NCBI RefSeq assembly: GCF_003122385.1
Contig: NZ_CP029255.1
Coordinates: forward strand, 1,116,001 to 1,180,000
Source of the DNA: Flavobacterium crocinum
GTDB lineage: Bacteria; Bacteroidota; Bacteroidia; Flavobacteriales; Flavobacteriaceae
Direction: 5' to 3'
Length of the DNA stretch: 64,000 bases
Shown here in pieces: positions 1 through 64,000 of this stretch (its first letter is position 1; every line of letters starts with the position of its first letter). The notes under the pieces are model-generated. The model had not been told where the DNA came from, did no database searches, and worked only from the letters and a program-made list of their open reading frames with translations. The translations under genes and the position numbers were made by a program.

Positions 1-19
1 AATTCACTAACGAAAACAT

Positions 20-856
20 TTATTTTGTATAAAAAGAATAGAGTTCATTTCCTTTGTTAATAACACTTTCTAATCCTTTATTTTTTAGGATTTCTTCAAT
101 GTCAGATGTCGTTTTTGAAGTGACTTTTTCTGCTAAATACTTTAAAAACCAATAGGAGTACTCATTTATAGGATCTATTTCTTCTGTTTTAAACTCTATG
201 ATTTTTTTATTTAGCTTATTAAATTCAAAATTATAGGCGAATTCATATAATTTGTACAGTTCTATTTTTTGATTCTTTTTTTGATAATCTATATCCTTTT
301 TATCTAATGTTGCTTTATAATCATTTAAATATTCTTTACAGACATTGAAAGTTTTCTTTTTTATGTTTCTGTCTACTAGAAGTGAAAAATCATAATATTT
401 CTGAGTAAGTTTAATTGTAGTGCTAAAGTTTTTAGCTTTAAAATAGTTTATTAAATCCACAGATAGGAACTCTGTTGATAAGTTGAATTTTTCTATTTCA
501 GATTTTAAATTTGATATATTTTGATAGCCTAAAATGTTATGGATAACTTTACCATTGGCATCTATAATTAAAATGTTTGGAATGCTGTTTATTCCATATT
601 TAGCAGCTAATTCCTTATTTGAATCTATATCAATTTTTAGTTTTACAAAACCTTGAAGGGTTTCTTGCAATTGTTCATTGTTCCATATATTTTTTTCCAT
701 TTCCAAGCAAGGACCGCACCAGGTTGCCCAGAAGTCAACAATAATAAATCTATTGGTAGTTAATGCCATTTTTTGAGCATCTTCGTAGGATGTAAGCCAA
801 TTGGCTTGCGTAATTTGAATGGAAAAAAGTATTAGTAGGATGATGTATTTTTTCAT
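20..856 (-). CDS. Secreted thioredoxin-family protein
   Basis: A 278-residue protein with an N-terminal signal peptide (about residues 1-18) and a thioredoxin fold. The redox motif WCGPC is at residues 46-50, preceded by the typical FWAT, and a cis-proline loop (SIP) lies near residue 92. The thioredoxin domain ends near residue 125. The remaining ~150 residues are Lys/Glu-rich and helical and I recognise no domain in them. The protein should act in the periplasm as a thiol-disulfide oxidoreductase; its substrate is unknown. It is followed on the same strand by a second secreted-protein gene upstream (887-1498) with a 30-base gap, so the two may be co-transcribed. Confidence 0.85.
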   Translation of the reverse strand: MKKYIILLILFSIQITQANWLTSYEDAQKMALTTNRFIIVDFWATWCGPCLEMEKNIWNNEQLQETLQGFVKLKIDIDSNKELAAKYGINSIPNILIIDANGKVIHNILGYQNISNLKSEIEKFNLSTEFLSVDLINYFKAKNFSTTIKLTQKYYDFSLLVDRNIKKKTFNVCKEYLNDYKATLDKKDIDYQKKNQKIELYKLYEFAYNFEFNKLNKKIIEFKTEEIDPINEYSYWFLKYLAEKVTSKTTSDIEEILKNKGLESVINKGNELYSFYTK

Positions 857-886
857 ATTATTAAAGTCTAATATATTTTTAGATGT

Positions 887-1498
887 CTAATTAAAATGAT
901 TAATATTTTTAATAATTTCATCTTGTCGATATTCTCCTAACTTTCTAAAAAAAGTTCCATTAGACTTTATAATAATGTAGTTTCCACAATCAAATTTATA
1001 TCTAAACAATACCTTTTTTATCACATCATTAGTATCTTGCAAAACATTATTATTTTTATACTTATAATCTTTTTCAGTTATAAAAAATTGAAGAACATTG
1101 TTGTTTTTAGTAAAGTATTTTTTATAATTTTTATCATTTACATAATAGTCAATGCAGCTTCCATTAGGTTCTGGATTATCTTTATAGAAAAAATTGATAA
1201 TTATAGTTTTAGTACTATCTATTTTTCTACTACTTATTTTTTGTAATTCATTTTTAATTGTATTCGTTTCAAGAGTTGATAACATTCCAATATCTATTTT
1301 TTTATTAAAACGTGCAATTATAGCTGTATCTATTTCATAAACACGTAATTCTAGGTTTTCATTATCTTTTTTAGTAATAAATTGCCCCGATGTTATTAAA
1401 TTATTGTATTCATCAAATATATATTGAGGTTTAGAAGTTTTTTGTGATAGACAGACTGTAGTTATAAAATAAAACAAATAAATTTCGATTTTTTTCAT
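887..1498 (-). CDS. Small secreted protein, function unknown
   Basis: A 203-residue protein with a hydrophobic N-terminus (residues 1-18, ending CLSQ) that looks like a signal peptide. The rest is Lys/Asn/Ile-rich without a family I recognise. It includes two Cys (in the NGSCIDYY and KFDCGNY stretches) that could pair in the periplasm. It lies 30 bases upstream of the thioredoxin-like gene on the same strand, so a disulfide-related partnership is possible but is only an inference from position. Confidence 0.6.
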   Translation of the reverse strand: MKKIEIYLFYFITTVCLSQKTSKPQYIFDEYNNLITSGQFITKKDNENLELRVYEIDTAIIARFNKKIDIGMLSTLETNTIKNELQKISSRKIDSTKTIIINFFYKDNPEPNGSCIDYYVNDKNYKKYFTKNNNVLQFFITEKDYKYKNNNVLQDTNDVIKKVLFRYKFDCGNYIIIKSNGTFFRKLGEYRQDEIIKNINHFN

Positions 1499-1667
1499 GG
1501 CTTATATTTTTGGTTGTAAATTAGTTATTAAAAATAAAAGTAGTATAAAACTGATATAAAACAAATTTTAGCAAATAAATTTTGTAAGATATTATTTCTA
1601 TATAAATAACATAAAATGCAAAATGAAAATATTTAAAACTATTTTTAATGCTATGAGTAACTTTACT

Positions 1668-1675
1668 TAAATTTG
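1668..1675 (+). promoter_or_regulatory. Bacteroidetes -7 element upstream of rpiB
   Basis: TAAATTTG matches the Bacteroidetes TAnnTTTG consensus and lies 27 bases before the rpiB ATG, which leaves a short 5' leader. No clear -33 element is visible. Confidence 0.55.
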
Positions 1676-1702
1676 CATAACACAACTTAATAGTATAGAA
1701 AA

Positions 1703-2134
1703 ATGAAAATTTCGATAGGAAACGACCACGCTGGCCCTGAATATAAAAAAGCAATTGTTGCCATGCTTGAAGCAAAAGGCTATGAAGTAACGAATTATGG
1801 TACAGATACAGATGCTTCTGTTGATTATCCTGATTTTGGACACCCGGTTGCCAATGATGTATCTGAAGGAAAAGCTGATTTTGGAATCGTAATCTGCGGA
1901 AGCGGTAACGGAATTGCAATGACTGTTAATAAACACCCGAAAGTAAGAGCTGGTTTATGCTGGACTAAGGAAATCGCTTATTTAACCCGTTTACACAACG
2001 ATGCTAATATTGTGAGTATTCCGGCAAGGTTTACTTCTATTCATCAGGCAGTTGAAATTGTTGAAACATTCTTAGAAACTGCTTTTGAAGGCGGAAGACA
2101 CCAAAACAGAGTAAATAAGATTGCTTGTTCATAA
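1703..2134 (+). CDS. rpiB: Ribose-5-phosphate isomerase B
   Basis: A 143-residue RpiB/LacAB-family sugar isomerase that interconverts ribose 5-phosphate and ribulose 5-phosphate in the pentose phosphate pathway. The N-terminal GNDHAG (residues 6-11) is the substrate-binding motif, and CGSGNG (65-70) carries the catalytic cysteine C65. The full length matches the family. It stands alone, with its own promoter-like box upstream and a hairpin terminator downstream, and is cytoplasmic. Confidence 0.95.
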   Translation: MKISIGNDHAGPEYKKAIVAMLEAKGYEVTNYGTDTDASVDYPDFGHPVANDVSEGKADFGIVICGSGNGIAMTVNKHPKVRAGLCWTKEIAYLTRLHNDANIVSIPARFTSIHQAVEIVETFLETAFEGGRHQNRVNKIACS

Positions 2135-2150
2135 AACGTCAAAAAAATCG

Positions 2151-2163
2151 GGTGCTTCGCACC
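2151..2163 (+). repeat. Small GC-rich hairpin after rpiB
   Basis: GGTGC-TTC-GCACC, a 5-bp stem with a 3-base loop, lies just after the rpiB stop and before the main terminator. It may stabilise the 3' end of the transcript. Confidence 0.35.
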
Positions 2164-2180
2164 AAATAACATAAAAACAC

Positions 2181-2217
2181 ACCGGGCGGATTTTTAAATT
2201 CATCCGGTTTTTTATTT
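2181..2217 (+). terminator. Rho-independent terminator of rpiB
   Basis: ACCGG(gc)GGAT pairs with ATCCGGT around an A/T-rich loop, followed by TTTTTTATTTT. A two-base bulge interrupts the left arm. Confidence 0.7.
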
Positions 2218-2274
2218 TAAATATTTGAAAAACAGATTTTTATTTAAAGTAGAGGTTATCAACAATGTTAATAT

Positions 2275-2544
2275 CTATATATTATGAGTTGATTTTAGAT
2301 AAATAATTACAGCCTGTACTAAAATTATATAGAGAAACTTCATAATAAATGAAGTTTTACTCGTTTTATGTCTAAAGAAAAACATACCTGTTAATAACCC
2401 AACAGATCCGCCAATAAAAGCTAATACAAACAACGTACTTTCGGGTATTCGTCTGTTATGTCTTTTGGTTTGAAACTTATCATAACCTGTGAGTAGGAAT
2501 GTTATGCTATTTATAATTAAAAAATAGAGTAATAAAATTTTCAT
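2275..2544 (-). CDS. DUF1294 small membrane protein
   Basis: An ~89-residue DUF1294 protein with three predicted membrane segments. The family signature is present as YDKFQTKRHNRRIPE followed by LAFIGGS and the FRHKT segment near the second loop. No biochemical role is established for the family. I place the start at the ATG at 2544, not at the upstream in-frame ATG at 2565, because a TAnnTTTG promoter box on the minus strand (2563-2570) covers that upstream codon. Confidence 0.8.
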   Translation of the reverse strand: MKILLLYFLIINSITFLLTGYDKFQTKRHNRRIPESTLFVLAFIGGSVGLLTGMFFFRHKTSKTSFIMKFLYIILVQAVIIYLKSTHNI

Positions 2545-2562
2545 GGGGCTAAAAATTAGAAA

Positions 2563-2570
2563 CAAAGATA
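2563..2570 (-). promoter_or_regulatory. Bacteroidetes -7 element for the DUF1294 gene
   Basis: Read on the minus strand, TATCTTTG matches TAnnTTTG, 18 bases before the ATG at 2544. It overlaps the alternative upstream ATG and so excludes it. Confidence 0.5.
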
Positions 2571-2660
2571 TTATTTTAGCAAAATAATTGATTTATGGAT
2601 TTTGTTTATTTAACAAGTAAAGTATATCATTTTAAAATTAAGAAATTATTTCATTAAACT

Positions 2661-4784
2661 ATGACTAATATTCAATTCATTGCCAAGACTGTTCAGGCAC
2701 CGGCAGTAAGTATTCAAAACACAGTAAAATTATTAGAAGAAGACTGTACAATTCCGTTTATTTCCCGATATAGAAAAGACAGTACAGGAAACCTGGATGA
2801 AACTGTTATTGAGCAGATTGCAAAACTTCAAAAAGATTATGATACGCTTGTAAAACGTAAAGAAGCCGTTCTAAAATCTATTGAAGAGCAAAAAGCACTT
2901 ACACCAGAATTGAAGAAAAAAATCGAAGAAAGTTTCGATTTACAAGAGATAGAAGATTTTTACCTTCCTTATAAAAAAAAGAAAAAAACAAAGGCAGATG
3001 TGGCGCGCGAATTTGGTTTAGAACCTTTAGCCAAACTGATTATATCTGAAAGCGATGCTGATATCGATTTTATTTCGACGCAGTATATTAATGAAAATGT
3101 TATTAACGAAGAGGCAGCAATTCAGGGCGCACGAGATATTGTAGCCGAATGGATTAACGAAAACATCTATGTTCGTAAACAACTTCGTAGATTATATCAG
3201 CGTAAAGCGACGATTGCTACAAAAGTGGTGAAAAAGAAAGCTGAAGAAGAAGGCGCACAGAAATTCAACCAGTATTTTGATTGGGAAGAACCGTTGACAA
3301 AAGCACCGGCTCACCGTTTATTAGCGATGCTTCGTGCAGAAAATGAAGGTTTTATCAAAATGAAAATCGATGTTGATATTGATGATGCTTACGATGTTAT
3401 CGATGAAATTATCATTAAAAAGCAAAATAATACAACAGCTCATTTGCAATTAGCAATTGAAGACAGTTACAAACGTTTATTGAATCCGGCAATTGGAAAC
3501 GAAACGTTACAGGAAGCAAAAGCAAAAGCCGATGCTAATTCCATTCAGGTTTTTGCTAACAATTTAGGACAGTTATTATTGGCTCCGCCATTGGGAGAAA
3601 AACGTATTCTGGCAATCGATCCAGGATTTAGAAGTGGTTGTAAAGTAGTTTGTCTGGACGAAAAAGGAGATTTGTTATACAATGAAACCATTTATCCGCA
3701 CGCGCCTCAAAATGAGGAATCAATGGCGATCAAGAAAATCCGTTCGATGGTAAATGCGTATCAAATTGATGCGATTTCTATTGGAAACGGAACAGCTTCT
3801 CGTGAAACGGAATTTTTCATTAAAAAAATTGCTTTCGATAAACCTATTCAGGTTTTTGTGGTTTCTGAGGCAGGAGCTTCTGTTTATTCCGCTTCAAAAA
3901 TTGCAAGAGAAGAATTTCCAAATTATGATGTAACCGTTCGTGGTTCTGTTTCTATCGGAAGAAGACTTTCAGATCCATTAGCCGAATTGGTAAAAATTGA
4001 TCCGAAAGCGATTGGAGTAGGACAGTATCAGCATGATGTTGACCAGACGAAACTTAAAGAAGAATTGGACAGTACTGTAATCCGTTGTGTAAACTCGGTT
4101 GGAATTAATATCAACACAGCAAGTAAGCACTTATTAAGTTATGTGAGTGGAATAGGAGAGAAGCTGGCAGAAAATATAGTACAATACCGTTCTGAAAATG
4201 GGCCTTTTGAAGACAGAAAACAGCTGAAAAAAGTGCCTCGTTTAGGAGACAAAGCGTATCAGCAGGGAGCGGCATTTATTAGAATTACAAATGCTAAGAA
4301 TCCGTTGGATAATTCGGCTGTGCATCCGGAGGCATATCCGGTTGTGGAAAAGATGGCGAAGGATTTGAATATTTCTTTGAATGAATTAATTGCAAATAAG
4401 GAGAAAACAGCGCTTATTAAGCCCGAAAAGTATGTAACACCTGAAATTGGTTTATTAACGCTGAAAGACATCATAAAAGAGCTTGAAAAGCCCGGATTAG
4501 ATCCACGAAAGTCAGCTAAGGTTTTTGAATTTGATGCGAATGTAAAATCGATCAAAGACTTGAAAACCGGAATGATTTTGCCGGGAATTGTTAATAACAT
4601 CACTAACTTTGGTTGTTTTGTTGACATCGGAATCAAAGAAAGTGGATTGGTTCATATTTCTCAGTTAAAATCGGGTTATGTGAGTGATGTAAATGAAGTG
4701 GTAAAATTGCATCAGCATGTTGATGTGAAAGTGACTGAGGTTGATGAAGACAGAAAGAGAATTCAGCTGACGATGATACTTTAA
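2661..4784 (+). CDS. tex: Tex-family RNA-binding protein
   Basis: A 707-residue Tex/YhgF homologue, a conserved cytoplasmic nucleic-acid-binding protein. Domains in order: helical Tex N-terminal region (1-~315, including the RKDSTGNLDE segment), an RNase-H-like YqgF domain starting at LAIDPGFRSG (~320-450), helix-hairpin-helix segments (NINTASKHLL...VSGIGEKLA, ~480-560), and a C-terminal S1 RNA-binding domain (~635-707, GMILPGIVNNITNFGCFVDIG region). The full length is slightly shorter than the ~770 residues of proteobacterial Tex. It is monocistronic and followed by a strong hairpin terminator. Members are linked to transcription and RNA quality control, but the precise role here is not shown by the sequence. 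Confidence 0.93.
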   Translation: MTNIQFIAKTVQAPAVSIQNTVKLLEEDCTIPFISRYRKDSTGNLDETVIEQIAKLQKDYDTLVKRKEAVLKSIEEQKALTPELKKKIEESFDLQEIEDFYLPYKKKKKTKADVAREFGLEPLAKLIISESDADIDFISTQYINENVINEEAAIQGARDIVAEWINENIYVRKQLRRLYQRKATIATKVVKKKAEEEGAQKFNQYFDWEEPLTKAPAHRLLAMLRAENEGFIKMKIDVDIDDAYDVIDEIIIKKQNNTTAHLQLAIEDSYKRLLNPAIGNETLQEAKAKADANSIQVFANNLGQLLLAPPLGEKRILAIDPGFRSGCKVVCLDEKGDLLYNETIYPHAPQNEESMAIKKIRSMVNAYQIDAISIGNGTASRETEFFIKKIAFDKPIQVFVVSEAGASVYSASKIAREEFPNYDVTVRGSVSIGRRLSDPLAELVKIDPKAIGVGQYQHDVDQTKLKEELDSTVIRCVNSVGININTASKHLLSYVSGIGEKLAENIVQYRSENGPFEDRKQLKKVPRLGDKAYQQGAAFIRITNAKNPLDNSAVHPEAYPVVEKMAKDLNISLNELIANKEKTALIKPEKYVTPEIGLLTLKDIIKELEKPGLDPRKSAKVFEFDANVKSIKDLKTGMILPGIVNNITNFGCFVDIGIKESGLVHISQLKSGYVSDVNEVVKLHQHVDVKVTEVDEDRKRIQLTMIL

Positions 4785-4841
4785 TAAAATTCCAATACTA
4801 AAAAATCCAAATTCCAAAAATGCTGGAATAAATATAAAAGG

Positions 4842-4875
4842 CTCCCAAACTACAATCGTAATTTGGGAGTTTTTG
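4842..4875 (+). terminator. Terminator after tex
   Basis: CTCCCAAA-cTAC-aatc-GTA-aTTTGGGAG followed by TTTTTGG. It shares its core (CCCAAA...TACAAT.GTA.TTTGGG) with several other terminators in this window. Confidence 0.8.
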
Positions 4876-5011
4876 GTTTAAGTCTAATTTGGTTTTGTAA
4901 GTGAAGTTTTAAAATGTATTAACTTGTTGAATATGAAAATGATAAATATTTTAAAACAACAAAATTGTACTTACCGTCTTTATTTGTTAAAATAATTCTT
5001 ACTTATTATTC

Positions 5012-5019
5012 TATATTTG
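5012..5019 (+). promoter_or_regulatory. Bacteroidetes -7 element
   Basis: TATATTTG, 25 bases before the ATG at 5045. It fits TAnnTTTG. Confidence 0.5.
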
Positions 5020-5044
5020 CTGTTAATTAAAAACCCCAAATACC

Positions 5045-5689
5045 ATGAAAAAAATTATTTTAATTCTAATTGCACTATTATCTTCTAACATAGGGCAGGC
5101 TAAATTTCTTAAAGCAGTTTTGTATCTTGAAGATGGAACGAAAAAAACAGGTCTTGCTGAACTAGTTCAAAGTGAAGATTCAAAAATTAATTTTAAAATA
5201 AATGAAGAGGCCAAAAAAGAAAAGATTTTAAGTGCAGAAGTAAAAAAAATTGAATACATAGATACTGAAAATAACAAGTATATAGTAGAAAAATTTTATT
5301 TTACTACGGCAAACTTATTTACAGGTAAATTTTCTAAATCAAAGAAAAAAATTTGGTTTTATATTGTTTATGATAAAGATGTAAAAATTGGTGCGATACC
5401 GGCAGAGGGAGGCAGAAGACCAAATGCTGGCGGTACTAGTTCTGTTGTAACAATTGCTAATACAGCTTACTATTTTGGAAAAAGTAGTAGTGAAGATTTA
5501 GTTTTTGGATTCGCTACATCAGGAAATAATCTTGCAGTGGGAACAGATTCTTTAGTTAGAAAAATGTCTAAAGAAGCTTTTTCAGATTGTCCCAAACTTA
5601 TTGATGCAATTGAAAAGGAAGATTTTAAATCAAATACAGTTATAGACCAGCTGAAAGTTATTTTTGAAAAAAATAAATGTAAAAAATAG
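5045..5689 (+). CDS. Secreted protein, function unknown
   Basis: A 214-residue protein with a clear signal peptide (residues 1-19, ending GQAK). The mature part starts as short beta strands (AVLYLEDGTKKTGLAE, then IEYIDTENNKY), a pattern common in small secreted Bacteroidetes proteins that respond to 'deployed' beta-sheet folds. A Gly/Arg/Pro-rich segment (PAEGGRRPNAGG) sits near residue 125. I recognise no named family. It has its own promoter-like box and shares a bidirectional terminator with the convergent GH8 gene. Confidence 0.6.
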   Translation: MKKIILILIALLSSNIGQAKFLKAVLYLEDGTKKTGLAELVQSEDSKINFKINEEAKKEKILSAEVKKIEYIDTENNKYIVEKFYFTTANLFTGKFSKSKKKIWFYIVYDKDVKIGAIPAEGGRRPNAGGTSSVVTIANTAYYFGKSSSEDLVFGFATSGNNLAVGTDSLVRKMSKEAFSDCPKLIDAIEKEDFKSNTVIDQLKVIFEKNKCKK

Positions 5690-5706
5690 GTTTTTACTTT
5701 AATAAA

Positions 5707-5743
5707 AATACGCCCAAATTACAATTCGTAATTTGGGCGTATT
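5707..5743. terminator. Bidirectional terminator
   Basis: A perfect 16-bp stem (AATACGCCCAAATTAC / GTAATTTGGGCGTATT) with a 5-base loop. It lies between the convergent genes ending at 5689 (+) and 5754 (-). Confidence 0.8.
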
Positions 5744-5753
5744 CATTATATAA

Positions 5754-7157
5754 TTATTTCAAAATAACTTTTTTAGTAACACTTTTAAAATCATCATTGG
5801 ATATTTTTACGAAATAAACTCCTGATGCCTGATTGGTTAAATTGATTTCTGTATTTTCTGAAATTGATTTTTGTTGATGAATAACACTTCCGGAAGAGGA
5901 AATTACTGAAATAGTCGATTGCTGAGGCGCGCTAATTGTGATTCGATCAGCGCTCGGATTTGGGAAAAGCGTAACAGTAGATTTTTCAATATCGAAATTT
6001 TCATTGGACAGAGTAGCAGTTGGGGGCAGATAAAAATTACCGGTTAATAAAAAGGAGTATAATGTTTTTAGAGTATGATTAAAGTAGCTGTTTGGTTCGT
6101 CGAGGTTTTTTAAATCTGTGTAAGAAGCATCTAAATGCGCCTGATTTTCACCAGCCATAGCTGCGCAGGCAAAATCGCCGACAAATGTAGCATTGTGCCA
6201 CTGCCCGTTTACGGTTCCGTTTTGATTGTAACCGTCTTTAATATTGGCAGTTCCGCCAAGATTGATGCGAACAAAATCGGATGATTTTTTAGCATAGGTT
6301 TTAGCATCAGCTGTTCCGTACCAAACATAATCAACAGCAATTCGCCAAGGTGTTCTGGCTGCGTCGTAAGAATATGTTTTTCCTTCTTTGTTGTATCCGT
6401 TAGTTATGGCGATAGGAGTATAATTTCCGGAAGCTTCGCACCAATCTGATACTAGTCCGCCAACAGCATTATTTTGTGTCAAATTATTGTTGATAACCGT
6501 ATAAGCTTTTGCAGCAATCTGATTCCAAAAGACAATATCATTTGTAAAAACGCCAAAAGCGCGGTAATAAGCAGGAGAGAAATAAGAAGGATTTGTGATT
6601 GAACTTCCACCAAATTGATCGCCAGGTTTTAAAACATAAGTATTGGCTTCAACTTCGTAATTTTTTATGGCAGTAATTAAAGCTGTTGCATCATTTTTGT
6701 AATTGATAGTTCCAGTACTTGTCCATTGATAATCGGCAACAATAAGAGCGAATGCAGCATCGAGTTCAGCATCTGTGGCTCCGTTTTGTCCAATAGTTCC
6801 GGAACAGCCGCTAATTTTCCAGTTCATAACTTTGTTAGTGTTTACATTGTCTTTGTAATACAGCCAAAGTCCGTCGAAAAGTGTTTTGTCTGCTTTATAA
6901 GCAGAAAGCAGCATACCATAAGCAATTCCTTCAGAAACCGTTTCAGACGAGTTGTCAAATTTAATACGGTAACGTCCGTTAGAACAGTATTCTACAAAAT
7001 TGATTTTCCAGGTATCATAATTGGTTTGAGCATCCTGACTGCTTCTGGGGACAGCCATAAGTCCGTTTCCATACACCTTGTTGGCAGGAAAAGGCTGTGT
7101 TTGTGATTTACTTTCTGCGGCTAGCAGAAGAGCAATCACGAAAAATAGGTTTTTCAT
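5754..7157 (-). CDS. Secreted GH8 glycoside hydrolase with T9SS sorting domain
   Basis: A 467-residue protein. Signal peptide ~1-18; glycoside hydrolase family 8 domain ~22-370; C-terminal type A T9SS sorting domain ~390-467 (begins LFPNPSADRITI, ends KKVILK). The GH8 signature SEGIAYGM includes E76, the expected general acid, and GATDAELDAAFAL includes D129, a conserved substrate/catalytic-site acid. GH8 enzymes cleave beta-1,4 linkages in glucans, xylans or chitosan; the exact substrate cannot be read from sequence. The protein should be exported by Sec, then moved through the outer membrane by the T9SS, of which SprE (encoded at 42067) is a component. It has its own transcript, since a terminator separates it from the upstream adhesin gene. 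Confidence 0.9.
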   Translation of the reverse strand: MKNLFFVIALLLAAESKSQTQPFPANKVYGNGLMAVPRSSQDAQTNYDTWKINFVEYCSNGRYRIKFDNSSETVSEGIAYGMLLSAYKADKTLFDGLWLYYKDNVNTNKVMNWKISGCSGTIGQNGATDAELDAAFALIVADYQWTSTGTINYKNDATALITAIKNYEVEANTYVLKPGDQFGGSSITNPSYFSPAYYRAFGVFTNDIVFWNQIAAKAYTVINNNLTQNNAVGGLVSDWCEASGNYTPIAITNGYNKEGKTYSYDAARTPWRIAVDYVWYGTADAKTYAKKSSDFVRINLGGTANIKDGYNQNGTVNGQWHNATFVGDFACAAMAGENQAHLDASYTDLKNLDEPNSYFNHTLKTLYSFLLTGNFYLPPTATLSNENFDIEKSTVTLFPNPSADRITISAPQQSTISVISSSGSVIHQQKSISENTEINLTNQASGVYFVKISNDDFKSVTKKVILK

Positions 7158-7204
7158 ATCTTAAAAAATTTAGGGTGCCTAAAAGTAAGATTTTTTAGAT
7201 ATAA

Positions 7205-7241
7205 AAAAAATCCTAAACTACAATTTGTAGTTTAGGATTTA
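7205..7241 (-). terminator. Terminator of the adhesin operon
   Basis: A 16-bp inverted repeat (AAATCCTAAACTACAA / TTGTAGTTTAGGATTT, 7208-7240), which on the minus strand is followed by a run of eight T (7203-7210). It lies 21 bases after the adhesin stop. Confidence 0.8.
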
Positions 7242-7260
7242 TAAAGAAGTTAACAAGACA

Positions 7261-10200
7261 TTATTTTTTCAAAATAAATTTCTGAGCTTTAAATGTATTA
7301 TGATCAGTATTTTGAATTAAGTAAACACCATCGGCAAGATCTTCTAAATGGATTGTATTAAGACTATCTGCATTTAGATGTACTGATTTTACCAGTTTTC
7401 CGGCAGCATCTATTATGATATATTTTCCGTTGTATTTAGTAACAATATTTAAAACTCCACGACTTGGAACAGGATACATTTTAAATTCTGAAACGTTGAA
7501 ATCATCCAGACCTAAAGTAGTTACATTGATACAATCAGAAGTAACTGTACATCCTGCAACTGTAATATCAACTTTATATTCTCCTACGACTGAAGGCGTA
7601 AAAGATTGATTGGTTTCAGTTGTTAATAATGTATTTGGACATTTATACCACTGATATGTAGCTCCAGATTGATTTGCAGTTAATATTCCTGAATTTAAAT
7701 TTACTGTTTTTAGAATTGCAGAAGAATTGTTAATAGTTAATGCTAAAGTTTTAGTATCACAACCAACAGTGTAATCATAATTTCCAGAAGATGTATAAGT
7801 AATACCATTCACCGGCCATGTATAACTGTCGCAAGCCGTTTCTGTTTGTGTAGAACTTGTAGAATTAGTAATGGTCAATGCTAAAGTTTTGGTATCACAA
7901 CCAACAGTGTAGTCATAATTTCCAGAAGATGTATAAGTAATACCATTTACCGGCCATGTATAACTGCTACAAGCAGATTCTGTTTGTGTAGAACTTGTAG
8001 AATTAGTAATGGTCAATGCTAAAGTTTTGGTATCACAACCAACAGTGTAGACATAATTTCCGGAAGCGGTATATTTTACACCATTTACTGGCCATGTATA
8101 ACTGTCACAAGCGGTTTCTGTTTGTGTTGAACTTGTAGAATTAGTAATGGTTAATGCCAAAGTTTTGGTATCACAACCAACAGTGTAGACATAATTTCCG
8201 GAAGCGGTATATTTTACACCATTCACTAGCCAAGTATAGCTATCACAAGCCGTTTCTGTTTGTGTTGAATTTGTAGAATTTGTAATAGTTAATACTAAAG
8301 TTTTGGTGTCACAACCTACTTTATGTGTGTAATTTCCGGAAGCAGTATATTTTATACCATTTACTGGCCATGTATAACTGTCACAAGCCGTTTCTGTTTG
8401 TGTTGAGCTTGTAGAATTAGTAATGGTTAAAGCTAAAGTTTTGGTGTCACAACCTACTTTATGTGTGTAATTTCCGGAAGCAGTATATTTTATACCATTT
8501 ACTGGCCATGTATAACTGTCACAAGCCGTTTCTGTTTGTGTTGAGCTTGTAGAATTAGTAATGGTTAAAGCTAAAGTTTTGGTATCACAACCAACAGTGT
8601 AGTCGTAATTTCCGGAAGTAGTATATTTTACACCATTCACTGACCATGTATAACTGTCACAAGCGGTTTCTGTTTGCGTAGAACTTGTAGAATTAGTGAT
8701 GGTTAAAGCTAAAGTTTTGGTGTCGCAACCTACTTTATGTGTGTAATTTCCGGAAGCGGTATATTTTACACCATTTACTGGCCATGTATAACTGTCACAA
8801 GCCGTTTCTGTTTGTGTTGAGCTTGTAGAATTAGTAATAGTTAAAGCTAAAGTTTTGGTATCACAACCAACAGTGTAGTCGTAATTTCCGGAAGTAGTAT
8901 ATTTTACACCATTCACTGACCATGTATAACTGTCACAAGCGGTTTCTGTTTGCGTAGAACTTGTAGAATTAGTGATGGTTAAAGCTAAAGTTTTGGTGTC
9001 ACAACCTACTTTATGTGTGTAATTTCCGGAAGCGGTATATTTTACACCATTTACAGGCCATGTATAACTGTCACAAGCGGCTTGTGTTTCAGTAGGGGAC
9101 GAGGTTGAAGGAGTAATCGTTAAATTTAATTTTTTAGTATCACATCCCACAACGGTTGTATAGGTTCCAGAACTAGTATAAGTAGTGCCATTTGCACTCC
9201 AGGTATAAGAATCACAAGCAACTATAGTTTCTGGTGCTGAAGTAGTAGATGGAGTTATAGTTAAATTCAAAGTTTTAGTATCACATCCAATCACTGTTGT
9301 ATAGGTTCCGGAATTAGTATAAGTAGTTCCGTTTGCACTCCAGGTGTAAGAATCACATGCAATTATAGTTACCGGTGGCGATGTTGTTGACGGAGTTCCC
9401 GTTACCGTTTTTACCAAAACTCTGTCACTTGCACAATAAGCTGTTTCACAAGCAACACAATAAGTAGTATTATTTGCTGTGGGAGTTGCTGTAACTGATG
9501 CTCCTGTTGCAAAACTTGTTCCTCCGCTCATTGCAGTATACCAGGTAGCAGTTGTACCAAGCGGACAAGTTGCATTTAAATTAACTGCTGTACTTCCCAG
9601 ACAAGTAATATTTTGTGTATCTGTAGTAGCTGTAGCATTTCCTGGTTTAATTGAAGTTGTTGTAATATTAGAATTTACAGTTGAGAAATTAGAACCACTA
9701 ACAGTTGCCTGATTGGTAACAGCACAAGTATTTTGAGGTAACGTACCAGCGGCATTAATTGTCGCACTAAAAGTAATTACAGTAGATTTTCCGGCAGCTA
9801 AAGTAAATGGTCCAGCAGAAAGTGTTGTTGCAGTTGCATTTACAGCTGTACTTTTTGCAGTTACTGAATTATCAGTTATAGCAGGATTGTTAACAGTTGA
9901 TTCTGCAGCAGGTTTTGTTTCCTCCTGAATATCGTTTTGAGGAGCCATTTTTGAAGCAGTTCCGTTATCTGGAAGGGTAACAGTTCCGGATACTATTTTT
10001 CCGGTATAAGGAAACTCATGTAATGCAGTTCCAATGGTATTATTATTAAGATCCCAAAACGTTTTTAATTTTGCAGAATTATCCGTGTTGTTAGCTCCGG
10101 GAACAAAAGTTCCTGTACCCTGCAAAATTACCTGAGAATTTGCACTTTGCGACATTACATCAAATGTTGCTGCTACTCCTGTTGCTGTATTTGTAGTATT

Positions 10201-12516
10201 TCCGCTAATATTTGCTGCATTTATCATTGTACTTAAACTATTATCTGCAGTAGCTACAATACCAAGATTAGCGTAAGCATTATTAACAACATTAATAGTA
10301 TTGTTTTTTATAGTAGCATCTATTCTTGCAGAACCCGCAATGTTATTATCATTCGCATCAGAATAAACACCATAATTACTTGCATTGTTAATAATGTTAT
10401 TTGAGATTTCTGTTATATGTTTGGCATTTCCACTAACGGCAACATAAATTCCGTTAGAGGTTGTCCCAAGACCAGATGCGTCGATAATGTTGTTATTTAT
10501 ACGGCCTTTCATTGTTCCTGATCCCTGATGACCAACGCTACAGGAATATACACCATTATAACTTGCTTTTACTGTATTATTTATAATGTTGTAGTTAACA
10601 GTTGCCGAACCATTTGCCTGTAAAGATAATCCGTTACTTCCTGGACTTGTTGTTGCCGCATTTATAATGTTAGCATCTGTAGAAGGTGTATTTCCGCCTA
10701 TTTGGACATTATTATCAGAAGATCCATCGAAGTTTAAAGTTAATCCTGTTGTTTTTGGATTAGAAAAATCATTTTTCTTAAAAACTAAAGTGTTTTTTGA
10801 AGTTCCTCTTGCCTGAAAAATAAAGTTACTGTCACCATTTGATCTATTGAAAGAGTTTTTAAATTGAGAGCCTGTTACTGTCAGATTTAGAGTCGGATTT
10901 TGAGAAATTCCATTATATCCAAAAAAACCTCTTCCCCAGGAATCATTAACATTAGTATTTGTTATAGAACAGGTTCCTTTCAATTCAAGGGCAAATATTC
11001 CACCGACATTTACATTACCTCCATTTGCACTTCCGCAACCATTGATAGTACTATTACTTAAAACAAAATTGTTAACATCATTTAAATTTATTCCCATTGA
11101 GTTTGTAGTACCTGAAACAGCAATATTATCTAATGTAACTCCTCCTGATATTGTTTTAAAATGTAGAGCTGCATAAGAATCTGTATTATTATTTTGAGGA
11201 TTTGGAACATTTCCATTTACTCCAGAAATACTTGAATTAGTAAAATTCATGTTTTTAAGAATGACATTTGAACATGAAATAAACTCGGCACCTCTTTGTT
11301 GAATATTTTGTATTGTACCTCCGGAACCTGCTGTATTTCCAGAACCAGTAATCTGAAAACTTCCCGGAGAATTAACAGAAATTCCTTTTACAGGGTTTCC
11401 GTTTGCTGAAATACTTGTAAAAATACAATCGATAGTTCCAGTTCCTGTGATATTTACTGCCTGAAGATTTGTTGCATTAATAGAGGCATTTTTAATTTTT
11501 AAAGCGCCTACATTTGATCCAGACAAAGTTCCGGTCATCGCTACAGCCTGAATATCATTATTCGATTTTAAACTAATACCGGCAATAGTAGGATTTGCTC
11601 CACCAGTAGAAGGTAATGAATTGCTGTATGTTGGTACAGTAAGATTTAATATAGAAGCTAAACTTGAAGTTGCTCCCTGACCAATTACTTTTTGATTATC
11701 ATTTAAAGCTAAAGATCCGGTAACTGTTCCCGAGTAAATAAAAATAGGATTTGCACTTGAACCTGTAATACTACTTAGTTGTTTATAAGGTGTTGCCAAT
11801 GTTCCGTTTCCTGGAGATGCAGCTGCATTATTTACAAAGATTATAGGAGTACTTACGGTAATATTCACTGTTGCAGTTGAGGTTTTCCCGTTAGTTGAGG
11901 TTATAGTATAAGTAAAACTATCTGAACCGGAATATGCCGCAGTTGGATTATAAGTAAAAGAACCATTTGAAGCCAAGTTAACAGTACCATTAGTTGGATT
12001 GGTTAAAATAGTTGCAGTTAAAGCAGTTGCGTCCGGACTCACATCATTTGCCAAAACACCTCCTGCAGCATCTACAGTAATTCCAACATTTCCGATGCAG
12101 GAATAAGAATTATTGTTAGCAACTGGTGTTGCTTTAAATGAATTTGCTACTAAGGTTAAATTAGAATCTAAAATATCCTGAAAAGTCATCCCCAGAGCAT
12201 CATCTGCACCCGTATTTGCAATCGTAATAGTATAATCTAACTGAGAACCAGGCTGTGGATTTCCACCGCCATTTACGGCTACAACATTATTCACAGTGAC
12301 AGTTGCAGCAACAGCAGAAGAAGTACTTGAATTTTCTTTAACTTCAGTTTTTTTATTTCTATTATTGACTTTTTTATCAATAAAAGTTGTTTCAGCTTTT
12401 GCTAAACTTTCAACTATTGGAGCAACAACATTTTTCTTAATAATATTATTGTACTTCATTCCAAAACTTAGAAATCCTAATAATACTATTACAACTAAGA
12501 GTTTGTTATTTTTCAT
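7261..12516 (-). CDS. Giant T9SS-secreted repeat adhesin (1751 residues)
   Basis: A 1751-residue surface protein. In order: an N-terminal membrane/signal segment (~5-20); a DUF11-like domain (~75-125, GSQLDYTITIANTGADDALG); a cadherin-like Ig domain (~130-220, GVLANDVSPDATALT...SGSDSFTYTI); a long Asn/Ile-rich region (~225-850) with the repeating N-N-x-I pattern of a right-handed parallel beta-helix; a linker; an Ig-like domain with GTTATWYTAMSGGTSF (~965-1040); twelve tandem 46-residue repeats (~1050-1600); and a C-terminal T9SS sorting domain (MYPVPSRGVLNIV to QKFILKK). Each repeat carries two Cys (ACDSYTW and GCDTKTL). It lies 24 bases after the DUF6916-like gene, so it is probably the last gene of a seven-gene operon. 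Role inferred: adhesion or surface interaction. Confidence 0.88.
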   Translation of the reverse strand: MKNNKLLVVIVLLGFLSFGMKYNNIIKKNVVAPIVESLAKAETTFIDKKVNNRNKKTEVKENSSTSSAVAATVTVNNVVAVNGGGNPQPGSQLDYTITIANTGADDALGMTFQDILDSNLTLVANSFKATPVANNNSYSCIGNVGITVDAAGGVLANDVSPDATALTATILTNPTNGTVNLASNGSFTYNPTAAYSGSDSFTYTITSTNGKTSTATVNITVSTPIIFVNNAAASPGNGTLATPYKQLSSITGSSANPIFIYSGTVTGSLALNDNQKVIGQGATSSLASILNLTVPTYSNSLPSTGGANPTIAGISLKSNNDIQAVAMTGTLSGSNVGALKIKNASINATNLQAVNITGTGTIDCIFTSISANGNPVKGISVNSPGSFQITGSGNTAGSGGTIQNIQQRGAEFISCSNVILKNMNFTNSSISGVNGNVPNPQNNNTDSYAALHFKTISGGVTLDNIAVSGTTNSMGINLNDVNNFVLSNSTINGCGSANGGNVNVGGIFALELKGTCSITNTNVNDSWGRGFFGYNGISQNPTLNLTVTGSQFKNSFNRSNGDSNFIFQARGTSKNTLVFKKNDFSNPKTTGLTLNFDGSSDNNVQIGGNTPSTDANIINAATTSPGSNGLSLQANGSATVNYNIINNTVKASYNGVYSCSVGHQGSGTMKGRINNNIIDASGLGTTSNGIYVAVSGNAKHITEISNNIINNASNYGVYSDANDNNIAGSARIDATIKNNTINVVNNAYANLGIVATADNSLSTMINAANISGNTTNTATGVAATFDVMSQSANSQVILQGTGTFVPGANNTDNSAKLKTFWDLNNNTIGTALHEFPYTGKIVSGTVTLPDNGTASKMAPQNDIQEETKPAAESTVNNPAITDNSVTAKSTAVNATATTLSAGPFTLAAGKSTVITFSATINAAGTLPQNTCAVTNQATVSGSNFSTVNSNITTTSIKPGNATATTDTQNITCLGSTAVNLNATCPLGTTATWYTAMSGGTSFATGASVTATPTANNTTYCVACETAYCASDRVLVKTVTGTPSTTSPPVTIIACDSYTWSANGTTYTNSGTYTTVIGCDTKTLNLTITPSTTSAPETIVACDSYTWSANGTTYTSSGTYTTVVGCDTKKLNLTITPSTSSPTETQAACDSYTWPVNGVKYTASGNYTHKVGCDTKTLALTITNSTSSTQTETACDSYTWSVNGVKYTTSGNYDYTVGCDTKTLALTITNSTSSTQTETACDSYTWPVNGVKYTASGNYTHKVGCDTKTLALTITNSTSSTQTETACDSYTWSVNGVKYTTSGNYDYTVGCDTKTLALTITNSTSSTQTETACDSYTWPVNGIKYTASGNYTHKVGCDTKTLALTITNSTSSTQTETACDSYTWPVNGIKYTASGNYTHKVGCDTKTLVLTITNSTNSTQTETACDSYTWLVNGVKYTASGNYVYTVGCDTKTLALTITNSTSSTQTETACDSYTWPVNGVKYTASGNYVYTVGCDTKTLALTITNSTSSTQTESACSSYTWPVNGITYTSSGNYDYTVGCDTKTLALTITNSTSSTQTETACDSYTWPVNGITYTSSGNYDYTVGCDTKTLALTINNSSAILKTVNLNSGILTANQSGATYQWYKCPNTLLTTETNQSFTPSVVGEYKVDITVAGCTVTSDCINVTTLGLDDFNVSEFKMYPVPSRGVLNIVTKYNGKYIIIDAAGKLVKSVHLNADSLNTIHLEDLADGVYLIQNTDHNTFKAQKFILKK
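7715..9368 (-). repeat. Twelve tandem 138-bp coding repeats in the adhesin gene
   Basis: Twelve units of 46 codons each. The consensus begins ACDSYTWPVNGVKYTASGN and continues with Y-(THK/DYT/VYT)-VGCDTKTL and a Ser/Thr-rich linker. Units 1-2 are divergent (SANGTTYT). Units 3-8 largely alternate between a P...THK type and an S...DYT type, which suggests duplication of a two-unit (276-bp) block. The DNA is nearly identical between units. Confidence 0.9.
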
Positions 12517-12540
12517 TTTTTTTGCTTTAAATTGGCCTAA

Positions 12541-12840
12541 TTAAGAAAATACTGCTTCATATTTCATCCCTACTTCATCAAAACCAAGTGGAGTAAGAAA
12601 TAATTCTAAATTGCCTTCTTCGGGATGTATAATAGTAAAAATACCCTGTTCGTAATATTCGTTTTTTTGCTGTGTACGAAAAACTATAGAAAATGGATTT
12701 CTTTCTAATGGAGAATAACTGTTGAATTCGGTCACCGAAATTAATTCCGCGTCAAGCTGAATTTCTTCCGAAATTTTAATAATAAATGTTTTATTGAGTA
12801 ATGAATTAAAGTTATTTACAGAGAGTAAAGATATATCCAT
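12541..12840 (-). CDS. DUF6916-like small protein in tail-collar operon
   Basis: A 99-residue cytoplasmic-type protein without a signal peptide. Features include an acidic body, FNSLLNKTFII near the N-terminus and IHPEEGNLELFLTPLG near the C-terminus. I believe it belongs to DUF6916, a small family found beside tail-collar (Mdp-like) genes, but I could not test this. It sits 22 bases after the GNAT gene and 24 bases before the adhesin gene. No function is known. Confidence 0.65.
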   Translation of the reverse strand: MDISLLSVNNFNSLLNKTFIIKISEEIQLDAELISVTEFNSYSPLERNPFSIVFRTQQKNEYYEQGIFTIIHPEEGNLELFLTPLGFDEVGMKYEAVFS

Positions 12841-12862
12841 ATAATTTAGTTAGTCGTTATTT

Positions 12863-13360
12863 TTAATTCGTTGCATTCCATTGCATTAAATGGTAAACTC
12901 CATTTGTTTCACTTATTTTTTGAAATCCTAATCTTTTATATAATTCCATAGCGGGATTAAAACTTTCAACATGAATCGTAACATTCAAATTGTTGCTGGC
13001 TGCTTTTTTCAAAATTTCATTTAAAATAGAACTGCCAATATTTTTATTCCGCCATTCTGGCAGAATTGTAATGTCTATAATACGAATGCCCTTTTGTTCA
13101 AAAAAGAAATCAATATATAATCTTCCAATTGTTACGTTCTCTTTTTCAATTATATAGAATTTTCCGCCCAGATAATTTTTCTGATAATACTCGTGCTGAG
13201 CAGAAAACTGATGTTCTATAAAAAGTCTTTTTTGTTCATCGTTCCAGTTTGTTCCTTTTTCTAATTCTTCTTTACGGGTGCTTCCATATATTTCACAAAG
13301 TACAGGAAGATCGTAGGCCTGAATGTTACGAAGAGCAATATCTTTTATTTTTAATTCCAA
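12863..13360 (-). CDS. GNAT-family N-acetyltransferase
   Basis: A 165-residue single-domain GNAT protein. The acetyl-CoA-binding motif A is readable as ITILPEWRNKNIGSSILNEI (~residues 95-115), followed by an NPAMELYKRLGF C-terminal motif. The start is TTG at 13360, because the in-frame upstream codons run directly into the stop of the preceding gene (12 bases away). It is embedded in the tail-collar operon, so its substrate may be one of the operon products, but this is inference. Confidence 0.82.
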   Translation of the reverse strand: MELKIKDIALRNIQAYDLPVLCEIYGSTRKEELEKGTNWNDEQKRLFIEHQFSAQHEYYQKNYLGGKFYIIEKENVTIGRLYIDFFFEQKGIRIIDITILPEWRNKNIGSSILNEILKKAASNNLNVTIHVESFNPAMELYKRLGFQKISETNGVYHLMQWNATN

Positions 13361-13372
13361 AATCCAATTATT

Positions 13373-13888
13373 TTATCCTCGTGGTGGGTAAATTCCCTGA
13401 AGAGCAATACAAAAATTCATTGTCAAATATGGCATCATATTATTATGAGGTGTACTTCCTCCAGTAGGATTTATACTAGTGGCACTCATATCAGTATTTG
13501 AGGCACCTGTAGAATAAACTCTAAGAGGATTACCTCGCCCTAAACTATTATTTGTTGGAGTGATTGACTGTGAATTTGAAGTTGCAGCCATTAAAGAATG
13601 AGTGTGGTATGGAATTTCAGATTCTAATAAAGTAACCGTTTCAGATCCTCCGGTTTCCCCCAAGTCGTGTAAAGATAACCCAGGGCCTTGTCCAGGATGC
13701 ATTGGTGTTCTTCCCTGTAAATCCGGCAAAGCAAAGGTACTCTTTCCGTCACCGCCATAAGTGGTTCCTAATAATGAAAAGAGAGCGGTTTGTTGTGATA
13801 ATGGCAAAAGTTGCCCATTACAAAAAGCCCAGCCTCTTGGTGGGAAATTAAATGAAAATATGCGTATTTCGGCCACAAAAGGATCCAT
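13373..13888 (-). CDS. Tail-collar domain protein (Mdp-like), paralogue 3
   Basis: About 171 residues from the ATG at 13888, of the phage tail-collar/microcystin-dependent-protein type. Conserved blocks: FPPRGWAFCNGQLLPLSQQ, LLGTTYGGDGKSTFALPDLQ, GRTPMHPGQG, a glycine-rich central loop, and the C-terminal MMPYLTMNFCIALQGIYPP. An upstream in-frame ATG (13957) would overlap the preceding gene and lacks family similarity, so I use 13888. It has no signal peptide. It is the third of three adjacent paralogues; the three share the blocks but differ in the central variable stretch. Confidence 0.85.
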   Translation of the reverse strand: MDPFVAEIRIFSFNFPPRGWAFCNGQLLPLSQQTALFSLLGTTYGGDGKSTFALPDLQGRTPMHPGQGPGLSLHDLGETGGSETVTLLESEIPYHTHSLMAATSNSQSITPTNNSLGRGNPLRVYSTGASNTDMSATSINPTGGSTPHNNMMPYLTMNFCIALQGIYPPRG

Positions 13889-13934
13889 AATATATCGTTT
13901 TATTATATTAAAAAATAGTGTAAAATTTGATTTT

Positions 13935-14438
13935 CTAGGTTTGAGGAAATATTCCAAACAATGAAATAATAAAATTTACACACAAATAAGGTTGAAAATT
14001 TTCATGTGGCTGACTTCCACCTGTAGCTGCAATGGATGATCCATTTAAAGGAGTTGCAGGAGTTGCACTTGAAAACATTTTATTTCCTGGCGGATTAGTA
14101 CTCAACAGAGAACCTGCAGGACTTGCAGTATCTGCTAAATTTGTTGTTGCCAGTAGTGCGTGATTGTGAGCCGGAATCTGATTTACTGTAAGAGTGACTT
14201 GTTCAGCACCCCCGGTTTCTGCCAGTATAAAGCCCTGACCAGAATGAATAGGAATTCTGCCTTGTAAATCAGGTAATGCAAATGTACTTTGGCCATCGCC
14301 TCCATAAGTAGTACCAATTAATTGAAATAGAGTTTCATTCTCAGAAATAGGAAGTAATTGTCCTTGACAAAACATCCATCCGGCAGGGGCAAAATTTCCT
14401 GCAAACATTCTGATTTCACCAACGTAAGGTTGTGCCAT
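13935..14438 (-). CDS. Tail-collar domain protein (Mdp-like), paralogue 2
   Basis: 167 residues with the same architecture as its two neighbours: FAPAGWMFCQGQLLPISENE, LIGTTYGGDGQSTFALPDLQ, GRIPIHSGQG, a Thr/Ala/Pro-rich middle, and QPYLCVNFIISLFGIFP at the end. It lies 23 bases after paralogue 1. No phage structural genes occur nearby, so this is a chromosomal Mdp-type gene and not a prophage tail gene. Confidence 0.87.
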   Translation of the reverse strand: MAQPYVGEIRMFAGNFAPAGWMFCQGQLLPISENETLFQLIGTTYGGDGQSTFALPDLQGRIPIHSGQGFILAETGGAEQVTLTVNQIPAHNHALLATTNLADTASPAGSLLSTNPPGNKMFSSATPATPLNGSSIAATGGSQPHENFQPYLCVNFIISLFGIFPQT

Positions 14439-14461
14439 TTTTTAATTTTTACAATTAATAA

Positions 14462-14971
14462 TTAAGTTGCTGATGGAAAAATTCCTTGAAGGGCAATACA
14501 AAAATTCAGGGTTAAAAAAGGCTGCATGTTTAAATGTGCCTGGCTACCACCAACATTTGTTAGCGTTCCGGAACTCATAGCTGTTAAATTTTGATTTTGC
14601 CCACTATAAACAAGATTAGGAATAGCATTAGCTAAAACGACTGTATTATCCGGAATATTTGTAGCAGCAAGATCTGTTTTAGCTTTTAAAGAATGAGTAT
14701 GTTTTGGTATCTCAGAAATAGTTAAGGTATGGGCTTGTTCACCTCCTTTTTCTCCTAAAGTATGACCATTTCCAAAATGGATAGGAGTTCTGCCACGTAA
14801 ATCAGGTAATGCGAAGTTAACTCGTCCGTCTCCACCAAATGTAGTTCCTAATAAGGAAAACAATCCCTGATTTTGATTTATAGGTAAAAGTTGTCCATTG
14901 CACAATGCCCATCCTTTTGGAGCAAAGTTAAAAGACATGATACGGGTCTCGGCTAAAAATGGTTCTGCCAT
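14462..14971 (-). CDS. Tail-collar domain protein (Mdp-like), paralogue 1
   Basis: 169 residues. Blocks: FAPKGWALCNGQLLPINQNQ, LLGTTFGGDGRVNFALPDLR, GRTPIHFGNG, EIPKHTHSLKA, and a C-terminal FLTLNFCIALQGIFPS. The family occurs as phage tail-tip domains and as chromosomal triplets in many bacteria. The chromosomal forms have been called Mdp after a microcystin-dependent cyanobacterial gene, and their role is unresolved. It lies 32 bases after the Tat-signal gene. Confidence 0.87.
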   Translation of the reverse strand: MAEPFLAETRIMSFNFAPKGWALCNGQLLPINQNQGLFSLLGTTFGGDGRVNFALPDLRGRTPIHFGNGHTLGEKGGEQAHTLTISEIPKHTHSLKAKTDLAATNIPDNTVVLANAIPNLVYSGQNQNLTAMSSGTLTNVGGSQAHLNMQPFLTLNFCIALQGIFPSAT

Positions 14972-15003
14972 AATAGAATTATTTTTTTAAGATAAAATAG
15001 TGA

Positions 15004-15669
15004 TTAAACAAAAGAAGATTGGACAACAAGACTATGTTGAGAGATTACTTCTTTTTGATATACAACATTATTACCTTCTTTTATGATAATTTTTGTTGTT
15101 GTTTGTTCAGAATCTAAGATAGTTTGCAGATATACACTTCCTTTTCTTGTATCAAAACCGTATGGATTCAATTGCTGAGAAGGAGCAGGAAATAAATAAT
15201 GTGATAAATTAACCTCATTACTATATATTTTTAAATCGCTCATAGCAACGGTAATAGCTTCCAAATCAAATCCGGATAAAGATTTTAACGATTTCCATTC
15301 TCCATTTGAATTTTTCCCAAAACACAATAGAACATCATCTACTTTTCCGGTAGTTTCGGTATGAAGATGTATTGGAAACATTTTAAGAAGACCATCTGAA
15401 GAACTGTAGCAATAGTTTCCAGAAGAAGCATAACCTGTTTTTTCCCAGTTTACAATAGATTTTTTATAGCAATCTGCTAATGATTGATCTAAAAGAAAAG
15501 CATCAAAAAAAGTTAATTTGGAGAATTTAGAAAGAATATTATCTTCCTTATTTTTAGAATTAGAGAAACTCTCTAAAGTGTTCTGAGCAACTAGTGAACT
15601 GCAAAACAAAGTTGACGCACTTACGAATCCAACATTTTTTATAAAGTTTCTTCGCTTTAAATCGATCAT
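15004..15669 (-). CDS. Tat-signal protein leading the tail-collar operon
   Basis: About 221 residues from the ATG at 15669 (an upstream in-frame TTG at 15675 is possible). The N-terminus has a twin-arginine motif, LKRRNFIKNVG, then a hydrophobic stretch and an AQ cleavage site, as in Tat substrates exported folded. The mature part is not a family I can name. It contains a YASSGNYCYSSSDG stretch and an HLHTETTG segment. It is the first gene of the minus-strand block that ends in the giant adhesin, and it lies ~220 bases downstream of tatA. Confidence 0.72.
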   Translation of the reverse strand: MIDLKRRNFIKNVGFVSASTLFCSSLVAQNTLESFSNSKNKEDNILSKFSKLTFFDAFLLDQSLADCYKKSIVNWEKTGYASSGNYCYSSSDGLLKMFPIHLHTETTGKVDDVLLCFGKNSNGEWKSLKSLSGFDLEAITVAMSDLKIYSNEVNLSHYLFPAPSQQLNPYGFDTRKGSVYLQTILDSEQTTTKIIIKEGNNVVYQKEVISQHSLVVQSSFV

Positions 15670-15841
15670 ATTCAATGGTTTTAGTAAAAATGACGAAGTA
15701 AAAGTACTAAAAACATTAAATGTCTGCTAAAAAAACAAAAAAATTTGTTAATAAATGCAATAATAATCGACGAACTGCGTTTATGATTAATTTTATTAAG
15801 AAAAAAATGATGTTTATACAAATAAGATGTTAAAAAAAATA

Positions 15842-15873
15842 AACCCCAAACTACCTAAGTAATTTGGGGTGTT
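15842..15873 (-). terminator. Terminator of tatA
   Basis: ACCCCAAAcTAC-ctaa-GTAaTTTGGGGT hairpin with a T-rich tract on the minus strand. It lies 22 bases after the tatA stop and is of the same hairpin family as 4842 and 5707. Confidence 0.75.
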
Positions 15874-15894
15874 AATACAGTAATAAAAATTACT

Positions 15895-16074
15895 TTATTT
15901 AGTTTCTTCCTCTTGTTTTTTAGAAGCAGCAGGTTGATCGTCTTTAGCAGCGTTTTTAAATTCCTTAATTCCACTTCCTAAACCTTTCATTAATTCTGGA
16001 ATTTTTTTACCTCCAAAAAGTAATATCACAATACCTACGATAACAAGGATTTCTGTAAGACCTAATCTTCCCAT
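15895..16074 (-). CDS. tatA: TatA/E-family twin-arginine translocase subunit
   Basis: A 59-residue TatA: a short N-terminal transmembrane helix ([19 protein letters not shown]) with the usual Gly hinge, then the amphipathic helix [18 protein letters not shown] and a charged tail. It forms the pore-like component of the Tat system in the inner membrane. The start is the ATG at 16074 (MGRLGLTE). An in-frame extension to 16125 is ruled out because a minus-strand promoter box (16123-16130) covers it. It is divergent from the coiled-coil membrane gene at 16289. The neighbouring Tat-signal protein is a plausible substrate. Confidence 0.93.
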
Positions 16075-16122
16075 GACTATTATATTTAATGCCGAAGCAA
16101 ATTGTTTTCTATAATTATTCCG

Positions 16123-16130
16123 CAAAGGTA
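16123..16130 (-). promoter_or_regulatory. Bacteroidetes -7 element of tatA
   Basis: TACCTTTG on the minus strand, 48 bases before the tatA ATG. It fixes the start by excluding the longer reading frame. Confidence 0.6.
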
Positions 16131-16261
16131 TATAGAAATATACGAAATAAAAGTATTTTTAGTTTAAAATATTTGGATCAGACCACGTTAAATATTTTAT
16201 AAAATCCTGAATTTAGCCAATTCATAAAATAAACCCGAGCTTTAGCAATATTTTAAATTGC

Positions 16262-16269
16262 TATATTTG
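16262..16269 (+). promoter_or_regulatory. Bacteroidetes -7 element
   Basis: TATATTTG, 19 bases before the ATG at 16289. Together with the tatA box it forms a divergent promoter region. Confidence 0.55.
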
Positions 16270-16288
16270 CTCCTATTAAAAGAGTAAT

Positions 16289-16792
16289 ATGTCAAAGAAA
16301 AAACATAGTTTCAGAAGAAAATTATTCACCAAGAACCGATTGGTAATTTTGAATGAAGATACTTTTGAAGAACTATTTTCTTTTAAACTTAATTTAATGA
16401 ATGTCTTTGTAACGTTTACTTTAGGAGGCATTTTTTTAATTTTAATTACCACTTTCATAATTGCCTTTACGCCGCTTCGTGAATTTATTCCAGGATATTC
16501 CTCCACAGAGTTAAAAAGAAACGCAACCCAATTGGCGATTAAATCAGATTCTCTCGAAACGGCTTTACGAAACAATGAAGCTTATATTAAAGGAATTCAG
16601 AAAGTTTTAAAAGGAGAATTAGAATATTCAAAATTCAATAAAGATTCTATTTTAGCAGAAACAGTCGAAGATCCGGCAGACTTTAACATGAAAGCGTCTG
16701 ATGCTGAAATAAAATTAAGAGATGAGGTGGCTAAAACCGAAAAGGAACAACAGACAAAATCTCAGGAGAAAAAGAAAAGTGACAAAAAATAA
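16289..16792 (+). CDS. Membrane/coiled-coil protein like an M23 peptidase N-terminus
   Basis: 167 residues: a basic N-terminus, one transmembrane helix (~38-60), then FTPLREFIPGYSSTELKRNA and a coiled-coil stretch that is typical of the N-terminal half of membrane-anchored Bacteroidetes M23 metallopeptidases. The LytM peptidase domain expected after it is absent. The protein ends instead in a Lys/Glu/Ser-rich tail (residues ~140-167). The stop is clean, with GH3 starting 11 bases later, so this looks like a stand-alone form and not a recent frameshift. It may scaffold peptidoglycan enzymes. Confidence 0.7.
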   Translation: MSKKKHSFRRKLFTKNRLVILNEDTFEELFSFKLNLMNVFVTFTLGGIFLILITTFIIAFTPLREFIPGYSSTELKRNATQLAIKSDSLETALRNNEAYIKGIQKVLKGELEYSKFNKDSILAETVEDPADFNMKASDAEIKLRDEVAKTEKEQQTKSQEKKKSDKK

Positions 16793-16803
16793 TACCATAA
16801 AAA

Positions 16804-18288
16804 ATGTCAATTAAAGCTGTAGCAGCAAAATTATTTGCTAGTAAGATATATTCCGAAACTCAAACCTGGGCCAAAAAGCCAGTAGAAACGCAACAGAAAG
16901 TCTTTAAGAACCTCATAAAAAATGCCAAAGAAACCAATTTTGGCAAAGACCATCATTTTAATCAAATACAAACGGTTCAGGAATTTCAGAAAAACGTTCC
17001 GGTACGAGATTATGAAGATTTAAAACCTTATGTAGATAAGGTTGTAAAAGGCGAAGAAAACGTTCTTTGGAAAGGAAAGCCATTGTATTTTGCCAAAACT
17101 TCCGGAACAACTTCCGGTGCTAAATTTATTCCGCTGACAAAAGAATCTATGCCGTTCCACATTAGCGCTGCACGAAATGCGATTTTACATTACATTCATG
17201 AAACCGGAAACACTGGTTTCGTAGATGGAAAAATGATTTTTCTGCAAGGAAGTCCAATCTTAACCGAAAAATACGGAATTAAATTTGGAAGACTTTCCGG
17301 AATTGTAGCGCATTTTGTTCCAAAATATCTTCAGAAAAACAGAATGCCTTCCTGGGAAACCAATTGTATTGAAGACTGGGAAACCAAAGTTGATGCCATT
17401 GTAGATGAAACTATAGTAGAAGATATGTCTGTAATTTCGGGAATTCCGTCATGGGTACAGATGTATTTTGAACGTTTGCAGCAAAAAAGCGGAGGAAAAA
17501 AAATTGGCGAAATATTCCAAAACTTTAATCTCTTTATTTACGGAGGAGTTAATTATGAACCCTACCGTGCCAAATTTGAAAATATGATTGGCAGAAAGGT
17601 TGACAGTATCGAATTGTTTCCGGCTTCAGAAGGTTTTTTTGCTTATCAGGATTCGCAGAAAGAAAAGGGAATGTTGTTGTTGTTGAATTCGGGTATTTTC
17701 TACGAGTTTATAAAAGCGGATGAATTTTTTAGTGAAAATCCAAAAGCGCTGACAATCGGCGAAGTAGAAATAGGAGTAAATTATGTTTTAATTATTTCTA
17801 CAAATGCAGGACTTTGGCGTTATAATATTGGAGATACAGTTCAGTTTACTTCTTTGGCTCCGTATCGTGTTATAGTCTCTGGACGTATCAAACATTATAT
17901 TTCGGCTTTTGGAGAACACGTTATTGCTAATGAAGTAGAAAATGCAATGAAAGAAGCTGTAGCATCAACGAATATCGTAATCAACGAATTTACAGTTGCA
18001 CCACAGATTAATCCATCAAACGGACTTCCGTATCATGAATGGCTGGTTGAATTTGAAAATGAACCGGAAAACATGGAGTTTTTTGCTGAAACAATTGACA
18101 ATTCAATGCGTAAGCAAAACATTTATTATGATGATTTAATCACCGGAAATGTTTTAAGAAAAGTAGTAGTTACTAAAGTCTCCAAAAACGGATTTCAGGA
18201 TTATATGAAATCACAGGGAAAATTGGGAGGACAAAATAAGATTCCAAGATTGTCAAATAATAGAGATATTGCGGATAATTTGAAGTAG
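16804..18288 (+). CDS. GH3 auxin-responsive-promoter family enzyme
   Basis: A 494-residue member of the GH3/JAR1 acyl-adenylating family (part of the ANL superfamily). The ATP-binding loop is FAKTSGTTSGAKFIPLTKES (~98-117), followed by SGIPSWVQM and the conserved YGGVNYEPY and SEGFFAYQ motifs. The adenylate-binding NIGDTVQFT and SGRIKHYISAFGEHV lie in the C-terminal half. Plant homologues conjugate acids to amino acids. Bacterial members are common in Bacteroidetes, and their substrate is unknown. It is co-directional with the preceding gene. Confidence 0.9.
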   Translation: MSIKAVAAKLFASKIYSETQTWAKKPVETQQKVFKNLIKNAKETNFGKDHHFNQIQTVQEFQKNVPVRDYEDLKPYVDKVVKGEENVLWKGKPLYFAKTSGTTSGAKFIPLTKESMPFHISAARNAILHYIHETGNTGFVDGKMIFLQGSPILTEKYGIKFGRLSGIVAHFVPKYLQKNRMPSWETNCIEDWETKVDAIVDETIVEDMSVISGIPSWVQMYFERLQQKSGGKKIGEIFQNFNLFIYGGVNYEPYRAKFENMIGRKVDSIELFPASEGFFAYQDSQKEKGMLLLLNSGIFYEFIKADEFFSENPKALTIGEVEIGVNYVLIISTNAGLWRYNIGDTVQFTSLAPYRVIVSGRIKHYISAFGEHVIANEVENAMKEAVASTNIVINEFTVAPQINPSNGLPYHEWLVEFENEPENMEFFAETIDNSMRKQNIYYDDLITGNVLRKVVVTKVSKNGFQDYMKSQGKLGGQNKIPRLSNNRDIADNLK

Positions 18289-18349
18289 AAAGATAACTAA
18301 AAGCTTGATATTAAATAAATTTTAAATTTGAAAAAGCAATTTTGAAAGC

Positions 18350-18366
18350 ATACCAATTATTGGTAT
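18350..18366. promoter_or_regulatory. Palindromic operator candidate of the ParDE module
   Basis: A perfect palindrome with 8-bp arms around one central base (ATACCAAT-T-ATTGGTAT). Its right end overlaps the -7 box TATATTTG (18364-18371) that lies 17 bases before the parD-like ATG. This is the expected position for ParD autoregulation. Confidence 0.55.
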
Positions 18367-18388
18367 ATTTGATAAAATTTAAAAGGTT

Positions 18389-18637
18389 ATGGCAAAGAAT
18401 ACGTCAATATTATTAGGAGACTATTTTGATAATTTTATTAATTCACAAGTTAAAACTGGCCGATTCACATCTGCAAGTGAAGTAATTCGAGCCGCATTAC
18501 GAATGTTTGAACAAGAACAAACCAAAAGTGAAGAACTAATAAAGGAATTAAAAAAAGGAGAAAAATCGGGATTTGTAAAGGATTTTGATCGCGAATCTTT
18601 TCTAACAAATCTTCACGAAAAACATCTTAAAAAATGA
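18389..18637 (+). CDS. ParD-family antitoxin
   Basis: An 82-residue type II antitoxin. The N-terminal ribbon-helix-helix DNA-binding segment includes TSILLGDYFDNFINSQVK and GRFTSASEVIRAALRMFE. The C-terminal region (~55-82) is charged and should wrap the toxin. Its stop overlaps the toxin start (ATGA), which indicates translational coupling. It probably represses its own promoter at the palindrome at 18350. Confidence 0.9.
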   Translation: MAKNTSILLGDYFDNFINSQVKTGRFTSASEVIRAALRMFEQEQTKSEELIKELKKGEKSGFVKDFDRESFLTNLHEKHLKK

Positions 18638-18930
18638 ATTATAAGATAAGTATAGAAGCATCTTATGATTTAGAAAAAATTTGGCTTTATACTTTTGATA
18701 CTTGGTCTACTGAACAAGCAGATAGATACTTAAAGTTGATATTGGATGAAATCGAATACCTGTGTTCAAAACCTAATTCAGGAAAAGATTTTAGTCATAT
18801 CAGAAAAGGTTATTTTAGAACCAAAGTAAAATCACATTTAATATTTTATAAAATAAACGTCAAACAAAACGAAATAGAAATTATTAGAGTTTTGCATCAA
18901 ATGATGGACATTGAAAATCATCTTAAATAA
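18634..18930 (+). CDS. ParE-family toxin
   Basis: A 98-residue RelE/ParE-superfamily toxin. Features: the N-terminal helix EASYDLEKIWLYTFDTWS, the middle PNSGKDFSHIRKGYFRTKV with basic residues, and the C-terminal strand IEIIRVLHQMMDIENHL, which is diagnostic for ParE (RVLHQMMD). ParE proteins poison DNA gyrase. The gene overlaps the antitoxin by four bases. It appears intact. Confidence 0.9.
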   Translation: MNYKISIEASYDLEKIWLYTFDTWSTEQADRYLKLILDEIEYLCSKPNSGKDFSHIRKGYFRTKVKSHLIFYKINVKQNEIEIIRVLHQMMDIENHLK

Positions 18931-18991
18931 TGGAGTTGAAAAATTATCTTTTGATAAATCTTCGTTTAAGAAAATTTTAAAATAAAAAAGC

Positions 18992-20671
18992 ATGAAAGAA
19001 ACCAAACATATATCAAGATCAAGAGCACAGGAATCGTCTGCAGCGATAGAAAAAATGTACATTACAATGCGCCATTTGTTCAACCGTGGTTTTTATAAAC
19101 CAATGGGAGTTTCCGGTGACAGTTTACGTGAATCATTATTAGCATTGCGTCCTGAAATCTACGGAAATATTGCGGAAGAAAAGGTAGAATTAAACGGGCT
19201 TTTATACGTTATAGAACGTCTTCCAATCGGAATTGAGCAATGCCGTTTTATCAATTTGACTTCAGACGAAGGTTATTCTAAATCACATTTTCAGGCGATT
19301 GTTCCTCCAAAAAGAAGAAGAAACTGCTACAGAATAGACGAAGAACAAATGAATGTTGAAATCACTCGCGGTCGTTCGGATATTTATGATATTCTAACAC
19401 ATTTGACTTTCATTTTTATTGAATCTCACAAAATTAAAAACAGAGTTTTAATCGATGACGGCGGAGAAGTTTCCCGTGACTGGCAGAAATTGGAGCAAGC
19501 GGTTATGCAGACCAAAAAACTTTCTTTGGTAGAAAAAGAAAAAGCGATTTCACATGTTGCTAATATTTTAGCCAGAACTTTTGAAGAAGTTTTAGATATT
19601 TACGATGCTTTTGGTTCAGAAAATGCACCAGACCGTTTCCTGCACGTAATTTATTGGTTAGGAAAACTGGCAATTGAAGAAATTGTTGAAAACAATAAGC
19701 GTACAATAACATTCAGTCCTGTTTTACGTGAACGTTTGGGACACCACATTCACGGAGAAATCTGGGCGACAAACATCAAAGAAGTTTTAAAAGCGAATGA
19801 TCTTTTAAAACGTCCAATTCATGTTATCAGTGCGAATATGCACAGTGTGATGAACTCTATTTTTGCAACTCCGTTGTTGAAAACTAAGTACAAAGGCAAG
19901 ACAGATTTCTTTATTTATGAAGAATTAAGCGGTTCGGGATCAAAAGAAATAAGAGGGCAGGTGGAAGAACTGGCGCTGAAAAACGGAATGATTTCATTAC
20001 CGGATTGTTCAGGAACCAATATTGATGTTCAGATTTTTGATACCGCTAAAATTGACTGGGCAAAAACCGCTTTTTCACATGCCAATGTAGGGGAAGAAAA
20101 ACCGGTAATTATCGTAATGGATTACGCTTTTGGAGAACAGGCTTATGAAACGATCGATGAGCTTTTAAAACCATTCAAAAAAGAAACGTTATTAAATGTA
20201 AAATCGGTTTCGATTATGGGTAAAGCCGGAATTCTGGAAGGCGGAAAAGGAGATATTATGATTCCGTCAGCGCACATCAACGAAGGAACGGCGGATAATT
20301 ATTTCTTTGAAAATGAATTGACAGGCGCCATGTTCGAAGGAAATGATATTGATATTTACGAAGGAGCAATGGTTACCGTTTTAGGAACTTCGTTGCAAAA
20401 CAGAGATTTGTTGAAATTCTTCCACGAATCGACCTGGGGTGTAATTGGTCTTGAAATGGAAGGATCATATTACCAGAAGGCGATTCAGTCGGCATCCAAA
20501 ATTAGAAAAAGTGTTCCGCATGATATTAAAGTTCGTTATGCTTATTATGCATCAGATAATCCTTTGGAAACAGGAAGTACATTAGCGTCAGGCGGATTAG
20601 GAACAACTGGTGTAAAACCAACTTACTTGATTACAATTAAAATTTTAGAACAGATTTTCAATATAAAATAG
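18992..20671 (+). CDS. Large conserved Bacteroidetes protein (DUF6909-like)
   Basis: 559 residues, cytoplasmic, no membrane segment. I believe it corresponds to DUF6909, a family without a known function. The C-terminal third (~375-559) reads like a nucleoside phosphorylase/nucleosidase fold: VIIVMDYAFGEQAY, then GKAGILEGGKGDIMIPSA (compare the GTAGGL/GDIVVP pattern), and VIGLEMEGSYYQKAI, which matches the ME-G motif where the catalytic-site Met-Glu of MTA/SAH nucleosidases and PNPs lies. The N-terminal part contains basic stretches (KRRRNCYRIDEEQ). The function is not established, and the fold assignment is an inference from these motifs. Confidence 0.75.
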   Translation: MKETKHISRSRAQESSAAIEKMYITMRHLFNRGFYKPMGVSGDSLRESLLALRPEIYGNIAEEKVELNGLLYVIERLPIGIEQCRFINLTSDEGYSKSHFQAIVPPKRRRNCYRIDEEQMNVEITRGRSDIYDILTHLTFIFIESHKIKNRVLIDDGGEVSRDWQKLEQAVMQTKKLSLVEKEKAISHVANILARTFEEVLDIYDAFGSENAPDRFLHVIYWLGKLAIEEIVENNKRTITFSPVLRERLGHHIHGEIWATNIKEVLKANDLLKRPIHVISANMHSVMNSIFATPLLKTKYKGKTDFFIYEELSGSGSKEIRGQVEELALKNGMISLPDCSGTNIDVQIFDTAKIDWAKTAFSHANVGEEKPVIIVMDYAFGEQAYETIDELLKPFKKETLLNVKSVSIMGKAGILEGGKGDIMIPSAHINEGTADNYFFENELTGAMFEGNDIDIYEGAMVTVLGTSLQNRDLLKFFHESTWGVIGLEMEGSYYQKAIQSASKIRKSVPHDIKVRYAYYASDNPLETGSTLASGGLGTTGVKPTYLITIKILEQIFNIK

Positions 20672-20679
20672 CATTTTAT

Positions 20680-21675
20680 ATGAGTACAAAAGTACCGCAG
20701 AATATAGAAGATCAGGAGATTGATTTAGTTCAGATTTCTAAAAAGATCAGTAATTTTTTCGACAGAATTAATAGTTCTATTTTTAGAAGTATTCAATTTT
20801 TTCTGAGAAACTGGATTATAGTTTTAGTATTGGTTGTGAGTGGTTTTGCAATAGGCTGGTATTTAGACTCAACAAGAAAATCGTACAGTAATGAGATTAT
20901 CGTAGAGCCAAATTTTGAAAGTGTAGATTATCTGTATTCAAAAATTGATCTGCTACAATCCAAAGTAATTTCGAACGATACAGTTTTTCTAAAAAATGTT
21001 GTTGGAGTTAAAAGACCAAAACGGATTAAAAAAATCCAAATCAGACCCATTGTTGAGGCGTATAAGTTTGTAGATAACAAAGAGCGTAATTTTCAATTAT
21101 TAGAACTTATGGCTGAAAACGGTGATATCAATAAAATTTTGGTAGATACCTTAACCAGTAAAAATTACAGATATCATACTGTTTCATTTACAACAAGTGA
21201 AGTAGGAGAGGATAAAGATTTTGCAGGACCGATTTTAAATTTTTTAAACAATTCAGAATATTTTAATACCATTCAGAAAATAGAATTGAAAAATTTACAG
21301 GGAAATATTGTTCAAAATGATTCTATAATCAAACAGATTAATACCGTTTTAAGCAATTTTTCGAACGGTACAAAGAGTGCTCAAAAGAACGATAAACTGG
21401 TATATTACAATGAAAATACCCAGTTGAATGATCTTATAAAAACCAAACAAGGTTTAATTGAAGAACAAGGGAGAAACAGACTTAAATTGGTTAGTTACGA
21501 AAATACAATCAAAGAAATCAGTAAAACGATTAATGTGGAGAGTAAAAAATCAATAAATAGCAAGCTAAAGTTCTATCTTCCACTTTTATTCCTTTTGCTT
21601 TATGTATTTGTAAATTCATTTAAAGCATTTTACAGAAAACAGCTTTTGCTTGTAGAAAACGAAAAGAACAAATAA
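20680..21675 (+). CDS. Wzz-like chain-length protein
   Basis: 331 residues with a transmembrane helix near each end (NWIIVLVLVVSGFAIGWYL ~45-63; LPLLFLLLYVFVNSFKAF ~300-317) and a large periplasmic region with helical segments (~150-290). This topology is that of polysaccharide co-polymerases (Wzz), which set polymer length. No cytoplasmic kinase domain is present. It opens the surface polysaccharide locus, 8 bases after the preceding gene, and is followed closely by the lipoprotein at 21693. Confidence 0.72.
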   Translation: MSTKVPQNIEDQEIDLVQISKKISNFFDRINSSIFRSIQFFLRNWIIVLVLVVSGFAIGWYLDSTRKSYSNEIIVEPNFESVDYLYSKIDLLQSKVISNDTVFLKNVVGVKRPKRIKKIQIRPIVEAYKFVDNKERNFQLLELMAENGDINKILVDTLTSKNYRYHTVSFTTSEVGEDKDFAGPILNFLNNSEYFNTIQKIELKNLQGNIVQNDSIIKQINTVLSNFSNGTKSAQKNDKLVYYNENTQLNDLIKTKQGLIEEQGRNRLKLVSYENTIKEISKTINVESKKSINSKLKFYLPLLFLLLYVFVNSFKAFYRKQLLLVENEKNK

Positions 21676-21692
21676 TATAATTTTAAAAACAA

Positions 21693-22208
21693 ATGAAATT
21701 AAAAATCATTTCAATCTATCTTCTGATTGCTTTATTTATATCATCTTGTGGAAAAAAGGAAGAAAACATAGTTAGAAAAAAAGATGTTTTTACCGTTACT
21801 ATTGAAGCAGTTTTTGCAAAAAATGATAAACTACAGATTTTTTATTTACCGGAAGGAGGAGAATGGAAGGACGAAAACTCAATTTTTCGACCAGTTTATG
21901 CATCAAACGAAATGCAAAAAATTGTAATCAATTTTCCGGATAAGGTTTTTCCTGAAAATATTCGGGTAGATTTAGGTTATAATACTACTCAGCAAAATGT
22001 TACTATAAAAAATATTTCTGTTAGACACAATTCAAAAGTAATTGATGGAGATTTTGAAGCGTATAAAAAATATTTTTATGGTAACGAATTTGTTACTTGG
22101 GATCCAAATTACTTTGGTTACAAACTAAGTCAGGTTAATAATCAATATGATCCGTTTTTGATGGGAAATAACGAATTAATGGACGAATTACAAAGGCTTA
22201 AATATTAA
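21693..22208 (+). CDS. Lipoprotein in polysaccharide locus
   Basis: 171 residues with a lipobox (LFISSC, lipidated Cys19). The mature body is acidic and beta-rich (VFTVTIEAVFAKNDKLQI; VFPENIRVDLGYNTTQQNV). I recognise no named family. It sits between the Wzz-like gene and the membrane polymerase/ligase, so it may be a periplasmic or outer-membrane part of the same polysaccharide pathway; that is inference. Confidence 0.65.
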   Translation: MKLKIISIYLLIALFISSCGKKEENIVRKKDVFTVTIEAVFAKNDKLQIFYLPEGGEWKDENSIFRPVYASNEMQKIVINFPDKVFPENIRVDLGYNTTQQNVTIKNISVRHNSKVIDGDFEAYKKYFYGNEFVTWDPNYFGYKLSQVNNQYDPFLMGNNELMDELQRLKY

Positions 22209-22239
22209 ATAATTACAAGAAAATATAACTAAAAAAAAG

Positions 22240-23445
22240 ATGCGATTTAATTTTAAATTTATTTTGAATAATGAAAAAATTAGAGAGTATCTTTTTTTTA
22301 TTGGATTACTATTTTTAGTTTATTTACCAAAAGGAGGCTTCAAAATAGTTGGAATACCTTTTACCTGGGGATATATATATTTGGGTTTTCTTTTTGTACT
22401 TTTAATATTGATATTACTCGATAAAAGAACATTTTTAGTCCAGTCAAAACACTTTATATGTTATTTGGCCACTTTGCCATTTGTTATTTATTTTTCTTTA
22501 AATCTCTTTTTTAGGGGATATGAAGGTTCACTGGGGAACCTAGTAGCGTTCTATGTAAGTTTTGCATTTCTTCCGTTATTCTTTTATCTTTTTTTAAGTC
22601 CGTTTTTAAAGAAAATAGATTCTTTATACATAGAAGAAAAGATAGTTCAGGCCGTTTTTTTGGTTTCCTTGTACGGCATTTTACTGTTTGTTTTCAAACA
22701 AGTTACGGGGCATTATATTGAAATTCCTTATGTAACTGTAAACGCAGGTGATTTGGGAACACTGGAAGGAAAGTACAATATGAGAGGCTCACTTTATAAG
22801 TTGATTTCTACTTATAACAATGGAAATATTTTTGGGGTTTGTATTTTAATGTTGTTTCCAATTTTCCATCAAAAAAATACTTCTAGAATAAAATTAATGA
22901 TCGTAATTCTGGCTTTGATACTTACTTTATCAAGAACCGTGTGGCTTGGATTATTGTTTTATTTTGTACTTATCTACAAAGACAGCATTTTCAGACTAAT
23001 TAGAATTTACGCTTTGCTGGGATTAATTTTGATCGTTATAGGGACATTCTTCATGAATCGGTATTTTCAATACGGATCATTGTCAGGATTCATTTTAGAT
23101 TCAAAATTAGGAGGTAGAATCGAGCAAATAAGACAATTGAGCGGTTTAAGCTTTTTTGGAAGCCAAACTTTTAAGTTTATAGAAGAAATCGTTTATCTGT
23201 CTATTTTCAAACAACTTGGTTTTGTTGGAATTGTGTTGTTTTGTCTTTCTTTTTTTATGCCAGTTTATATTGCTATTTCAACCAAAAACAACAATTACCT
23301 TTACTTAGTTGGCTGTATGATTTATTTATTTGTTTGCTGCAGTGATGGTTGTATGTTGTATATACCAACATTAGTGTTTTTCTATTTCATTTCTACTATG
23401 ATTTTTATTTCCAAGAATAGAACCGAGGAACAAAATATCACATAG
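22240..23445 (+). CDS. O-antigen ligase/Wzy-like membrane protein 1
   Basis: 401 residues, about ten to twelve hydrophobic segments and a large periplasmic loop between them (~150-190). The overall pattern and the SRTVWLGLLFYFVLIY stretch match the Wzy_C/O-antigen-ligase fold. Members polymerise or ligate undecaprenyl-linked repeat units on the periplasmic side. The last 75 bases overlap the convergent second wzy-like gene (23371-24579). Confidence 0.8.
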   Translation: MRFNFKFILNNEKIREYLFFIGLLFLVYLPKGGFKIVGIPFTWGYIYLGFLFVLLILILLDKRTFLVQSKHFICYLATLPFVIYFSLNLFFRGYEGSLGNLVAFYVSFAFLPLFFYLFLSPFLKKIDSLYIEEKIVQAVFLVSLYGILLFVFKQVTGHYIEIPYVTVNAGDLGTLEGKYNMRGSLYKLISTYNNGNIFGVCILMLFPIFHQKNTSRIKLMIVILALILTLSRTVWLGLLFYFVLIYKDSIFRLIRIYALLGLILIVIGTFFMNRYFQYGSLSGFILDSKLGGRIEQIRQLSGLSFFGSQTFKFIEEIVYLSIFKQLGFVGIVLFCLSFFMPVYIAISTKNNNYLYLVGCMIYLFVCCSDGCMLYIPTLVFFYFISTMIFISKNRTEEQNIT

Positions 23446-24579
23446 AAAATAACCGTACATTCCATATTGTCTCACGAGAACATTTTCTGTGATAAACGAA
23501 ATAACAAATAAGATTGTTAGAGATAAATAGAGATAATTTTGCTGTTTTATGGAATATTTTATTTTTATGAACAAGGTTGAGATAAAAGCCAAAAGCATAA
23601 AAATTCCCCCTTTTAGCAAGTAATCAAGATATTGGTTGTGAGAATTAATCTTAAATTTTTCCAATTCAGGATTATGGAAAGGAACGTAACATTCGTTTAA
23701 TTTATCCTGAATTAAATTAAAATCCATTCCCATAAAATTGGAACCGTAAATGAGCTTTGAACTGCACGACCAGGCAGCATATCGAGTGGAATTTTTAAAC
23801 GAATTGTCTAATAGAAATTGAATATCTTCTATATAACGTCTGGACAATAAAACCACAGCTAAAACGGCAAATAATACTAAAAAAATCAGTTTTTTTGAAA
23901 TCGTTGTGTTCTCTTTTTTTAATAATAGAAATCGAACACCGGAAATAATAATAAGTCCAACAATAATATTTCTTGAATTATAAATTATTAGTCCTGAAAA
24001 AAGAAGGACGAACATTATAAAAAACAGCGCCTTTTTATGAACAGGAAACTGTTTAAAAGATGAGGTCAAATCTGCTAAAAATAATATGGCAATGGCAATC
24101 CATAAACAGATATAAGTTCCATGTATTTTATTATAAAATTCTAAATTATAACGTGCTAAATACCAATCGAAGTGGTGATTTGGAATATCATAAATGTAAA
24201 ACCCTAAAAAATACAGACACAATAAACTCAAACAGATACTATAAGCAAATTGTATTTTTTTTAGGTCTTTTGAAAATGTTTCTATCTTATATAAATAAAC
24301 ACTTAACAACGGAATAACAAATAATAATAAACTTTCAGCAATAAGCTTGAAACTTTTAGAGCTATAAAATAGGATGTAGTAAAAGGCTAAAATGATAAAA
24401 GAAAATAGAAAAGGCGCATTTTTTCTTGAAATTTTAAAATCTTCGAACTTAGCAAAACTTATTAATAACAAAGCTGTTACAATCATCATGATAGATTGAA
24501 AAGCTTCTACAAAATAAATAAGAGAAGAAAATACAAACAAATACATTATTGGCTTAATAAGCTTTTTAGAAAAATTCAT
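23371..24579 (-). CDS. O-antigen ligase/Wzy-like membrane protein 2
   Basis: About 402 residues from the ATG at 24579 (MNFSKKL; an upstream in-frame TTG at 24588 is weaker). It has about ten transmembrane segments. The YNSRNIIVGLIIISGVRFLL stretch and the following loop (~205-300) fit the Wzy/ligase family. Its ATG follows the flippase stop after one base, so translation is coupled. Its 3' end overlaps the + strand wzy-like gene by 75 bases, a tail-to-tail arrangement that is unusual for genes of one pathway. Confidence 0.8.
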   Translation of the reverse strand: MNFSKKLIKPIMYLFVFSSLIYFVEAFQSIMMIVTALLLISFAKFEDFKISRKNAPFLFSFIILAFYYILFYSSKSFKLIAESLLLFVIPLLSVYLYKIETFSKDLKKIQFAYSICLSLLCLYFLGFYIYDIPNHHFDWYLARYNLEFYNKIHGTYICLWIAIAILFLADLTSSFKQFPVHKKALFFIMFVLLFSGLIIYNSRNIIVGLIIISGVRFLLLKKENTTISKKLIFLVLFAVLAVVLLSRRYIEDIQFLLDNSFKNSTRYAAWSCSSKLIYGSNFMGMDFNLIQDKLNECYVPFHNPELEKFKINSHNQYLDYLLKGGIFMLLAFISTLFIKIKYSIKQQNYLYLSLTILFVISFITENVLVRQYGMYGYFLCDILFLGSILGNKNHSRNEIEKH

Positions 24580-24580
24580 T

Positions 24581-25819
24581 TTAGTCAATTTTATTCTTGA
24601 AAAAATTTAACTCGTCACTTTTAACTATAGCAGAATTCAGGTAAGCAGTTATAAATATTTCGGTTAAAATTAAAGAAACCACAATACCATATACTTTCAT
24701 TAAATGACATAAAACAAACGACAGAATTATATTTATAATCAGTCCGTAAAGATGTGCATTAAAGTAAGTGTTTTTTTTATGATGAAGTAACAATGACATG
24801 TAAGCAGACTGATTTAATGCACTAATAAGCGGAATTGGAGCAAGGTAAATTAGATAGATAGAAGAACTTGAGGTATATTCAGAACTTAAAATACTAATAA
24901 TGAGATTTGGAAAAACGATTAATAAAATACCTCCAAAACCATACATTAAAAAATAAGACCAGAAAACAGATTTTAGAAAATGATTAAGTTGCTTAATTTT
25001 TAAGATTCCAATTTCACAAGCCTTAAAATAAACACCTTGAAACAATACACTTATTGATTGCTTGCAAAGCATAATAATTTTTTCTGCTACATTATAAATT
25101 CCCACAACAGTATTATCAAAAAAGATACTTAAAATTATAGTACTTGAATTCATAAGTGCACAAATCGTAAGGTTGGTTAAAAACAATTTATGGCCAAAAA
25201 CAAGTTCTTTGTAAACTTCAGGCATTACAGTCAAACTATATTTAAAATCACACTTTTTAATTAAATATAAAGTAGAAAAAATGAAAATAAGAATATCTGA
25301 TATTCCCAGATAGTAAAAAACAAACTGATAATCTTCTTTTTGTACAAGAGTTATAAAAATCAGTGCAATGCAGCCAATTTTTACGACAGAATTGATAATA
25401 AAATACGGAAATACTTTATCCAGTCCGATAAAGAAACAAAGGTTATTTTGAGATCTTGAAAACAGAAATACCAACAAAGAAAATGAAAAAATCAGATTGT
25501 ATTTTATTTCAGAACATAAAATAAAAGCTAACAATAAAAGCAAAGACGGAAGAAATACAACAATCTTGCAATTAATGATTTTCGAAATATATTGGTTGAT
25601 TAAGTTTGTGTCATTTTTTACTTTCTGAATCTCTATCGGTGCAAATGCATACCAGGAATAATCATATAAAACGGAGACAATGTTTATAAATGCCATTGAT
25701 ACCGCGATTAAACCGTAAATGTCAATTCCAAATGTTTTGATATAAAACGGAATTAATAGCAATGGAAATAATAAATTAATAAAATTTATTCCAAAGCTCA
25801 ATGATATGTTTTTAAGCAC
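24581..25819 (-). CDS. Wzx-like oligosaccharide flippase
   Basis: About 413 residues, ~12 transmembrane helices, of the MOP/polysaccharide flippase type. I place the start at GTG 25819 (VLKNISLSFGINFINLLFPL), which aligns with the usual N-terminus of flippases (MLKN...); in-frame ATG codons upstream give no homologous extension, and TTG at 25873 is the alternative. It should flip lipid-linked repeat units across the inner membrane. It is transcribed with the following wzy-like gene and is divergent from the glycosyltransferase gene at 25934. Confidence 0.8.
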   Translation of the reverse strand: MLKNISLSFGINFINLLFPLLLIPFYIKTFGIDIYGLIAVSMAFINIVSVLYDYSWYAFAPIEIQKVKNDTNLINQYISKIINCKIVVFLPSLLLLLAFILCSEIKYNLIFSFSLLVFLFSRSQNNLCFFIGLDKVFPYFIINSVVKIGCIALIFITLVQKEDYQFVFYYLGISDILIFIFSTLYLIKKCDFKYSLTVMPEVYKELVFGHKLFLTNLTICALMNSSTIILSIFFDNTVVGIYNVAEKIIMLCKQSISVLFQGVYFKACEIGILKIKQLNHFLKSVFWSYFLMYGFGGILLIVFPNLIISILSSEYTSSSSIYLIYLAPIPLISALNQSAYMSLLLHHKKNTYFNAHLYGLIINIILSFVLCHLMKVYGIVVSLILTEIFITAYLNSAIVKSDELNFFKNKID

Positions 25820-25889
25820 TGTATAAGTTGATGTTAAATTTAAAACAGAAAGTTGATTTTTTATTTCAAGCAAATACAAATTAAAATTA

Positions 25890-25897
25890 TATTTTTG
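25890..25897 (+). promoter_or_regulatory. Bacteroidetes -7 element for the glycosyltransferase operon
   Basis: TATTTTTG, 36 bases before the ATG at 25934. It lies in the divergent gap between the flippase and GT2 genes. Confidence 0.5.
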
Positions 25898-25933
25898 ATA
25901 AAAACAGAAAATGTAAGTTTTTTTAATATAAAA

Positions 25934-26944
25934 ATGACACAAGGATATAGCATCGCAATTCCCGCTTATGGCAGGCCACATGAATTTGAAGATTTATTAC
26001 AATCTATTTATGAAATGGAAATGCTGCCAAATGAAATTATAATTTGCGAAGATTTTTCAAAAGAAAGAGCCGAAATACAAGCTGTTGCAGAAAAGTATCA
26101 AGTCATTTTTAATGCTAAAAACGTGATTGTTTCTTATATAGAAAACGAAAAGAATTTAGGCTATGATGCCAATATTAGAAAACTAATTGATTTAGCCCTT
26201 TTCAAATGGGTTATATTAATTGGTAACGACGATTTGTTTTTGAAAAACGGGTTAACTGAAATTGACAACTTTTGTAAAAGAAATCAATCTATTGCAATGG
26301 TTTCAAGACCTTTTATTCGGTTTGAAAAAGACATAAATAAACCACTCGGTATTTCCAGAATTTTGCCAAATGAAGTTATTATCGGAAAAAATGATTCGGC
26401 TAAACTAATTTTCAGAATGTGTGGTTTTGTTGGAGGATTAGTTATTAATAAAGAATGGGCAAAAAAACTAGCTACAGATAAATATGATGGAACATTGTTT
26501 TATCAAATTTACCTTGCTGCAAATGCTTTTTGTACAACTGGAATTGGTTATTTAGCCAATCCTTCAGTAGGAGGACGAGCAGGAAATCCGCCATTGTTTG
26601 GAAATTCCGGCAAAGACGGAGACTTTCATATTCCCGGATCGTATTCAGCAAAAGGAAGAGCTTCAATGTGGAAAGGAGTTTTAGACATTGGAAAAGACGT
26701 TGGTAATTTATATAAAATTGAAATTCGGGAAGAGTTGCGACAAGAATTAATGATCAGACAGTCCTTCCACGTTTTTGAAATGAATGTTGGAGTTTCGAAA
26801 GAAACTTTAAAAGAACTCAAATCTGAATTAAAAAAGCTAGATTTGTTCGATCATTGGATTCCAAAAACTTTATATTTTCTAAATATCACTTTTGGTAAAA
26901 ACGCCTATTACGTTTATTATCTTACAAGAAAATTAATGCAATAA
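25934..26944 (+). CDS. Family 2 glycosyltransferase 1
   Basis: About 336 residues from the ATG at 25934 (MTQGYSIAIPAYGRPHEF). GT-A fold: N-terminal IAIPAYGRP, an acidic patch IIICEDFSKE where GT2 enzymes bind the nucleotide, and VILIGNDDLF (~100) as the DxD-like metal site. It should transfer a sugar to a lipid-linked intermediate in the cytoplasm. An upstream in-frame ATG (25853) would add 27 residues without family similarity and overlaps the promoter box, so I reject it. It lies two bases from the GT4 gene. Confidence 0.85.
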   Translation: MTQGYSIAIPAYGRPHEFEDLLQSIYEMEMLPNEIIICEDFSKERAEIQAVAEKYQVIFNAKNVIVSYIENEKNLGYDANIRKLIDLALFKWVILIGNDDLFLKNGLTEIDNFCKRNQSIAMVSRPFIRFEKDINKPLGISRILPNEVIIGKNDSAKLIFRMCGFVGGLVINKEWAKKLATDKYDGTLFYQIYLAANAFCTTGIGYLANPSVGGRAGNPPLFGNSGKDGDFHIPGSYSAKGRASMWKGVLDIGKDVGNLYKIEIREELRQELMIRQSFHVFEMNVGVSKETLKELKSELKKLDLFDHWIPKTLYFLNITFGKNAYYVYYLTRKLMQ

Positions 26945-26946
26945 AA

Positions 26947-28071
26947 ATGAAAAAAGCCCTAATCAGCGATTGGTATTACGTAAACGGAGGAGCCGAAAAA
27001 GTAATTCATTCCATAAATTCAATTTGGAATGATTTCGATCATTTTGCGCTTATTGATTTTTTGAATGATGAAGATCGCAAGTTTATTTTAAACGGGAAAA
27101 AAGCCAAAACCAGCTTTATTCAAAAACTACCTACAGTAAAGAAAAACCATCGCAAATTTTTACAATTATTTCCAATTGCCATAGAACAGTTTGATTTAAG
27201 TGATTATGATCTCATAATCAGTTCTTCATCGGCAGTTGCAAAAGGAATAAAAGTAGAAGAAAACCAACTTCATATTTGTTATTGCCATTCGCCAATGCGT
27301 TATGCTTGGGATTTAAGAGAACAATATTTAAAAGATGCCGGATTAACCAAAGGTTTAAAAGGATTATATGCAAAATCGGTTTTAGATAAAATTCAGAAAT
27401 GGGATCTTTCTAACTCTGAAAACGTTGATTATTTTATTGCCAATTCTAAGCACATTGCTCAAAGAATTAAAAAGACATACAACAAAGAATCAGTTGTAAT
27501 TTATCCACCTGTAGATGTTGATTTTTTTAGTTTAGAAGAAACAAAAGAAGACTATTATTTAACAGCTTCCAGATTGGTTCCCTATAAAAAAACACAACTT
27601 ATTGTAGAGGCCTTTAACGAATTACCACACTTAAAATTAATAGTTGCCGGAGAAGGGCCGGAATTAGAAAAACTCCAAAAAGTAGCTAAAAGCAATATAG
27701 AATTTGTCGGTTTCGTTGAAAATAAAAAATTGCGAAGTTTAATGCAAAAAGCAAAAGGTTTTGTTTTTGCAGCCGAAGAAGATTTTGGAATTATTCCCGT
27801 AGAAGCACAAGCTTGCGGAACTCCCGTAATTGCCTTATCCAAAGGAGGGACGTTGGAAACGGTTGTCGATAACGAAACTGGTATTTTTTTCGACGAACAA
27901 TCTGTTCAGAAAATCAAAGAAGCTGTAATTCATTTTGGAACCAAAAAATTTGATTCAAAAGCGATACGTAAACATGCTGTTTTGTTTTCAAAAAAACGAT
28001 TTGAGAAAGAAATAAAAGAGTTTGTTGAAGAAAAATATAAAGAACATCAAGGCTTTTTAGAAACAAGATAA
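26947..28071 (+). CDS. Family 4 glycosyltransferase
   Basis: 374 residues, GT-B fold. The N-terminal domain contains SDWYYVNGGAEKV. The C-terminal domain has YPPVDVDFF, TASRLVPYKKTQLIVEAF and the family signature AEEDFGIIPVEAQACGTPVI, with the E-x7-E pair that contacts the nucleotide sugar. It is probably a mannosyl- or glucosyl-type transferase. It lies two bases after the GT2 gene, so they form one transcript. Confidence 0.9.
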   Translation: MKKALISDWYYVNGGAEKVIHSINSIWNDFDHFALIDFLNDEDRKFILNGKKAKTSFIQKLPTVKKNHRKFLQLFPIAIEQFDLSDYDLIISSSSAVAKGIKVEENQLHICYCHSPMRYAWDLREQYLKDAGLTKGLKGLYAKSVLDKIQKWDLSNSENVDYFIANSKHIAQRIKKTYNKESVVIYPPVDVDFFSLEETKEDYYLTASRLVPYKKTQLIVEAFNELPHLKLIVAGEGPELEKLQKVAKSNIEFVGFVENKKLRSLMQKAKGFVFAAEEDFGIIPVEAQACGTPVIALSKGGTLETVVDNETGIFFDEQSVQKIKEAVIHFGTKKFDSKAIRKHAVLFSKKRFEKEIKEFVEEKYKEHQGFLETR

Positions 28072-28108
28072 ATCAAAATATAACTGAAAAAATAATTTCC
28101 AAATCAAC

Positions 28109-28116
28109 TACATTTG
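28109..28116 (+). promoter_or_regulatory. Bacteroidetes -7 element for the UDP-glucuronate decarboxylase gene
   Basis: TACATTTG, 19 bases before the ATG at 28136. Confidence 0.5.
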
Positions 28117-28135
28117 TCCTGAACAAATAACTATT

Positions 28136-29119
28136 ATGAAAAGAATACTCATTACCGGAGCAGCAGGATTTTTAGGATCACATTTATGTGACAGATTCAT
28201 TAAAGAAGGTTACTTTGTAATCGGAATGGATAATCTGATTACAGGAGATCTTAAAAATATTGAGCACTTATTCAAACTGGAAAATTTTGAATTCTACCAT
28301 CATGATATTACCAAGTTTGTTCATATTCCTGGGGATTTAGATTATATTTTGCATTTTGCTTCTCCGGCAAGTCCGATAGATTATTTAAAAATCCCGATTC
28401 AGACTTTGAAAGTGGGGTCTTTAGGAACACACAATTTATTAGGATTAGCGAGAGTTAAAAAAGCCAGAATTTTGATAGCTTCAACATCTGAAGTTTATGG
28501 AGATCCGTTAGTGCATCCGCAGACAGAAGAATATTACGGAAACGTAAATACAATTGGGCCACGTGGAGTTTATGATGAAGCAAAACGTTTTCAGGAATCA
28601 ATCACCATGGCGTATCATACATTTCATGGTGTAGAAACCAGAATTGTTCGAATTTTCAACACATACGGTCCAAGAATGAGATTAAACGACGGACGTGTAA
28701 TTCCGGCTTTTATTGGTCAGGCTTTACGCGGAGAAGATTTAACCATTTTTGGAGACGGAATGCAAACGCGTTCTTTCTGTTATGTGGATGATCAGGTAGA
28801 AGGTATTTTCAGATTATTGCATTCTGATTATGTATATCCGGTTAACATTGGAAATCCGGACGAAATCACGATTAAAGATTTTGCAGAAGAAATCATCAAA
28901 TTGACAGGAACAAACCAAAAAGTGGTTTATCATCCGTTGCCAATAAACGATCCATTACAACGCCAGCCAGATACAACAAAGGCAAAAGAATTATTAGGCT
29001 GGGAAGCTAAAGTTAATCGTGCAGAAGGAATGAAAATAACCTATGAGTATTTTAAATCATTATCTCCTGAAGAATTGGCAAAAGAAGAACACAAAGACTT
29101 TTCTAGTTATATAAAATAA
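28136..29119 (+). CDS. UDP-glucuronate decarboxylase (UDP-xylose synthase)
   Basis: 327 residues, extended SDR family. NAD-binding GAAGFLGSH (residues 8-16), then STSEVYG with S118 and E119, and catalytic Y146/K150 in GVYDEAK. E119 and the [14 protein letters not shown] and [10 protein letters not shown] stretches are characteristic of UXS enzymes, which oxidise and decarboxylate UDP-glucuronate to UDP-xylose (with a UDP-4-keto-pentose intermediate). The product supplies a pentose for the surface polysaccharide. No UDP-glucose dehydrogenase is in the window, so the precursor must come from elsewhere. Confidence 0.9.
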
Positions 29120-29141
29120 ATTTTGAAAGTATTAAACTCTG

Positions 29142-29909
29142 ATGAACGATTTAGTATCTATTCTTACACCAACATATAATACTGAAAAGTTCATTAAAGC
29201 AACTATAGAATCAGTTCAAAATCAAACCTATAATAATTGGGAAATGATTTTAGTTGATGATGCTTCTATAGATCAAACGGTTTCTGTTATCGAAGAATTT
29301 GCTCAAAATGATTCTCGAATTAAGTTATTTAAACTAGAAAAAAATTCAGGAAACGGTTTTGCCAGAAATGTAGCTTTAGAAAAAGCTTCCGGAAAATATA
29401 TTGCTTATCTGGATTCTGATGATTTATGGCGCTCAGATAAATTAGAAAAACAGCTTCAGTTTTTAAAAGAAAAAAATGCTCCGTTTACTTTTAGTTTTTA
29501 CGATTCTATTGATGAAGAAGGAAATAATTTAAACAGGAGAGTTGAAAATCCACAGCCGCTAATCTATAAACAATTGTTTTTCTGCAATTATGTTGGAAAT
29601 CTCACAGCAATTTATGATGTGGAATATTTCGGAAAAATCAAATTGGAGTCTTCAGAAAAAAGGCAAGATTGGCGAATTTGGCTTACCATTTTAAAAAAGA
29701 TAAAAACTGCAGAAGCCATTCCGGAACCTTTGGCATTTTACAGAATTAGAAAAGATTCTATTTCATCTTCAAAATTCAAATTGATCAGACACAACTTTGG
29801 TGTTTACAGGGAATTTCATGGATATAATCTCATTTTTTCTGTTTTATTGATGATGAGGTTTTTATTTACTCAATTGATTATCAAACCAAAATATATAAAG
29901 AAGATTTAA
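29142..29909 (+). CDS. Family 2 glycosyltransferase 2
   Basis: 255 residues, compact GT2: VSILTPTYNTEKFIKATIES at the N-terminus, MILVDDASIDQT for nucleotide binding and the metal-binding YLDSDDLW (~residue 90). A conserved RQDWRIWL lies near residue 175. It ends with a hydrophobic segment (~232-250). It follows UXS by 22 bases. The acceptor is unknown. Confidence 0.9.
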   Translation: MNDLVSILTPTYNTEKFIKATIESVQNQTYNNWEMILVDDASIDQTVSVIEEFAQNDSRIKLFKLEKNSGNGFARNVALEKASGKYIAYLDSDDLWRSDKLEKQLQFLKEKNAPFTFSFYDSIDEEGNNLNRRVENPQPLIYKQLFFCNYVGNLTAIYDVEYFGKIKLESSEKRQDWRIWLTILKKIKTAEAIPEPLAFYRIRKDSISSSKFKLIRHNFGVYREFHGYNLIFSVLLMMRFLFTQLIIKPKYIKKI

Positions 29910-29914
29910 AACTC

Positions 29915-30037
29915 AACTTGATGTCGCAAATTGCGACTTCAAGTTTCAAGGTCGCAATTTGCGACCTCCAATTTTTTTTCAAATCTTGTTGTAAAAGTTA
30001 AACGTAAACTTGAGGTCACAATTTGTGACCTCAAGTT
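29915..30037. repeat. Three related palindromes in the ORF6N remnant
   Basis: Copy A 29915-29945 (AACTTGATGTCGCAA / TTGCGACTTCAAGTT, one mismatch), copy B 29949-29967 (AGGTCGCAA / TTGCGACCT, perfect, shorter) and copy C 30007-30037 (AACTTGAGGTCACAA / TTGTGACCTCAAGTT, perfect). Each has a single central base. Copy C is inside the coding frame of the ORF6N remnant and encodes its NLRSQIVTSS motif on the minus strand. Confidence 0.9.
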
Positions 30038-30220
30038 ATTAAATTCATTTTGCGATAACTGAAACATAAAATCTTCTGGAAATCTTGAAATATTTCGTTT
30101 AACAGATTGTTTTAGAACTTTTGTTTCTACTCTATATAGTGAAGCTAAATCACTATCTAGCATCACGTTTTGACTATGGATAAAATATATTTTATTAGAA
30201 ATTGTTTCTTCAGAAAGCAA
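29939..30220 (-). pseudogene. Truncated ORF6N-domain protein
   Basis: 93 residues with the ORF6N domain: SKIYF-type start, VMLDSDLASLYRVETKVLKQ, VKRNISRFPEDFMFQLSQNE and NLRSQIVTSS. Complete ORF6N proteins continue with a conserved tail (YAFTEQG-type) and are ~170-290 residues long; here the frame loses similarity right after NLRSQIVTSS, at the palindromes. Remains of a second NLR.Q-like segment occur downstream in another frame. ORF6N proteins are DNA-binding and phage-associated. It lies between the GT2 and CapK-like genes and looks like a broken passenger. Confidence 0.75.
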
Positions 30221-30271
30221 AGATTGATCTTCCAGAAGTTTTTAATTAGAAAAACAAATGTAAGATTTTGT

Positions 30272-31588
30272 TTATTTTTTCACTAGTGAAATAAATTGTT
30301 TCAGTTTACCACTTTTGCCTCTCTCCAGTTTTTCTTTTCTAATAAAGATGTACTTTAAATTGGGTTCAAGATAGTTTGAGAACTCTTTTTCTATATTTTT
30401 TATTTCAGTAGAAGAAAGCTCTTTTTCACTAGTATATTCTATTTCAAAAAGATCTATTTCAATCTGTTTAATTATAAACTCTTTTATATTTCCTTCACCT
30501 TCAAAAAGCTTTTTTGTAATAGAATAAAAAGTCATTCCCGGAGATTTTTTACCACTTGGTAAAACAGCAACATCGCTGGTTCTGCCGATTAACTTTTTCA
30601 GAATAGGTTTTTTTAAAGTACTTTTTTCATCTAAAATTCCGTAATCACCAACTTCATATCTAATAAAAGGGTGTGCTTTATTATCTAAACTAGTAACTAC
30701 AATTCTTCCTTCATTTCCATGGGGAACGGGCAGATTATTTTCGTCTAAAATTTCAACAAAAAGAGTTTCAGAGTTTACCATCCACTCCCCGTCAGGATTT
30801 TCGAAAGCGATAATACCTATTTCTGATGAACCATATTCATTAACAACAGGAACTCCTAATTGTCTTTCTAATAAGATTTTATCCTCTTCAAATAACATTT
30901 CAGACGTTACAACACAAACTTTTAACGAAGGACAAATTTCAACAAGAATTTTATTTTTTTGCTGTAAATATTTTGCCAGCAAAACAATATTACTTGTATA
31001 GCCATTTATGTAATCAAATTTCTTTTTTTGAAATTGATTTGTAATTTTTTCCAATCCTTTGTCAGACAGGTCAAAGATGTTGAAACGGTATCGACGGCTC
31101 AAGAAATCCTTGAATCGTAATTTTTTGTTAGCTAAAAAAGTCAAAGGCATTCCATAAAATCGTGCCTGAAAAGAATAGTTGAAGTCTATTTCATGCAAAG
31201 AAAAAAGGCGTTTATAATCGGCCCAGGTTACAGCATGAGAAAATTTGTCTTTTGCAAAAACCATTGGATCGCCACTAGAGCCGGAAGTTTTGTTTATGTA
31301 AACATTTTTAGAGGTAAATGTATCTGATAATCTTTTATTTAAAGGTATTTGCAGATTTCGTTTAGTTAAAATAGGCAAATCAGACCAATTTTTATAAGAA
31401 TCCACTTTGGCTAAAGCTTTGTAAAAAGAGTTGTTTTTTAAATGAAAATCAACAATTTCTTTTTTTCTAAGCTCAATAAATTCACTATACTTTTCTTCTG
31501 AAACGTCAATTCTTTTTTGCAATTCAGAGCTGGCTTTCTTCATTGGAAAACCATTTAATTGAAGCGAAAAATCAAAAAGACGAATCAT
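30272..31588 (-). CDS. CapK/PaaK-like AMP-forming ligase of polysaccharide locus
   Basis: 438 residues of the phenylacetate-CoA ligase/CapK branch of adenylating enzymes: NKTSGSSGDPMVFAKDKF (~100-117, the P-loop-like ATP-binding motif), NEYGSSEIGIIA (~235), and HPFIRYEVGDYGIL (~310) in the C-terminal region. CapK-like proteins accompany capsule loci, but their substrate is not settled. The ATG overlaps the stop of the HigA-like gene (TAATG), which means translational coupling to an upstream toxin-antitoxin pair. It is convergent to the GT2 cluster. Confidence 0.82.
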   Translation of the reverse strand: MIRLFDFSLQLNGFPMKKASSELQKRIDVSEEKYSEFIELRKKEIVDFHLKNNSFYKALAKVDSYKNWSDLPILTKRNLQIPLNKRLSDTFTSKNVYINKTSGSSGDPMVFAKDKFSHAVTWADYKRLFSLHEIDFNYSFQARFYGMPLTFLANKKLRFKDFLSRRYRFNIFDLSDKGLEKITNQFQKKKFDYINGYTSNIVLLAKYLQQKNKILVEICPSLKVCVVTSEMLFEEDKILLERQLGVPVVNEYGSSEIGIIAFENPDGEWMVNSETLFVEILDENNLPVPHGNEGRIVVTSLDNKAHPFIRYEVGDYGILDEKSTLKKPILKKLIGRTSDVAVLPSGKKSPGMTFYSITKKLFEGEGNIKEFIIKQIEIDLFEIEYTSEKELSSTEIKNIEKEFSNYLEPNLKYIFIRKEKLERGKSGKLKQFISLVKK

Positions 31589-31890
31589 TAAACAGCTTCT
31601 TTTAAGTCGTAACGTTTAATTGATTTAAGTTCCTGACTTTTATTCGATTCTTCTTCTTCAATATCGAAATCGTCTTGAAGTCCGAGCCAAAATTTAGCAG
31701 AATTCCCAAAATACTTGCTTAATCGCAAAGCAGTATCAGCAGTTATTCTGCGGTTCCCTTTAATAATTTCAGAAATTCTTGTCTGCGGAATTTTTAAATC
31801 TTTAGATAAACGATAAGGTGTAATATTTAGAGGAATTAAAAATTCTTCTGATAAAATTTCGCCGGGATGTATATTTTTTAATTTTTCCAT
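31588..31890 (-). CDS. HigA-family antitoxin
   Basis: 100 residues, XRE-type helix-turn-helix with the HigA signature IHPGEILSEEFLIPLNITPY at the N-terminus and SRISEIIKGNRRIT-type recognition helix (QTRISEIIKGNRRITAD). The C-terminal FWLGLQDDFDIEEE segment is the usual HigA end. It follows the HigB-like toxin by 11 bases and should neutralise it and repress the operon. Confidence 0.92.
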   Translation of the reverse strand: MEKLKNIHPGEILSEEFLIPLNITPYRLSKDLKIPQTRISEIIKGNRRITADTALRLSKYFGNSAKFWLGLQDDFDIEEEESNKSQELKSIKRYDLKEAV

Positions 31891-31901
31891 TTCAATTCGT
31901 T

Positions 31902-32183
31902 TTAGTGATAATCAATAATTTCAACATTGGAAGCATTCCCATTTTCCCAAGCAAAAATTATTCTCCATTGATTGTTGATCCTAATGCTGTAAAAATCTTT
32001 TAAGTTTCCACTTAGTTTTTCTAAACGATTGGAAGGTGGAATTTTTAAATCGTTGATATTTTGAGAATTGTTCAGCATTCTGAGTTTTCTTCTTCCAATT
32101 TGTTGAATCTCAATTGAAGGTTTTTTAACCACAATACCATTCCAAATTTTTTCAGTTTCTTTCGATCCAAATGAGATTATCAT
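31902..32183 (-). CDS. HigB/RelE-family toxin
   Basis: 93 residues: IISFGSKETEKIWNG at the N-terminus, RRKLRMLNNSQNINDLKIPP in the middle, and GNLKDFYSIRINNQWRIIFAWENG, the typical HigB substrate-binding core, with the C-terminal NVEIIDYH. HigB toxins are ribosome-dependent mRNA endonucleases. The order is toxin first, as usual for higBA. It is intact. Confidence 0.92.
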   Translation of the reverse strand: MIISFGSKETEKIWNGIVVKKPSIEIQQIGRRKLRMLNNSQNINDLKIPPSNRLEKLSGNLKDFYSIRINNQWRIIFAWENGNASNVEIIDYH

Positions 32184-32193
32184 ACCTTTTGCA

Positions 32194-32212
32194 TTACTAA
32201 CGTCAAAAGTAA
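32194..32212. promoter_or_regulatory. HigBA promoter and operator candidate
   Basis: A minus-strand -7 box TACTTTTG (32204-32211) is overlapped by a short inverted repeat TTACT-N9-AGTAA. It lies 11-29 bases upstream of the toxin ATG, where HigA would be expected to bind. Confidence 0.4.
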
Positions 32213-32246
32213 GTAAAAAAAATTATTATATACGGTTAAAAGCGAC

Positions 32247-32254
32247 TATTTTTG
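32247..32254 (+). promoter_or_regulatory. Bacteroidetes -7 element of purD
   Basis: TATTTTTG, 25 bases before the purD ATG. Confidence 0.55.
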
Positions 32255-32279
32255 CACCACAACTAAATACAACAACACC

Positions 32280-33554
32280 ATGACAATTTTATTATTGGGA
32301 TCAGGCGGAAGAGAGCATGCATTTGCATGGAAAATGACACAGAGTCCGCTTTGCGAAAAACTTTTTGTAGTACCTGGAAACGCAGGAACTGCAGCAATTG
32401 CTGAAAACGTTGCAATTTCTGCGACAGATTTTGAAGCAGTAAAAGCATTAGTACTTAAAGAAAATATAAGCTTAGTAGTCGTAGGGCCCGAAGATCCGTT
32501 GGTAAAAGGTATTTACGATTATTTTAAAAACGACGAAAGTTTAAAACATATTCCGGTTATCGGACCATCTCAATTAGGTGCGCAATTAGAAGGAAGTAAA
32601 GAATTTGCAAAAGAATTCCTGATGAAACATAACATTCCAACTGCAGCTTATGATAGTTTTACTGCCGAAACAGTTGAAAAAGGATGCGAGTTTTTAGAAA
32701 CTTTACAACCTCCTTACGTTTTAAAAGCAGACGGATTAGCGGCTGGAAAAGGAGTTTTGATTATTCAGGATCTTGACGAAGCAAAAACTGAATTAAGAAA
32801 CATGCTGGTTCATGCTAAATTTGGAACAGCAAGTGCAAAAGTTGTTATTGAAGAATTCTTGGACGGAATCGAATTGAGTTGTTTCGTTTTAACAGACGGA
32901 AAAAGCTATAAAATCCTTCCAACTGCAAAAGATTACAAGCGAATTGGAGAAGGAGATACAGGTTTAAACACAGGCGGAATGGGAGCAGTTTCTCCAGTTC
33001 CTTATGTAGATGCCGTTTTAATGGAAAAAATTGAAACTCGTATCGTAAAACCAACAATCGAAGGTTTCCAAAAAGACGGAATCGAATATAAAGGTTTTGT
33101 ATTTATCGGTTTGATTAATGTAAAAGGAGAACCAATCGTTATTGAATACAATGTAAGAATGGGAGATCCTGAAACTGAAGTTGTAGTTCCGAGATTAAAA
33201 TCTGATTTAGTTGAATTGTTCTTGTCTGTTGCAGATCAGAAATTAGGAGATTTCAATTTGGAAGTTGATCCAAGAAGTGCTACGACAGTTATGGTAGTTT
33301 CTGGCGGATATCCTGAAGATTTCGAAAAAGGAAAAGTTATTTCCGGATTAGAAAATATTGAAGATTCTATAGTTTTCCATGCAGGAACAAAATTAGATAA
33401 CGGAAATGTTGTTACTAATGGAGGACGTGTAATTGCTATAACATCTTACGGAGATAATTTCCAGGAGGCCGTAAAAAAATCTTATCAAAACATAGATAAA
33501 CTAAGCTTTGATAAGATGTATTTTAGAAAAGATATCGGTTTCGATCTTATTTAA
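32280..33554 (+). CDS. purD: Phosphoribosylamine-glycine ligase
   Basis: 424 residues, the GARS enzyme of de novo purine synthesis, which joins phosphoribosylamine and glycine with ATP. The N-terminal ILLLGSGGREHAFAW and IGPSQLGAQLEGSK blocks, the ATP-grasp core (YVLKADGLAAGKGVLI; IEEFLDGIELSCFVLTDG) and the signature NTGGMGAVSPV are all present. Metal ligands lie in the VRMGDPETEVV segment. The length is typical. It stands alone with a hairpin terminator. Confidence 0.97.
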   Translation: MTILLLGSGGREHAFAWKMTQSPLCEKLFVVPGNAGTAAIAENVAISATDFEAVKALVLKENISLVVVGPEDPLVKGIYDYFKNDESLKHIPVIGPSQLGAQLEGSKEFAKEFLMKHNIPTAAYDSFTAETVEKGCEFLETLQPPYVLKADGLAAGKGVLIIQDLDEAKTELRNMLVHAKFGTASAKVVIEEFLDGIELSCFVLTDGKSYKILPTAKDYKRIGEGDTGLNTGGMGAVSPVPYVDAVLMEKIETRIVKPTIEGFQKDGIEYKGFVFIGLINVKGEPIVIEYNVRMGDPETEVVVPRLKSDLVELFLSVADQKLGDFNLEVDPRSATTVMVVSGGYPEDFEKGKVISGLENIEDSIVFHAGTKLDNGNVVTNGGRVIAITSYGDNFQEAVKKSYQNIDKLSFDKMYFRKDIGFDLI

Positions 33555-33564
33555 AAAATAATTG

Positions 33565-33599
33565 ACCAGCCCTTAAATTAATTAAGGGTTTGGTTTTTA
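33565..33599 (+). terminator. Terminator of purD
   Basis: CCA-gCCCTTAA / TTAAGGGt-TTGG stem with a short loop, followed by a T tract. It also lies directly after the 3' end of the convergent gene at 33597. Confidence 0.75.
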
Positions 33600-33827
33600 T
33601 TTTAAAAATGAGTGAGCCGTTGTATCTTGGTTTTCTGTTCCGGCATCATCAAAAATACGTAATTGTTTAATCCAGTAAGCGATTGCGCATGCACAGATGA
33701 TCATGAAAATCCAGTTAATAGTGTTTGCACCAAACCATGTTTTTAATTCTAAATGACGTAAAAAGTCAAGAGGAGCAAACAAAATGTTAACGAATAGGTA
33801 TTGAATTCCTTCAAAAAAAGCTTTCAT
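33597..33827 (-). CDS. Small Flavobacteriia membrane protein (DUF6341-like)
   Basis: 76 residues: an N-terminal amphipathic/hydrophobic segment (GIQYLFVNILFAPLDFLRHL), a second hydrophobic helix (INWIFMIICACAIAYWI) and a short acidic tail. I believe it corresponds to DUF6341, a small family near upp in Flavobacteriia. Function unknown. It is divergent from the DUF6427-like gene. Confidence 0.72.
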   Translation of the reverse strand: MKAFFEGIQYLFVNILFAPLDFLRHLELKTWFGANTINWIFMIICACAIAYWIKQLRIFDDAGTENQDTTAHSFLK

Positions 33828-33968
33828 AATTTTAAAAATTATATGTTATTTATTGTTGTGTAATGCCTGGAAGATAAAATTCAATTAATTGAATCTTTTT
33901 TCAACTTGTTCGGTTTTTCATTTTAAACAAGTACTATCTTTACAATCACAAAAGTATAAAATATCCTT

Positions 33969-34898
33969 ATGATAACAAGTGTTTTTAAAAAATCTACGCC
34001 ATTAAATTATTCATTGGTTGTAATTTTAATACTGGTTTTCTTTTTTATGTTCCAAATTAAAGACCCAAGTTGGGTTACATCTTATTTTTTGGCTTTTCAA
34101 AAAGTGAGTTTGTTATGCTTTATTTTGGCTTCTTTTTTTATGATTAATTTTATTGTAAAAAAGAACGGACTCAGTAAAGACAACGGTTACGCGATATTTT
34201 TTTATTTATTGTTTCTTTTGTTTTTCCCAACCTTATTTAACAATCCAAATGTTATTTATGCGAACTTCTTTATTTTATTGGCAGTTCGAAGATTGATTTC
34301 GCTTCAATCGCTTAAAGCATCTAAAGAAAAAATATTCGATGCTTCATTTTGGATTTTTGTAGCTTCTTTATTTCAATTTTGGAGTGTACTTTTTTTAGTT
34401 TTGGTTTTTATATCGATAGTTTTTCATGTTTCCAGAGATTACAGAAACTGGGTTTTGCCTTTTATTGCTCTTTTAGCAGTAGCAATATTATTTTACATGA
34501 CGTCTTTAATTTTGAATATCGATGCTGTAGCATTTTTTCAGGAAAGAGCCGTTGTTGATTTTAGAATTGATTATTTCAAGAATAATTATGAAAACGGAGC
34601 ACTTTCCATTTATACTGCTGTAGCCTTGTTTTTTGTAACGTCAATGTTGATGACATTATCAAACAGGCCACAGATTGTACATTCTTCATACAAAAAAGTT
34701 GTAGCCTATTTTTTTATTGCTGCTTTGGTTTACATTATTTCACCAAATAAAAGTAATGATTTACTATTGTTCAGTATTGCACCATTGACAATAATGGCAA
34801 CAAGCCATGTAGAATACATGCAACAAAAGCTGAACAACGAAATTGTATATTATGTATTGATTGTGTGTAGTTTATTTACTTTCTTTTCACAATTATAA
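33969..34898 (+). CDS. Polytopic membrane protein (DUF6427-like)
   Basis: 309 residues with about nine transmembrane helices and short loops. There are no catalytic motifs that I can name. I believe it matches DUF6427, a conserved Bacteroidetes membrane family of unknown role encoded beside upp. The last six bases overlap the convergent upp gene. Confidence 0.75.
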   Translation: MITSVFKKSTPLNYSLVVILILVFFFMFQIKDPSWVTSYFLAFQKVSLLCFILASFFMINFIVKKNGLSKDNGYAIFFYLLFLLFFPTLFNNPNVIYANFFILLAVRRLISLQSLKASKEKIFDASFWIFVASLFQFWSVLFLVLVFISIVFHVSRDYRNWVLPFIALLAVAILFYMTSLILNIDAVAFFQERAVVDFRIDYFKNNYENGALSIYTAVALFFVTSMLMTLSNRPQIVHSSYKKVVAYFFIAALVYIISPNKSNDLLLFSIAPLTIMATSHVEYMQQKLNNEIVYYVLIVCSLFTFFSQL

Positions 34899-35546
34899 TT
34901 TGCTTCCGTAAGCAAGATCGCCGGCATCTCCCAAACCAGGAACAATGTAGTTTTTCTCATTTAGTTTTTCATCTAAAGAGGCAACCCATAAATGACAATT
35001 ATCCGGAAGTTCCTTTTCTAAATGAGCAATTCCTTCCGGAGCTGCAATAACTACCACAATATGAAATTCTGCTGGAGCTGCGTTTTCCAATAGTTTTTTA
35101 TGAACAGCAACAATAGATTGTCCGGTTGCCAGCATAGGATCAAGAAGTAAAACGGTTTTATTGTTTAAATCTGAAATGGCTTGATATTCTACTAAAATCT
35201 CAAAATCGTCGCCACCGTTTGGATGATGTCTGCAAGCCGAAACAAAACTGTTTTCTGCATGATCAAAATAATTTAAAAAACCGTTATGCAATGGTAAACC
35301 TGCTCTTAAAATGGGACACAAAACTAAATCAGTATCTATTTGAGTGGTTTTTTTAATGCCCAGTGGGGTCTGAATTTCAACATTTTTGTAAGGTAGAATT
35401 TTGCTTAATTCATACGCCATAATTTCACCAATGCGTTCAATATTCCTGCGAAAACGCATGCTGTCGTTCTGTACATTTACATTTCTAATTTGTCCTAAGA
35501 AATGATTTAAAACGCTATTGTTTTCAGATATATAGTGAATTTTCAT
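34893..35546 (-). CDS. upp: Uracil phosphoribosyltransferase
   Basis: 217 residues, type I phosphoribosyltransferase that salvages uracil to UMP using PRPP. The PRPP-binding motif is LLLDPMLATGQSIVAVHKKL (~120-140), the uracil-binding end is GLGDAGDLAYGSKL near the C-terminus, and LCPILRAGLPLHNG (~75-90) is also conserved. The gene converges with the DUF6427-like gene, with a six-base overlap. Confidence 0.95.
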   Translation of the reverse strand: MKIHYISENNSVLNHFLGQIRNVNVQNDSMRFRRNIERIGEIMAYELSKILPYKNVEIQTPLGIKKTTQIDTDLVLCPILRAGLPLHNGFLNYFDHAENSFVSACRHHPNGGDDFEILVEYQAISDLNNKTVLLLDPMLATGQSIVAVHKKLLENAAPAEFHIVVVIAAPEGIAHLEKELPDNCHLWVASLDEKLNEKNYIVPGLGDAGDLAYGSKL

Positions 35547-35628
35547 GATGATTTTTTAATTTATTAACGGATAAAAAAGAGAAAACGAAAAATAATAGCT
35601 TTTATTCGCAGCATAAAAGTATAAAAAG

Positions 35629-35636
35629 TATCTTTG
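35629..35636 (+). promoter_or_regulatory. Bacteroidetes -7 element of the DUF4254-GT9 pair
   Basis: TATCTTTG, 21 bases before the ATG at 35658. Confidence 0.55.
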
Positions 35637-35657
35637 TATCACTAAAAAAATAAAGAC

Positions 35658-36263
35658 ATGTTTTCAAAATTAGCATATTCTGTTTTCGAGCAAAGTATCA
35701 AAGATTATCACCAGTTTGATAATGTAGACCAGCCGATCAATAATCCTTATCCAAAAGATAAGTTCGAACATTTATTATATCTTAAAAATTGGATTGATAC
35801 CGTTCAATGGCATTTTGAAGATATTATTCGTGATCCGCAGATTGACCCTGTTGCGGCTTTGACTTTAAAAAGAAGAATTGATGCATCTAATCAGGAACGT
35901 ACTGATATGGTGGAATATATCGACAGCTACTTTTTACAAAAATACAGTGATGTAAAAGTAAAAGACGGAGCAAAGATTAACTCTGAAAGTCCGGCTTGGG
36001 CATTTGACAGATTGTCTATTTTGGCTTTAAAAATTTATCACATGCACGAAGAAGCTACGCGTGCTGAAGCTTCACAAGAACACAGAGATAAATGTCAGGA
36101 AAAACTAAATATCCTTTTAGAACAAAGAACAGATTTATCTACAGCAATCGAAGAACTATTGACAGATATCGAAAACGGAGATAAATTCATGAAAGTGTAC
36201 AAACAAATGAAAATGTACAACGACGATGAATTGAACCCGGTTTTATATCAAAATAAGAAATAA
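35658..36263 (+). CDS. DUF4254 protein
   Basis: 201 residues, helical, with W-rich and His-containing segments (YLKNWIDTVQWHFEDIIRDP ~42-61; NQERTDMVEYIDSYF ~82-97). The DUF4254 family is conserved in Bacteroidetes next to family 9 glycosyltransferases, as here. No activity is known. It has its own promoter box, and the downstream GT9 gene follows after one base. Confidence 0.85.
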   Translation: MFSKLAYSVFEQSIKDYHQFDNVDQPINNPYPKDKFEHLLYLKNWIDTVQWHFEDIIRDPQIDPVAALTLKRRIDASNQERTDMVEYIDSYFLQKYSDVKVKDGAKINSESPAWAFDRLSILALKIYHMHEEATRAEASQEHRDKCQEKLNILLEQRTDLSTAIEELLTDIENGDKFMKVYKQMKMYNDDELNPVLYQNKK

Positions 36264-36264
36264 T

Positions 36265-37338
36265 TTGGCAGAGTTGTCCAGCAACAAAATTAAACATATA
36301 GCCGTCATGAGACTATCCGCAATGGGAGATGTCGCCATGACGGTTCCTGTTTTACGCGCCTTTGTAAAACAGTATCCAACAGTAAAGCTTACTGTAATTT
36401 CCCGTCCTTTTTTCAAACCTTTTTTTGAGGGAATTCCAAATCTGGAATTTTTTGCTTTTGATGAAAAAGAAAGACACAAAGGATTTCCGGGACTTTTACG
36501 ATTATTTAGTGATGTAAAAAAACTGAAGATTGATGCTTTTGCAGATCTTCATAATGTTTTACGATCTAAAGTTGTGAGTTTACTTTTCGCTTTAAGCGGA
36601 AAAAAAAGAGCAACTGTTGATAAAGGAAGAGAAGGAAAAAAAGAATTGACAAGGGCCGAGAATAAGATTTTCAGACAATTGCCAACAATGTTCGAAAGAC
36701 ACGCCAAAGTGTTTGAACAAATAGGTTTTCCGTTAGATCTAACAAATCCGGTTTTTCCTCAAAAAGCAATTTTAAGTTCTGATATTCTGGAAATTACAGG
36801 AAATCAAAATCAAAAATTAATTGGAATTGCACCTTTTGCACAATACGATTCTAAGGTTTATCCTTTGGATTTAATGCAGGAAGTGATTGCAAAATTGGCT
36901 GAAAATTCTACGTACAAAATTTTACTTTTTGGCGGAGGAAAAAAGGAAATTGAAATTTTAGATTCGCTTGCACAGCCTTTTGATAATGTAATCAATATGG
37001 CTGGAAAAATTAAGTTTCAACAGGAATTACAGTTAATTAGCAATCTTGATGTGATGCTTTCTATGGATTCCGGAAATGCTCATATTGCAGCGATGCTTGG
37101 AGTAAAAGTAGTGACACTTTGGGGAGCTACGCATCCGTATGCTGGTTTTTTACCTTTTAATCAAAGTTTAGAAAATGCTTTGACTTCAGACCGAAATCAA
37201 TATCCAAAATTGCCAACATCAGTTTATGGCAATAAAGTTGTTGAAGGTTATAAGAATGCTATGAGAACAATTTTACCGCAACAGGTTGTTGACAAGGTTG
37301 TAAGCAACTTTCATAAAAGATTAAAAAATATAAGCTAA
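36265..37338 (+). CDS. Family 9 glycosyltransferase (heptosyltransferase-like)
   Basis: 357 residues, GT-B fold. N-terminal IAVMRLSAMGDVAMTVPVLR (sugar-donor side), C-terminal MSLDSGNAHIAAMLGVKVVTLWG-type motif (D-S-G-x-A-H with the ATHPYAG loop). GT9 enzymes transfer heptose or related sugars to LPS core. The start is TTG at 36265 one base after the upstream stop; TTG at 36274 or the ATG at 36307 are alternatives, but the latter would truncate the conserved first strand. Confidence 0.87.
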   Translation: MAELSSNKIKHIAVMRLSAMGDVAMTVPVLRAFVKQYPTVKLTVISRPFFKPFFEGIPNLEFFAFDEKERHKGFPGLLRLFSDVKKLKIDAFADLHNVLRSKVVSLLFALSGKKRATVDKGREGKKELTRAENKIFRQLPTMFERHAKVFEQIGFPLDLTNPVFPQKAILSSDILEITGNQNQKLIGIAPFAQYDSKVYPLDLMQEVIAKLAENSTYKILLFGGGKKEIEILDSLAQPFDNVINMAGKIKFQQELQLISNLDVMLSMDSGNAHIAAMLGVKVVTLWGATHPYAGFLPFNQSLENALTSDRNQYPKLPTSVYGNKVVEGYKNAMRTILPQQVVDKVVSNFHKRLKNIS

Positions 37339-37350
37339 AAGCACAGTTTT

Positions 37351-37510
37351 TTTTCAAGCTTCGGAGAAGCGAAATATTTATAGCAAAGGATAAATTGTTA
37401 CAATTTAAAGCTCCAGCGGAGCGACATATTAACAAACATGTCGCTCCGCTGGAGCTTTTTTTCATTTGTCTTATTGAAATTCTATAAATATTTTACCCCG
37501 CTGGGTTCTT
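37351..37510. repeat. Cluster of GC-rich intergenic inverted repeats
   Basis: Contains a fragment AGCTTCGGAGAAGCGAAATA (37358-37377, with self-complementary arms), then a perfect 21-bp palindrome with arms 37407-37427 and 37438-37458 (loop 10 bases), then TTCTATAAATATTTTACCCC and CGCTGGGTTCTT. These pieces share the GGAGCG...ATATTTATAG theme. They resemble the REP-like intergenic elements common in Bacteroidetes. Between genes this may also act as a terminator for the GT9 gene, because the right arm ends in seven T. Confidence 0.75.
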
Positions 37511-37527
37511 TGCTGATAAAATAAGTT

Positions 37528-37962
37528 TTAAGCAATATTTTTACTTAAATCATATCTTTCATTAGAATCAAGGAAAGAATAACCTATTGTTTTTTTTCTT
37601 TTTTTGTTTACTATAATGGTGACAAAGTTATTTTTGTCTTCGGTTGACAATAGAATGTGTTCGAATTTTTCTGAAGAATCTCTGTAAATTTTATAAATTA
37701 AGTCGTTGTCTTTAATTTTTTTGGATAAAACTTTAGCAGATTTTAGTTTACTTACATAAGGCCAAATATTAAAAATATTTGAATCTGTTTTTTTTACTTC
37801 TACCATATTTTCGGTCCTAGTTGAGTTGTATTTTTCTCTTTCGAGCAACTTGGGACCTTTTTTGTTTTTCATTTTTATAATAACTGCCAGAACACATAGC
37901 GAGGCAGATATAATTAACATAACGAGTAGAGATAGATGAAAGTGATGTACGTGAGCTGTCAT
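37528..37962 (-). CDS. Single-pass membrane protein, unknown
   Basis: 144 residues: an N-terminal His-containing start (MTAHVHHFHLS), one transmembrane helix (LLVMLIISASLCVLAVII ~11-28) and a basic cytoplasmic domain. I recognise no family. It is flanked by AT-rich spacers, and co-transcription with other genes is unlikely. Confidence 0.55.
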   Translation of the reverse strand: MTAHVHHFHLSLLVMLIISASLCVLAVIIKMKNKKGPKLLEREKYNSTRTENMVEVKKTDSNIFNIWPYVSKLKSAKVLSKKIKDNDLIYKIYRDSSEKFEHILLSTEDKNNFVTIIVNKKRKKTIGYSFLDSNERYDLSKNIA

Positions 37963-38106
37963 GATATTTAATGTTTTAAATGTTTTGACAAATTTGATTT
38001 AGCTCTACAATACTGCATAAAGTCATGAGATTGCGATTGCCATAATTATACCCCTAATATAATAAAAATTTGGCAATATTTTGATTAAATTTTGCTTTTA
38101 TTTCAA

Positions 38107-38415
38107 TCACAGCCAAATTTTTTCATCGCGACAGCGGCTATAAATGTATCTTTTTAAATTTGAAATGGTTTCCTGATAATTGGGTGCATCATAACCATAG
38201 CGTTCATGTTCCATTTGTTCCCTTTCTATGGCATCGCATCCTTTAATTACTTCCTTAATCATGTCAAGCAATGCAAGTTCTTTATTGTCAGTCTTTTGGA
38301 ATTTAAATTCAACAATTTCATCCTGTAGCTCTTCACAATAATCAATAAGCTTTATAACTTCCGGTTCATCCAGAAGATATTCTTTATTTCTAAAAATTTC
38401 TCGTACCAATTTCAT
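38107..38415 (-). CDS. Small acidic protein, unknown
   Basis: 102 residues, acidic and helical (LDEPEVIKLIDYCEELQDEI; KGCDAIEREQMEHERYG), no signal peptide or membrane segment. No recognised domain. It may be a cytoplasmic regulator, but nothing in the sequence says so. Confidence 0.55.
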   Translation of the reverse strand: MKLVREIFRNKEYLLDEPEVIKLIDYCEELQDEIVEFKFQKTDNKELALLDMIKEVIKGCDAIEREQMEHERYGYDAPNYQETISNLKRYIYSRCRDEKIWL

Positions 38416-38520
38416 AAATAATTAATTTTCAATTTTTTAAATTCCAAATTCCAAAATTTCTTAAAAAAAGTAAATTAGCGAAAATTAGTGTTATTCGGGG
38501 TAATATTTTAAGTAAAAAAA

Positions 38521-38557
38521 AATCCAAACTCCAATTGTAAAGTTGGAATTTGGAATT
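38521..38557 (-). terminator. Terminator of the PaaE-like gene
   Basis: AATCCAAACTCCAA / TTGGAATTTGGAATT hairpin with one mismatched pair, 23 bases after the stop at 38580 on the minus strand, followed by a T-rich tract (reverse complement of AAAAAAAA at 38514-38521). Confidence 0.6.
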
Positions 38558-38579
38558 TATAATATTGGAATTTTACAGA

Positions 38580-39632
38580 CTAAACGTCGTCGTAATCTAC
38601 ATAAATAGTATCTGATGTTGGATGTGCCTGACAAGTTAAAATTAAACCTTCAGCAATTTCACTATCGGTTAAAATAGAGTTTTTCGTCATTTCGGCAGTT
38701 CCGGTAGTCACACGTCCTAAACAGCTGCTGCAAATACCGCCCTGACAAGAATATGGAGCATCAACGCCTTGTTTTAGTGCAGCATCCAGAATCGTCTGTT
38801 TTTTAGACATTTCAAAAGTAGTTTCTTCATCATCTACTAAAACCGTAATTTTAGTATGACCTTCCTGAGACCCCTGAATTGCGTGTTCTTCAGAAGAAGA
38901 AGTGAAAAGTTCAAATTTAATAGCTGATTCTTTTACATTTTTCTCTTTCAAAATATCAGAAACAGTGTTGATCATTTCTTCAGGTCCACACAAATAGAAT
39001 TTATCAAACTGTAATTCTTTGTGTTTGTTGTTTAAAACAAAATTCACTGCCGATTTTTCAATTCTGCCAAATAAAGCATTTTCAGCTTTTGCCTGACTAA
39101 ATACATAGTGTACAAAAAATCTGCCTACATATTGTAGTTGTAAATCATGAAGTTCCTGATGAAAGATGGTGTTTTCAGGAGTTTTGTTTCCGTAAACCAA
39201 TACAAATGAACTTTTTGGCTCATTTTTTAAGACCGATTTTATGATAGAAAGAACAGGCGTAATCCCGCTTCCTGCAACAAAAGCCGCATAGTTTCTTTGT
39301 CTTTCGGCATCTGGTTCAAAAGTAAATTTACCTTCCGGCTGACCTACTTCCAAAACATCTCCGGCTTTTAGTTTTGTGTTGGCAAAATGAGAAAAAAGCC
39401 CATTTTTTACCGCTTTTACAGCAATTCTTAATTCGCCGCTATCCGGAGCAGAACAAATAGAATAAGCACGTCTGATTTCCTGATTATCAAGAGTTAATTT
39501 TAAATTAATATATTGACCAGCTATAAATTTATAGTCCGATTTTAGTTCTTCAGGAACATTAAAAAGTATAGAAACAGCATCTGCAGTTTCGCGTTTAACC
39601 TCTTTAATTATAAGTTTTAAGAATGAAGGCAT
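38580..39632 (-). CDS. PaaE-like ferredoxin-NADP reductase
   Basis: 350 residues: an FAD-binding domain (GQYINLKLTLDNQEIRRAYS ~45-65), an NAD(P)-binding domain (AAFVAGSGITPVLSII ~110-126; FYLCGPEEMI ~212), and a C-terminal plant-type 2Fe-2S domain with C296, C301, C304 and C334 (PYSCQGGICSSCLG). The architecture is that of PaaE/HmpX-type reductases, which pass electrons to an oxygenase or a flavohaemoprotein partner. No paaABCD genes are here, so the partner is unknown. Confidence 0.9.
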   Translation of the reverse strand: MPSFLKLIIKEVKRETADAVSILFNVPEELKSDYKFIAGQYINLKLTLDNQEIRRAYSICSAPDSGELRIAVKAVKNGLFSHFANTKLKAGDVLEVGQPEGKFTFEPDAERQRNYAAFVAGSGITPVLSIIKSVLKNEPKSSFVLVYGNKTPENTIFHQELHDLQLQYVGRFFVHYVFSQAKAENALFGRIEKSAVNFVLNNKHKELQFDKFYLCGPEEMINTVSDILKEKNVKESAIKFELFTSSSEEHAIQGSQEGHTKITVLVDDEETTFEMSKKQTILDAALKQGVDAPYSCQGGICSSCLGRVTTGTAEMTKNSILTDSEIAEGLILTCQAHPTSDTIYVDYDDV

Positions 39633-39647
39633 GATCTAATTTTTCTG

Positions 39648-39655
39648 CAAAAGTA
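39648..39655 (-). promoter_or_regulatory. Bacteroidetes -7 element of the PaaE-like gene
   Basis: TACTTTTG on the minus strand, 15 bases before the ATG at 39632. Confidence 0.5.
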
Positions 39656-39718
39656 GCAAACCACTATTAAATCTTTAGTACTAAATTATTTTTTTTAACT
39701 TTTTTTGTAACGTTTTCC

Positions 39719-39726
39719 TACATTTG
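39719..39726 (+). promoter_or_regulatory. Bacteroidetes -7 element of the DUF5687 gene
   Basis: TACATTTG, 34 bases before the ATG at 39761. Confidence 0.5.
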
Positions 39727-39760
39727 GTCTCTTACTACAAAAATACTAAAACCATAAACC

Positions 39761-41221
39761 ATGATTAAGAAGTTTATTTACCTCGAATGGAAGGCGTTCA
39801 TTAGATCAGCATCTTTTGGTAAAAACCTGACAATGAAAATTATAATAGGTTTCTTTATGATCTATTTTTCTCTGATTTTTATTGGGATGGGAGTTGGAGC
39901 ATTTTATGTTCTTAAGGATATGAAACTGGAACCACTGGTAACGGTCAATAAATTTCTGATTTATTATTTTCTTTTTGATTTGATAATCAGATTGTTATTG
40001 CAGTCAATTCCGGTTTTAAATATTAAACCGCTGTTAGTTCTGCCTTTCAAAAAGCCTACAATTGTTCATTTTTCTTTAGGAAAAACAGTTTTATCTTTTT
40101 TCAATTGGGTACATGCCTTGTTTTTTATTCCGTTTTCGGTTGTATTAATTTTAAACGGGTATGATGTTGTTGAGATCGTTTTTTGGCATTTAGGAGTTAT
40201 GGCGATTATCTACATCAATAATTTTCTGAATATCATTTTAAGTAACATCGATAAACTATTTGTTGTTTTTGCTGTGCTAATTGTAGCTTTAGCAGGAGCC
40301 CATTATTACAAACTATTTGATATTACATTATTTACAACACCATTTTTTCAGAGCTTTTATGATATCGATGGAGTCTTTTTAATACCAATTGTAATATTAG
40401 CAGGATTGTATGTTTTTACATTTAAGTATTTTAAAAAGAATCTTTATCTGGATGCCGGACTTTCTGTAAAACACGATATTGCTTCTACAGAAAATCTTTC
40501 CTGGCTGAATCAGTTTGGAACTTTGGGAACCTTTCTTAAAAATGACATCAAACTGATTAAAAGAAATAAGAGATCAAAAACAACCATTTTTATGAGTGTT
40601 CTCTTTTTATTCTACGGACTTCTGTTTTTTAGTAACTCATACCAGCCTGCGGTAATGCACATTTTTGCAGGAATATTTGTTTCAGGAGGGTTTCTGTTTG
40701 TTTTTGGTCAGTTTGTACCAAGCTGGGATAGTTCTTATTATCAGTTGTTAATGACACAGAATGTTCCGTATCGAGGTTACATCACTTCAAAATGGTGGCT
40801 CATAGTTATTGCTACTTTTGCCTCTACAATTCTGGCGTCATTTTATCTTTTTTACGGATGGGAGGTTTATTTGACCATTGTAGTCGGAGCAATTTATAAT
40901 ATTGGGGTGAACTCGCACCTGGTACTTTTAGGTGGTGCATTTACCAAAACCCCAATTGATTTGAGTAATGCAGGAGGGGCATTTGGAGATAAAAAAGCGT
41001 TTAATGTAAATGCAATGCTTCTTTCTTTACCAAAAATAGTTTTACCTCTTTTACTGTATTGGCTTGGACTTCATTTTGGGAGCAAACCAATCGGACTGGC
41101 TTTGGTTGCCGGAGCCGGAGTTCTTGGATTTATATTCAAAGAAAAGGTTTTTTCATTAATTGAAAAAAGATACAAAATGGAAAAATACAGTACGATAAGT
41201 GCTTATAAACAAAAGAATTAA
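39761..41221 (+). CDS. DUF5687 membrane protein (ABC exporter permease-like)
   Basis: 486 residues, about ten transmembrane segments, cytoplasmic loops rich in Lys/Arg (KNDIKLIKRNKRSKTT ~265). DUF5687 proteins are the predicted permease partner of a simple ABC ATPase, and one lies 61 bases downstream. The pair would form an ABC transporter of unknown cargo. Confidence 0.82.
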   Translation: MIKKFIYLEWKAFIRSASFGKNLTMKIIIGFFMIYFSLIFIGMGVGAFYVLKDMKLEPLVTVNKFLIYYFLFDLIIRLLLQSIPVLNIKPLLVLPFKKPTIVHFSLGKTVLSFFNWVHALFFIPFSVVLILNGYDVVEIVFWHLGVMAIIYINNFLNIILSNIDKLFVVFAVLIVALAGAHYYKLFDITLFTTPFFQSFYDIDGVFLIPIVILAGLYVFTFKYFKKNLYLDAGLSVKHDIASTENLSWLNQFGTLGTFLKNDIKLIKRNKRSKTTIFMSVLFLFYGLLFFSNSYQPAVMHIFAGIFVSGGFLFVFGQFVPSWDSSYYQLLMTQNVPYRGYITSKWWLIVIATFASTILASFYLFYGWEVYLTIVVGAIYNIGVNSHLVLLGGAFTKTPIDLSNAGGAFGDKKAFNVNAMLLSLPKIVLPLLLYWLGLHFGSKPIGLALVAGAGVLGFIFKEKVFSLIEKRYKMEKYSTISAYKQKN

Positions 41222-41282
41222 TTAGATGATGAGTCAATTTGATAATTAATCTAGAATCAACAATTTAAAATCTAAAATTACC

Positions 41283-41978
41283 ATGATACAAGTAAATCAA
41301 CTTACAAAAATATATAACGGAACAACAGTCTTAAATATCGAAAGTCTTGAAATTCCAAAAGGGCAAAGTTTCGGATTAGTGGGGAATAACGGAGCAGGGA
41401 AAACAACTTTTTTCAGTCTGCTTTTGGATCTTATTCAGCCATCAACAGGATATATAAAAAGTAATGACATTCAGGTAAATACGAGTGAAAACTGGAAATC
41501 TTTTACAGGTTCATTTCTGGATGAAAGTTTTCTGATTGGCTATTTAACACCGGAAGAATATTTCTATTTTATCGGAGATCTTAGAAATCAAAACAAAGCC
41601 GATGTTGATGCTTTGTTGGCACAACATGAAGAATTTTTTAATGGAGAAATTTTAAAGAACAAAAAGTATCTTAGAGATTTATCAAAAGGAAATCAGAAAA
41701 AAGTTGGAATTATTGCCACGTTAATTGGAAATCCTGAAGTTGTTATTTTAGACGAACCATTTGCCAATTTAGATCCAACAACCGTTAGCCGATTAAAAAA
41801 AATAATTAAAGATCTGGCAGACAATCCAAATGTGACCGTTTTGGTTTCAAGCCATGATTTGCAACATACGGTGGAAGTTTGTGACCGAATAGTGGCACTT
41901 AATAAAGGGCAAATCGTAAAGGATATACAAACCTCAAATGAAACCCTGCAAGAACTGGAATTGTTTTTTGCAGTTTAA
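41283..41978 (+). CDS. ABC transporter ATP-binding protein
   Basis: 231 residues, complete nucleotide-binding domain: Walker A GNNGAGKTTFF (~34-44), signature LSKGNQKKVG in place of LSGGQ (~133-142), Walker B VVILDEPFANLDPTT (~152-166) and H-loop SSHDL. It should energise the DUF5687 permease encoded just upstream. Confidence 0.92.
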   Translation: MIQVNQLTKIYNGTTVLNIESLEIPKGQSFGLVGNNGAGKTTFFSLLLDLIQPSTGYIKSNDIQVNTSENWKSFTGSFLDESFLIGYLTPEEYFYFIGDLRNQNKADVDALLAQHEEFFNGEILKNKKYLRDLSKGNQKKVGIIATLIGNPEVVILDEPFANLDPTTVSRLKKIIKDLADNPNVTVLVSSHDLQHTVEVCDRIVALNKGQIVKDIQTSNETLQELELFFAV

Positions 41979-42066
41979 ATTTCTGTCATTACAAAAAGAA
42001 GCGTATTTTTACAAGTCAATATACTAAAATTGATTTTTAGCAGTTATCGTTTTAAACTCTTTTCTA

Positions 42067-44685
42067 TTGAAAAAGAATACTCTTAAATATAGTTTTACTT
42101 TCGTTTTTTTATTTGTTTTGATAGCTTGTTCTACCAAAAAAAATACATTTTTGGCCAGAAGTTCGCACTCTATCGGAACCAAGTATAATATTTTGTACAA
42201 TGGGGGAATTGGTTTAGAAAAAGGACTTCAGTCTATTCAGGCCAACAATGAAGACAATTTTTGGAAAATCCTGCCAATAGAGAAAATGCAGTTTGATGAA
42301 AATTTTTCTGAAGGAGAAAAAGCCAAAAATCCCGATTTCGAAAAAGCAGAAACGAAAGCAACCAAAGCTATTCAGAAACACTCCATGAATATTGGAGGAA
42401 GAGAGAGAAACTGGCAGATTGATGAAGCCTATCTTATGTTGGGGAAAGCAAGATATTATGATCAGCGCTTTATTCCCGCAATTGAGGCATTCAATTATAT
42501 TTTGTACAAATATCCGGAAAGCAATAATATTTATACGGCAAAAATCTGGCGTGAAAAAACCAATATGCGTTTAGGTAATGACGCAATTGCGCTTAAAAAC
42601 ATTAAACTTTTACTAAAAAAAACAGATTTAGACAAACAGACTTTTGCCGATGCAAATGCGCTTTTGGCTGAAGCATTCTTGAATTTAGAACAGAAAGACA
42701 GTGCTGTTTCCAGACTAAGAATAGCAGAACAGTTTACCCGAAAAAATGAGGAACGCGCAAGATATCGTTTTATTTTGGGACAAATGTATCAGGAAGAAGA
42801 AAAACGAGATAGTGCAATTTATTTTTATGATGGTGTAATTGATTTAAACAGAAAAGCCGATCGTAAATATATGATGCATGCTTACGCAAAAAGAGCGCAA
42901 TTGTATGATTATGAAAATGACAACGATACCATCTTTTTAAAAACATTCAATAAGCTAGTTACAGATCGTGAAAACCGACCGTATTACGATTTTCTTTTTT
43001 ATGAGATGGGGGTTTTTTATGATAAAAAGAAAGATCAGGAAAATGCCTTGAAGTTTTACAATAAATCTTTAGGAAGAAAATCCAAAGATCCTTATTTAAT
43101 GGCATCGGCATATCGTAACATTGGAAACATGTATTTTAAAAATACAGATTATTCGATGGCGGCGAAATATTATGACAGTACACTCGTAAAACTGGATCCC
43201 AAAACCAGAGAATATGCTTTTATAGAAAAAAATAGAAAAAATCTGGATAATGTCATTAAATACGAAGCAGTTGCAAAACGTAATGACAGTATTATTAAAG
43301 TGTACAATTTACCGGCAAATGATAAAAAGATTTACTTCGAAAATTATATTGCCGAGCTGAAAAAGAAAGATGAAGCGAAACGTCTCTTAGAAGAAAAAGA
43401 GAAAGAACGATTGGCTAATATCGACTTAAATTCCAGAGCAGAAAATCCGGGAAATGGGGCGGTAAATCCCAATTCTTTAGGAAAACCGGCTGAACTGGAA
43501 GGAGCAGGAATTGGAATGCCAATGGGAATGAATGAGTCAGCAAGTACATTTTATTTTTATAATCCTACAACAGTTGCTTACGGAAAACTCCAATTCAAAA
43601 AAATGTGGGGTAGCAGAACATTGGGCGGAAACTGGAGATTGGCAGGAATAAAATCGGCTAATGACTTGGCAATGAATGATACTATTGCTGATAAAGAAAT
43701 TGCTAATGTATCAAAAGATACTATTGTACCGGAAAAATATACCGTTGCATTTTATACCAAACAGCTTCCAACTTCAGAAGTTGCGATGGACAGTATTGGT
43801 AAAGAACGCAATTTTGCTTACTATCAGTTAGGACTTATATATAAGGAGAAATTTAAAGAGTATAAATTGGCAAGTGATAAACTTGAACAATTGTTACGTA
43901 ATAATCCGGAAGAAAAACTGGTATTGCCATCAATGTATAATTTGTATAAAATTTATCAAATTACAGATCCGCAAAAAGCAGAGGCAATAAAAGCTGAAAT
44001 TTCATCCAAGTATCCAACTTCAAGATATGCTCAGATATTAAACAATAAATCAGACGATCCAAATTCCAGTCCGGATGCTGAATATAAAAGGTGGTATAAA
44101 CTTTTTGAAGAAGAAAAATTCGAAGAAGTCCTGGCCAATATTGACAATCTGATTAATCAATATTCAGGAGAAGATATTGTTTCGAAGTACGAATTATTAA
44201 AAGCCAATACTTTAGGGAAAGTAAATGGTTTAGAAGCCTATAAAAAAGGAATGGAAAATGTTGCAGATAATTATCCGAACAGTGAAGAAGGTAAAAGTGC
44301 CCGAGAAATTCTGGAGAAACAAATTCCGGTTCTGGAAAGGTTAAACTTTACAACTGCTGACAACAAAAGTTGGAAAATTTTATATGCAGTTTCAAATAAA
44401 GACACCAAAACGGTTAAGCAAATCGAAGAAGCGATTAGAGTCTTTTTATTGGTTGAAAATTTTGAACGATTAACAACTTCTTTCGACAAATACAATTTAA
44501 CTGAAAGTTTTGTAGTTATTAATGGTTTAAAATCTGAGGCTTATGCCAGAGATGTTGCAACAGTTTTTAAAGACGATAAAAAATACAAAATTGCTCATCC
44601 TGCAATTATTATATCTACAGATAATTATAAAGTGGTTCAAATTAAAAAGAACCTGGACGCCTATTTGACCCCAAAAACCCCATAA
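42067..44685 (+). CDS. sprE: SprE/PorW-like gliding and T9SS lipoprotein
   Basis: 872 residues, starts with TTG at 42067. Lipobox LIAC with lipid-attached C21. The body is made of tetratricopeptide-like repeats, e.g. residues ~116-150 (LMLGKARYYDQRFIPAIEAF), ~310-365, and a second block from ~585. A conserved middle segment (FYFYNPTTVAYGKLQFKKMW, ~495-514) and the C-terminal EAYARDVATVFKDDKKYKIA match SprE/PorW. In F. johnsoniae and Porphyromonas this outer-membrane lipoprotein is needed for type IX secretion and gliding. Bactofilin and ATP synthase genes follow in the same direction, which matches the F. johnsoniae arrangement I recall. Confidence 0.88.
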   Translation: MKKNTLKYSFTFVFLFVLIACSTKKNTFLARSSHSIGTKYNILYNGGIGLEKGLQSIQANNEDNFWKILPIEKMQFDENFSEGEKAKNPDFEKAETKATKAIQKHSMNIGGRERNWQIDEAYLMLGKARYYDQRFIPAIEAFNYILYKYPESNNIYTAKIWREKTNMRLGNDAIALKNIKLLLKKTDLDKQTFADANALLAEAFLNLEQKDSAVSRLRIAEQFTRKNEERARYRFILGQMYQEEEKRDSAIYFYDGVIDLNRKADRKYMMHAYAKRAQLYDYENDNDTIFLKTFNKLVTDRENRPYYDFLFYEMGVFYDKKKDQENALKFYNKSLGRKSKDPYLMASAYRNIGNMYFKNTDYSMAAKYYDSTLVKLDPKTREYAFIEKNRKNLDNVIKYEAVAKRNDSIIKVYNLPANDKKIYFENYIAELKKKDEAKRLLEEKEKERLANIDLNSRAENPGNGAVNPNSLGKPAELEGAGIGMPMGMNESASTFYFYNPTTVAYGKLQFKKMWGSRTLGGNWRLAGIKSANDLAMNDTIADKEIANVSKDTIVPEKYTVAFYTKQLPTSEVAMDSIGKERNFAYYQLGLIYKEKFKEYKLASDKLEQLLRNNPEEKLVLPSMYNLYKIYQITDPQKAEAIKAEISSKYPTSRYAQILNNKSDDPNSSPDAEYKRWYKLFEEEKFEEVLANIDNLINQYSGEDIVSKYELLKANTLGKVNGLEAYKKGMENVADNYPNSEEGKSAREILEKQIPVLERLNFTTADNKSWKILYAVSNKDTKTVKQIEEAIRVFLLVENFERLTTSFDKYNLTESFVVINGLKSEAYARDVATVFKDDKKYKIAHPAIIISTDNYKVVQIKKNLDAYLTPKTP

Positions 44686-44687
44686 TA

Positions 44688-45089
44688 ATGTTTGAAAAAG
44701 TAAAGAAAAACGGAACAGAACAATTAGGAAAAACGAACCGAATAGTAGAAGGAACGTCAATAGTTGGAGACATAGTGTCAAAAGCTGATTTTAGATTAGA
44801 CGGTGAATTGATTGGAAATTTTACTTCGCAGGGAAAAATTGTAATAGGAGCCAAAGGATCAGTCAAAGGAGAAATTATCTGTAACAATGCCGATATAGAA
44901 GGAGTATTTCACGGAAAAATAAAAGTTTTAGAAATCCTCAATATTAAATCAACTGCGCAAATTCATGGAGAAGTAGCAGTAGGAAAGCTTTCAATAGAGC
45001 CTGGAGCAGACTTCACAGCAACCTGTGCGATGTTAACACATTCAAATCCGGTAATTATGTTAGAAGATGGAAAAGGAACCGAAGAATAA
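44688..45089 (+). CDS. Bactofilin
   Basis: 133 residues, DUF583 family. The Gly/Ile-rich beta-helix core spans ~20-115 (FTSQGKIVIGAKGSVKGEI; NNADIEGVFHGKIKVLEILN). Bactofilins polymerise into cytoskeletal filaments that locate envelope enzymes. It begins two bases after sprE and overlaps atpZ by 23 bases, so all three are translationally linked. Confidence 0.9.
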   Translation: MFEKVKKNGTEQLGKTNRIVEGTSIVGDIVSKADFRLDGELIGNFTSQGKIVIGAKGSVKGEIICNNADIEGVFHGKIKVLEILNIKSTAQIHGEVAVGKLSIEPGADFTATCAMLTHSNPVIMLEDGKGTEE

Positions 45090-45291
45090 TAGAAATAAAT
45101 GGATTGCACTCATTAATATTCCGATACAAATGGGTGTAATCATTTTTTTGTTTTCTTATTTGGGAAGCTGGCTCGATGAAAATCATCCGAACGAAAAAGT
45201 ATATTACCATAAAATCTTAATTATGGTTGGTGTTGCTCTGGCACTATACAATGTATTTCGTCAGGTAAACGAAATCAACAAAACAAAGTAG
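45067..45291 (+). CDS. AtpZ/AtpI-family protein
   Basis: 74 residues with two membrane helices (WIALINIPIQMGVIIFLFSY; ILIMVGVALALYNVF) separated by a short acidic loop (LDENHPNEK), the pattern of AtpZ/AtpI proteins that help assemble or supply ions to the F0 sector. It overlaps the bactofilin 3' end by 23 bases. Confidence 0.82.
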   Translation: MEKEPKNNRNKWIALINIPIQMGVIIFLFSYLGSWLDENHPNEKVYYHKILIMVGVALALYNVFRQVNEINKTK

Positions 45292-45349
45292 TCTTCGTTT
45301 TAAAACAGCATTAAATAAATATTGCATCTTTGCAGAAAATTTATTGAAA

Positions 45350-45742
45350 ATGTTTTTAAAAAAATACGGACTTATTCTTTACCTATATATAGTAGCATTT
45401 ATTTCCTATATAATTCATAAAGGAGTTTTTTTTATTCTTAAGATACAAGAACAGAATTTCTATTTCAGTCTGGAAATATTGTATTTGATCTTTTTGTTTT
45501 TTTCGACCTTATTATTAATAGGTTTGTTACTAATAAGGAAAAATAAATTTGACAGCGTTGGAATGCTTTTCATGCTCGGAACTTTTATTCAAATGTTTTT
45601 GTATTATGGATTTTTAAGACTCATTTTGTCAAACAATATTCAGAACCTGCCTGTCGAAAAAAAGAACTTTTTTCTAACATTTCTTCTCTTTTTGTTATTT
45701 CAGACGATTTTAACTGCCCGATTATTAAATGAAAAGCGTTAA
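45350..45742 (+). CDS. Four-helix membrane protein upstream of atpB (DUF6168-like)
   Basis: About 130 residues from the ATG at 45350 (an in-frame TTG at 45344 adds two residues). Four predicted membrane helices. I believe it is DUF6168, seen beside ATP synthase genes in Flavobacteriia, but function is not known. A near-consensus -7 element CATCTTTG is at 45325. Confidence 0.68.
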   Translation: MFLKKYGLILYLYIVAFISYIIHKGVFFILKIQEQNFYFSLEILYLIFLFFSTLLLIGLLLIRKNKFDSVGMLFMLGTFIQMFLYYGFLRLILSNNIQNLPVEKKNFFLTFLLFLLFQTILTARLLNEKR

Positions 45743-45810
45743 AATAACAATTCTTTAAAACTAGGTTTAAAAATAATTTTTCATATCCTTTTGAATATTA
45801 ATAAAAAATG

Positions 45811-45818
45811 TACCTTTG
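45811..45818 (+). promoter_or_regulatory. Promoter of the ATP synthase operon
   Basis: TACCTTTG matches TAnnTTTG. A TTTTG -33-like element at 45789-45793 lies 17 bases upstream. The ATG of atpB is at 45860, 41 bases downstream. Confidence 0.65.
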
Positions 45819-45859
45819 CACCAAATTTTAGAAACGTAAAAAATAAGATTTTCCAAGAT

Positions 45860-47011
45860 ATGGTGATTTCAAACAAACCACTCAGCTTTATTCTTGCTGC
45901 TTTTGTAGCTTGTCTTCCATTAATGAGTTTTTCAAATACTGAAAAAGACTCAGCGCATGTTCAAACTGAAGCAACCCATGAAGGTGCTGCAGAAGATCAT
46001 CATGCAGAGCCAACAGATATTAAATCTAAGATTAAAGCCTTTATTGGTCATCACGTTTTAGACTCTCATGATTTTACATTAACACAAGATGATGAGACAG
46101 GTAAATATTATGGTTTTCCATTACCGGTAATTCTTTGGGATAATGGTTTACACATTTTTTCTTCTTCTAAATTCCACCACGGACATGAAGTAGCTGAATC
46201 AAACGGTAACTATTATGTGATCAACCACCACGATGGTAAAATTTACAGAACAGATGCTAAGGGTACAATTACTGAAGATGAGAAAACAGGTCATCCAACA
46301 AATGTTCGTCCTTTAGACTTCTCAATTACAAAAACGGTACTTTCTATTATGGTTGCCGCTTTATTAATGTTCTGGTTATTTACAAGCTTAGCAAAATCTT
46401 ATGCTAAAAATGGAGGAATATCTTCTGGAGTTGGAAGATTTTTTGAACCTTTAGTTCTTTTCATCCGTGATGATGTTGCTATTCCAAACATTGGAGAAAA
46501 GCATTATAAAAAATACATGAGTTATTTATTGACTATATTTTTCTTTGTATTGTTTTTAAATATCTTCGGATTAACTCCGCTAGGAATTAACGCAACAGGA
46601 AACTTCACAGTTACATTTGCTTTAGCAATCCTTACTTTCTTAATAACAAACTTTTCAGCAAATAAAAATTACTGGGGTCACATTTTCTGGATGCCGGGTG
46701 TACCAAAACCAATGAGAATTATTTTGGCACCAATTGAATTGTTGGGAGTTTTTATTAAACCATTTTCATTAATGATTCGTTTGTACGCAAATATTTTTGC
46801 AGGTCACATCGTATTAATGAGTATCATTGGTTTAATGTTTATCTTTAAAAGCTGGATTGGAAGTACATTATCTTTCGGATTATCATTTGTACTTTCTATA
46901 CTAGAGATTCTAGTAGCATTTTTACAAGCCTATATTTTTACTATGCTGTCTGCACTTTATTTTGGTTCAGCAGTAGAAGAGCACCACCACGAAGAGGAGG
47001 GGCACCACTAA
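45860..47011 (+). CDS. atpB: F0F1 ATP synthase subunit A
   Basis: About 383 residues from the ATG at 45860 (MVISNKPLS). An N-terminal signal-like segment and a long His/Asp-rich periplasmic extension precede the usual six-helix domain, as in other Bacteroidetes. The essential arginine lies in FSLMIRLYANIFAGH. A His/Glu-rich tail ends the protein. An in-frame TTG at 45791 is excluded because the promoter box follows it. Subunit a carries the half-channels for protons. Confidence 0.95.
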   Translation: MVISNKPLSFILAAFVACLPLMSFSNTEKDSAHVQTEATHEGAAEDHHAEPTDIKSKIKAFIGHHVLDSHDFTLTQDDETGKYYGFPLPVILWDNGLHIFSSSKFHHGHEVAESNGNYYVINHHDGKIYRTDAKGTITEDEKTGHPTNVRPLDFSITKTVLSIMVAALLMFWLFTSLAKSYAKNGGISSGVGRFFEPLVLFIRDDVAIPNIGEKHYKKYMSYLLTIFFFVLFLNIFGLTPLGINATGNFTVTFALAILTFLITNFSANKNYWGHIFWMPGVPKPMRIILAPIELLGVFIKPFSLMIRLYANIFAGHIVLMSIIGLMFIFKSWIGSTLSFGLSFVLSILEILVAFLQAYIFTMLSALYFGSAVEEHHHEEEGHH

Positions 47012-47029
47012 AATTAGATTTCAGAGTTT

Positions 47030-47059
47030 AGATTTCAGATTTATAATAATCTAAAATCT
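47030..47059 (+). repeat. Hairpin between atpB and atpE
   Basis: AGATTTCAGATT / AATCTAAAATCT, 12-bp stem with one mismatch and a 6-base loop. One of three hairpins in this operon's gaps. Confidence 0.6.
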
Positions 47060-47113
47060 ACATTCAAAAATCTAAAATCAAAATTGAATGTTTAATTTTT
47101 AATATATACAAAT

Positions 47114-47305
47114 ATGAACGGTTTAAATTACATTGGAGCAGGATTAATCGTAATCGGAGCAGCAGTAGGTATTGGTAGAATTGGTGGTTCAGCAATGGAC
47201 GCTATCGCTCGTCAACCAGAAGCTTCAGGAAAAATCCAAACAGCTATGCTTATCGCTGCTGCGCTTATTGAAGGTATTGGTTTCGCTGCGTTATTCGCTG
47301 CTTAA
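47114..47305 (+). CDS. atpE: F0F1 ATP synthase subunit C
   Basis: 63 residues, two-helix hairpin. Loop RQPE at 33-36; ion-binding Glu53 in AALIEGIGFAAL. No Gln in the first helix or Ser next to Glu53 as in sodium-binding rings, so proton coupling is likely. The c-ring turns with the central stalk. Confidence 0.97.
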   Translation: MNGLNYIGAGLIVIGAAVGIGRIGGSAMDAIARQPEASGKIQTAMLIAAALIEGIGFAALFAA

Positions 47306-47317
47306 TTAAAACACAAG

Positions 47318-47352
47318 AACAATAGTTGCAACGGTTGGTTGTAACTATTGTT
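47318..47352 (+). repeat. Strong hairpin after atpE
   Basis: AACAATAGTTGCAAC / GTTGTAACTATTGTT, 15-bp stem with one G-U pair and a 5-base loop, followed by TTTTA. It lies 12 bases after the atpE stop. It could attenuate transcription or protect the atpE message. Confidence 0.7.
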
Positions 47353-47431
47353 TTAAAAATGAAACATTAAAATAAAATTGCTCTTTGCAGTAGTTTAAAA
47401 AGATATAATTTAAAATTTATAATTCTATATA

Positions 47432-47932
47432 ATGGAAAAGTTAATAAATCAGTTCGAGTTCGGTTTGTTCTTTTGGCAAGTATTAATATTTGTTGGATTA
47501 ATTTTCTTGTTGAAAAAATTTGCATGGAAACCTATTCTTGATGCAGTAAATGATAGAGAACAAGGAATTAAAGACGCATTACTTTCTGCTGAAAATGCAA
47601 GACAAGAAATGCAAAATCTTCAGGCAGATAACCAAAGAATTTTGAATGAAGCTCGTGCAGAACGTGATGCTATGTTGAAAGAAGCTCGCGAAATGAAAGA
47701 GAAGATGATTACTGATTCTAAAAACGAAGCACAGGCACAAGGTCAAAAAATGATCGAGCAGGCTAAAGCGGCTATCGAAAGCGAAAAAAATGCTGCTATG
47801 GCAGAATTGAAATCTCAGGTTTCAACTTTATCGTTAAGCATTGCTGAGAAATTATTGAAAGAAGAATTATCTAACAAAGAAGCTCAAACTAAATTAGTTG
47901 AGAAAATGTTAGGTGACGTAAAGTTAAACTAA
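47432..47932 (+). CDS. atpF: F0F1 ATP synthase subunit B
   Basis: 166 residues: one N-terminal membrane helix (~10-30), then a long Glu/Lys/Ala-rich helical stalk (~35-140) and a C-terminal segment. Peripheral stalk that joins F0 to F1 via delta. It ends four bases before atpH. Confidence 0.95.
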   Translation: MEKLINQFEFGLFFWQVLIFVGLIFLLKKFAWKPILDAVNDREQGIKDALLSAENARQEMQNLQADNQRILNEARAERDAMLKEAREMKEKMITDSKNEAQAQGQKMIEQAKAAIESEKNAAMAELKSQVSTLSLSIAEKLLKEELSNKEAQTKLVEKMLGDVKLN

Positions 47933-47936
47933 GATT

Positions 47937-48470
47937 ATGGCAAGTACAAGAGCAGCAATTCGTTATGCAAAAGCAATTCTAGACTTAGCAAACTCTAAAG
48001 GTGTTGCCGAAGCTGTAAATAACGATATGAAATCAATTGCAAATGCAATTGAGACTAATGCAGAATTGAGTACCTTTATTCAGAACCCAACAACAAAAGT
48101 TGAAGTTAAAGAAAGTGCTCTTTTAGAAGTTTTCTCAGATGTAAATGGTGTAACTAAAGGTTTATTTCATTTATTATTTGAAAACAAAAGATTTGAAATT
48201 CTAGATGCAATTGCAGTAGAATATAGTAAAGTATTTGATCAAAGCAACGGAATTGAAGTGGCAAAAGTTACAACAGCTATTCCGATGGATGCAGAATTAG
48301 AAGCTAAAGTTTTAGCAAAAATTGCAACTTTATCAGATAAAAAAATTACAATTGAAAATATAGTAGATCCTTCCATTATTGGTGGATTTATTTTGAGAAT
48401 AGGAGATAATCAATACAACGCTTCTGTTGCAAACAGATTACAAGTATTAAAAAGAGAGTTAAGTAATTAG
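47937..48470 (+). CDS. atpH: F0F1 ATP synthase subunit delta
   Basis: 177 residues, OSCP/delta family: RAAIRYAKAILDLANSKG at the N-terminus and the conserved C-terminal GGFILRIGDNQYNASVANRL. It links the peripheral stalk to the F1 head. Confidence 0.95.
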   Translation: MASTRAAIRYAKAILDLANSKGVAEAVNNDMKSIANAIETNAELSTFIQNPTTKVEVKESALLEVFSDVNGVTKGLFHLLFENKRFEILDAIAVEYSKVFDQSNGIEVAKVTTAIPMDAELEAKVLAKIATLSDKKITIENIVDPSIIGGFILRIGDNQYNASVANRLQVLKRELSN

Positions 48471-48508
48471 TTTTTATAACACAAAAAGTGTCTAAATTAT
48501 AAATTAAG

Positions 48509-50086
48509 ATGGCGGAAATCAAACCTGCTGAAATTTCAGCAATATTAAGAAAGCAAGTAGAAGGTTTTGAATCTGGTGCTACGCTAGAGGAAGTAGGAAC
48601 AGTACTTCAAGTTGGAGACGGTATTGCTCGTGTTTACGGGCTATCTAATGTACAATATGGAGAGTTAGTAGAATTCGATAACGGTATGGAAGGTATCGTA
48701 TTGAATCTTGAAGAGGATAATGTTGGGGTTGTACTTTTAGGACCATCAACTGGACTTAAAGAAGGATCTACTGCAAAAAGAACTCAACGTATTGCTTCTC
48801 TTAAAGTAGGTGAGCAAATGGTAGGACGTGTTGTTAACACTCTTGGTTTTCCAATTGATGGAAAAGGACCAATCGGTGGAGACTTATACGAAATGCCTTT
48901 AGAAAGAAAAGCACCTGGAGTTATCTTCCGTCAGCCAGTAACTGAGCCATTACAAACAGGAGTAAAAGCAGTTGATGCTATGATCCCGGTTGGACGTGGT
49001 CAGCGTGAGCTTGTAATCGGTGACCGTCAAACAGGTAAATCAACTGTTTGTATCGATACAATCTTAAATCAAAAAGAATTTTACGATGCAGGAAAACCTG
49101 TATTCTGTATATATGTTGCAATTGGACAAAAAGCTTCAACTGTAGCAGGAATTGCAAAAATGTTAGAAGAAAAAGGAGCAATGGCTTATACCGTTATTGT
49201 TGCTGCTAATGCTTCTGATCCAGCTCCAATGCAAGTTTACGCTCCATTCGCTGGTGCTGCAATTGGAGAATACTTCAGAGATTCAGGTCGTCCAGCACTT
49301 ATTGTGTATGATGACTTGTCTAAACAAGCTGTTGCTTACCGTGAGGTTTCTCTTTTATTAAGAAGACCACCGGGACGTGAGGCTTACCCTGGAGACGTTT
49401 TCTACTTACACTCTCGTTTATTAGAACGTGCTTGTAAAGTAATTGCTGATGATGGTATCGCTAAAAACATGAACGATTTACCAGATTCTATCAAATCTAT
49501 CGTAAAAGGTGGTGGTTCATTAACTGCATTGCCAATTATCGAAACTCAAGCTGGTGACGTTTCTGCATATATCCCAACAAACGTAATCTCTATTACAGAT
49601 GGTCAGATTTTCCTTGATGGAGATTTGTTCAACTCTGGGGTTCGTCCTGCAATTAACGTAGGTATCTCTGTATCTCGTGTTGGAGGTAATGCTCAAATTA
49701 AATCAATGAAAAAAGTTTCTGGAACTTTAAAATTAGACCAGGCTCAATTCCGTGAATTAGAAGCTTTCGCTAAATTTGGTTCTGACTTAGATTCAGTTAC
49801 TTTAAACGTAATCGAAAAAGGAAAAAGAAACGTTGAGATCTTGAAACAAGGTTTAAATGATCCTTATACAGTTGAAAACCAAGTAGCTATTATCTACGCT
49901 GGTTCTAAAAACTTATTAAGAAACGTTCCTGTAGAAAAAGTAAAAGAATTTGAAGCTGATTTCTTAGCTTACTTAAACAGTAAACATAAAGATACGCTTA
50001 ACGCGTTAAAAGCTGGTAAATTAGATGACGCTATTACAGATGTTATCGAAAAAGCAGCAAAAGAAATCTCAGCAAAATATAACTAA
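48509..50086 (+). CDS. atpA: F0F1 ATP synthase subunit alpha
   Basis: 525 residues with Walker [10 protein letters not shown] (171-179), the nucleotide-binding [17 protein letters not shown], the [19 protein letters not shown] segment and [11 protein letters not shown]. Three copies per enzyme form the head with three beta subunits, whose gene is not in this window. A hairpin separates it from atpG. Confidence 0.98.
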
Positions 50087-50100
50087 TTAGATAATTCGTT

Positions 50101-50147
50101 AATTAGATAATTAGGAAATGAGTTAACATTTTTCTAATTATCTAATT
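50101..50147 (+). repeat. Inverted repeat between atpA and atpG
   Basis: AATTAGATAATTAG / CTAATTATCTAATT, a perfect 14-bp stem with a 19-base loop. A direct copy of the left arm precedes it (50083-50096). Confidence 0.7.
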
Positions 50148-50176
50148 TTCAGATTGTCACATTTTCTAATTAATAG

Positions 50177-51037
50177 ATGGCAAATTTAAAGGAAATCCGT
50201 AATAGAATTACTTCCGTTTCATCAACGATGCAGATTACGTCTGCGATGAAAATGGTTTCTGCTGCAAAGCTGAAGAAAGCACAAGATGCAATCACTGCAA
50301 TGCGTCCTTATGCCGAGAAATTAACGGAGTTATTGCAAGATCTTTCTGCATCACTTGAAGGTGAAGTTGGAGGAGATTACACTACACAACGTGAAGTAAA
50401 AAAAGTATTGCTTGTAGCTATAACTTCTAACAGAGGTTTGTGTGGTGCTTTCAATTCAAATATTATTAAAGAGATTAAAAATCGTACTGCTTTTTACCAA
50501 GGAAAACAAGTAGATGTTTTTGCTATTGGTAAAAAAGGAAACGATGCTTTAAGCAAAACTCATAAAGTACACGGTCATCATAATGCTATTTTTGATCATT
50601 TAACTTTTGAAAATGTTGCTGGAATCGCTGATAATCTTACAGAGAAATTTTTGTCTGGAGAATATGATAGAATTGAATTAGTTTACAATCAGTTTAAAAA
50701 TGCTGCGACTCAAATCGTTCAGACTGAACAATTTTTACCGTTAGCTCCTATTAAATCTGACGTTACTACTTCTACTGGAGATTATATTTACGAGCCTTCA
50801 AAAGAAGAGATTGTACTGACTTTAATTCCTAAGTCATTAAAAACGCAATTGTATAAAGGTATCCGTGATTCATTTGCTTCAGAGCATGGAGCACGTATGA
50901 CTGCAATGCACAAAGCAACAGATAATGCAACTGAATTACGAAACCAATTGAAATTAACTTATAATAAAGCGCGTCAGGCTGCTATTACTAGTGAGATTTT
51001 GGAAATTGTTGGTGGAGCAGAAGCTTTAAATGGATAA
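50177..51037 (+). CDS. atpG: F0F1 ATP synthase subunit gamma
   Basis: 286 residues. The N-terminal coiled-coil helix begins LKEIRNRITSVSSTMQITSA and the C-terminal helix contains MHKATDNATELRNQLKLTYN. SNRGLCGAFNSNI (~85-97) is the conserved middle. The rotating stalk. It is the last gene of this operon; atpD and atpC are absent here. Confidence 0.96.
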   Translation: MANLKEIRNRITSVSSTMQITSAMKMVSAAKLKKAQDAITAMRPYAEKLTELLQDLSASLEGEVGGDYTTQREVKKVLLVAITSNRGLCGAFNSNIIKEIKNRTAFYQGKQVDVFAIGKKGNDALSKTHKVHGHHNAIFDHLTFENVAGIADNLTEKFLSGEYDRIELVYNQFKNAATQIVQTEQFLPLAPIKSDVTTSTGDYIYEPSKEEIVLTLIPKSLKTQLYKGIRDSFASEHGARMTAMHKATDNATELRNQLKLTYNKARQAAITSEILEIVGGAEALNG

Positions 51038-51054
51038 TTTATTCCAAAATATAT

Positions 51055-51087
51055 AAAAAAAAGCCAGCATTTGCTGGCTTTTTTTTA
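51055..51087 (+). terminator. Terminator of the ATP synthase operon
   Basis: AAGCCAGCA-TT-TGCTGGCTT with flanking A run and eight T. It is a strong Rho-independent terminator 18 bases after the atpG stop. Confidence 0.9.
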
Positions 51088-51119
51088 TTGGAAGTTTTTT
51101 CTTTTTTAAAAATAACTTT

Positions 51120-51172
51120 TATAAAATGGTGATTCTCAAAATATATAAAGTTGAGAATCACTACCATTTTAT
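51120..51172. repeat. Long bulged hairpin in the atpG downstream gap
   Basis: ATAAAATGGTGATTCTCAA pairs with TTGAGAATCA-(cta)-CCATTTTAT, giving an ~19-bp stem with a three-base bulge and an ~11-base loop. It lies between the operon terminator and the tandem 89-base units. Confidence 0.75.
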
Positions 51173-51195
51173 AAAAATTGACAGATAAACTCTGC

Positions 51196-51462
51196 TGTGC
51201 TTTGTCTTTTATGGGAACAAACTAGCTTTATTAATCCCAGGGCTCTGTTTTTTTAAGGGTTACAATACAGCAGAATCAATCCCTTGTGCTTTGTCTTTTA
51301 TGGGAACAAACAAGCTTTATTAGTCCCGGTGCTCTGTTTTTATTAGGGTTACATTACAGCTGAATCAATCCCTTATGCTTTGTCTTTTATGGGAACAAAC
51401 AAGCTTTATTAGTCCCAGTGCTTCCTTTTTTATAAGGGTTGTATTTAGCTTTCTCAATCCCT
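51196..51462. repeat. Three tandem 89-base units (possible small RNA array)
   Basis: Unit starts at about 51196, 51285 and 51374, exact 89-base spacing. The shared sequence includes TTTGTCTTTTATGGGAACAA, a GGGA...TCCC pair around an AAGCTTTATTA loop, GTGCTCTG, and AGGGTTA...CAATCCCT. The third unit is the most divergent (CTTCCTTTTTTA, TAGCTTTCTC). No open reading frame spans the units. The remainder of the 570-base gap (51038-51608) holds only the terminator, the hairpin at 51120 and AT-rich spacer. Confidence 0.8.
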
Positions 51463-51578
51463 GTGAAACAAATTTAGGAAAAGACTGTCTAAAAAAAGTT
51501 ACATAATTTTCATGTCTAATTTATATATTTCACATGTCATTGATTTTTAATTATATAAGTCTTAACTTAAAGTTTACT

Positions 51579-51586
51579 TATTTTTG
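51579..51586 (+). promoter_or_regulatory. Bacteroidetes -7 element of the GNAT gene
   Basis: TATTTTTG, 22 bases before the ATG at 51609. It excludes the in-frame upstream start at 51534. Confidence 0.5.
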
Positions 51587-51608
51587 TTTATATTTTAATA
51601 ATAAATTC

Positions 51609-52055
51609 ATGAATCTTTCTATAAAAGAACTAATTACGTTGCAAGAAATGTTATTTCAAATTGAGATAATTAGGCACTTATATCCTAAGCTTAGCTTAGA
51701 GAAATACGAGAATTATCTTAAAGAAATGGTGCCTCATAATTATACTCAGATTGCAGTTTTTGAAAATGCTGTTTGTCTAGGCTTAACAGGATGCTGGTCG
51801 GCTACAAAATTATGGACGGGCAAATATCTTGAAATAGACAATTTTGTGGTTAATCCGGAATTTCGATCTAGAGGAATTGGAAAAATGCTAACTGATTATA
51901 TCGAGAAAAAAGCGATAGAATTAAATTGCAGCAGTATAGTTCTCGATGCCTTTACAGGAAATTTTGATGCTCATCGTTTTTACTACAATCAAGGTTATGC
52001 ACCGAAAGGGTTTCATTTTGTAAAAATATTAGACGAAACCAAAATGACTGTTTAA
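51609..52055 (+). CDS. GNAT-family N-acetyltransferase
   Basis: 148 residues from the ATG at 51609. Motif A is read as EIDNFVVNPEFRSRGIGKML (acetyl-CoA pyrophosphate loop RSRGIGK), then VLDAFTGNFDAHRFYYNQGY for motif B. Substrate unknown. It stands alone after the tandem-repeat gap and is followed by the envelope gene run. Confidence 0.85.
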   Translation: MNLSIKELITLQEMLFQIEIIRHLYPKLSLEKYENYLKEMVPHNYTQIAVFENAVCLGLTGCWSATKLWTGKYLEIDNFVVNPEFRSRGIGKMLTDYIEKKAIELNCSSIVLDAFTGNFDAHRFYYNQGYAPKGFHFVKILDETKMTV

Positions 52056-52115
52056 AAACAAACACAACTTTTCTTTATTACGTCAACAAAAACACCATTA
52101 AACAAAAGAAATGGT

Positions 52116-52123
52116 TATTTTTG
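52116..52123 (+). promoter_or_regulatory. Bacteroidetes -7 element of the flippase/dut run
   Basis: TATTTTTG. It covers the TTG at 52121, so that codon cannot be the translation start. Transcription is expected near 52130. Confidence 0.55.
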
Positions 52124-52150
52124 TCCTACAAACATTATTACAATTATATT

Positions 52151-53611
52151 TTGGGATTATATAAAAATCTATTTAAGCAAACGGCAATTTACGGACTGGC
52201 AACAGTTTTACCAAGAATGCTGAGTTTTTTATTAGTGAGATTATATACAGGAATTCTTCCCACTGCCGAATATGGAGAAGTTTCGATTGTATTATCCTGG
52301 ATGGTTTTCTTTAACGTAGTACTTTCTTACGGTATGGAAACGGCTTTCTTTAGATTCTATAGCGCCGAAGATGACAAGAAAAATGTAATTGCAACTTCTA
52401 CGATTTCGATATTCTGGACTTCAATTATTTTCTTATTTGTTGCGTTGATATTTAGGAATACGCTGGCGAATTTAGCCGAGGTTGACGTTCAGTATATCAC
52501 TTATACTGTCTGGATTTTAGTTTTGGATGCTTTGGTTTTAATTCCATTTTCAAAATTAAGAGCTAACCAGAGACCAATGGTTTATGCAGCAATTAAAATA
52601 GGAAATGTAGTTATTAATTTGTTACTGAATATTTTCTTCTTAATGTATCTGCCAAAATTAGCAGAAGCAAATCCAAATTCTGTTTGGGATAATTTATATG
52701 TAGAAAACTTTCAGATTGCCTATATTTTCATTGCAAACCTTTTAGCAAGTTTGGCAACATTTATTGTGCTTTCTCCAAATTACCTTTCGCTTGGACGAAA
52801 ATTCGATCCGGAACTTTGGAAAAGAATGATGAAATACGGACTTCCAATTTTAGTAGCTGGATTAGCTTTTGCTGTAAATGAGCATTTTGATAAAATTCTT
52901 TTAGGTTATCTGCTTCCTGAAAATTTAGCAAAATCTGAAGTTGGAGCTTATTCTGCTTGTTATAAATTAGGATTGTTCATGGTGCTGTTTGCGACAGCTT
53001 TCAGACTAGGAATTGAACCTTTCTTTTTCAGTCATGCGAAAAACGAAAATGCTCCGCAGACTTATGCCGTAATTACAAAATATTTTGTGATACTGGGCTC
53101 TCTAATTTTATTGGGAGTTATTGTATTTGCTGATGTTTTAAAATATTTATTATTAGATAATAAAACCTATTGGGAAGCCATGAAAGTGGTACCGCTTATT
53201 ATTTTGGCAAATTTCTTTTTAGGAATTTACAATAATCTTTCGGTTTGGTATAAACTGACAGATAAAACAAAAATTGGAGCTTACATTTCTATTGTAGGAG
53301 CCATTGTCACTTTGGTTTTAAATTATCTTTTAATACCAAAATACAGCTATTATGGTTCTGCCATTGCGACCATTTCTGCTTACGGAAGTATGATGCTTAT
53401 TTCTTATATTTTAGGAAATAAATATTATCCAATTCCTTATGATATGAACAAAATTGGTGCTTATTTAGGAGTTTCGATATTATTTTCTGTTATTTCGTTT
53501 TACGGATTTAGAGAGAAATATTATGTTGGAATCCCACTTCTTCTAGCTTTTATGTATTTAGTTTACCATTTCGAAAAAGATACTATTAAAGGTATAATGA
53601 AGAAAAAATAA
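52151..53611 (+). CDS. Polysaccharide/oligosaccharide flippase-family protein
   Basis: About 486 residues from the TTG at 52151 (starting [20 protein letters not shown]). Roughly 12-14 transmembrane helices of the MOP superfamily (Wzx/MurJ-like). It flips lipid-linked oligosaccharides. It is the first gene of a run (dut, nucleotidyltransferase, TPR, DUF4292, EnvC) that is conserved in Flavobacterium and mixes envelope assembly with housekeeping genes. It is distinct from the flippase at 24581. Confidence 0.85.
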
Positions 53612-53639
53612 GCGACGTTTAAAAATTTTATATTTAAAA

Positions 53640-54074
53640 ATGAAAATTCAAATTATCAATAAATCACAACACGATTTACCAAATTACGAAACCATCGCTT
53701 CTGCAGGAATGGATTTGCGTGCCAATATTTCAGAACCAATTACGTTAAAACCTTTAGAAAGAACGATTGTAAAAACCGGACTTTTTATTGAATTACCAAT
53801 TGGTTACGAAGCACAGGTAAGACCAAGAAGCGGACTGGCAGCAAAAAAAGGAGTAACAGTTTTAAATTCACCGGGAACTGTTGATGCAGATTACAGAGGA
53901 GAAATAGGAGTAATTTTAGTAAATTTATCAAATGAGGAATTTGTAATTGAAAACGGAGAAAGAATTGCCCAGCTAATTATTGCAAAACACGAAAGAGCAG
54001 AATGGATTGAAGTTGAAACACTTACTGAAACATTAAGAGGTGAAGGAGGCTTTGGAAGTACAGGTGTGAAATAG
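53640..54074 (+). CDS. dut: dUTP diphosphatase
   Basis: 144 residues with all five trimeric-dUTPase motifs: AGMDLRA (22-28), [20 protein letters not shown] (61-80) with [10 protein letters not shown] (81-90), GERIAQLII (106-114) and the C-terminal [10 protein letters not shown] (133-142). Hydrolyses dUTP to dUMP and keeps uracil out of DNA. It follows the flippase by 28 bases. Confidence 0.97.
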
Positions 54075-54158
54075 TTTTTGTATTTAGCAAAAACACCATA
54101 AAAAGAAAGACCAAACCCAATGAAGATTTTTTGATCTTCCCATAAAATCAAATAAAAA

Positions 54159-55175
54159 ATGAAAATAATTGTCCCAATGGCAGGCCGTGGATCGAGATTG
54201 AGGCCTCATACATTAACTGTTCCAAAACCATTAATTCCTATTGCAGGAAAATCTATAGTACACCGTTTAGTTGAAGATATTGCTAAAATATTGAAAGAAC
54301 CAATTGAAGAAGTTGCCTTTGTTTTAGGTGATGAAGCTTTTTTTGGAGATGATGTTGTAGCAAGTTTAACAGATTTAGCAAAAGGTTTAGGAGCAAAAGC
54401 TTCAATTTACCGTCAAGATCAGCCTTTAGGAACGGGTCATGCCATTATGTGTGCTAAAGATTCTTTGTCAGGACCTGCTGTTATTGCTTATGCAGATACT
54501 TTAATTAGAGCTGATTTTGAATTAGATCCATCGGCAGACGCTGTAATCTGGGTAAAACAAGTAGATCAGCCGGAAGCTTTTGGTGTGGTGAAATTAAATC
54601 AGAATAACGAAATTATTGAATTGGTTGAAAAACCAAAGGAATTCGTAAGTGATTTAGCCGTTATCGGAATTTATTATTTCAAAGAAATTGGAGTTTTGAG
54701 AAATGAACTTCAGAATGTTTTGGATAATAATATCAAAAATGGCGGAGAATACCAGATTAATGATGGTATCAAAGCGATGATGGCAAACGGAAAAGTTTTT
54801 AAAACCGGAAGTGTTGATGAATGGATGGATTGCGGAAACAAAGATGTTACTGTAGAAACTAATACAAGAATGCTTGGTTTTCTTCATAACGATGGAGAAC
54901 ATTTAGTAGATTATGGTGTGACATTAGAAAACTCAACAATTATTCCGCCATGTTACATTGGAGAAAATGTTGTTTTGAAAAACACTACGATTGGACCAAA
55001 TGTTTCTTTAGGAAACGGATGTCATGTAACAGACAGTACCATCAAAAACAGTTTGATCCAGACTTATTCTCAAATCAAAAATGCTGACTTGGATAACGCA
55101 ATGATTGGAAATCATGTAAGTTATGATGGTAAATTTACCAGTATCAGTATTGGAGATTATGCTGTTTTAGAATAA
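54159..55175 (+). CDS. Sugar-phosphate nucleotidyltransferase
   Basis: 338 residues. N-terminal Rossmann-like domain with the signature MAGRGSRLRPHTLTVPKPLI (residues 7-26), DQPLGTGHAIMCA and GGEYQINDGIKAM; C-terminal left-handed beta-helix (IIPPCYIGENVVLKNTTIGP). It makes an activated NDP-sugar for envelope glycans (GlmU- or RmlA-like in shape; the exact sugar is not readable). It lacks a clear acetyltransferase active site. Confidence 0.9.
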   Translation: MKIIVPMAGRGSRLRPHTLTVPKPLIPIAGKSIVHRLVEDIAKILKEPIEEVAFVLGDEAFFGDDVVASLTDLAKGLGAKASIYRQDQPLGTGHAIMCAKDSLSGPAVIAYADTLIRADFELDPSADAVIWVKQVDQPEAFGVVKLNQNNEIIELVEKPKEFVSDLAVIGIYYFKEIGVLRNELQNVLDNNIKNGGEYQINDGIKAMMANGKVFKTGSVDEWMDCGNKDVTVETNTRMLGFLHNDGEHLVDYGVTLENSTIIPPCYIGENVVLKNTTIGPNVSLGNGCHVTDSTIKNSLIQTYSQIKNADLDNAMIGNHVSYDGKFTSISIGDYAVLE

Positions 55176-55223
55176 AATAAAAATTAAGAAAGTTTCGTTT
55201 TGTTTAAAATGTAGTTTTTAAAA

Positions 55224-56576
55224 ATGATCAAAAAAAGAGTTTTTACTGTTTTGTTTCTTGCTTTATTCAGCACATCGTTTTCGGTTTTTGCACAGACAGA
55301 ACCCGAAGATATTGCTATGGCAACTGACGAATATCAAGACTCATTTTATGAATCATTAAAACAAAAAGGAATTGAAAATTACGATAAAGCTATTGTGTCA
55401 TTGGAGAAATGTATCAAACTAAAACCCAATGACGCTGTGGCTTATTTTGAATTAGGAAAAAACTATTTTGCTCTTAAAGAATATCGAAACGCACAGGATA
55501 ATTTTGAAAAAGCAACGCAGTTAGATCCTAAAAACAAATGGTTTTGGCTGGGAATTTACGATGTAAGTTATGAAACCAAAAACTATCCGCTTGCGATTGA
55601 AACGATTCAGAAAATAATTGTTTTTGACGAGGAGTATAAAGACGATTTGATTTCGTTATACATGATTACCAATCAGTATGATAAAGCATTAATTGCGATT
55701 AACGAAATGAATGAAAAGTTTGGAAAATCGTCAGATCGTGAGATTTATAAGGCACAGATTTTATCGCAGGGGAAATATCAGAATGCAGAAATTGATAATT
55801 TGATTCAACAGATTAAAAAAGATCCAAAAGAAGAATCCAATTATTTGAATCTCATTCTTTTGTATTCAAAAAACAATGAAAATGAGAAATCTCTGGATGT
55901 TGCCAAACAATTAGCCAAAGAAATCCCAAATTCAGAATGGGCGCAGGTTAGTTTGTTTAAGACATACTTAGATGCCAATCAGGCAGATAAAGCTATCAAA
56001 TCGATGAATGTGATTTTGGCAAGCTCAAAAATCGATTCAAAAATCAAACACAGAACTTTGAATGAATTTTTGATTTACGTCAATAAAAATCCACAATATT
56101 CTGCCGATTTAGAAAAAGCTATTTCTTATTTTGATAATGATCCAAATGTTGACGTTGCCAAAGAAATTGGAAAGTTTTATCATAGTAAAGGTCAGTTTGA
56201 GAATGCGATTAAATATTATGAAAAAGATTTAAAAGCCAATTCAGACACAGAGCTAGAAACCAATATGTTATTATTGGAAGCGTATTCTCAGACCAAACAA
56301 TTTGAACCAATGACCAAAAGAGCCATGATGCTGATTGAAGTATATCCGAGTCAGGCTCAATTTTATTATTATGCAGGATTAGGAAGCAACCAGCAAAAGC
56401 AGTTTAAAAATGCAAAAACCGTTTTAGAAATGGGTCTTGATTATGTTGTTGATGATGTAAAATTAGAATCAAATTTTAATATTCAATTAGGAGAAGCATA
56501 CAATGGATTGGGAGATGCTAAGAAAAAAGAGGAATACTTTTTGAAGGCAAATGAAATATTAAAGAAAAAAAAATAA
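55224..56576 (+). CDS. Tetratricopeptide-repeat periplasmic protein
   Basis: 450 residues: signal peptide (1-~23, ending VFAQ), then TPR motifs, e.g. AVAYFELGKNYFALKEYRNA (~72-91) and AKEIGKFYHSKGQFENAIKY (~313-332). TPRs scaffold protein complexes. The envelope neighbours suggest a periplasmic assembly role. It follows the nucleotidyltransferase by 48 bases and precedes DUF4292 by 13. Confidence 0.85.
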   Translation: MIKKRVFTVLFLALFSTSFSVFAQTEPEDIAMATDEYQDSFYESLKQKGIENYDKAIVSLEKCIKLKPNDAVAYFELGKNYFALKEYRNAQDNFEKATQLDPKNKWFWLGIYDVSYETKNYPLAIETIQKIIVFDEEYKDDLISLYMITNQYDKALIAINEMNEKFGKSSDREIYKAQILSQGKYQNAEIDNLIQQIKKDPKEESNYLNLILLYSKNNENEKSLDVAKQLAKEIPNSEWAQVSLFKTYLDANQADKAIKSMNVILASSKIDSKIKHRTLNEFLIYVNKNPQYSADLEKAISYFDNDPNVDVAKEIGKFYHSKGQFENAIKYYEKDLKANSDTELETNMLLLEAYSQTKQFEPMTKRAMMLIEVYPSQAQFYYYAGLGSNQQKQFKNAKTVLEMGLDYVVDDVKLESNFNIQLGEAYNGLGDAKKKEEYFLKANEILKKKK

Positions 56577-56589
56577 AGGAGAAACTCAG

Positions 56590-57369
56590 ATGAAAAAATA
56601 TATAGCAGTACTAATTCTTTCGATTGCGGTTGTATCATGTAAGACGAAAGCAGTAGCAGTACAAAATAATACAAGCCCAATAGTTGCACCAAAAGAAGAG
56701 AAGAAAGTAATTGAAAAACATTACGATAATAAATTAGATTTTTCTACTTTGTACATAAAAGCAAGTGCAAAATATGTTGATGAGAAACAAAGCCAAAATG
56801 TTACAGCTGAAATCAGAATTGAAAAAGACAAACAGATTTTAATAAGCGTTCGTTTTTTGGGAATCACAATGGCGAAGGCTTTAATAACTCCTGATGCAGT
56901 AAGTTATTATGAGAAAATAAACAGCACTTATTACGAAGGAGATTTTACTAGTTTAAGTAAATGGCTGGGAACAGATTTAGATTATAGTAAAGTACAAAAC
57001 TTACTGGTTGGTGAAGCTTTTGATGATTTAAGAAAAGGAAAATATACACAGACAATTGTTGAAAACCTTTTTAGACTGGACGAAGAGAAAGATGCGAATT
57101 TGAAGAAAACCTTTTTCTTAGATGGCGAAAAATATTTAATTCAGAAAGAGGAAATTTCACAGCCATCAGAAAACAGAACTTTACAGATTGCATACTCAGA
57201 CAGCAAAACTTTCGATCAGGGAATACTCCCGACAAGTATTGAAATCAATGCGGTACAGCCAAAAGGAAAAACAAGCATTAATTTGAATTACAACAATATT
57301 TCATTTAATGAACAACTTTCTTTCCCTTACAGTGTTCCGAGTGGTTATAAAAAAATGACAATTAAGTAA
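56590..57369 (+). CDS. DUF4292 lipoprotein
   Basis: 259 residues, lipobox VVSC with C17. The mature part matches DUF4292, a LolB/outer-membrane lipoprotein-like beta-sheet family (FSTLYIKASAKYVDEKQSQN; SVRFLGITMAKALITPDAV). Conserved in Bacteroidetes beside EnvC. It probably acts in the periplasm or on the outer membrane. Confidence 0.87.
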   Translation: MKKYIAVLILSIAVVSCKTKAVAVQNNTSPIVAPKEEKKVIEKHYDNKLDFSTLYIKASAKYVDEKQSQNVTAEIRIEKDKQILISVRFLGITMAKALITPDAVSYYEKINSTYYEGDFTSLSKWLGTDLDYSKVQNLLVGEAFDDLRKGKYTQTIVENLFRLDEEKDANLKKTFFLDGEKYLIQKEEISQPSENRTLQIAYSDSKTFDQGILPTSIEINAVQPKGKTSINLNYNNISFNEQLSFPYSVPSGYKKMTIK

Positions 57370-57393
57370 ATTTGCAAAAATAAAAATAGAAAC

Positions 57394-58647
57394 ATGCCAA
57401 AATTTCTCCTAAGTCTAGTTTTAGTTTGTGCCACTACTTTTGTATGGGCGCAGGATTCTCAGCAAGAAAAACTGGAACAGCGTAAAGCTCAAATTCAGCA
57501 GGAAATCAGAGACAATGAAAAAATGCTTCAGTCTGTTCGAAAAAAAGAGAAATCTGCTGTGAATGAATATTTGATTCAGGCAAATAAAATCAAACTGAAA
57601 GAGAAATTAATCAATACTACAGCAAAACAGGAAAGACTGATTAGTAATGACATGTATATTAATCAGGTTCAGGTTAATAAACTGAAAAAAGAATTAAAAG
57701 TCTTAAAAGAAGATTACGCGGAAATGATTTTAAAATCGTACAAAAGCCGATCTGAACAAAGCCGTGCCATGTTTATTTTATCTTCAGAGAGTTTTTTACA
57801 AGCTTATAAAAGAGCACAGTATTTAAAGCAATATACTAATTTCAGAAAAAATCAAGGCCTTGAAATTCAGTCAAAAACAGCACAATTAGTTGATTTTAAT
57901 GCAAAACTTGACGGACAAAGACAAGTAAAAAAGAAGATTATTGCCGAAAACCAAAAAGAGAAAGTAACGCTTGAAGCAGAGAAAAAAGAACAGCAAAAAT
58001 TGGTTAATTCGCTTAAAAAAGATAAAAATAAAATTGCTGCCGATATTCGATCCAAACAAAGTGAAGCAAAACGAATTGATAAACAAATTGATCGTTTAAT
58101 TCGTGAAGCAATTGCTGAAGCCAATAGAAAAGCTGCAGCAGAAAGAGCAAAAGCAAACCCAGGTTCCAGCGAAGCAAAAGCACCGGTTTCTTCTTCTAAA
58201 ATTGCGTTGACACCAGAAGACAAAATTTTAGCAGCCGATTTTAAAGCGAACAGAGGAAGATTGCCGTGGCCGGTAGAAAAAGGATTTATTTCTCTTGGGT
58301 ACGGAGATCAGCCTCACCCATTGCATCCTTCGATTACGGTACACAATTCAGGAGTTGAGATTACAACTGAAGATGGTGCCAGCGCCAGAGCAGTATTTGC
58401 AGGAGAAGTTTCTAAAGTAATCGTTTTATCACCGGTAAACAAAGCAGTTGTAATTCAACATGGGGATTTCTTTACAGTATATCAAAACCTAAGTTCGGTT
58501 TCTGTTAGTCAGGGAGACAAAGTGACGATTAAACAAAATATTGGAAAAGTAAGAACAAGCGGAGATACAGGAAAAACAATCATTAAATTCCTGATTCTTC
58601 AAAATACTTCAAACAACAATCCGGAAGGATGGCTGCAAAGCAGATAA
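57394..58647 (+). CDS. EnvC-like degenerate M23 protein
   Basis: 417 residues: signal peptide (1-~19, ending VWAQ), a long coiled coil (~20-240) and a C-terminal LytM fold (~285-415). The residues expected to bind zinc in active M23 peptidases are replaced: the HxxxD position reads NSGVEIT, HxH-like HGDFFTVYQNLS has Asn for His, and the last motif is FLILQN. So it is likely a non-catalytic activator, as E. coli EnvC is for amidases. An amidase lies at 62580 in this window. Confidence 0.88.
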   Translation: MPKFLLSLVLVCATTFVWAQDSQQEKLEQRKAQIQQEIRDNEKMLQSVRKKEKSAVNEYLIQANKIKLKEKLINTTAKQERLISNDMYINQVQVNKLKKELKVLKEDYAEMILKSYKSRSEQSRAMFILSSESFLQAYKRAQYLKQYTNFRKNQGLEIQSKTAQLVDFNAKLDGQRQVKKKIIAENQKEKVTLEAEKKEQQKLVNSLKKDKNKIAADIRSKQSEAKRIDKQIDRLIREAIAEANRKAAAERAKANPGSSEAKAPVSSSKIALTPEDKILAADFKANRGRLPWPVEKGFISLGYGDQPHPLHPSITVHNSGVEITTEDGASARAVFAGEVSKVIVLSPVNKAVVIQHGDFFTVYQNLSSVSVSQGDKVTIKQNIGKVRTSGDTGKTIIKFLILQNTSNNNPEGWLQSR

Positions 58648-58652
58648 AAAAC

Positions 58653-58679
58653 AAAAGGGAGCAAATTTGCTCCCTTTTT
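58653..58679. terminator. Bidirectional terminator after the EnvC-like gene
   Basis: AAAAGGGAGCAAATTTGCTCCCTTTTT, a self-complementary sequence between the convergent envC-like and CBS genes. Confidence 0.85.
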
Positions 58680-58684
58680 ATTGA

Positions 58685-59104
58685 CTAATAATTTTCTTCC
58701 AGGAAATATTTTAAAACATCTGTGGTGGTGACAATTCCCTTTAATTCTCCTTTATCAACAACTGGTGCGGCATGAAATTCTTCTTTTACAAAAATTTCAG
58801 CTAAGTCCCTAATAATAAGTTCTGATGAAACTGTCTTTGGTTTAGAAGTCATAACCTGAGGAATAGTGAGCATTTCTAATACAGCTTCATCTGCTCCCTC
58901 TTGTCCGTCAAATAATGCACCAAAAGTAAGACGGTTAATATCGGTGCGGCTGATAATTCCAACAACTTCTTTTCCGTTAACCACAGGAATATGACGAATA
59001 GAATTAGCTTTTAATTTGTTTACAACATTTTTTAAATTATCATTTTGATTTACAGTTATAACACTCTTTGTCATAATGTGACTTACCGGTTCTCTCTTTT
59101 TCAT
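58685..59104 (-). CDS. Two-CBS-domain protein
   Basis: 139 residues: two CBS domains (SHIMTKSVITVNQNDNLKNV and VMTSKPKTVSSELIIRDLAE start each). Such pairs bind adenosine nucleotides and regulate partners. No partner domain is present. It faces the envC-like gene and diverges from rbfA. Confidence 0.9.
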   Translation of the reverse strand: MKKREPVSHIMTKSVITVNQNDNLKNVVNKLKANSIRHIPVVNGKEVVGIISRTDINRLTFGALFDGQEGADEAVLEMLTIPQVMTSKPKTVSSELIIRDLAEIFVKEEFHAAPVVDKGELKGIVTTTDVLKYFLEENY

Positions 59105-59302
59105 AATTTGATGGTGTTAGATTTATATCAAATATGAAAATTATTTGAAACTAATTAGATGATTTTTATCAGTACAAAAAATAAGAATAAGTAGTATTTT
59201 AGGTAGTTACTATTTACAGTAAGAAGATTTAATTCTGATTTCAAACAATAAAAATTACGATTCAAGTTCGTTTGAAATTGCTACGATTGAATTTAAAAAT
59301 AG

Positions 59303-59310
59303 TATTTTTG
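59303..59310 (+). promoter_or_regulatory. Bacteroidetes -7 element very close to the rbfA start
   Basis: TATTTTTG ends only four bases before the rbfA ATG (59315). If it is used, the mRNA would have little or no leader. Confidence 0.45.
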
Positions 59311-59314
59311 CAGG

Positions 59315-59707
59315 ATGGAAACAAATAGACAGAAAAAAATAGGCGGTGTCCTCCAGAAAGATCTGGTTGATATCCTGCAAGGTGAAGTGAGAAAAAACGG
59401 AATTTCTAATTTAGTAATTTCAGTGTCCAAAGTAAGTGTAACTACAGATTTGTCTGTAGCAACAGTATATTTAAGTATTTTTCCACAAGAAAAAGCCAAA
59501 GAGACTTTAGAGGCAATTAAAACAAATACAACTTTAATCAAACATGATTTGTCACAGCGCGTACGTTTGCAGTTACGTCGTGTTCCAAATTTAGTTTTCT
59601 TTATCGACGACTCTTTAGATTATATTGAGAAAATTGACAATGCACTTGCAGGAAAAGAAAACCCAATAGAAAATCGTGACCTTTTAGAAAAGAGAAGAAA
59701 GTCGTAA
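59315..59707 (+). CDS. rbfA: Ribosome-binding factor A
   Basis: 130 residues. METNRQKKIGGVLQKDLVDI at the N-terminus, then the KH-like core with VTTDLSVATVYLSIF and the conserved RVRLQLRRVPNLVFFIDDSL. It assists 16S rRNA maturation of the small subunit. It precedes the permease gene by one base. Confidence 0.93.
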   Translation: METNRQKKIGGVLQKDLVDILQGEVRKNGISNLVISVSKVSVTTDLSVATVYLSIFPQEKAKETLEAIKTNTTLIKHDLSQRVRLQLRRVPNLVFFIDDSLDYIEKIDNALAGKENPIENRDLLEKRRKS

Positions 59708-59708
59708 T

Positions 59709-60908
59709 TTGAATTTCCCTTTATACATAGCCAAACGTTATATTTTTAGCAGCAGTAAAAATAATGCTATCAATATTATTAACCGAATTGCCAGCATGGG
59801 AATCATTGTTGGTACTATGGCTTTGTTTGTGGTTTTATCCGTCTTCAGCGGATTAAAAGTTTTCAGTCTCTCGTTTACAAACGAAATCGATCCTGATTTA
59901 AAACTGACAAGTACATACGGAAAGTCATTTTTTATTACACCGGATCAGGAAAGTCAAATCAAGAAAATGGATGGTGTTGCCTCATACACCAAAATTATAG
60001 AAGAGCGTGTTTTGTTTTTGTTTAAAGACAAACAGCAGGTTACTTATTTAAAAGGAGTTGATAGCACTTATGCCGTTGTTAACGATATAAAGAAAAAACT
60101 TTATAATGGTCAATGGCTTAAACCGGATAGTTTTCAGGTTGTAATTGGTTATGGATTAGCTCAAAATTTCTCAATGGGAATCATGGATTTTGAAAACCCA
60201 CTTCAGATTTTTGCCCCAAAACCAGGAAAAGGGGCAATCGAAAATCCTGAAGAAGCTTTTAATAAAACAGATGTTCTTCCTGTTGGGATTTATTCAATAA
60301 GTGAAGAATTAGATTCTAAATACGTATTTGCAGATTTAGGTCTTGCGCAGGAATTATTATTGTATAAGCCAAATCAAATTTCCGGAATTGAGTTTAAGCT
60401 AAAAGAAAATGCAGATGAAAATGCAATCAAAAAACAGCTTAATTCTATTTTTAAAAACAAAATCACTTTAAAGAACAGGGCACAGTTAAATGAGTCTTTG
60501 TACAAAATGCTCAATACCGAAAATATTGTCGTTTATCTGATTTTTACTTTAGTAATCATTGTCGCTCTTTTTAATTTGGTCGGTGCTTTGATTATGATGA
60601 TTTTAGAGAAAAAAGGAAATCTTAAAACCCTTTTTAATCTTGGAGCAGAAGTTGGTTATCTCAGAAGAATCTTTTTACTTCAGGGAACTTTATTAAGCTT
60701 TTTCGGTGGCCTGATCGGACTTGCTTTAGGAATCATCCTGGTTATTTTACAGCAACAATATGAGCTGATTATGATTACTCCAACATTAGCTTATCCGGTT
60801 GTTTTCTCTCTGGAAAATGTTCTAATTGTAATGACCACTATTGTTACACTTGGTTTTGCTGCTTCTTTAATTGCAAGCAGTCGTGTAAGCAAAAAATTAC
60901 TGGATTAA
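59709..60908 (+). CDS. LolC/E-like ABC transporter permease
   Basis: 399 residues from TTG 59709 (one base after rbfA). Four transmembrane helices: an N-terminal one with IASMGIIVGTMALFVVLSVF, a large periplasmic domain (~45-270), then three (VYLIFTLVIIVALFNLVGAL; LSFFGGLIGLALGIILVILQ; ...VLIVMTTIVTLGFAASLIAS). This is the MacB/FtsX topology of LolC/E lipoprotein-releasing permeases. The ATPase partner is not in the window. Confidence 0.87.
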   Translation: MNFPLYIAKRYIFSSSKNNAINIINRIASMGIIVGTMALFVVLSVFSGLKVFSLSFTNEIDPDLKLTSTYGKSFFITPDQESQIKKMDGVASYTKIIEERVLFLFKDKQQVTYLKGVDSTYAVVNDIKKKLYNGQWLKPDSFQVVIGYGLAQNFSMGIMDFENPLQIFAPKPGKGAIENPEEAFNKTDVLPVGIYSISEELDSKYVFADLGLAQELLLYKPNQISGIEFKLKENADENAIKKQLNSIFKNKITLKNRAQLNESLYKMLNTENIVVYLIFTLVIIVALFNLVGALIMMILEKKGNLKTLFNLGAEVGYLRRIFLLQGTLLSFFGGLIGLALGIILVILQQQYELIMITPTLAYPVVFSLENVLIVMTTIVTLGFAASLIASSRVSKKLLD

Positions 60909-61031
60909 TTTCTTCCTAAAAAATATTACTTATATTTACTCCCTTGAAAATCTACAGCATATGATTGTTTCTGCCTAATCCTAATTTTATTTTTTTAGAA
61001 TAATTAGGATACTTACGTTTTTAATTTTGAA

Positions 61032-61062
61032 GTTCAGATTACTACATCTGAACCAATTTTTT
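61032..61062 (+). terminator. Terminator after the LolC/E-like gene
   Basis: GTTCAGAT-TACTAC-ATCTGAAC stem-loop followed by CAATTTTTTC. Confidence 0.65.
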
Positions 61063-61080
61063 CATTTATCCTAAAATATC

Positions 61081-62508
61081 ATGACAGAAACATCTATAAA
61101 GGAAAGTTTTATTTCCAAAATTTTTACCACAACAAAACAAGCCTTAAAAGGCGACGAATCATTTGATTATACTTCCGGAAGTATTAAAAAAGCCGTAATT
61201 CTATTAGCCATTCCGATGGTTTTAGAAATGATGATGGAATCGGTTTTTGCATTGGTTGATTTGTATTTCGTTGGACATTTAAAACACAGCAGTTTTGCCA
61301 TTCAGACGGTTGGTTTGACTGAATCTGTATTAACAGTAATTTACTCTCTTGCTATCGGAATGAGTATGGCGGCCACCGCAGTTGTGGCCAGACGCATTGG
61401 AGAAAAAGATCCGGTCGCAGCGGCAAAAGCAGGAATGCAAGCCATAATTGTAGCATTTGCGGTGAATAGTTTACTGAGTGTTTTTGGAATTATTTATGCT
61501 AAAGACATCCTACTTTTCATGGGCGCATCTGCAGAAGCAGCTGAACATGGTTTCCAATTTACACAGATTATGATTGGTTCCAGTTTGTGTATTATGCTTC
61601 TGTTCTTAATAAACGGAATCTTTCGTGGAGCAGGAAATGCAGCTATTGCGATGAAAAGTCTTTGGATTGCCAATATTTGCAACATTATTTTATGTCCAAT
61701 TTTAATTAACGGTTTGGGACCAATTCCTGCCTTTGGATTAGTTGGAGCTGCTTTGGCAACCACTTTTGGAAGAAGTATTGGAGTTCTCTATCAGGTATAT
61801 CACTTATTTTTTGGAAGTGGAATTTTAAAAATTAAAATTCCATATTTTGCTCCGGATTTTACACAAATCAAAGCCTTAGTAAAAATTGCTGCTCCCGGAA
61901 TTTTACAATTTGTAATTGCTTCCTGCAGCTGGATTTTCTTAGCAAAATTAGTAGCAACAACCGGTGGAGATCATGGATCAGCAGGATATCAGACCGCGTT
62001 GAGAATTATGATGTTTTTCATTCTTCCGGCCTGGGGATTAAGTAATGCCGCCGCAACTTTGGTTGGACAAAATTTAGGAGCCAAACAAATTGAACGCGCA
62101 GAGAAATCAGTTATGACAACCGCCAGATATAATGTAATTTTCATGGCTTCGATTATGGTGATCACACTGGTTTTCGGAAAATATATTATTTCCTTTTTTA
62201 CGAATGATGAAGCTGTAAAAACCATTGCTGTTGAAGCCTTGCAAATCATGAGCGTTGGTTTTATTTTCTATGGAATTGGAATGGTTTTGATTAATACATT
62301 TAATGGAGCAGGAGATACCTGGACGCCAACCGGAATTAATTTCTTTGGGTTTTGGTTATTTCAAATTCCTTTGGCTTTTGCATTAGCAAAGTATTTTAAT
62401 ATGGGACCAACTGGAGTTTTTATAGCAATTCCTGTAGCTGAAACGGCCATTACTCTTGCCGGAATTGTTTTCTATAAAAGAGGAAAATGGAAGCGGGTTC
62501 AGGTTTAA
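61081..62508 (+). CDS. MATE-family efflux transporter
   Basis: 475 residues, twelve transmembrane helices in two MatE repeats. Typical sequences: ILLAIPMVLEMMMESVFALV at the start of repeat 1 (~40-60) and IAAPGILQFVIASCSWIFLA of repeat 2. MATE pumps export cations/drugs in exchange for H+ or Na+. No regulator is adjacent. Confidence 0.93.
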   Translation: MTETSIKESFISKIFTTTKQALKGDESFDYTSGSIKKAVILLAIPMVLEMMMESVFALVDLYFVGHLKHSSFAIQTVGLTESVLTVIYSLAIGMSMAATAVVARRIGEKDPVAAAKAGMQAIIVAFAVNSLLSVFGIIYAKDILLFMGASAEAAEHGFQFTQIMIGSSLCIMLLFLINGIFRGAGNAAIAMKSLWIANICNIILCPILINGLGPIPAFGLVGAALATTFGRSIGVLYQVYHLFFGSGILKIKIPYFAPDFTQIKALVKIAAPGILQFVIASCSWIFLAKLVATTGGDHGSAGYQTALRIMMFFILPAWGLSNAAATLVGQNLGAKQIERAEKSVMTTARYNVIFMASIMVITLVFGKYIISFFTNDEAVKTIAVEALQIMSVGFIFYGIGMVLINTFNGAGDTWTPTGINFFGFWLFQIPLAFALAKYFNMGPTGVFIAIPVAETAITLAGIVFYKRGKWKRVQV

Positions 62509-62579
62509 AAGATACTCTTTGTACAATATTTCTTAAATTTTTACGTTGGAATTTACTTAAAACCAAAAACTAATTTATT

Positions 62580-63188
62580 ATGAAATTCAACAGAAATTTT
62601 TTAGGAATTGCTAGTGCAGTATTTTTATTTGGCCTTTTTGCTTTTATACCATTAGAAGAAAAAAAGATAGTTGTTATTGACGCCGCTCACGGTGGAAATG
62701 ATCTCGGTGCAGATTATGGGGGAGGTTTACAGGAAAAACTAATTGTAGAGAGAATTGCTAAACTCGTTCAAATTCAAAACAAAGACAACAATCTTGAAAT
62801 TGTTTTGCTAAGAGATGGAGATCAGTCTATAGAATTAGCTGAAAGAGTTTCAATCATCAACAAATTAAAGCCTGCTTTAGTAATCTCATTACATGCAAAT
62901 GCGTCTAAAAATATTACCAAAAATGGCGCCGAAGCTTATATTGCTGCCGATGGAAAGTTTTACAATCAATCCAAAGAAAGTGCTGAAACCCTATTACAGA
63001 AAGTAGCTGCAGAAAATTTGTCTAAAGGAAGCGTTTCTGGTGCTAATTTCTTTATTCTAAAAAAGTCTAATTGTCCGGCTGTTACTTTAGAAGTGGGATA
63101 TTTATCCAACGAAAAAGACAGAAAATATATTACCAGTGAAAAAGGACAAATTGAAATTGCAAAGAAAATTTTAGAATCATTAGAATAA
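62580..63188 (+). CDS. N-acetylmuramoyl-L-alanine amidase
   Basis: 202 residues: an N-terminal signal/anchor (~8-24) and an Amidase_3 domain. All four expected metal/catalytic residues are seen: H37 in IDAAHGGND, E52 in LQEK, H105 in SLHANAS and E171 in TLEVGYLSN. It cuts the amide bond between MurNAc and the stem peptide in peptidoglycan, and is a possible target of the EnvC-like activator (57394). Confidence 0.93.
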   Translation: MKFNRNFLGIASAVFLFGLFAFIPLEEKKIVVIDAAHGGNDLGADYGGGLQEKLIVERIAKLVQIQNKDNNLEIVLLRDGDQSIELAERVSIINKLKPALVISLHANASKNITKNGAEAYIAADGKFYNQSKESAETLLQKVAAENLSKGSVSGANFFILKKSNCPAVTLEVGYLSNEKDRKYITSEKGQIEIAKKILESLE

Positions 63189-63240
63189 AATTATCTAACG
63201 AGTTAAATCTTTTGCAAAAAGAATTTATGATATTTAAAAT

Positions 63241-63260
63241 TTGTACATTTGAACGTACAA
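63241..63260. promoter_or_regulatory. Phd operator overlapping the promoter
   Basis: TTGTAC-N8-GTACAA inverted repeat. It overlaps the -7 element TACATTTG (63244-63251) upstream of the Phd-like ATG (63277). This is the position where a Phd antitoxin would bind for autoregulation. Confidence 0.55.
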
Positions 63261-63276
63261 TTAAAAGTACTAAAAA

Positions 63277-63534
63277 ATGAAAGCAATTACAATATCAACT
63301 TTAAGAAAAAACATTAAAAATTACTTTGATGAAGTCTCTGAATCTTCAGAAATAATTGTTGTTCCGAGAAATTCGGAAGAAGATGCGGTTGTAATAATTT
63401 CTATGAAAGAATACAATTCAATATTAGAAACACAGCATTTGTTGTCAACTAAAGCAAATAGAAAAAGACTTTCAGAATCTATGGAACAAATGGAAAAAGG
63501 AAAACTTGTAGACTTTAACCTAGATGAACTTTAG
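63277..63534 (+). CDS. Phd/YefM-family antitoxin
   Basis: 85 residues. [20 protein letters not shown] with EIIVVPR in the N-terminal DNA-binding domain, and the C-terminal helix that binds YoeB-type toxins ([20 protein letters not shown]). It precedes the YoeB-like gene by five bases. Confidence 0.92.
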
Positions 63535-63539
63535 ATTAC

Positions 63540-63815
63540 ATGGACATTTGTTTTACTAAAAATGGTTGGGAAGAATTTGAATATTGGTTAGAAAACGATA
63601 CAGATACCGCAATAAAAATAAAAGAATTAATAAAATCTATTCGTGAAAATCCTTTTAAAGGGATTGGAAAACCGGAGCCTTTAAGACATGATTTAAAAAG
63701 TTTTTGGTCTCGTCGAATTACAGGGGAGCATCGATTGGTTTATAAAGTTTCAGGAACGAAAAGTGTTGATCAGAAGTGCGTGATTTTACAATGTCGATTC
63801 CATTATGATGATTAA
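63540..63815 (+). CDS. YoeB/Txe-family toxin
   Basis: 91 residues with the YoeB catalytic set: E46, R65 (in EHRLVYKV) and H88-Y89 at the C-terminus. MDICFTKNGWEEFEYWLEND is the usual N-terminus. YoeB cuts mRNA on the ribosome. Intact. Confidence 0.93.
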   Translation: MDICFTKNGWEEFEYWLENDTDTAIKIKELIKSIRENPFKGIGKPEPLRHDLKSFWSRRITGEHRLVYKVSGTKSVDQKCVILQCRFHYDD

Positions 63816-63852
63816 AAGGAAAGACCTTCAAATTTTGAAGGTCTTTCTTTTT
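63815..63852. terminator. Bidirectional terminator of the Phd-YoeB module
   Basis: AAAGGAAAGACCTTCAAA / TTTGAAGGTCTTTCTTT stem. It serves the Phd-YoeB pair and the convergent gene entering from the right edge. Confidence 0.8.
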
Positions 63853-63882
63853 ACAGTTCTTTATCAAAGACTAAATTATATT

Positions 63883-64000
63883 TTAAACAAACTCATATCC
63901 ATTATAAACTTCTTCGATTTCTTTCATAATTGCAAATAAATCCTCAGGCCCATCTGTGGTAACTAATTTTTGTTTGAATTCTTTAAAGGAATGAATTCCT
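63883..64000 (-). CDS. C-terminal part of an unidentified gene (cut by window edge)
   Basis: The minus strand from the edge has an open frame that ends at 63883 (TAA). Its last residues are ...SFKEFKQKLVTTDGPEDLFA and then IMKEIEEVYNGYEFV. The piece is acidic and helical. I do not recognise it from this fragment. The start lies outside the window. Confidence 0.5.
   Translation of the reverse strand, partial: GIHSFKEFKQKLVTTDGPEDLFAIMKEIEEVYNGYEFV

Follow-up and report, generated by a model that had tools for sequence, protein, structure and literature searches.

The seven-gene operon studied here is, as judged from gene content, one instance of a module that is widespread over many phyla, and it represents the flavobacterial form of that module. 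Tail-collar proteins, a GNAT and a DUF6916 protein, often with a giant protein encoded on the same strand, recur over many phyla both in the best 80 of at least 580 collar loci and in 70 neighbourhoods found via DUF6916. A search of the literature yielded no description of this module. The original prediction had proposed a dedicated surface apparatus; a conserved gene set with a giant secreted protein among its products is indeed found, but it is no flavobacterial speciality, since it occurs in many phyla and T9SS appears to be merely the local exit of the giant. We picture a heterotrimeric, phage-derived collar complex that would form in the cytoplasm, possibly become acetylated there, be exported by Tat in the folded state and be placed on a giant beta-helix fibre, as a hitherto unnamed surface apparatus retained as a unit in both Gram-negative and Gram-positive bacteria of many phyla. 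Taken as a whole this picture is tentative, and we would not yet call it probable.

Organisation of the operon

The window (the whole stretch of 64,000 nucleotides of Flavobacterium crocinum DNA that was analysed) carries the operon on the minus strand from 15666 to 7261, with the following features.

15843..15870, minus strand: terminator between tatA and the operon, 12-pair stem and T-run
15004..15666, minus strand: Tat-signal protein of 220 aa, encoded by gene 1 and proposed to carry the collar complex through Tat; RRxF is conserved
15640..15651, minus strand: RRNF, twin-arginine motif within the Tat signal, MIDLKRRNFIKN, its R R x F positions being the same throughout alignment A6
14462..14971, minus strand: ColA, clade A tail-collar protein, 169 aa, no signal peptide seen (PF07484, 1.5e-26)
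13935..14438, minus strand: ColB, clade B tail-collar protein, 167 aa, no signal peptide seen (PF07484, 2.2e-29)
13373..13888, minus strand: ColC, clade C tail-collar protein, 171 aa, no signal peptide seen (PF07484, 1.2e-27)
12863..13360, minus strand: GNAT N-acetyltransferase, probably module-specific (PF00583, 7.9e-12)
12541..12840, minus strand: DUF6916 protein, leaderless, 99 aa, modelled as a six-stranded barrel (PF21880, 1.7e-21)
7261..12516, minus strand: giant secreted protein of 1751 aa with Ig and beta-helix parts and a sorting domain for T9SS (Big_9, 2.4e-17; Por_Secre_tail, 4.2e-8)
9937..11853, minus strand: beta-helix core of the giant, residues 222-860, with homologues in the giants of other phyla
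7723..9089, minus strand: 138-base (46-aa) units repeated in tandem within the giant gene, 9.9 copies, 89% matches
7273..7479, minus strand: T9SS C-terminal sorting domain, residues 1680-1748 (PF18962, 33.8 bits, cut-off 27)
7208..7240, minus strand: terminator 3' of the giant gene, 15-pair stem and T-run

The seven same-strand genes had been described with gaps of 12-46 bases, the last of 24, and the measured gaps of 32, 23, 46, 12, 22 and 24 bases agree with this. The bounding terminators were likewise recovered, on the tatA side at 15870-15843 and downstream at 7240-7208. Between 6000 and 17000 there are 9 terminator-like sites as compared to 5.5 ± 2.8 in shuffles; the terminator claim therefore rests on the two long stems and not on this count. 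tatA was identified by reading its sequence and not via a family search. Bacteroidota-type promoters follow the pattern TTG, 17-23 bases, TAnnTTTG; no such pattern was present 5' of the Tat gene, and the sole full match on the operon strand between both terminators lies inside ColA at 14863. The Tat gene starts with ATG at 15666 and the GNAT frame with TTG at 13360. For ColC the longest open reading frame starts at a TTG, and the ATG at 13888 agrees with the alignment to ColA and ColB. The family make-up expected from the sequence (three Collar PF07484 proteins, GNAT, DUF6916 and a giant with T9SS sorting domain) was matched throughout. In Acaryochloris marina, three collars, an acetyltransferase and two neighbours of a similar cluster were jointly regulated according to RNA-seq (PMC11633204).

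Three collar clades

ColA, ColB and ColC reach PF07484 bit scores of 92.6, 101.6 and 96 (curated cut-off 24) and are the only collar matches in the 5.88 Mb genome, which also holds only one DUF6916 match. Three collar paralogues had been foreseen and are present, but they are not loose paralogues: each belongs to one of three separate clades. In a tree of 88 three-collar loci, which includes duplicates (L162 repeats L108 and L171 repeats L071), clade A is single in 78 loci, clade B in 84 and clade C in 73, with multiple copies of C in 2, the clades having been picked as those best fitting one member per locus. Each clade is represented exactly once in 72 of the 88 loci, from many phyla, and this suggests that the collars of triplet loci form an obligate hetero-complex. 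The gene order is ABC in 54 of these 72, and the three clades have correlated identity matrices (r 0.86-0.89, 69 non-redundant loci). Support for clade A is low (0.476), and raw identity gives a one-to-one A/B/C pairing in just 1755 of 3828 locus pairs. Genes were called as longest open reading frames and some were missed; L021, first scored with two collars, has three, and some two-collar loci are probably triplets in reality.

The retention of one member of each clade over many phyla speaks against the assumption that the genes were merely transferred together and have stayed adjacent neutrally, with no joint function, and so do the natural fusions among module proteins. A patchy occurrence would suit such a neutral remnant, as DUF6916 is carried by only 2 of 60 relatives, own genome counted; we give this explanation very little credence.

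Recurrence of the module and its giant protein

The order of Tat gene, three collars, GNAT, DUF6916 and giant, proposed as a check of the operon, was found in all five Flavobacterium loci inspected (L021-L024, L078), and the idea thus withstood this check. The collar loci analysed were the best 80 of at least 580 confirmed by similarity to one query, and the neighbourhoods found via DUF6916 overlap with this set; L198 and L203 come from the same contig and overlap. The collar, DUF6916 and GNAT profiles (HMMs) were built anew on hits within the same loci. Among the 37 triplets with full flanks (from the best 80 of at least 580 loci), a GNAT is encoded within 3 kb in 34 and DUF6916 in 28. For the 12 one-collar loci with full flanks from the same set, the numbers are 1 for GNAT, 0 for DUF6916 and 5 for a giant. 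A collar is present in 63 of the 70 DUF6916-found neighbourhoods. Rhizobia, Paenibacillus and Flavobacterium are among the bacteria with tail-collar triplets. The annotations of these genes point to phage parts, and five plasmid records name the collars ‘tail fiber protein’. An agreed role for chromosomal tail-collar triplets had been said to be lacking, and none was found in the literature searched.

The giant protein is a predicted T9SS cargo: besides the sorting domain its C-terminus matches TIGR04183 (27.3 bits, cut-off 23), and the genome encodes the translocon (SprA_N, 4.1e-135). With its Ig-like domains, repeats and type A sorting domain it resembles Flavobacterium T9SS adhesins, but differs from them by a beta-helix core that is common to giants of other phyla, e.g. 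Lysobacter. BLASTP of this core against the Lysobacter giant gave 31% identity over 480 columns (5e-30) and 31% over 208 columns (4e-14). Bacteria such as Lysobacter are not known to possess a T9SS.

A same-strand protein of at least 700 aa lies within 1.5 kb in 25 of the 37 full-flank triplets (best 80 of at least 580 loci), as compared to 67 of 260 background blocks. The remaining 12 of the 37 argue against a partnership with the giant, and in L051, L057, L076, L082, L085, a Comamonas and a Paenibacillus plasmid a large gene is located on the opposite strand. Collar domains in phage fibres are lectin-like binders, and the collar complex could also be a secreted lectin-like binder that is independent of the giant, the genes being merely co-regulated surface functions. 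Loci in which a same-strand giant is missing or a large gene lies on the opposite strand are in agreement with this. Against it speak the homology of the beta-helix core between phyla and the position of the core, which a profile trained on direct hits matched in 36 of 150 loci and which in these 36 is located within 1.4 kb of a collar, a nearness that is partly due to construction because collars or DUF6916 were the points around which the loci had been excised. We consider an independent binder improbable.

Relation to phage tail proteins

The module collars share their domain (PF07484) with phage tail-collar fibre proteins such as the minor tail proteins of Microbacterium phages and are similar to them over nearly the whole length: ColB shows 40.6% identity over 92% (best among 30 listed of 376 records), and its best PHROG is phrog_9116 (3.1e-29). 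They differ in being free-standing proteins of about 165-175 aa that form an A/B/C set without other tail genes and adjoin GNAT, DUF6916 and a giant secreted protein. The likeness of ColB to phage minor tail proteins could mean that a contractile injection system or a decayed prophage encoded elsewhere has the collars as its fibres, and in A. marina MU13 the light shift that induces the collar cluster also induces a tail-sheath gene and a baseplate gene (PMC11633204). In the present genome, however, the sheath family PF04984 has 0 matches (the same search was positive in 3 of 14 control genomes), a further collar gene is missing, and DUF6916, used as one query, is without match in 50,697 phage records and has no PHROG match either. 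Insofar as a sheath is required, an injection system is contradicted here, and fibres of either origin are most improbable. This is in line with the original view that a prophage remnant is unlikely. Among the open reading frames read at 5000-18500 there were no recognisable phage genes, and the Pfam scan covered, of the neighbours beyond the operon, the GH8 gene.

GNAT and DUF6916

The GNAT gene is probably specific to the module: the Lysobacter L044 GNAT, as a single query, matched it with 5.4e-24 and the next site of the genome with 0.003. The DUF6916 protein scores 76.5 bits with PF21880 (cut-off 27), and its AlphaFold2 model with the six-stranded barrel has a mean pLDDT of 91.2. The identities of both proteins track those of the collars loosely (r 0.31-0.43). 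Natural fusions link the GNAT to collars (collar-collar-GNAT in L206) and to DUF6916 (GNAT-DUF6916 in L191), and the earlier idea that the GNAT decorates the adhesin is unsupported.

Proposed export of the collar complex

The predicted Tat-signal protein had already been named from the sequence, and the twin-arginine motif of the gene 1 product proved to be invariant: R6, R7 and F9 are the same in the 13 aligned members of A6, with identities down to 21%. RRxF is located inside the first 45 residues in 84 of 89 family members (the window's own counted) and in 84 of 85 homologues of at least 215 aa. TatC is encoded in the genome (1.0e-63 at G000:C1:313097), and by the conserved motif together with TatC the gene 1 product is a predicted Tat substrate. 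The protein had no family matches at E ≤ 0.01 in Pfam, NCBIfam and PHROGs, and its predicted model has a pLDDT of only 36.

How collars without signal peptides would meet the adhesin had been left open. Signal peptides are indeed absent from the collars of the operon, and the probable answer is Tat, as indicated by fusions and signal-bearing relatives. Signals were called by simple patterns and reading by eye, not by SignalP. L033 and L035 combine DUF6916, a twin-arginine segment and a collar in one protein; a collar of L113 has its own Tat-like start, and those of L063, L067 and L079 have Sec-like starts (by eye). Because some relatives fuse collar or DUF6916 to a Tat-like signal and gene 1 has the twin-arginine motif, the folded collar complex is likely exported as a Tat ‘hitchhiker’ and would then become the partner of the T9SS-exported giant. 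DUF6916 follows the Tat signal in L031 and precedes it in L033 and L035, so that it may lie on either side of the membrane. A Tat-like segment was flagged on 24 of 129 DUF6916 proteins, of which that of L088 looks false. The strict Tat pattern was present in 12 of 102 collar-near DUF6916 proteins as compared to 8 of 707 other genes far away.

Other observations argue against Tat export. Many loci show no Tat partner, a signal-like start was seen in only 6 of 35 one-collar loci, and other Tat-like genes (lenient pattern) are no commoner at triplets (10 of 37) than in background blocks (65 of 260). By the strict pattern the other genes nearby give 18 of 438 versus the same 8 of 707 far away, but 5 of these 18 belong to a single Flavobacterium family and a few are doubtful. 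Collars, GNAT and DUF6916 might instead constitute a cytoplasmic machine for folding or modification of the giant before its export, with the Tat protein as a separate envelope partner. The signal-less collars of the window and the many triplet loci without a visible Tat partner are consistent with such a machine, as are the GNAT fusions of L206 and L191, the former being suited to cytosolic action because a GNAT needs acetyl-CoA. The Tat-like segments and Sec-like starts on collars, and the Tat-like segments on DUF6916 proteins, argue against it. We regard a purely cytoplasmic machine as conceivable but rather doubtful.

A mechanistic model

For the flavobacterial form we propose a surface-fibre module in which ColA, ColB and ColC, once folded in the cytoplasm, would assemble into an obligate hetero-complex. 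Its simplest form would be an A1B1C1 trimer; phage collar fibres are homotrimers. GNAT and the leaderless DUF6916 protein would act on this complex in the cytoplasm, possibly by N-terminal acetylation of the conserved collar start M-[A/S]-[E/Q/D]-P-[F/Y] or by control of folding. The folded complex would cross the inner membrane via Tat, riding on the gene 1 protein, and the giant would leave by Sec and T9SS. Outside the cell the collar complex may cap or anchor the giant fibre. We hold the balance to be even for this series of steps, of which the contact between collars and giant and the target of acetylation are the weakest.

In hydrogenase-type hitchhiker export, a signal-less partner is carried through the membrane by the Tat-signal protein to which it is bound (PMC9251779). 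That cargo is a cofactor enzyme, whereas a structural protein complex is proposed for the present module. Rhizobium RhiB is a collar-domain protein of the quorum-sensing rhiABCD operon, which has been linked to plant interaction (PMC13133039, PMC6969944 and PMC4149787); this operon, likened here by these descriptions, differs in having a single collar gene, and RhiA and RhiC are given as having no Pfam domain in PMC13133039. The label occurring in a soil metaproteome (PMC5579227) is Mdp. This annotation label does not denote a described system.

Bacterial collar proteins of this kind are presumably what is annotated under COG4675, ‘microcystin-dependent protein’ (Mdp). If the collars are the exported partner of a conserved giant surface protein, a function could be assigned to many mislabelled genes; a heteromeric device of the cell surface would have evolved from a phage part, and structural cargo would be added to what Tat transports. 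For Flavobacterium johnsoniae, a species with good genetics, a DUF6916 protein of this group is on record.

Seven-gene operon and its Flavobacterium relatives

ORF calls and family searches place seven minus-strand genes between 15666 and 7261, in the direction of transcription:

15666 to 7261 (-), seven-gene operon
(-), Tat-signal protein, 220 aa, first gene
(-), three tail-collar proteins (PF07484), 169, 167 and 171 aa
(-), GNAT, 165 aa
(-), DUF6916 protein (PF21880), 99 aa
(-), giant protein, 1751 aa, last gene; carries a T9SS sorting domain besides Ig-like, beta-helix and repeat regions

The intergenic gaps are 32, 23, 46, 12, 22 and 24 bases. A 12-pair terminator sets the operon apart from tatA; at the other end, a 15-pair terminator lies between the giant gene and a GH8-T9SS gene. 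This confirms the set as first described, on a single strand, with gaps of 12-46 bases and terminators on both sides. Conservation of the gene order in relatives had been named beforehand as a test, and the same seven genes stand in identical order in five Flavobacterium relatives (loci L021-L024 and L078). The original prediction of a dedicated surface apparatus, in which the small proteins serve the giant, is partly supported and has been widened to a conserved module that spans many phyla.

The tatA gene (15895-16125) lies directly upstream with the terminator in between; a match occupies the same place in L022, L023, L024 and L078, and none was found there in L021. The GH8 glycosidase with its T9SS tail (5754-7157) directly follows the operon's terminator and has a homologue in the same position in L022 and L024, which L021 and L023 lack there. 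Within the 5.88 Mb single-contig genome, no collar or DUF6916 match lies outside the operon and no tail sheath was found; TatC and SprA are both present. Direct searches with the Tat and DUF6916 proteins gave homologues whose organism labels, where present, are Flavobacterium or its family.

Distribution of the module

DUF6916 is patchily distributed: it occurs in 2 of 60 relatives, 13 of 395 genomes sampled from the same phylum, and 34/249, 10/149 and 9/246 genomes of the phyla of Lysobacter (L044), Sulfidibacter (L039) and Intrasporangium (L103), each count including the centre genome. We sampled 70 DUF6916 neighbourhoods, the remaining matches being in stretches that these or other sampled loci cover, and, as a second set, the best 80 of 580 loci matched by collar similarity, all from named genomes. 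By our own gene calls a collar gene is present in 63 of the 70 neighbourhoods and absent from seven (L166, L168, L192, L198, L199, L202 and L220); L198 overlaps, on one contig, L203, which has collars. Of the best 80 collar-found loci, the same calls give 52 with three collars, 10 with two and 18 with one, and some of the two-collar loci probably have a third collar that the calls overlooked, as happened in L021.

Flanks longer than 4 kb on each side are present in 37 three-collar loci; of these, 34 have a GNAT within 3 kb and 28 have DUF6916. A large protein (700 aa or more) encoded on the same strand lies within 1.5 kb in 25 and within 3.5 kb in 30, against a background of 67/260 random blocks from outer locus parts at 1.5 kb. 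The 12 one-collar loci with equally complete flanks have one GNAT, no DUF6916 and five giants. The L044 GNAT, used as query, hit the window's GNAT at 5.4e-24, and no other place in the genome scored better than 0.003.

Record titles, with general taxonomy for some of the phyla, assign the collar-found loci to several kinds of Proteobacteria, Acidobacteria, Chloroflexi, Paenibacillus, Actinobacteria such as Nocardioides, Myxococcales, Planctomycetota, Bacteroidetes, Hydrogenedentes and others. Plasmid-borne occurrences include Deinococcus, and five plasmid records are labelled with three 'tail fiber protein' genes, an N-acetyltransferase and large Ig-domain, YDG-domain or hypothetical proteins. 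That the gene set is a conserved module of many phyla is well supported.

In five loci an extra gene of 386-494 aa lies inside or adjoins the collar cluster:

L228, 7081-8241, extra gene
L227, 13071-14555, extra gene
L072, 11578-12831, extra gene, Tat-like start
L197, 8564-9829, extra gene, Tat-like start
L029, 11099-12283, extra gene, Tat-like start

The gene in Deinococcus ficus carries the label ABC transporter substrate-binding protein, and the one in Aminobacter is labelled hypothetical.

Collar genes and labels also surface in other work. A study of Acaryochloris marina MBIC11017 puts AM1_3684, AM1_3686 (acetyltransferase), AM1_3687 and the tail-collar genes AM1_3688, AM1_3689 and AM1_3690 in the group with the strongest induction under low far-red light (log2 white/far-red -3.2 to -4.0); four of the six were also induced in strain MU13, whose list includes a sheath gene and a baseplate gene (PMC11633204). 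The COG4675 label turns up in a soil metaproteome (PMC5579227), groups with signs of positive selection in Candidatus Solibacter usitatus include one of tail-collar paralogues (PMC3174227), and a collar domain is present in RhiB, encoded in the rhiABCD operon (PMC13133039).

Three collar clades

We built a tree from the 264 collars of 88 three-collar loci, among them the window and two repeated loci; it yields three main clades, chosen as the best fit to one member per locus. Two have a single member in 84 and 78 loci, the third in 73 with more than one in 2 (supports 0.862, 0.476 and 0.594, respectively). Exactly one A, one B and one C collar occur in 72 of the 88 loci, in the window's order ABC in 54, as BAC in 14 and otherwise in 4. 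Raw identity assigns the collars less clearly than the tree does, since strict reciprocal one-to-one matching holds for 1755 of 3828 locus pairs. Over 69 non-redundant loci the A, B and C identity matrices correlate with each other at 0.86-0.89, with GNAT at 0.31-0.37 and with DUF6916 at 0.39-0.43, and GNAT with DUF6916 at 0.55; 500 permutations never came up to one of these values, and shared inheritance by itself can be enough to produce them. The collar domain forms homotrimers in phages. Given this, the retention of three diverged copies side by side suggests that the collars probably form a hetero-complex.

Fusions and a possible export route

Two fusions come from the phylum sample of L044: a collar-collar-GNAT protein in one 559-aa frame (L206, 2995-4674) and a GNAT-DUF6916 protein of 280 aa (L191, 3398-4240). 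In L033 and L035 a single protein runs from DUF6916 through a twin-arginine segment into a collar. As read from sequence, these fusions together link each of the small parts with another one. They favour a cytosolic stage, and a model with export can accommodate such a stage. A purely cytosolic machine, in which collars, GNAT and DUF6916 stay in the cytoplasm and fold or modify the giant before export, is suited equally well by the L206 and L191 fusions.

Bearing on export, none of the window's three collars has a signal. Signal-like starts occur in only six of the 35 one-collar loci listed: L033, L035, L113 (Hymenobacter; twin-arginine segment immediately N-terminal of the collar) and L063, L067 and L079 (Sec-like starts), the latter four read by eye. 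A twin-arginine segment was flagged ahead of the domain in 24 of 129 DUF6916 proteins; among these, L088 seems to be a false call and no collar is near in L202. Relative to 8 of 707 other genes more than 4 kb away, a strict Tat pattern is enriched in DUF6916 near collars (12/102, odds ratio 11.7) and in other genes within 1.5 kb (18/438, odds ratio 3.7), 5 of these 18 being of the Flavobacterium Tat family. A lenient pattern gave no excess of other Tat-like genes (10/37 loci versus 65/260 blocks). The twin-arginine motif is almost invariant in the Flavobacterium family, and Tat export of a complex bearing one signal only is described for other proteins (PMC9251779). Because of the Tat-joined collars and DUF6916 proteins, the near-invariant motif and this precedent, we consider hitchhiking on the Tat protein the likeliest collar route in the window's operon, with about an even chance of being right. 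Distant relatives of the Tat protein adjoin collar triplets in L026 (12433-13074, 24% identity) and L085 (8116-8766, 21%).

The giant protein

Residues 344-800 of the giant align with the Lysobacter giant at 31% over 480 columns (5e-30), and residues 178-363 at 31% over 208 columns (4e-14). A beta-helix core profile built on residues 222-860 matched in 21 of the 80 collar-found loci (best 80 of 580) and 15 of the 70 DUF6916-found loci, with no match at this threshold in the rest of either set. The matches lie within 1.4 kb of the collars and, except in L085, on the collar strand. The giant thus looks like a specific partner of the collar module, and the collars are probably coupled to it. Among 23 giants scanned, Big_9 was found in 16, tandem-95 repeats in 17, a T9SS tail in 7 and IPTL-CTERM in 2; judged by these predicted domains, the giants are of similar build with different sorting signals. 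Giants of two Actinomycetota module loci have a twin-arginine-like start (L103, 3787-8913; L224, 12419-16666).

A 138-base (46-aa) repeat whose cysteines are paired occurs 9.9 times in the giant gene (7723-9089), and roughly two copies of a related 141-base unit come next. Repeat number may vary, since giant length ranges from 1238 to 1842 aa across six Flavobacterium loci.
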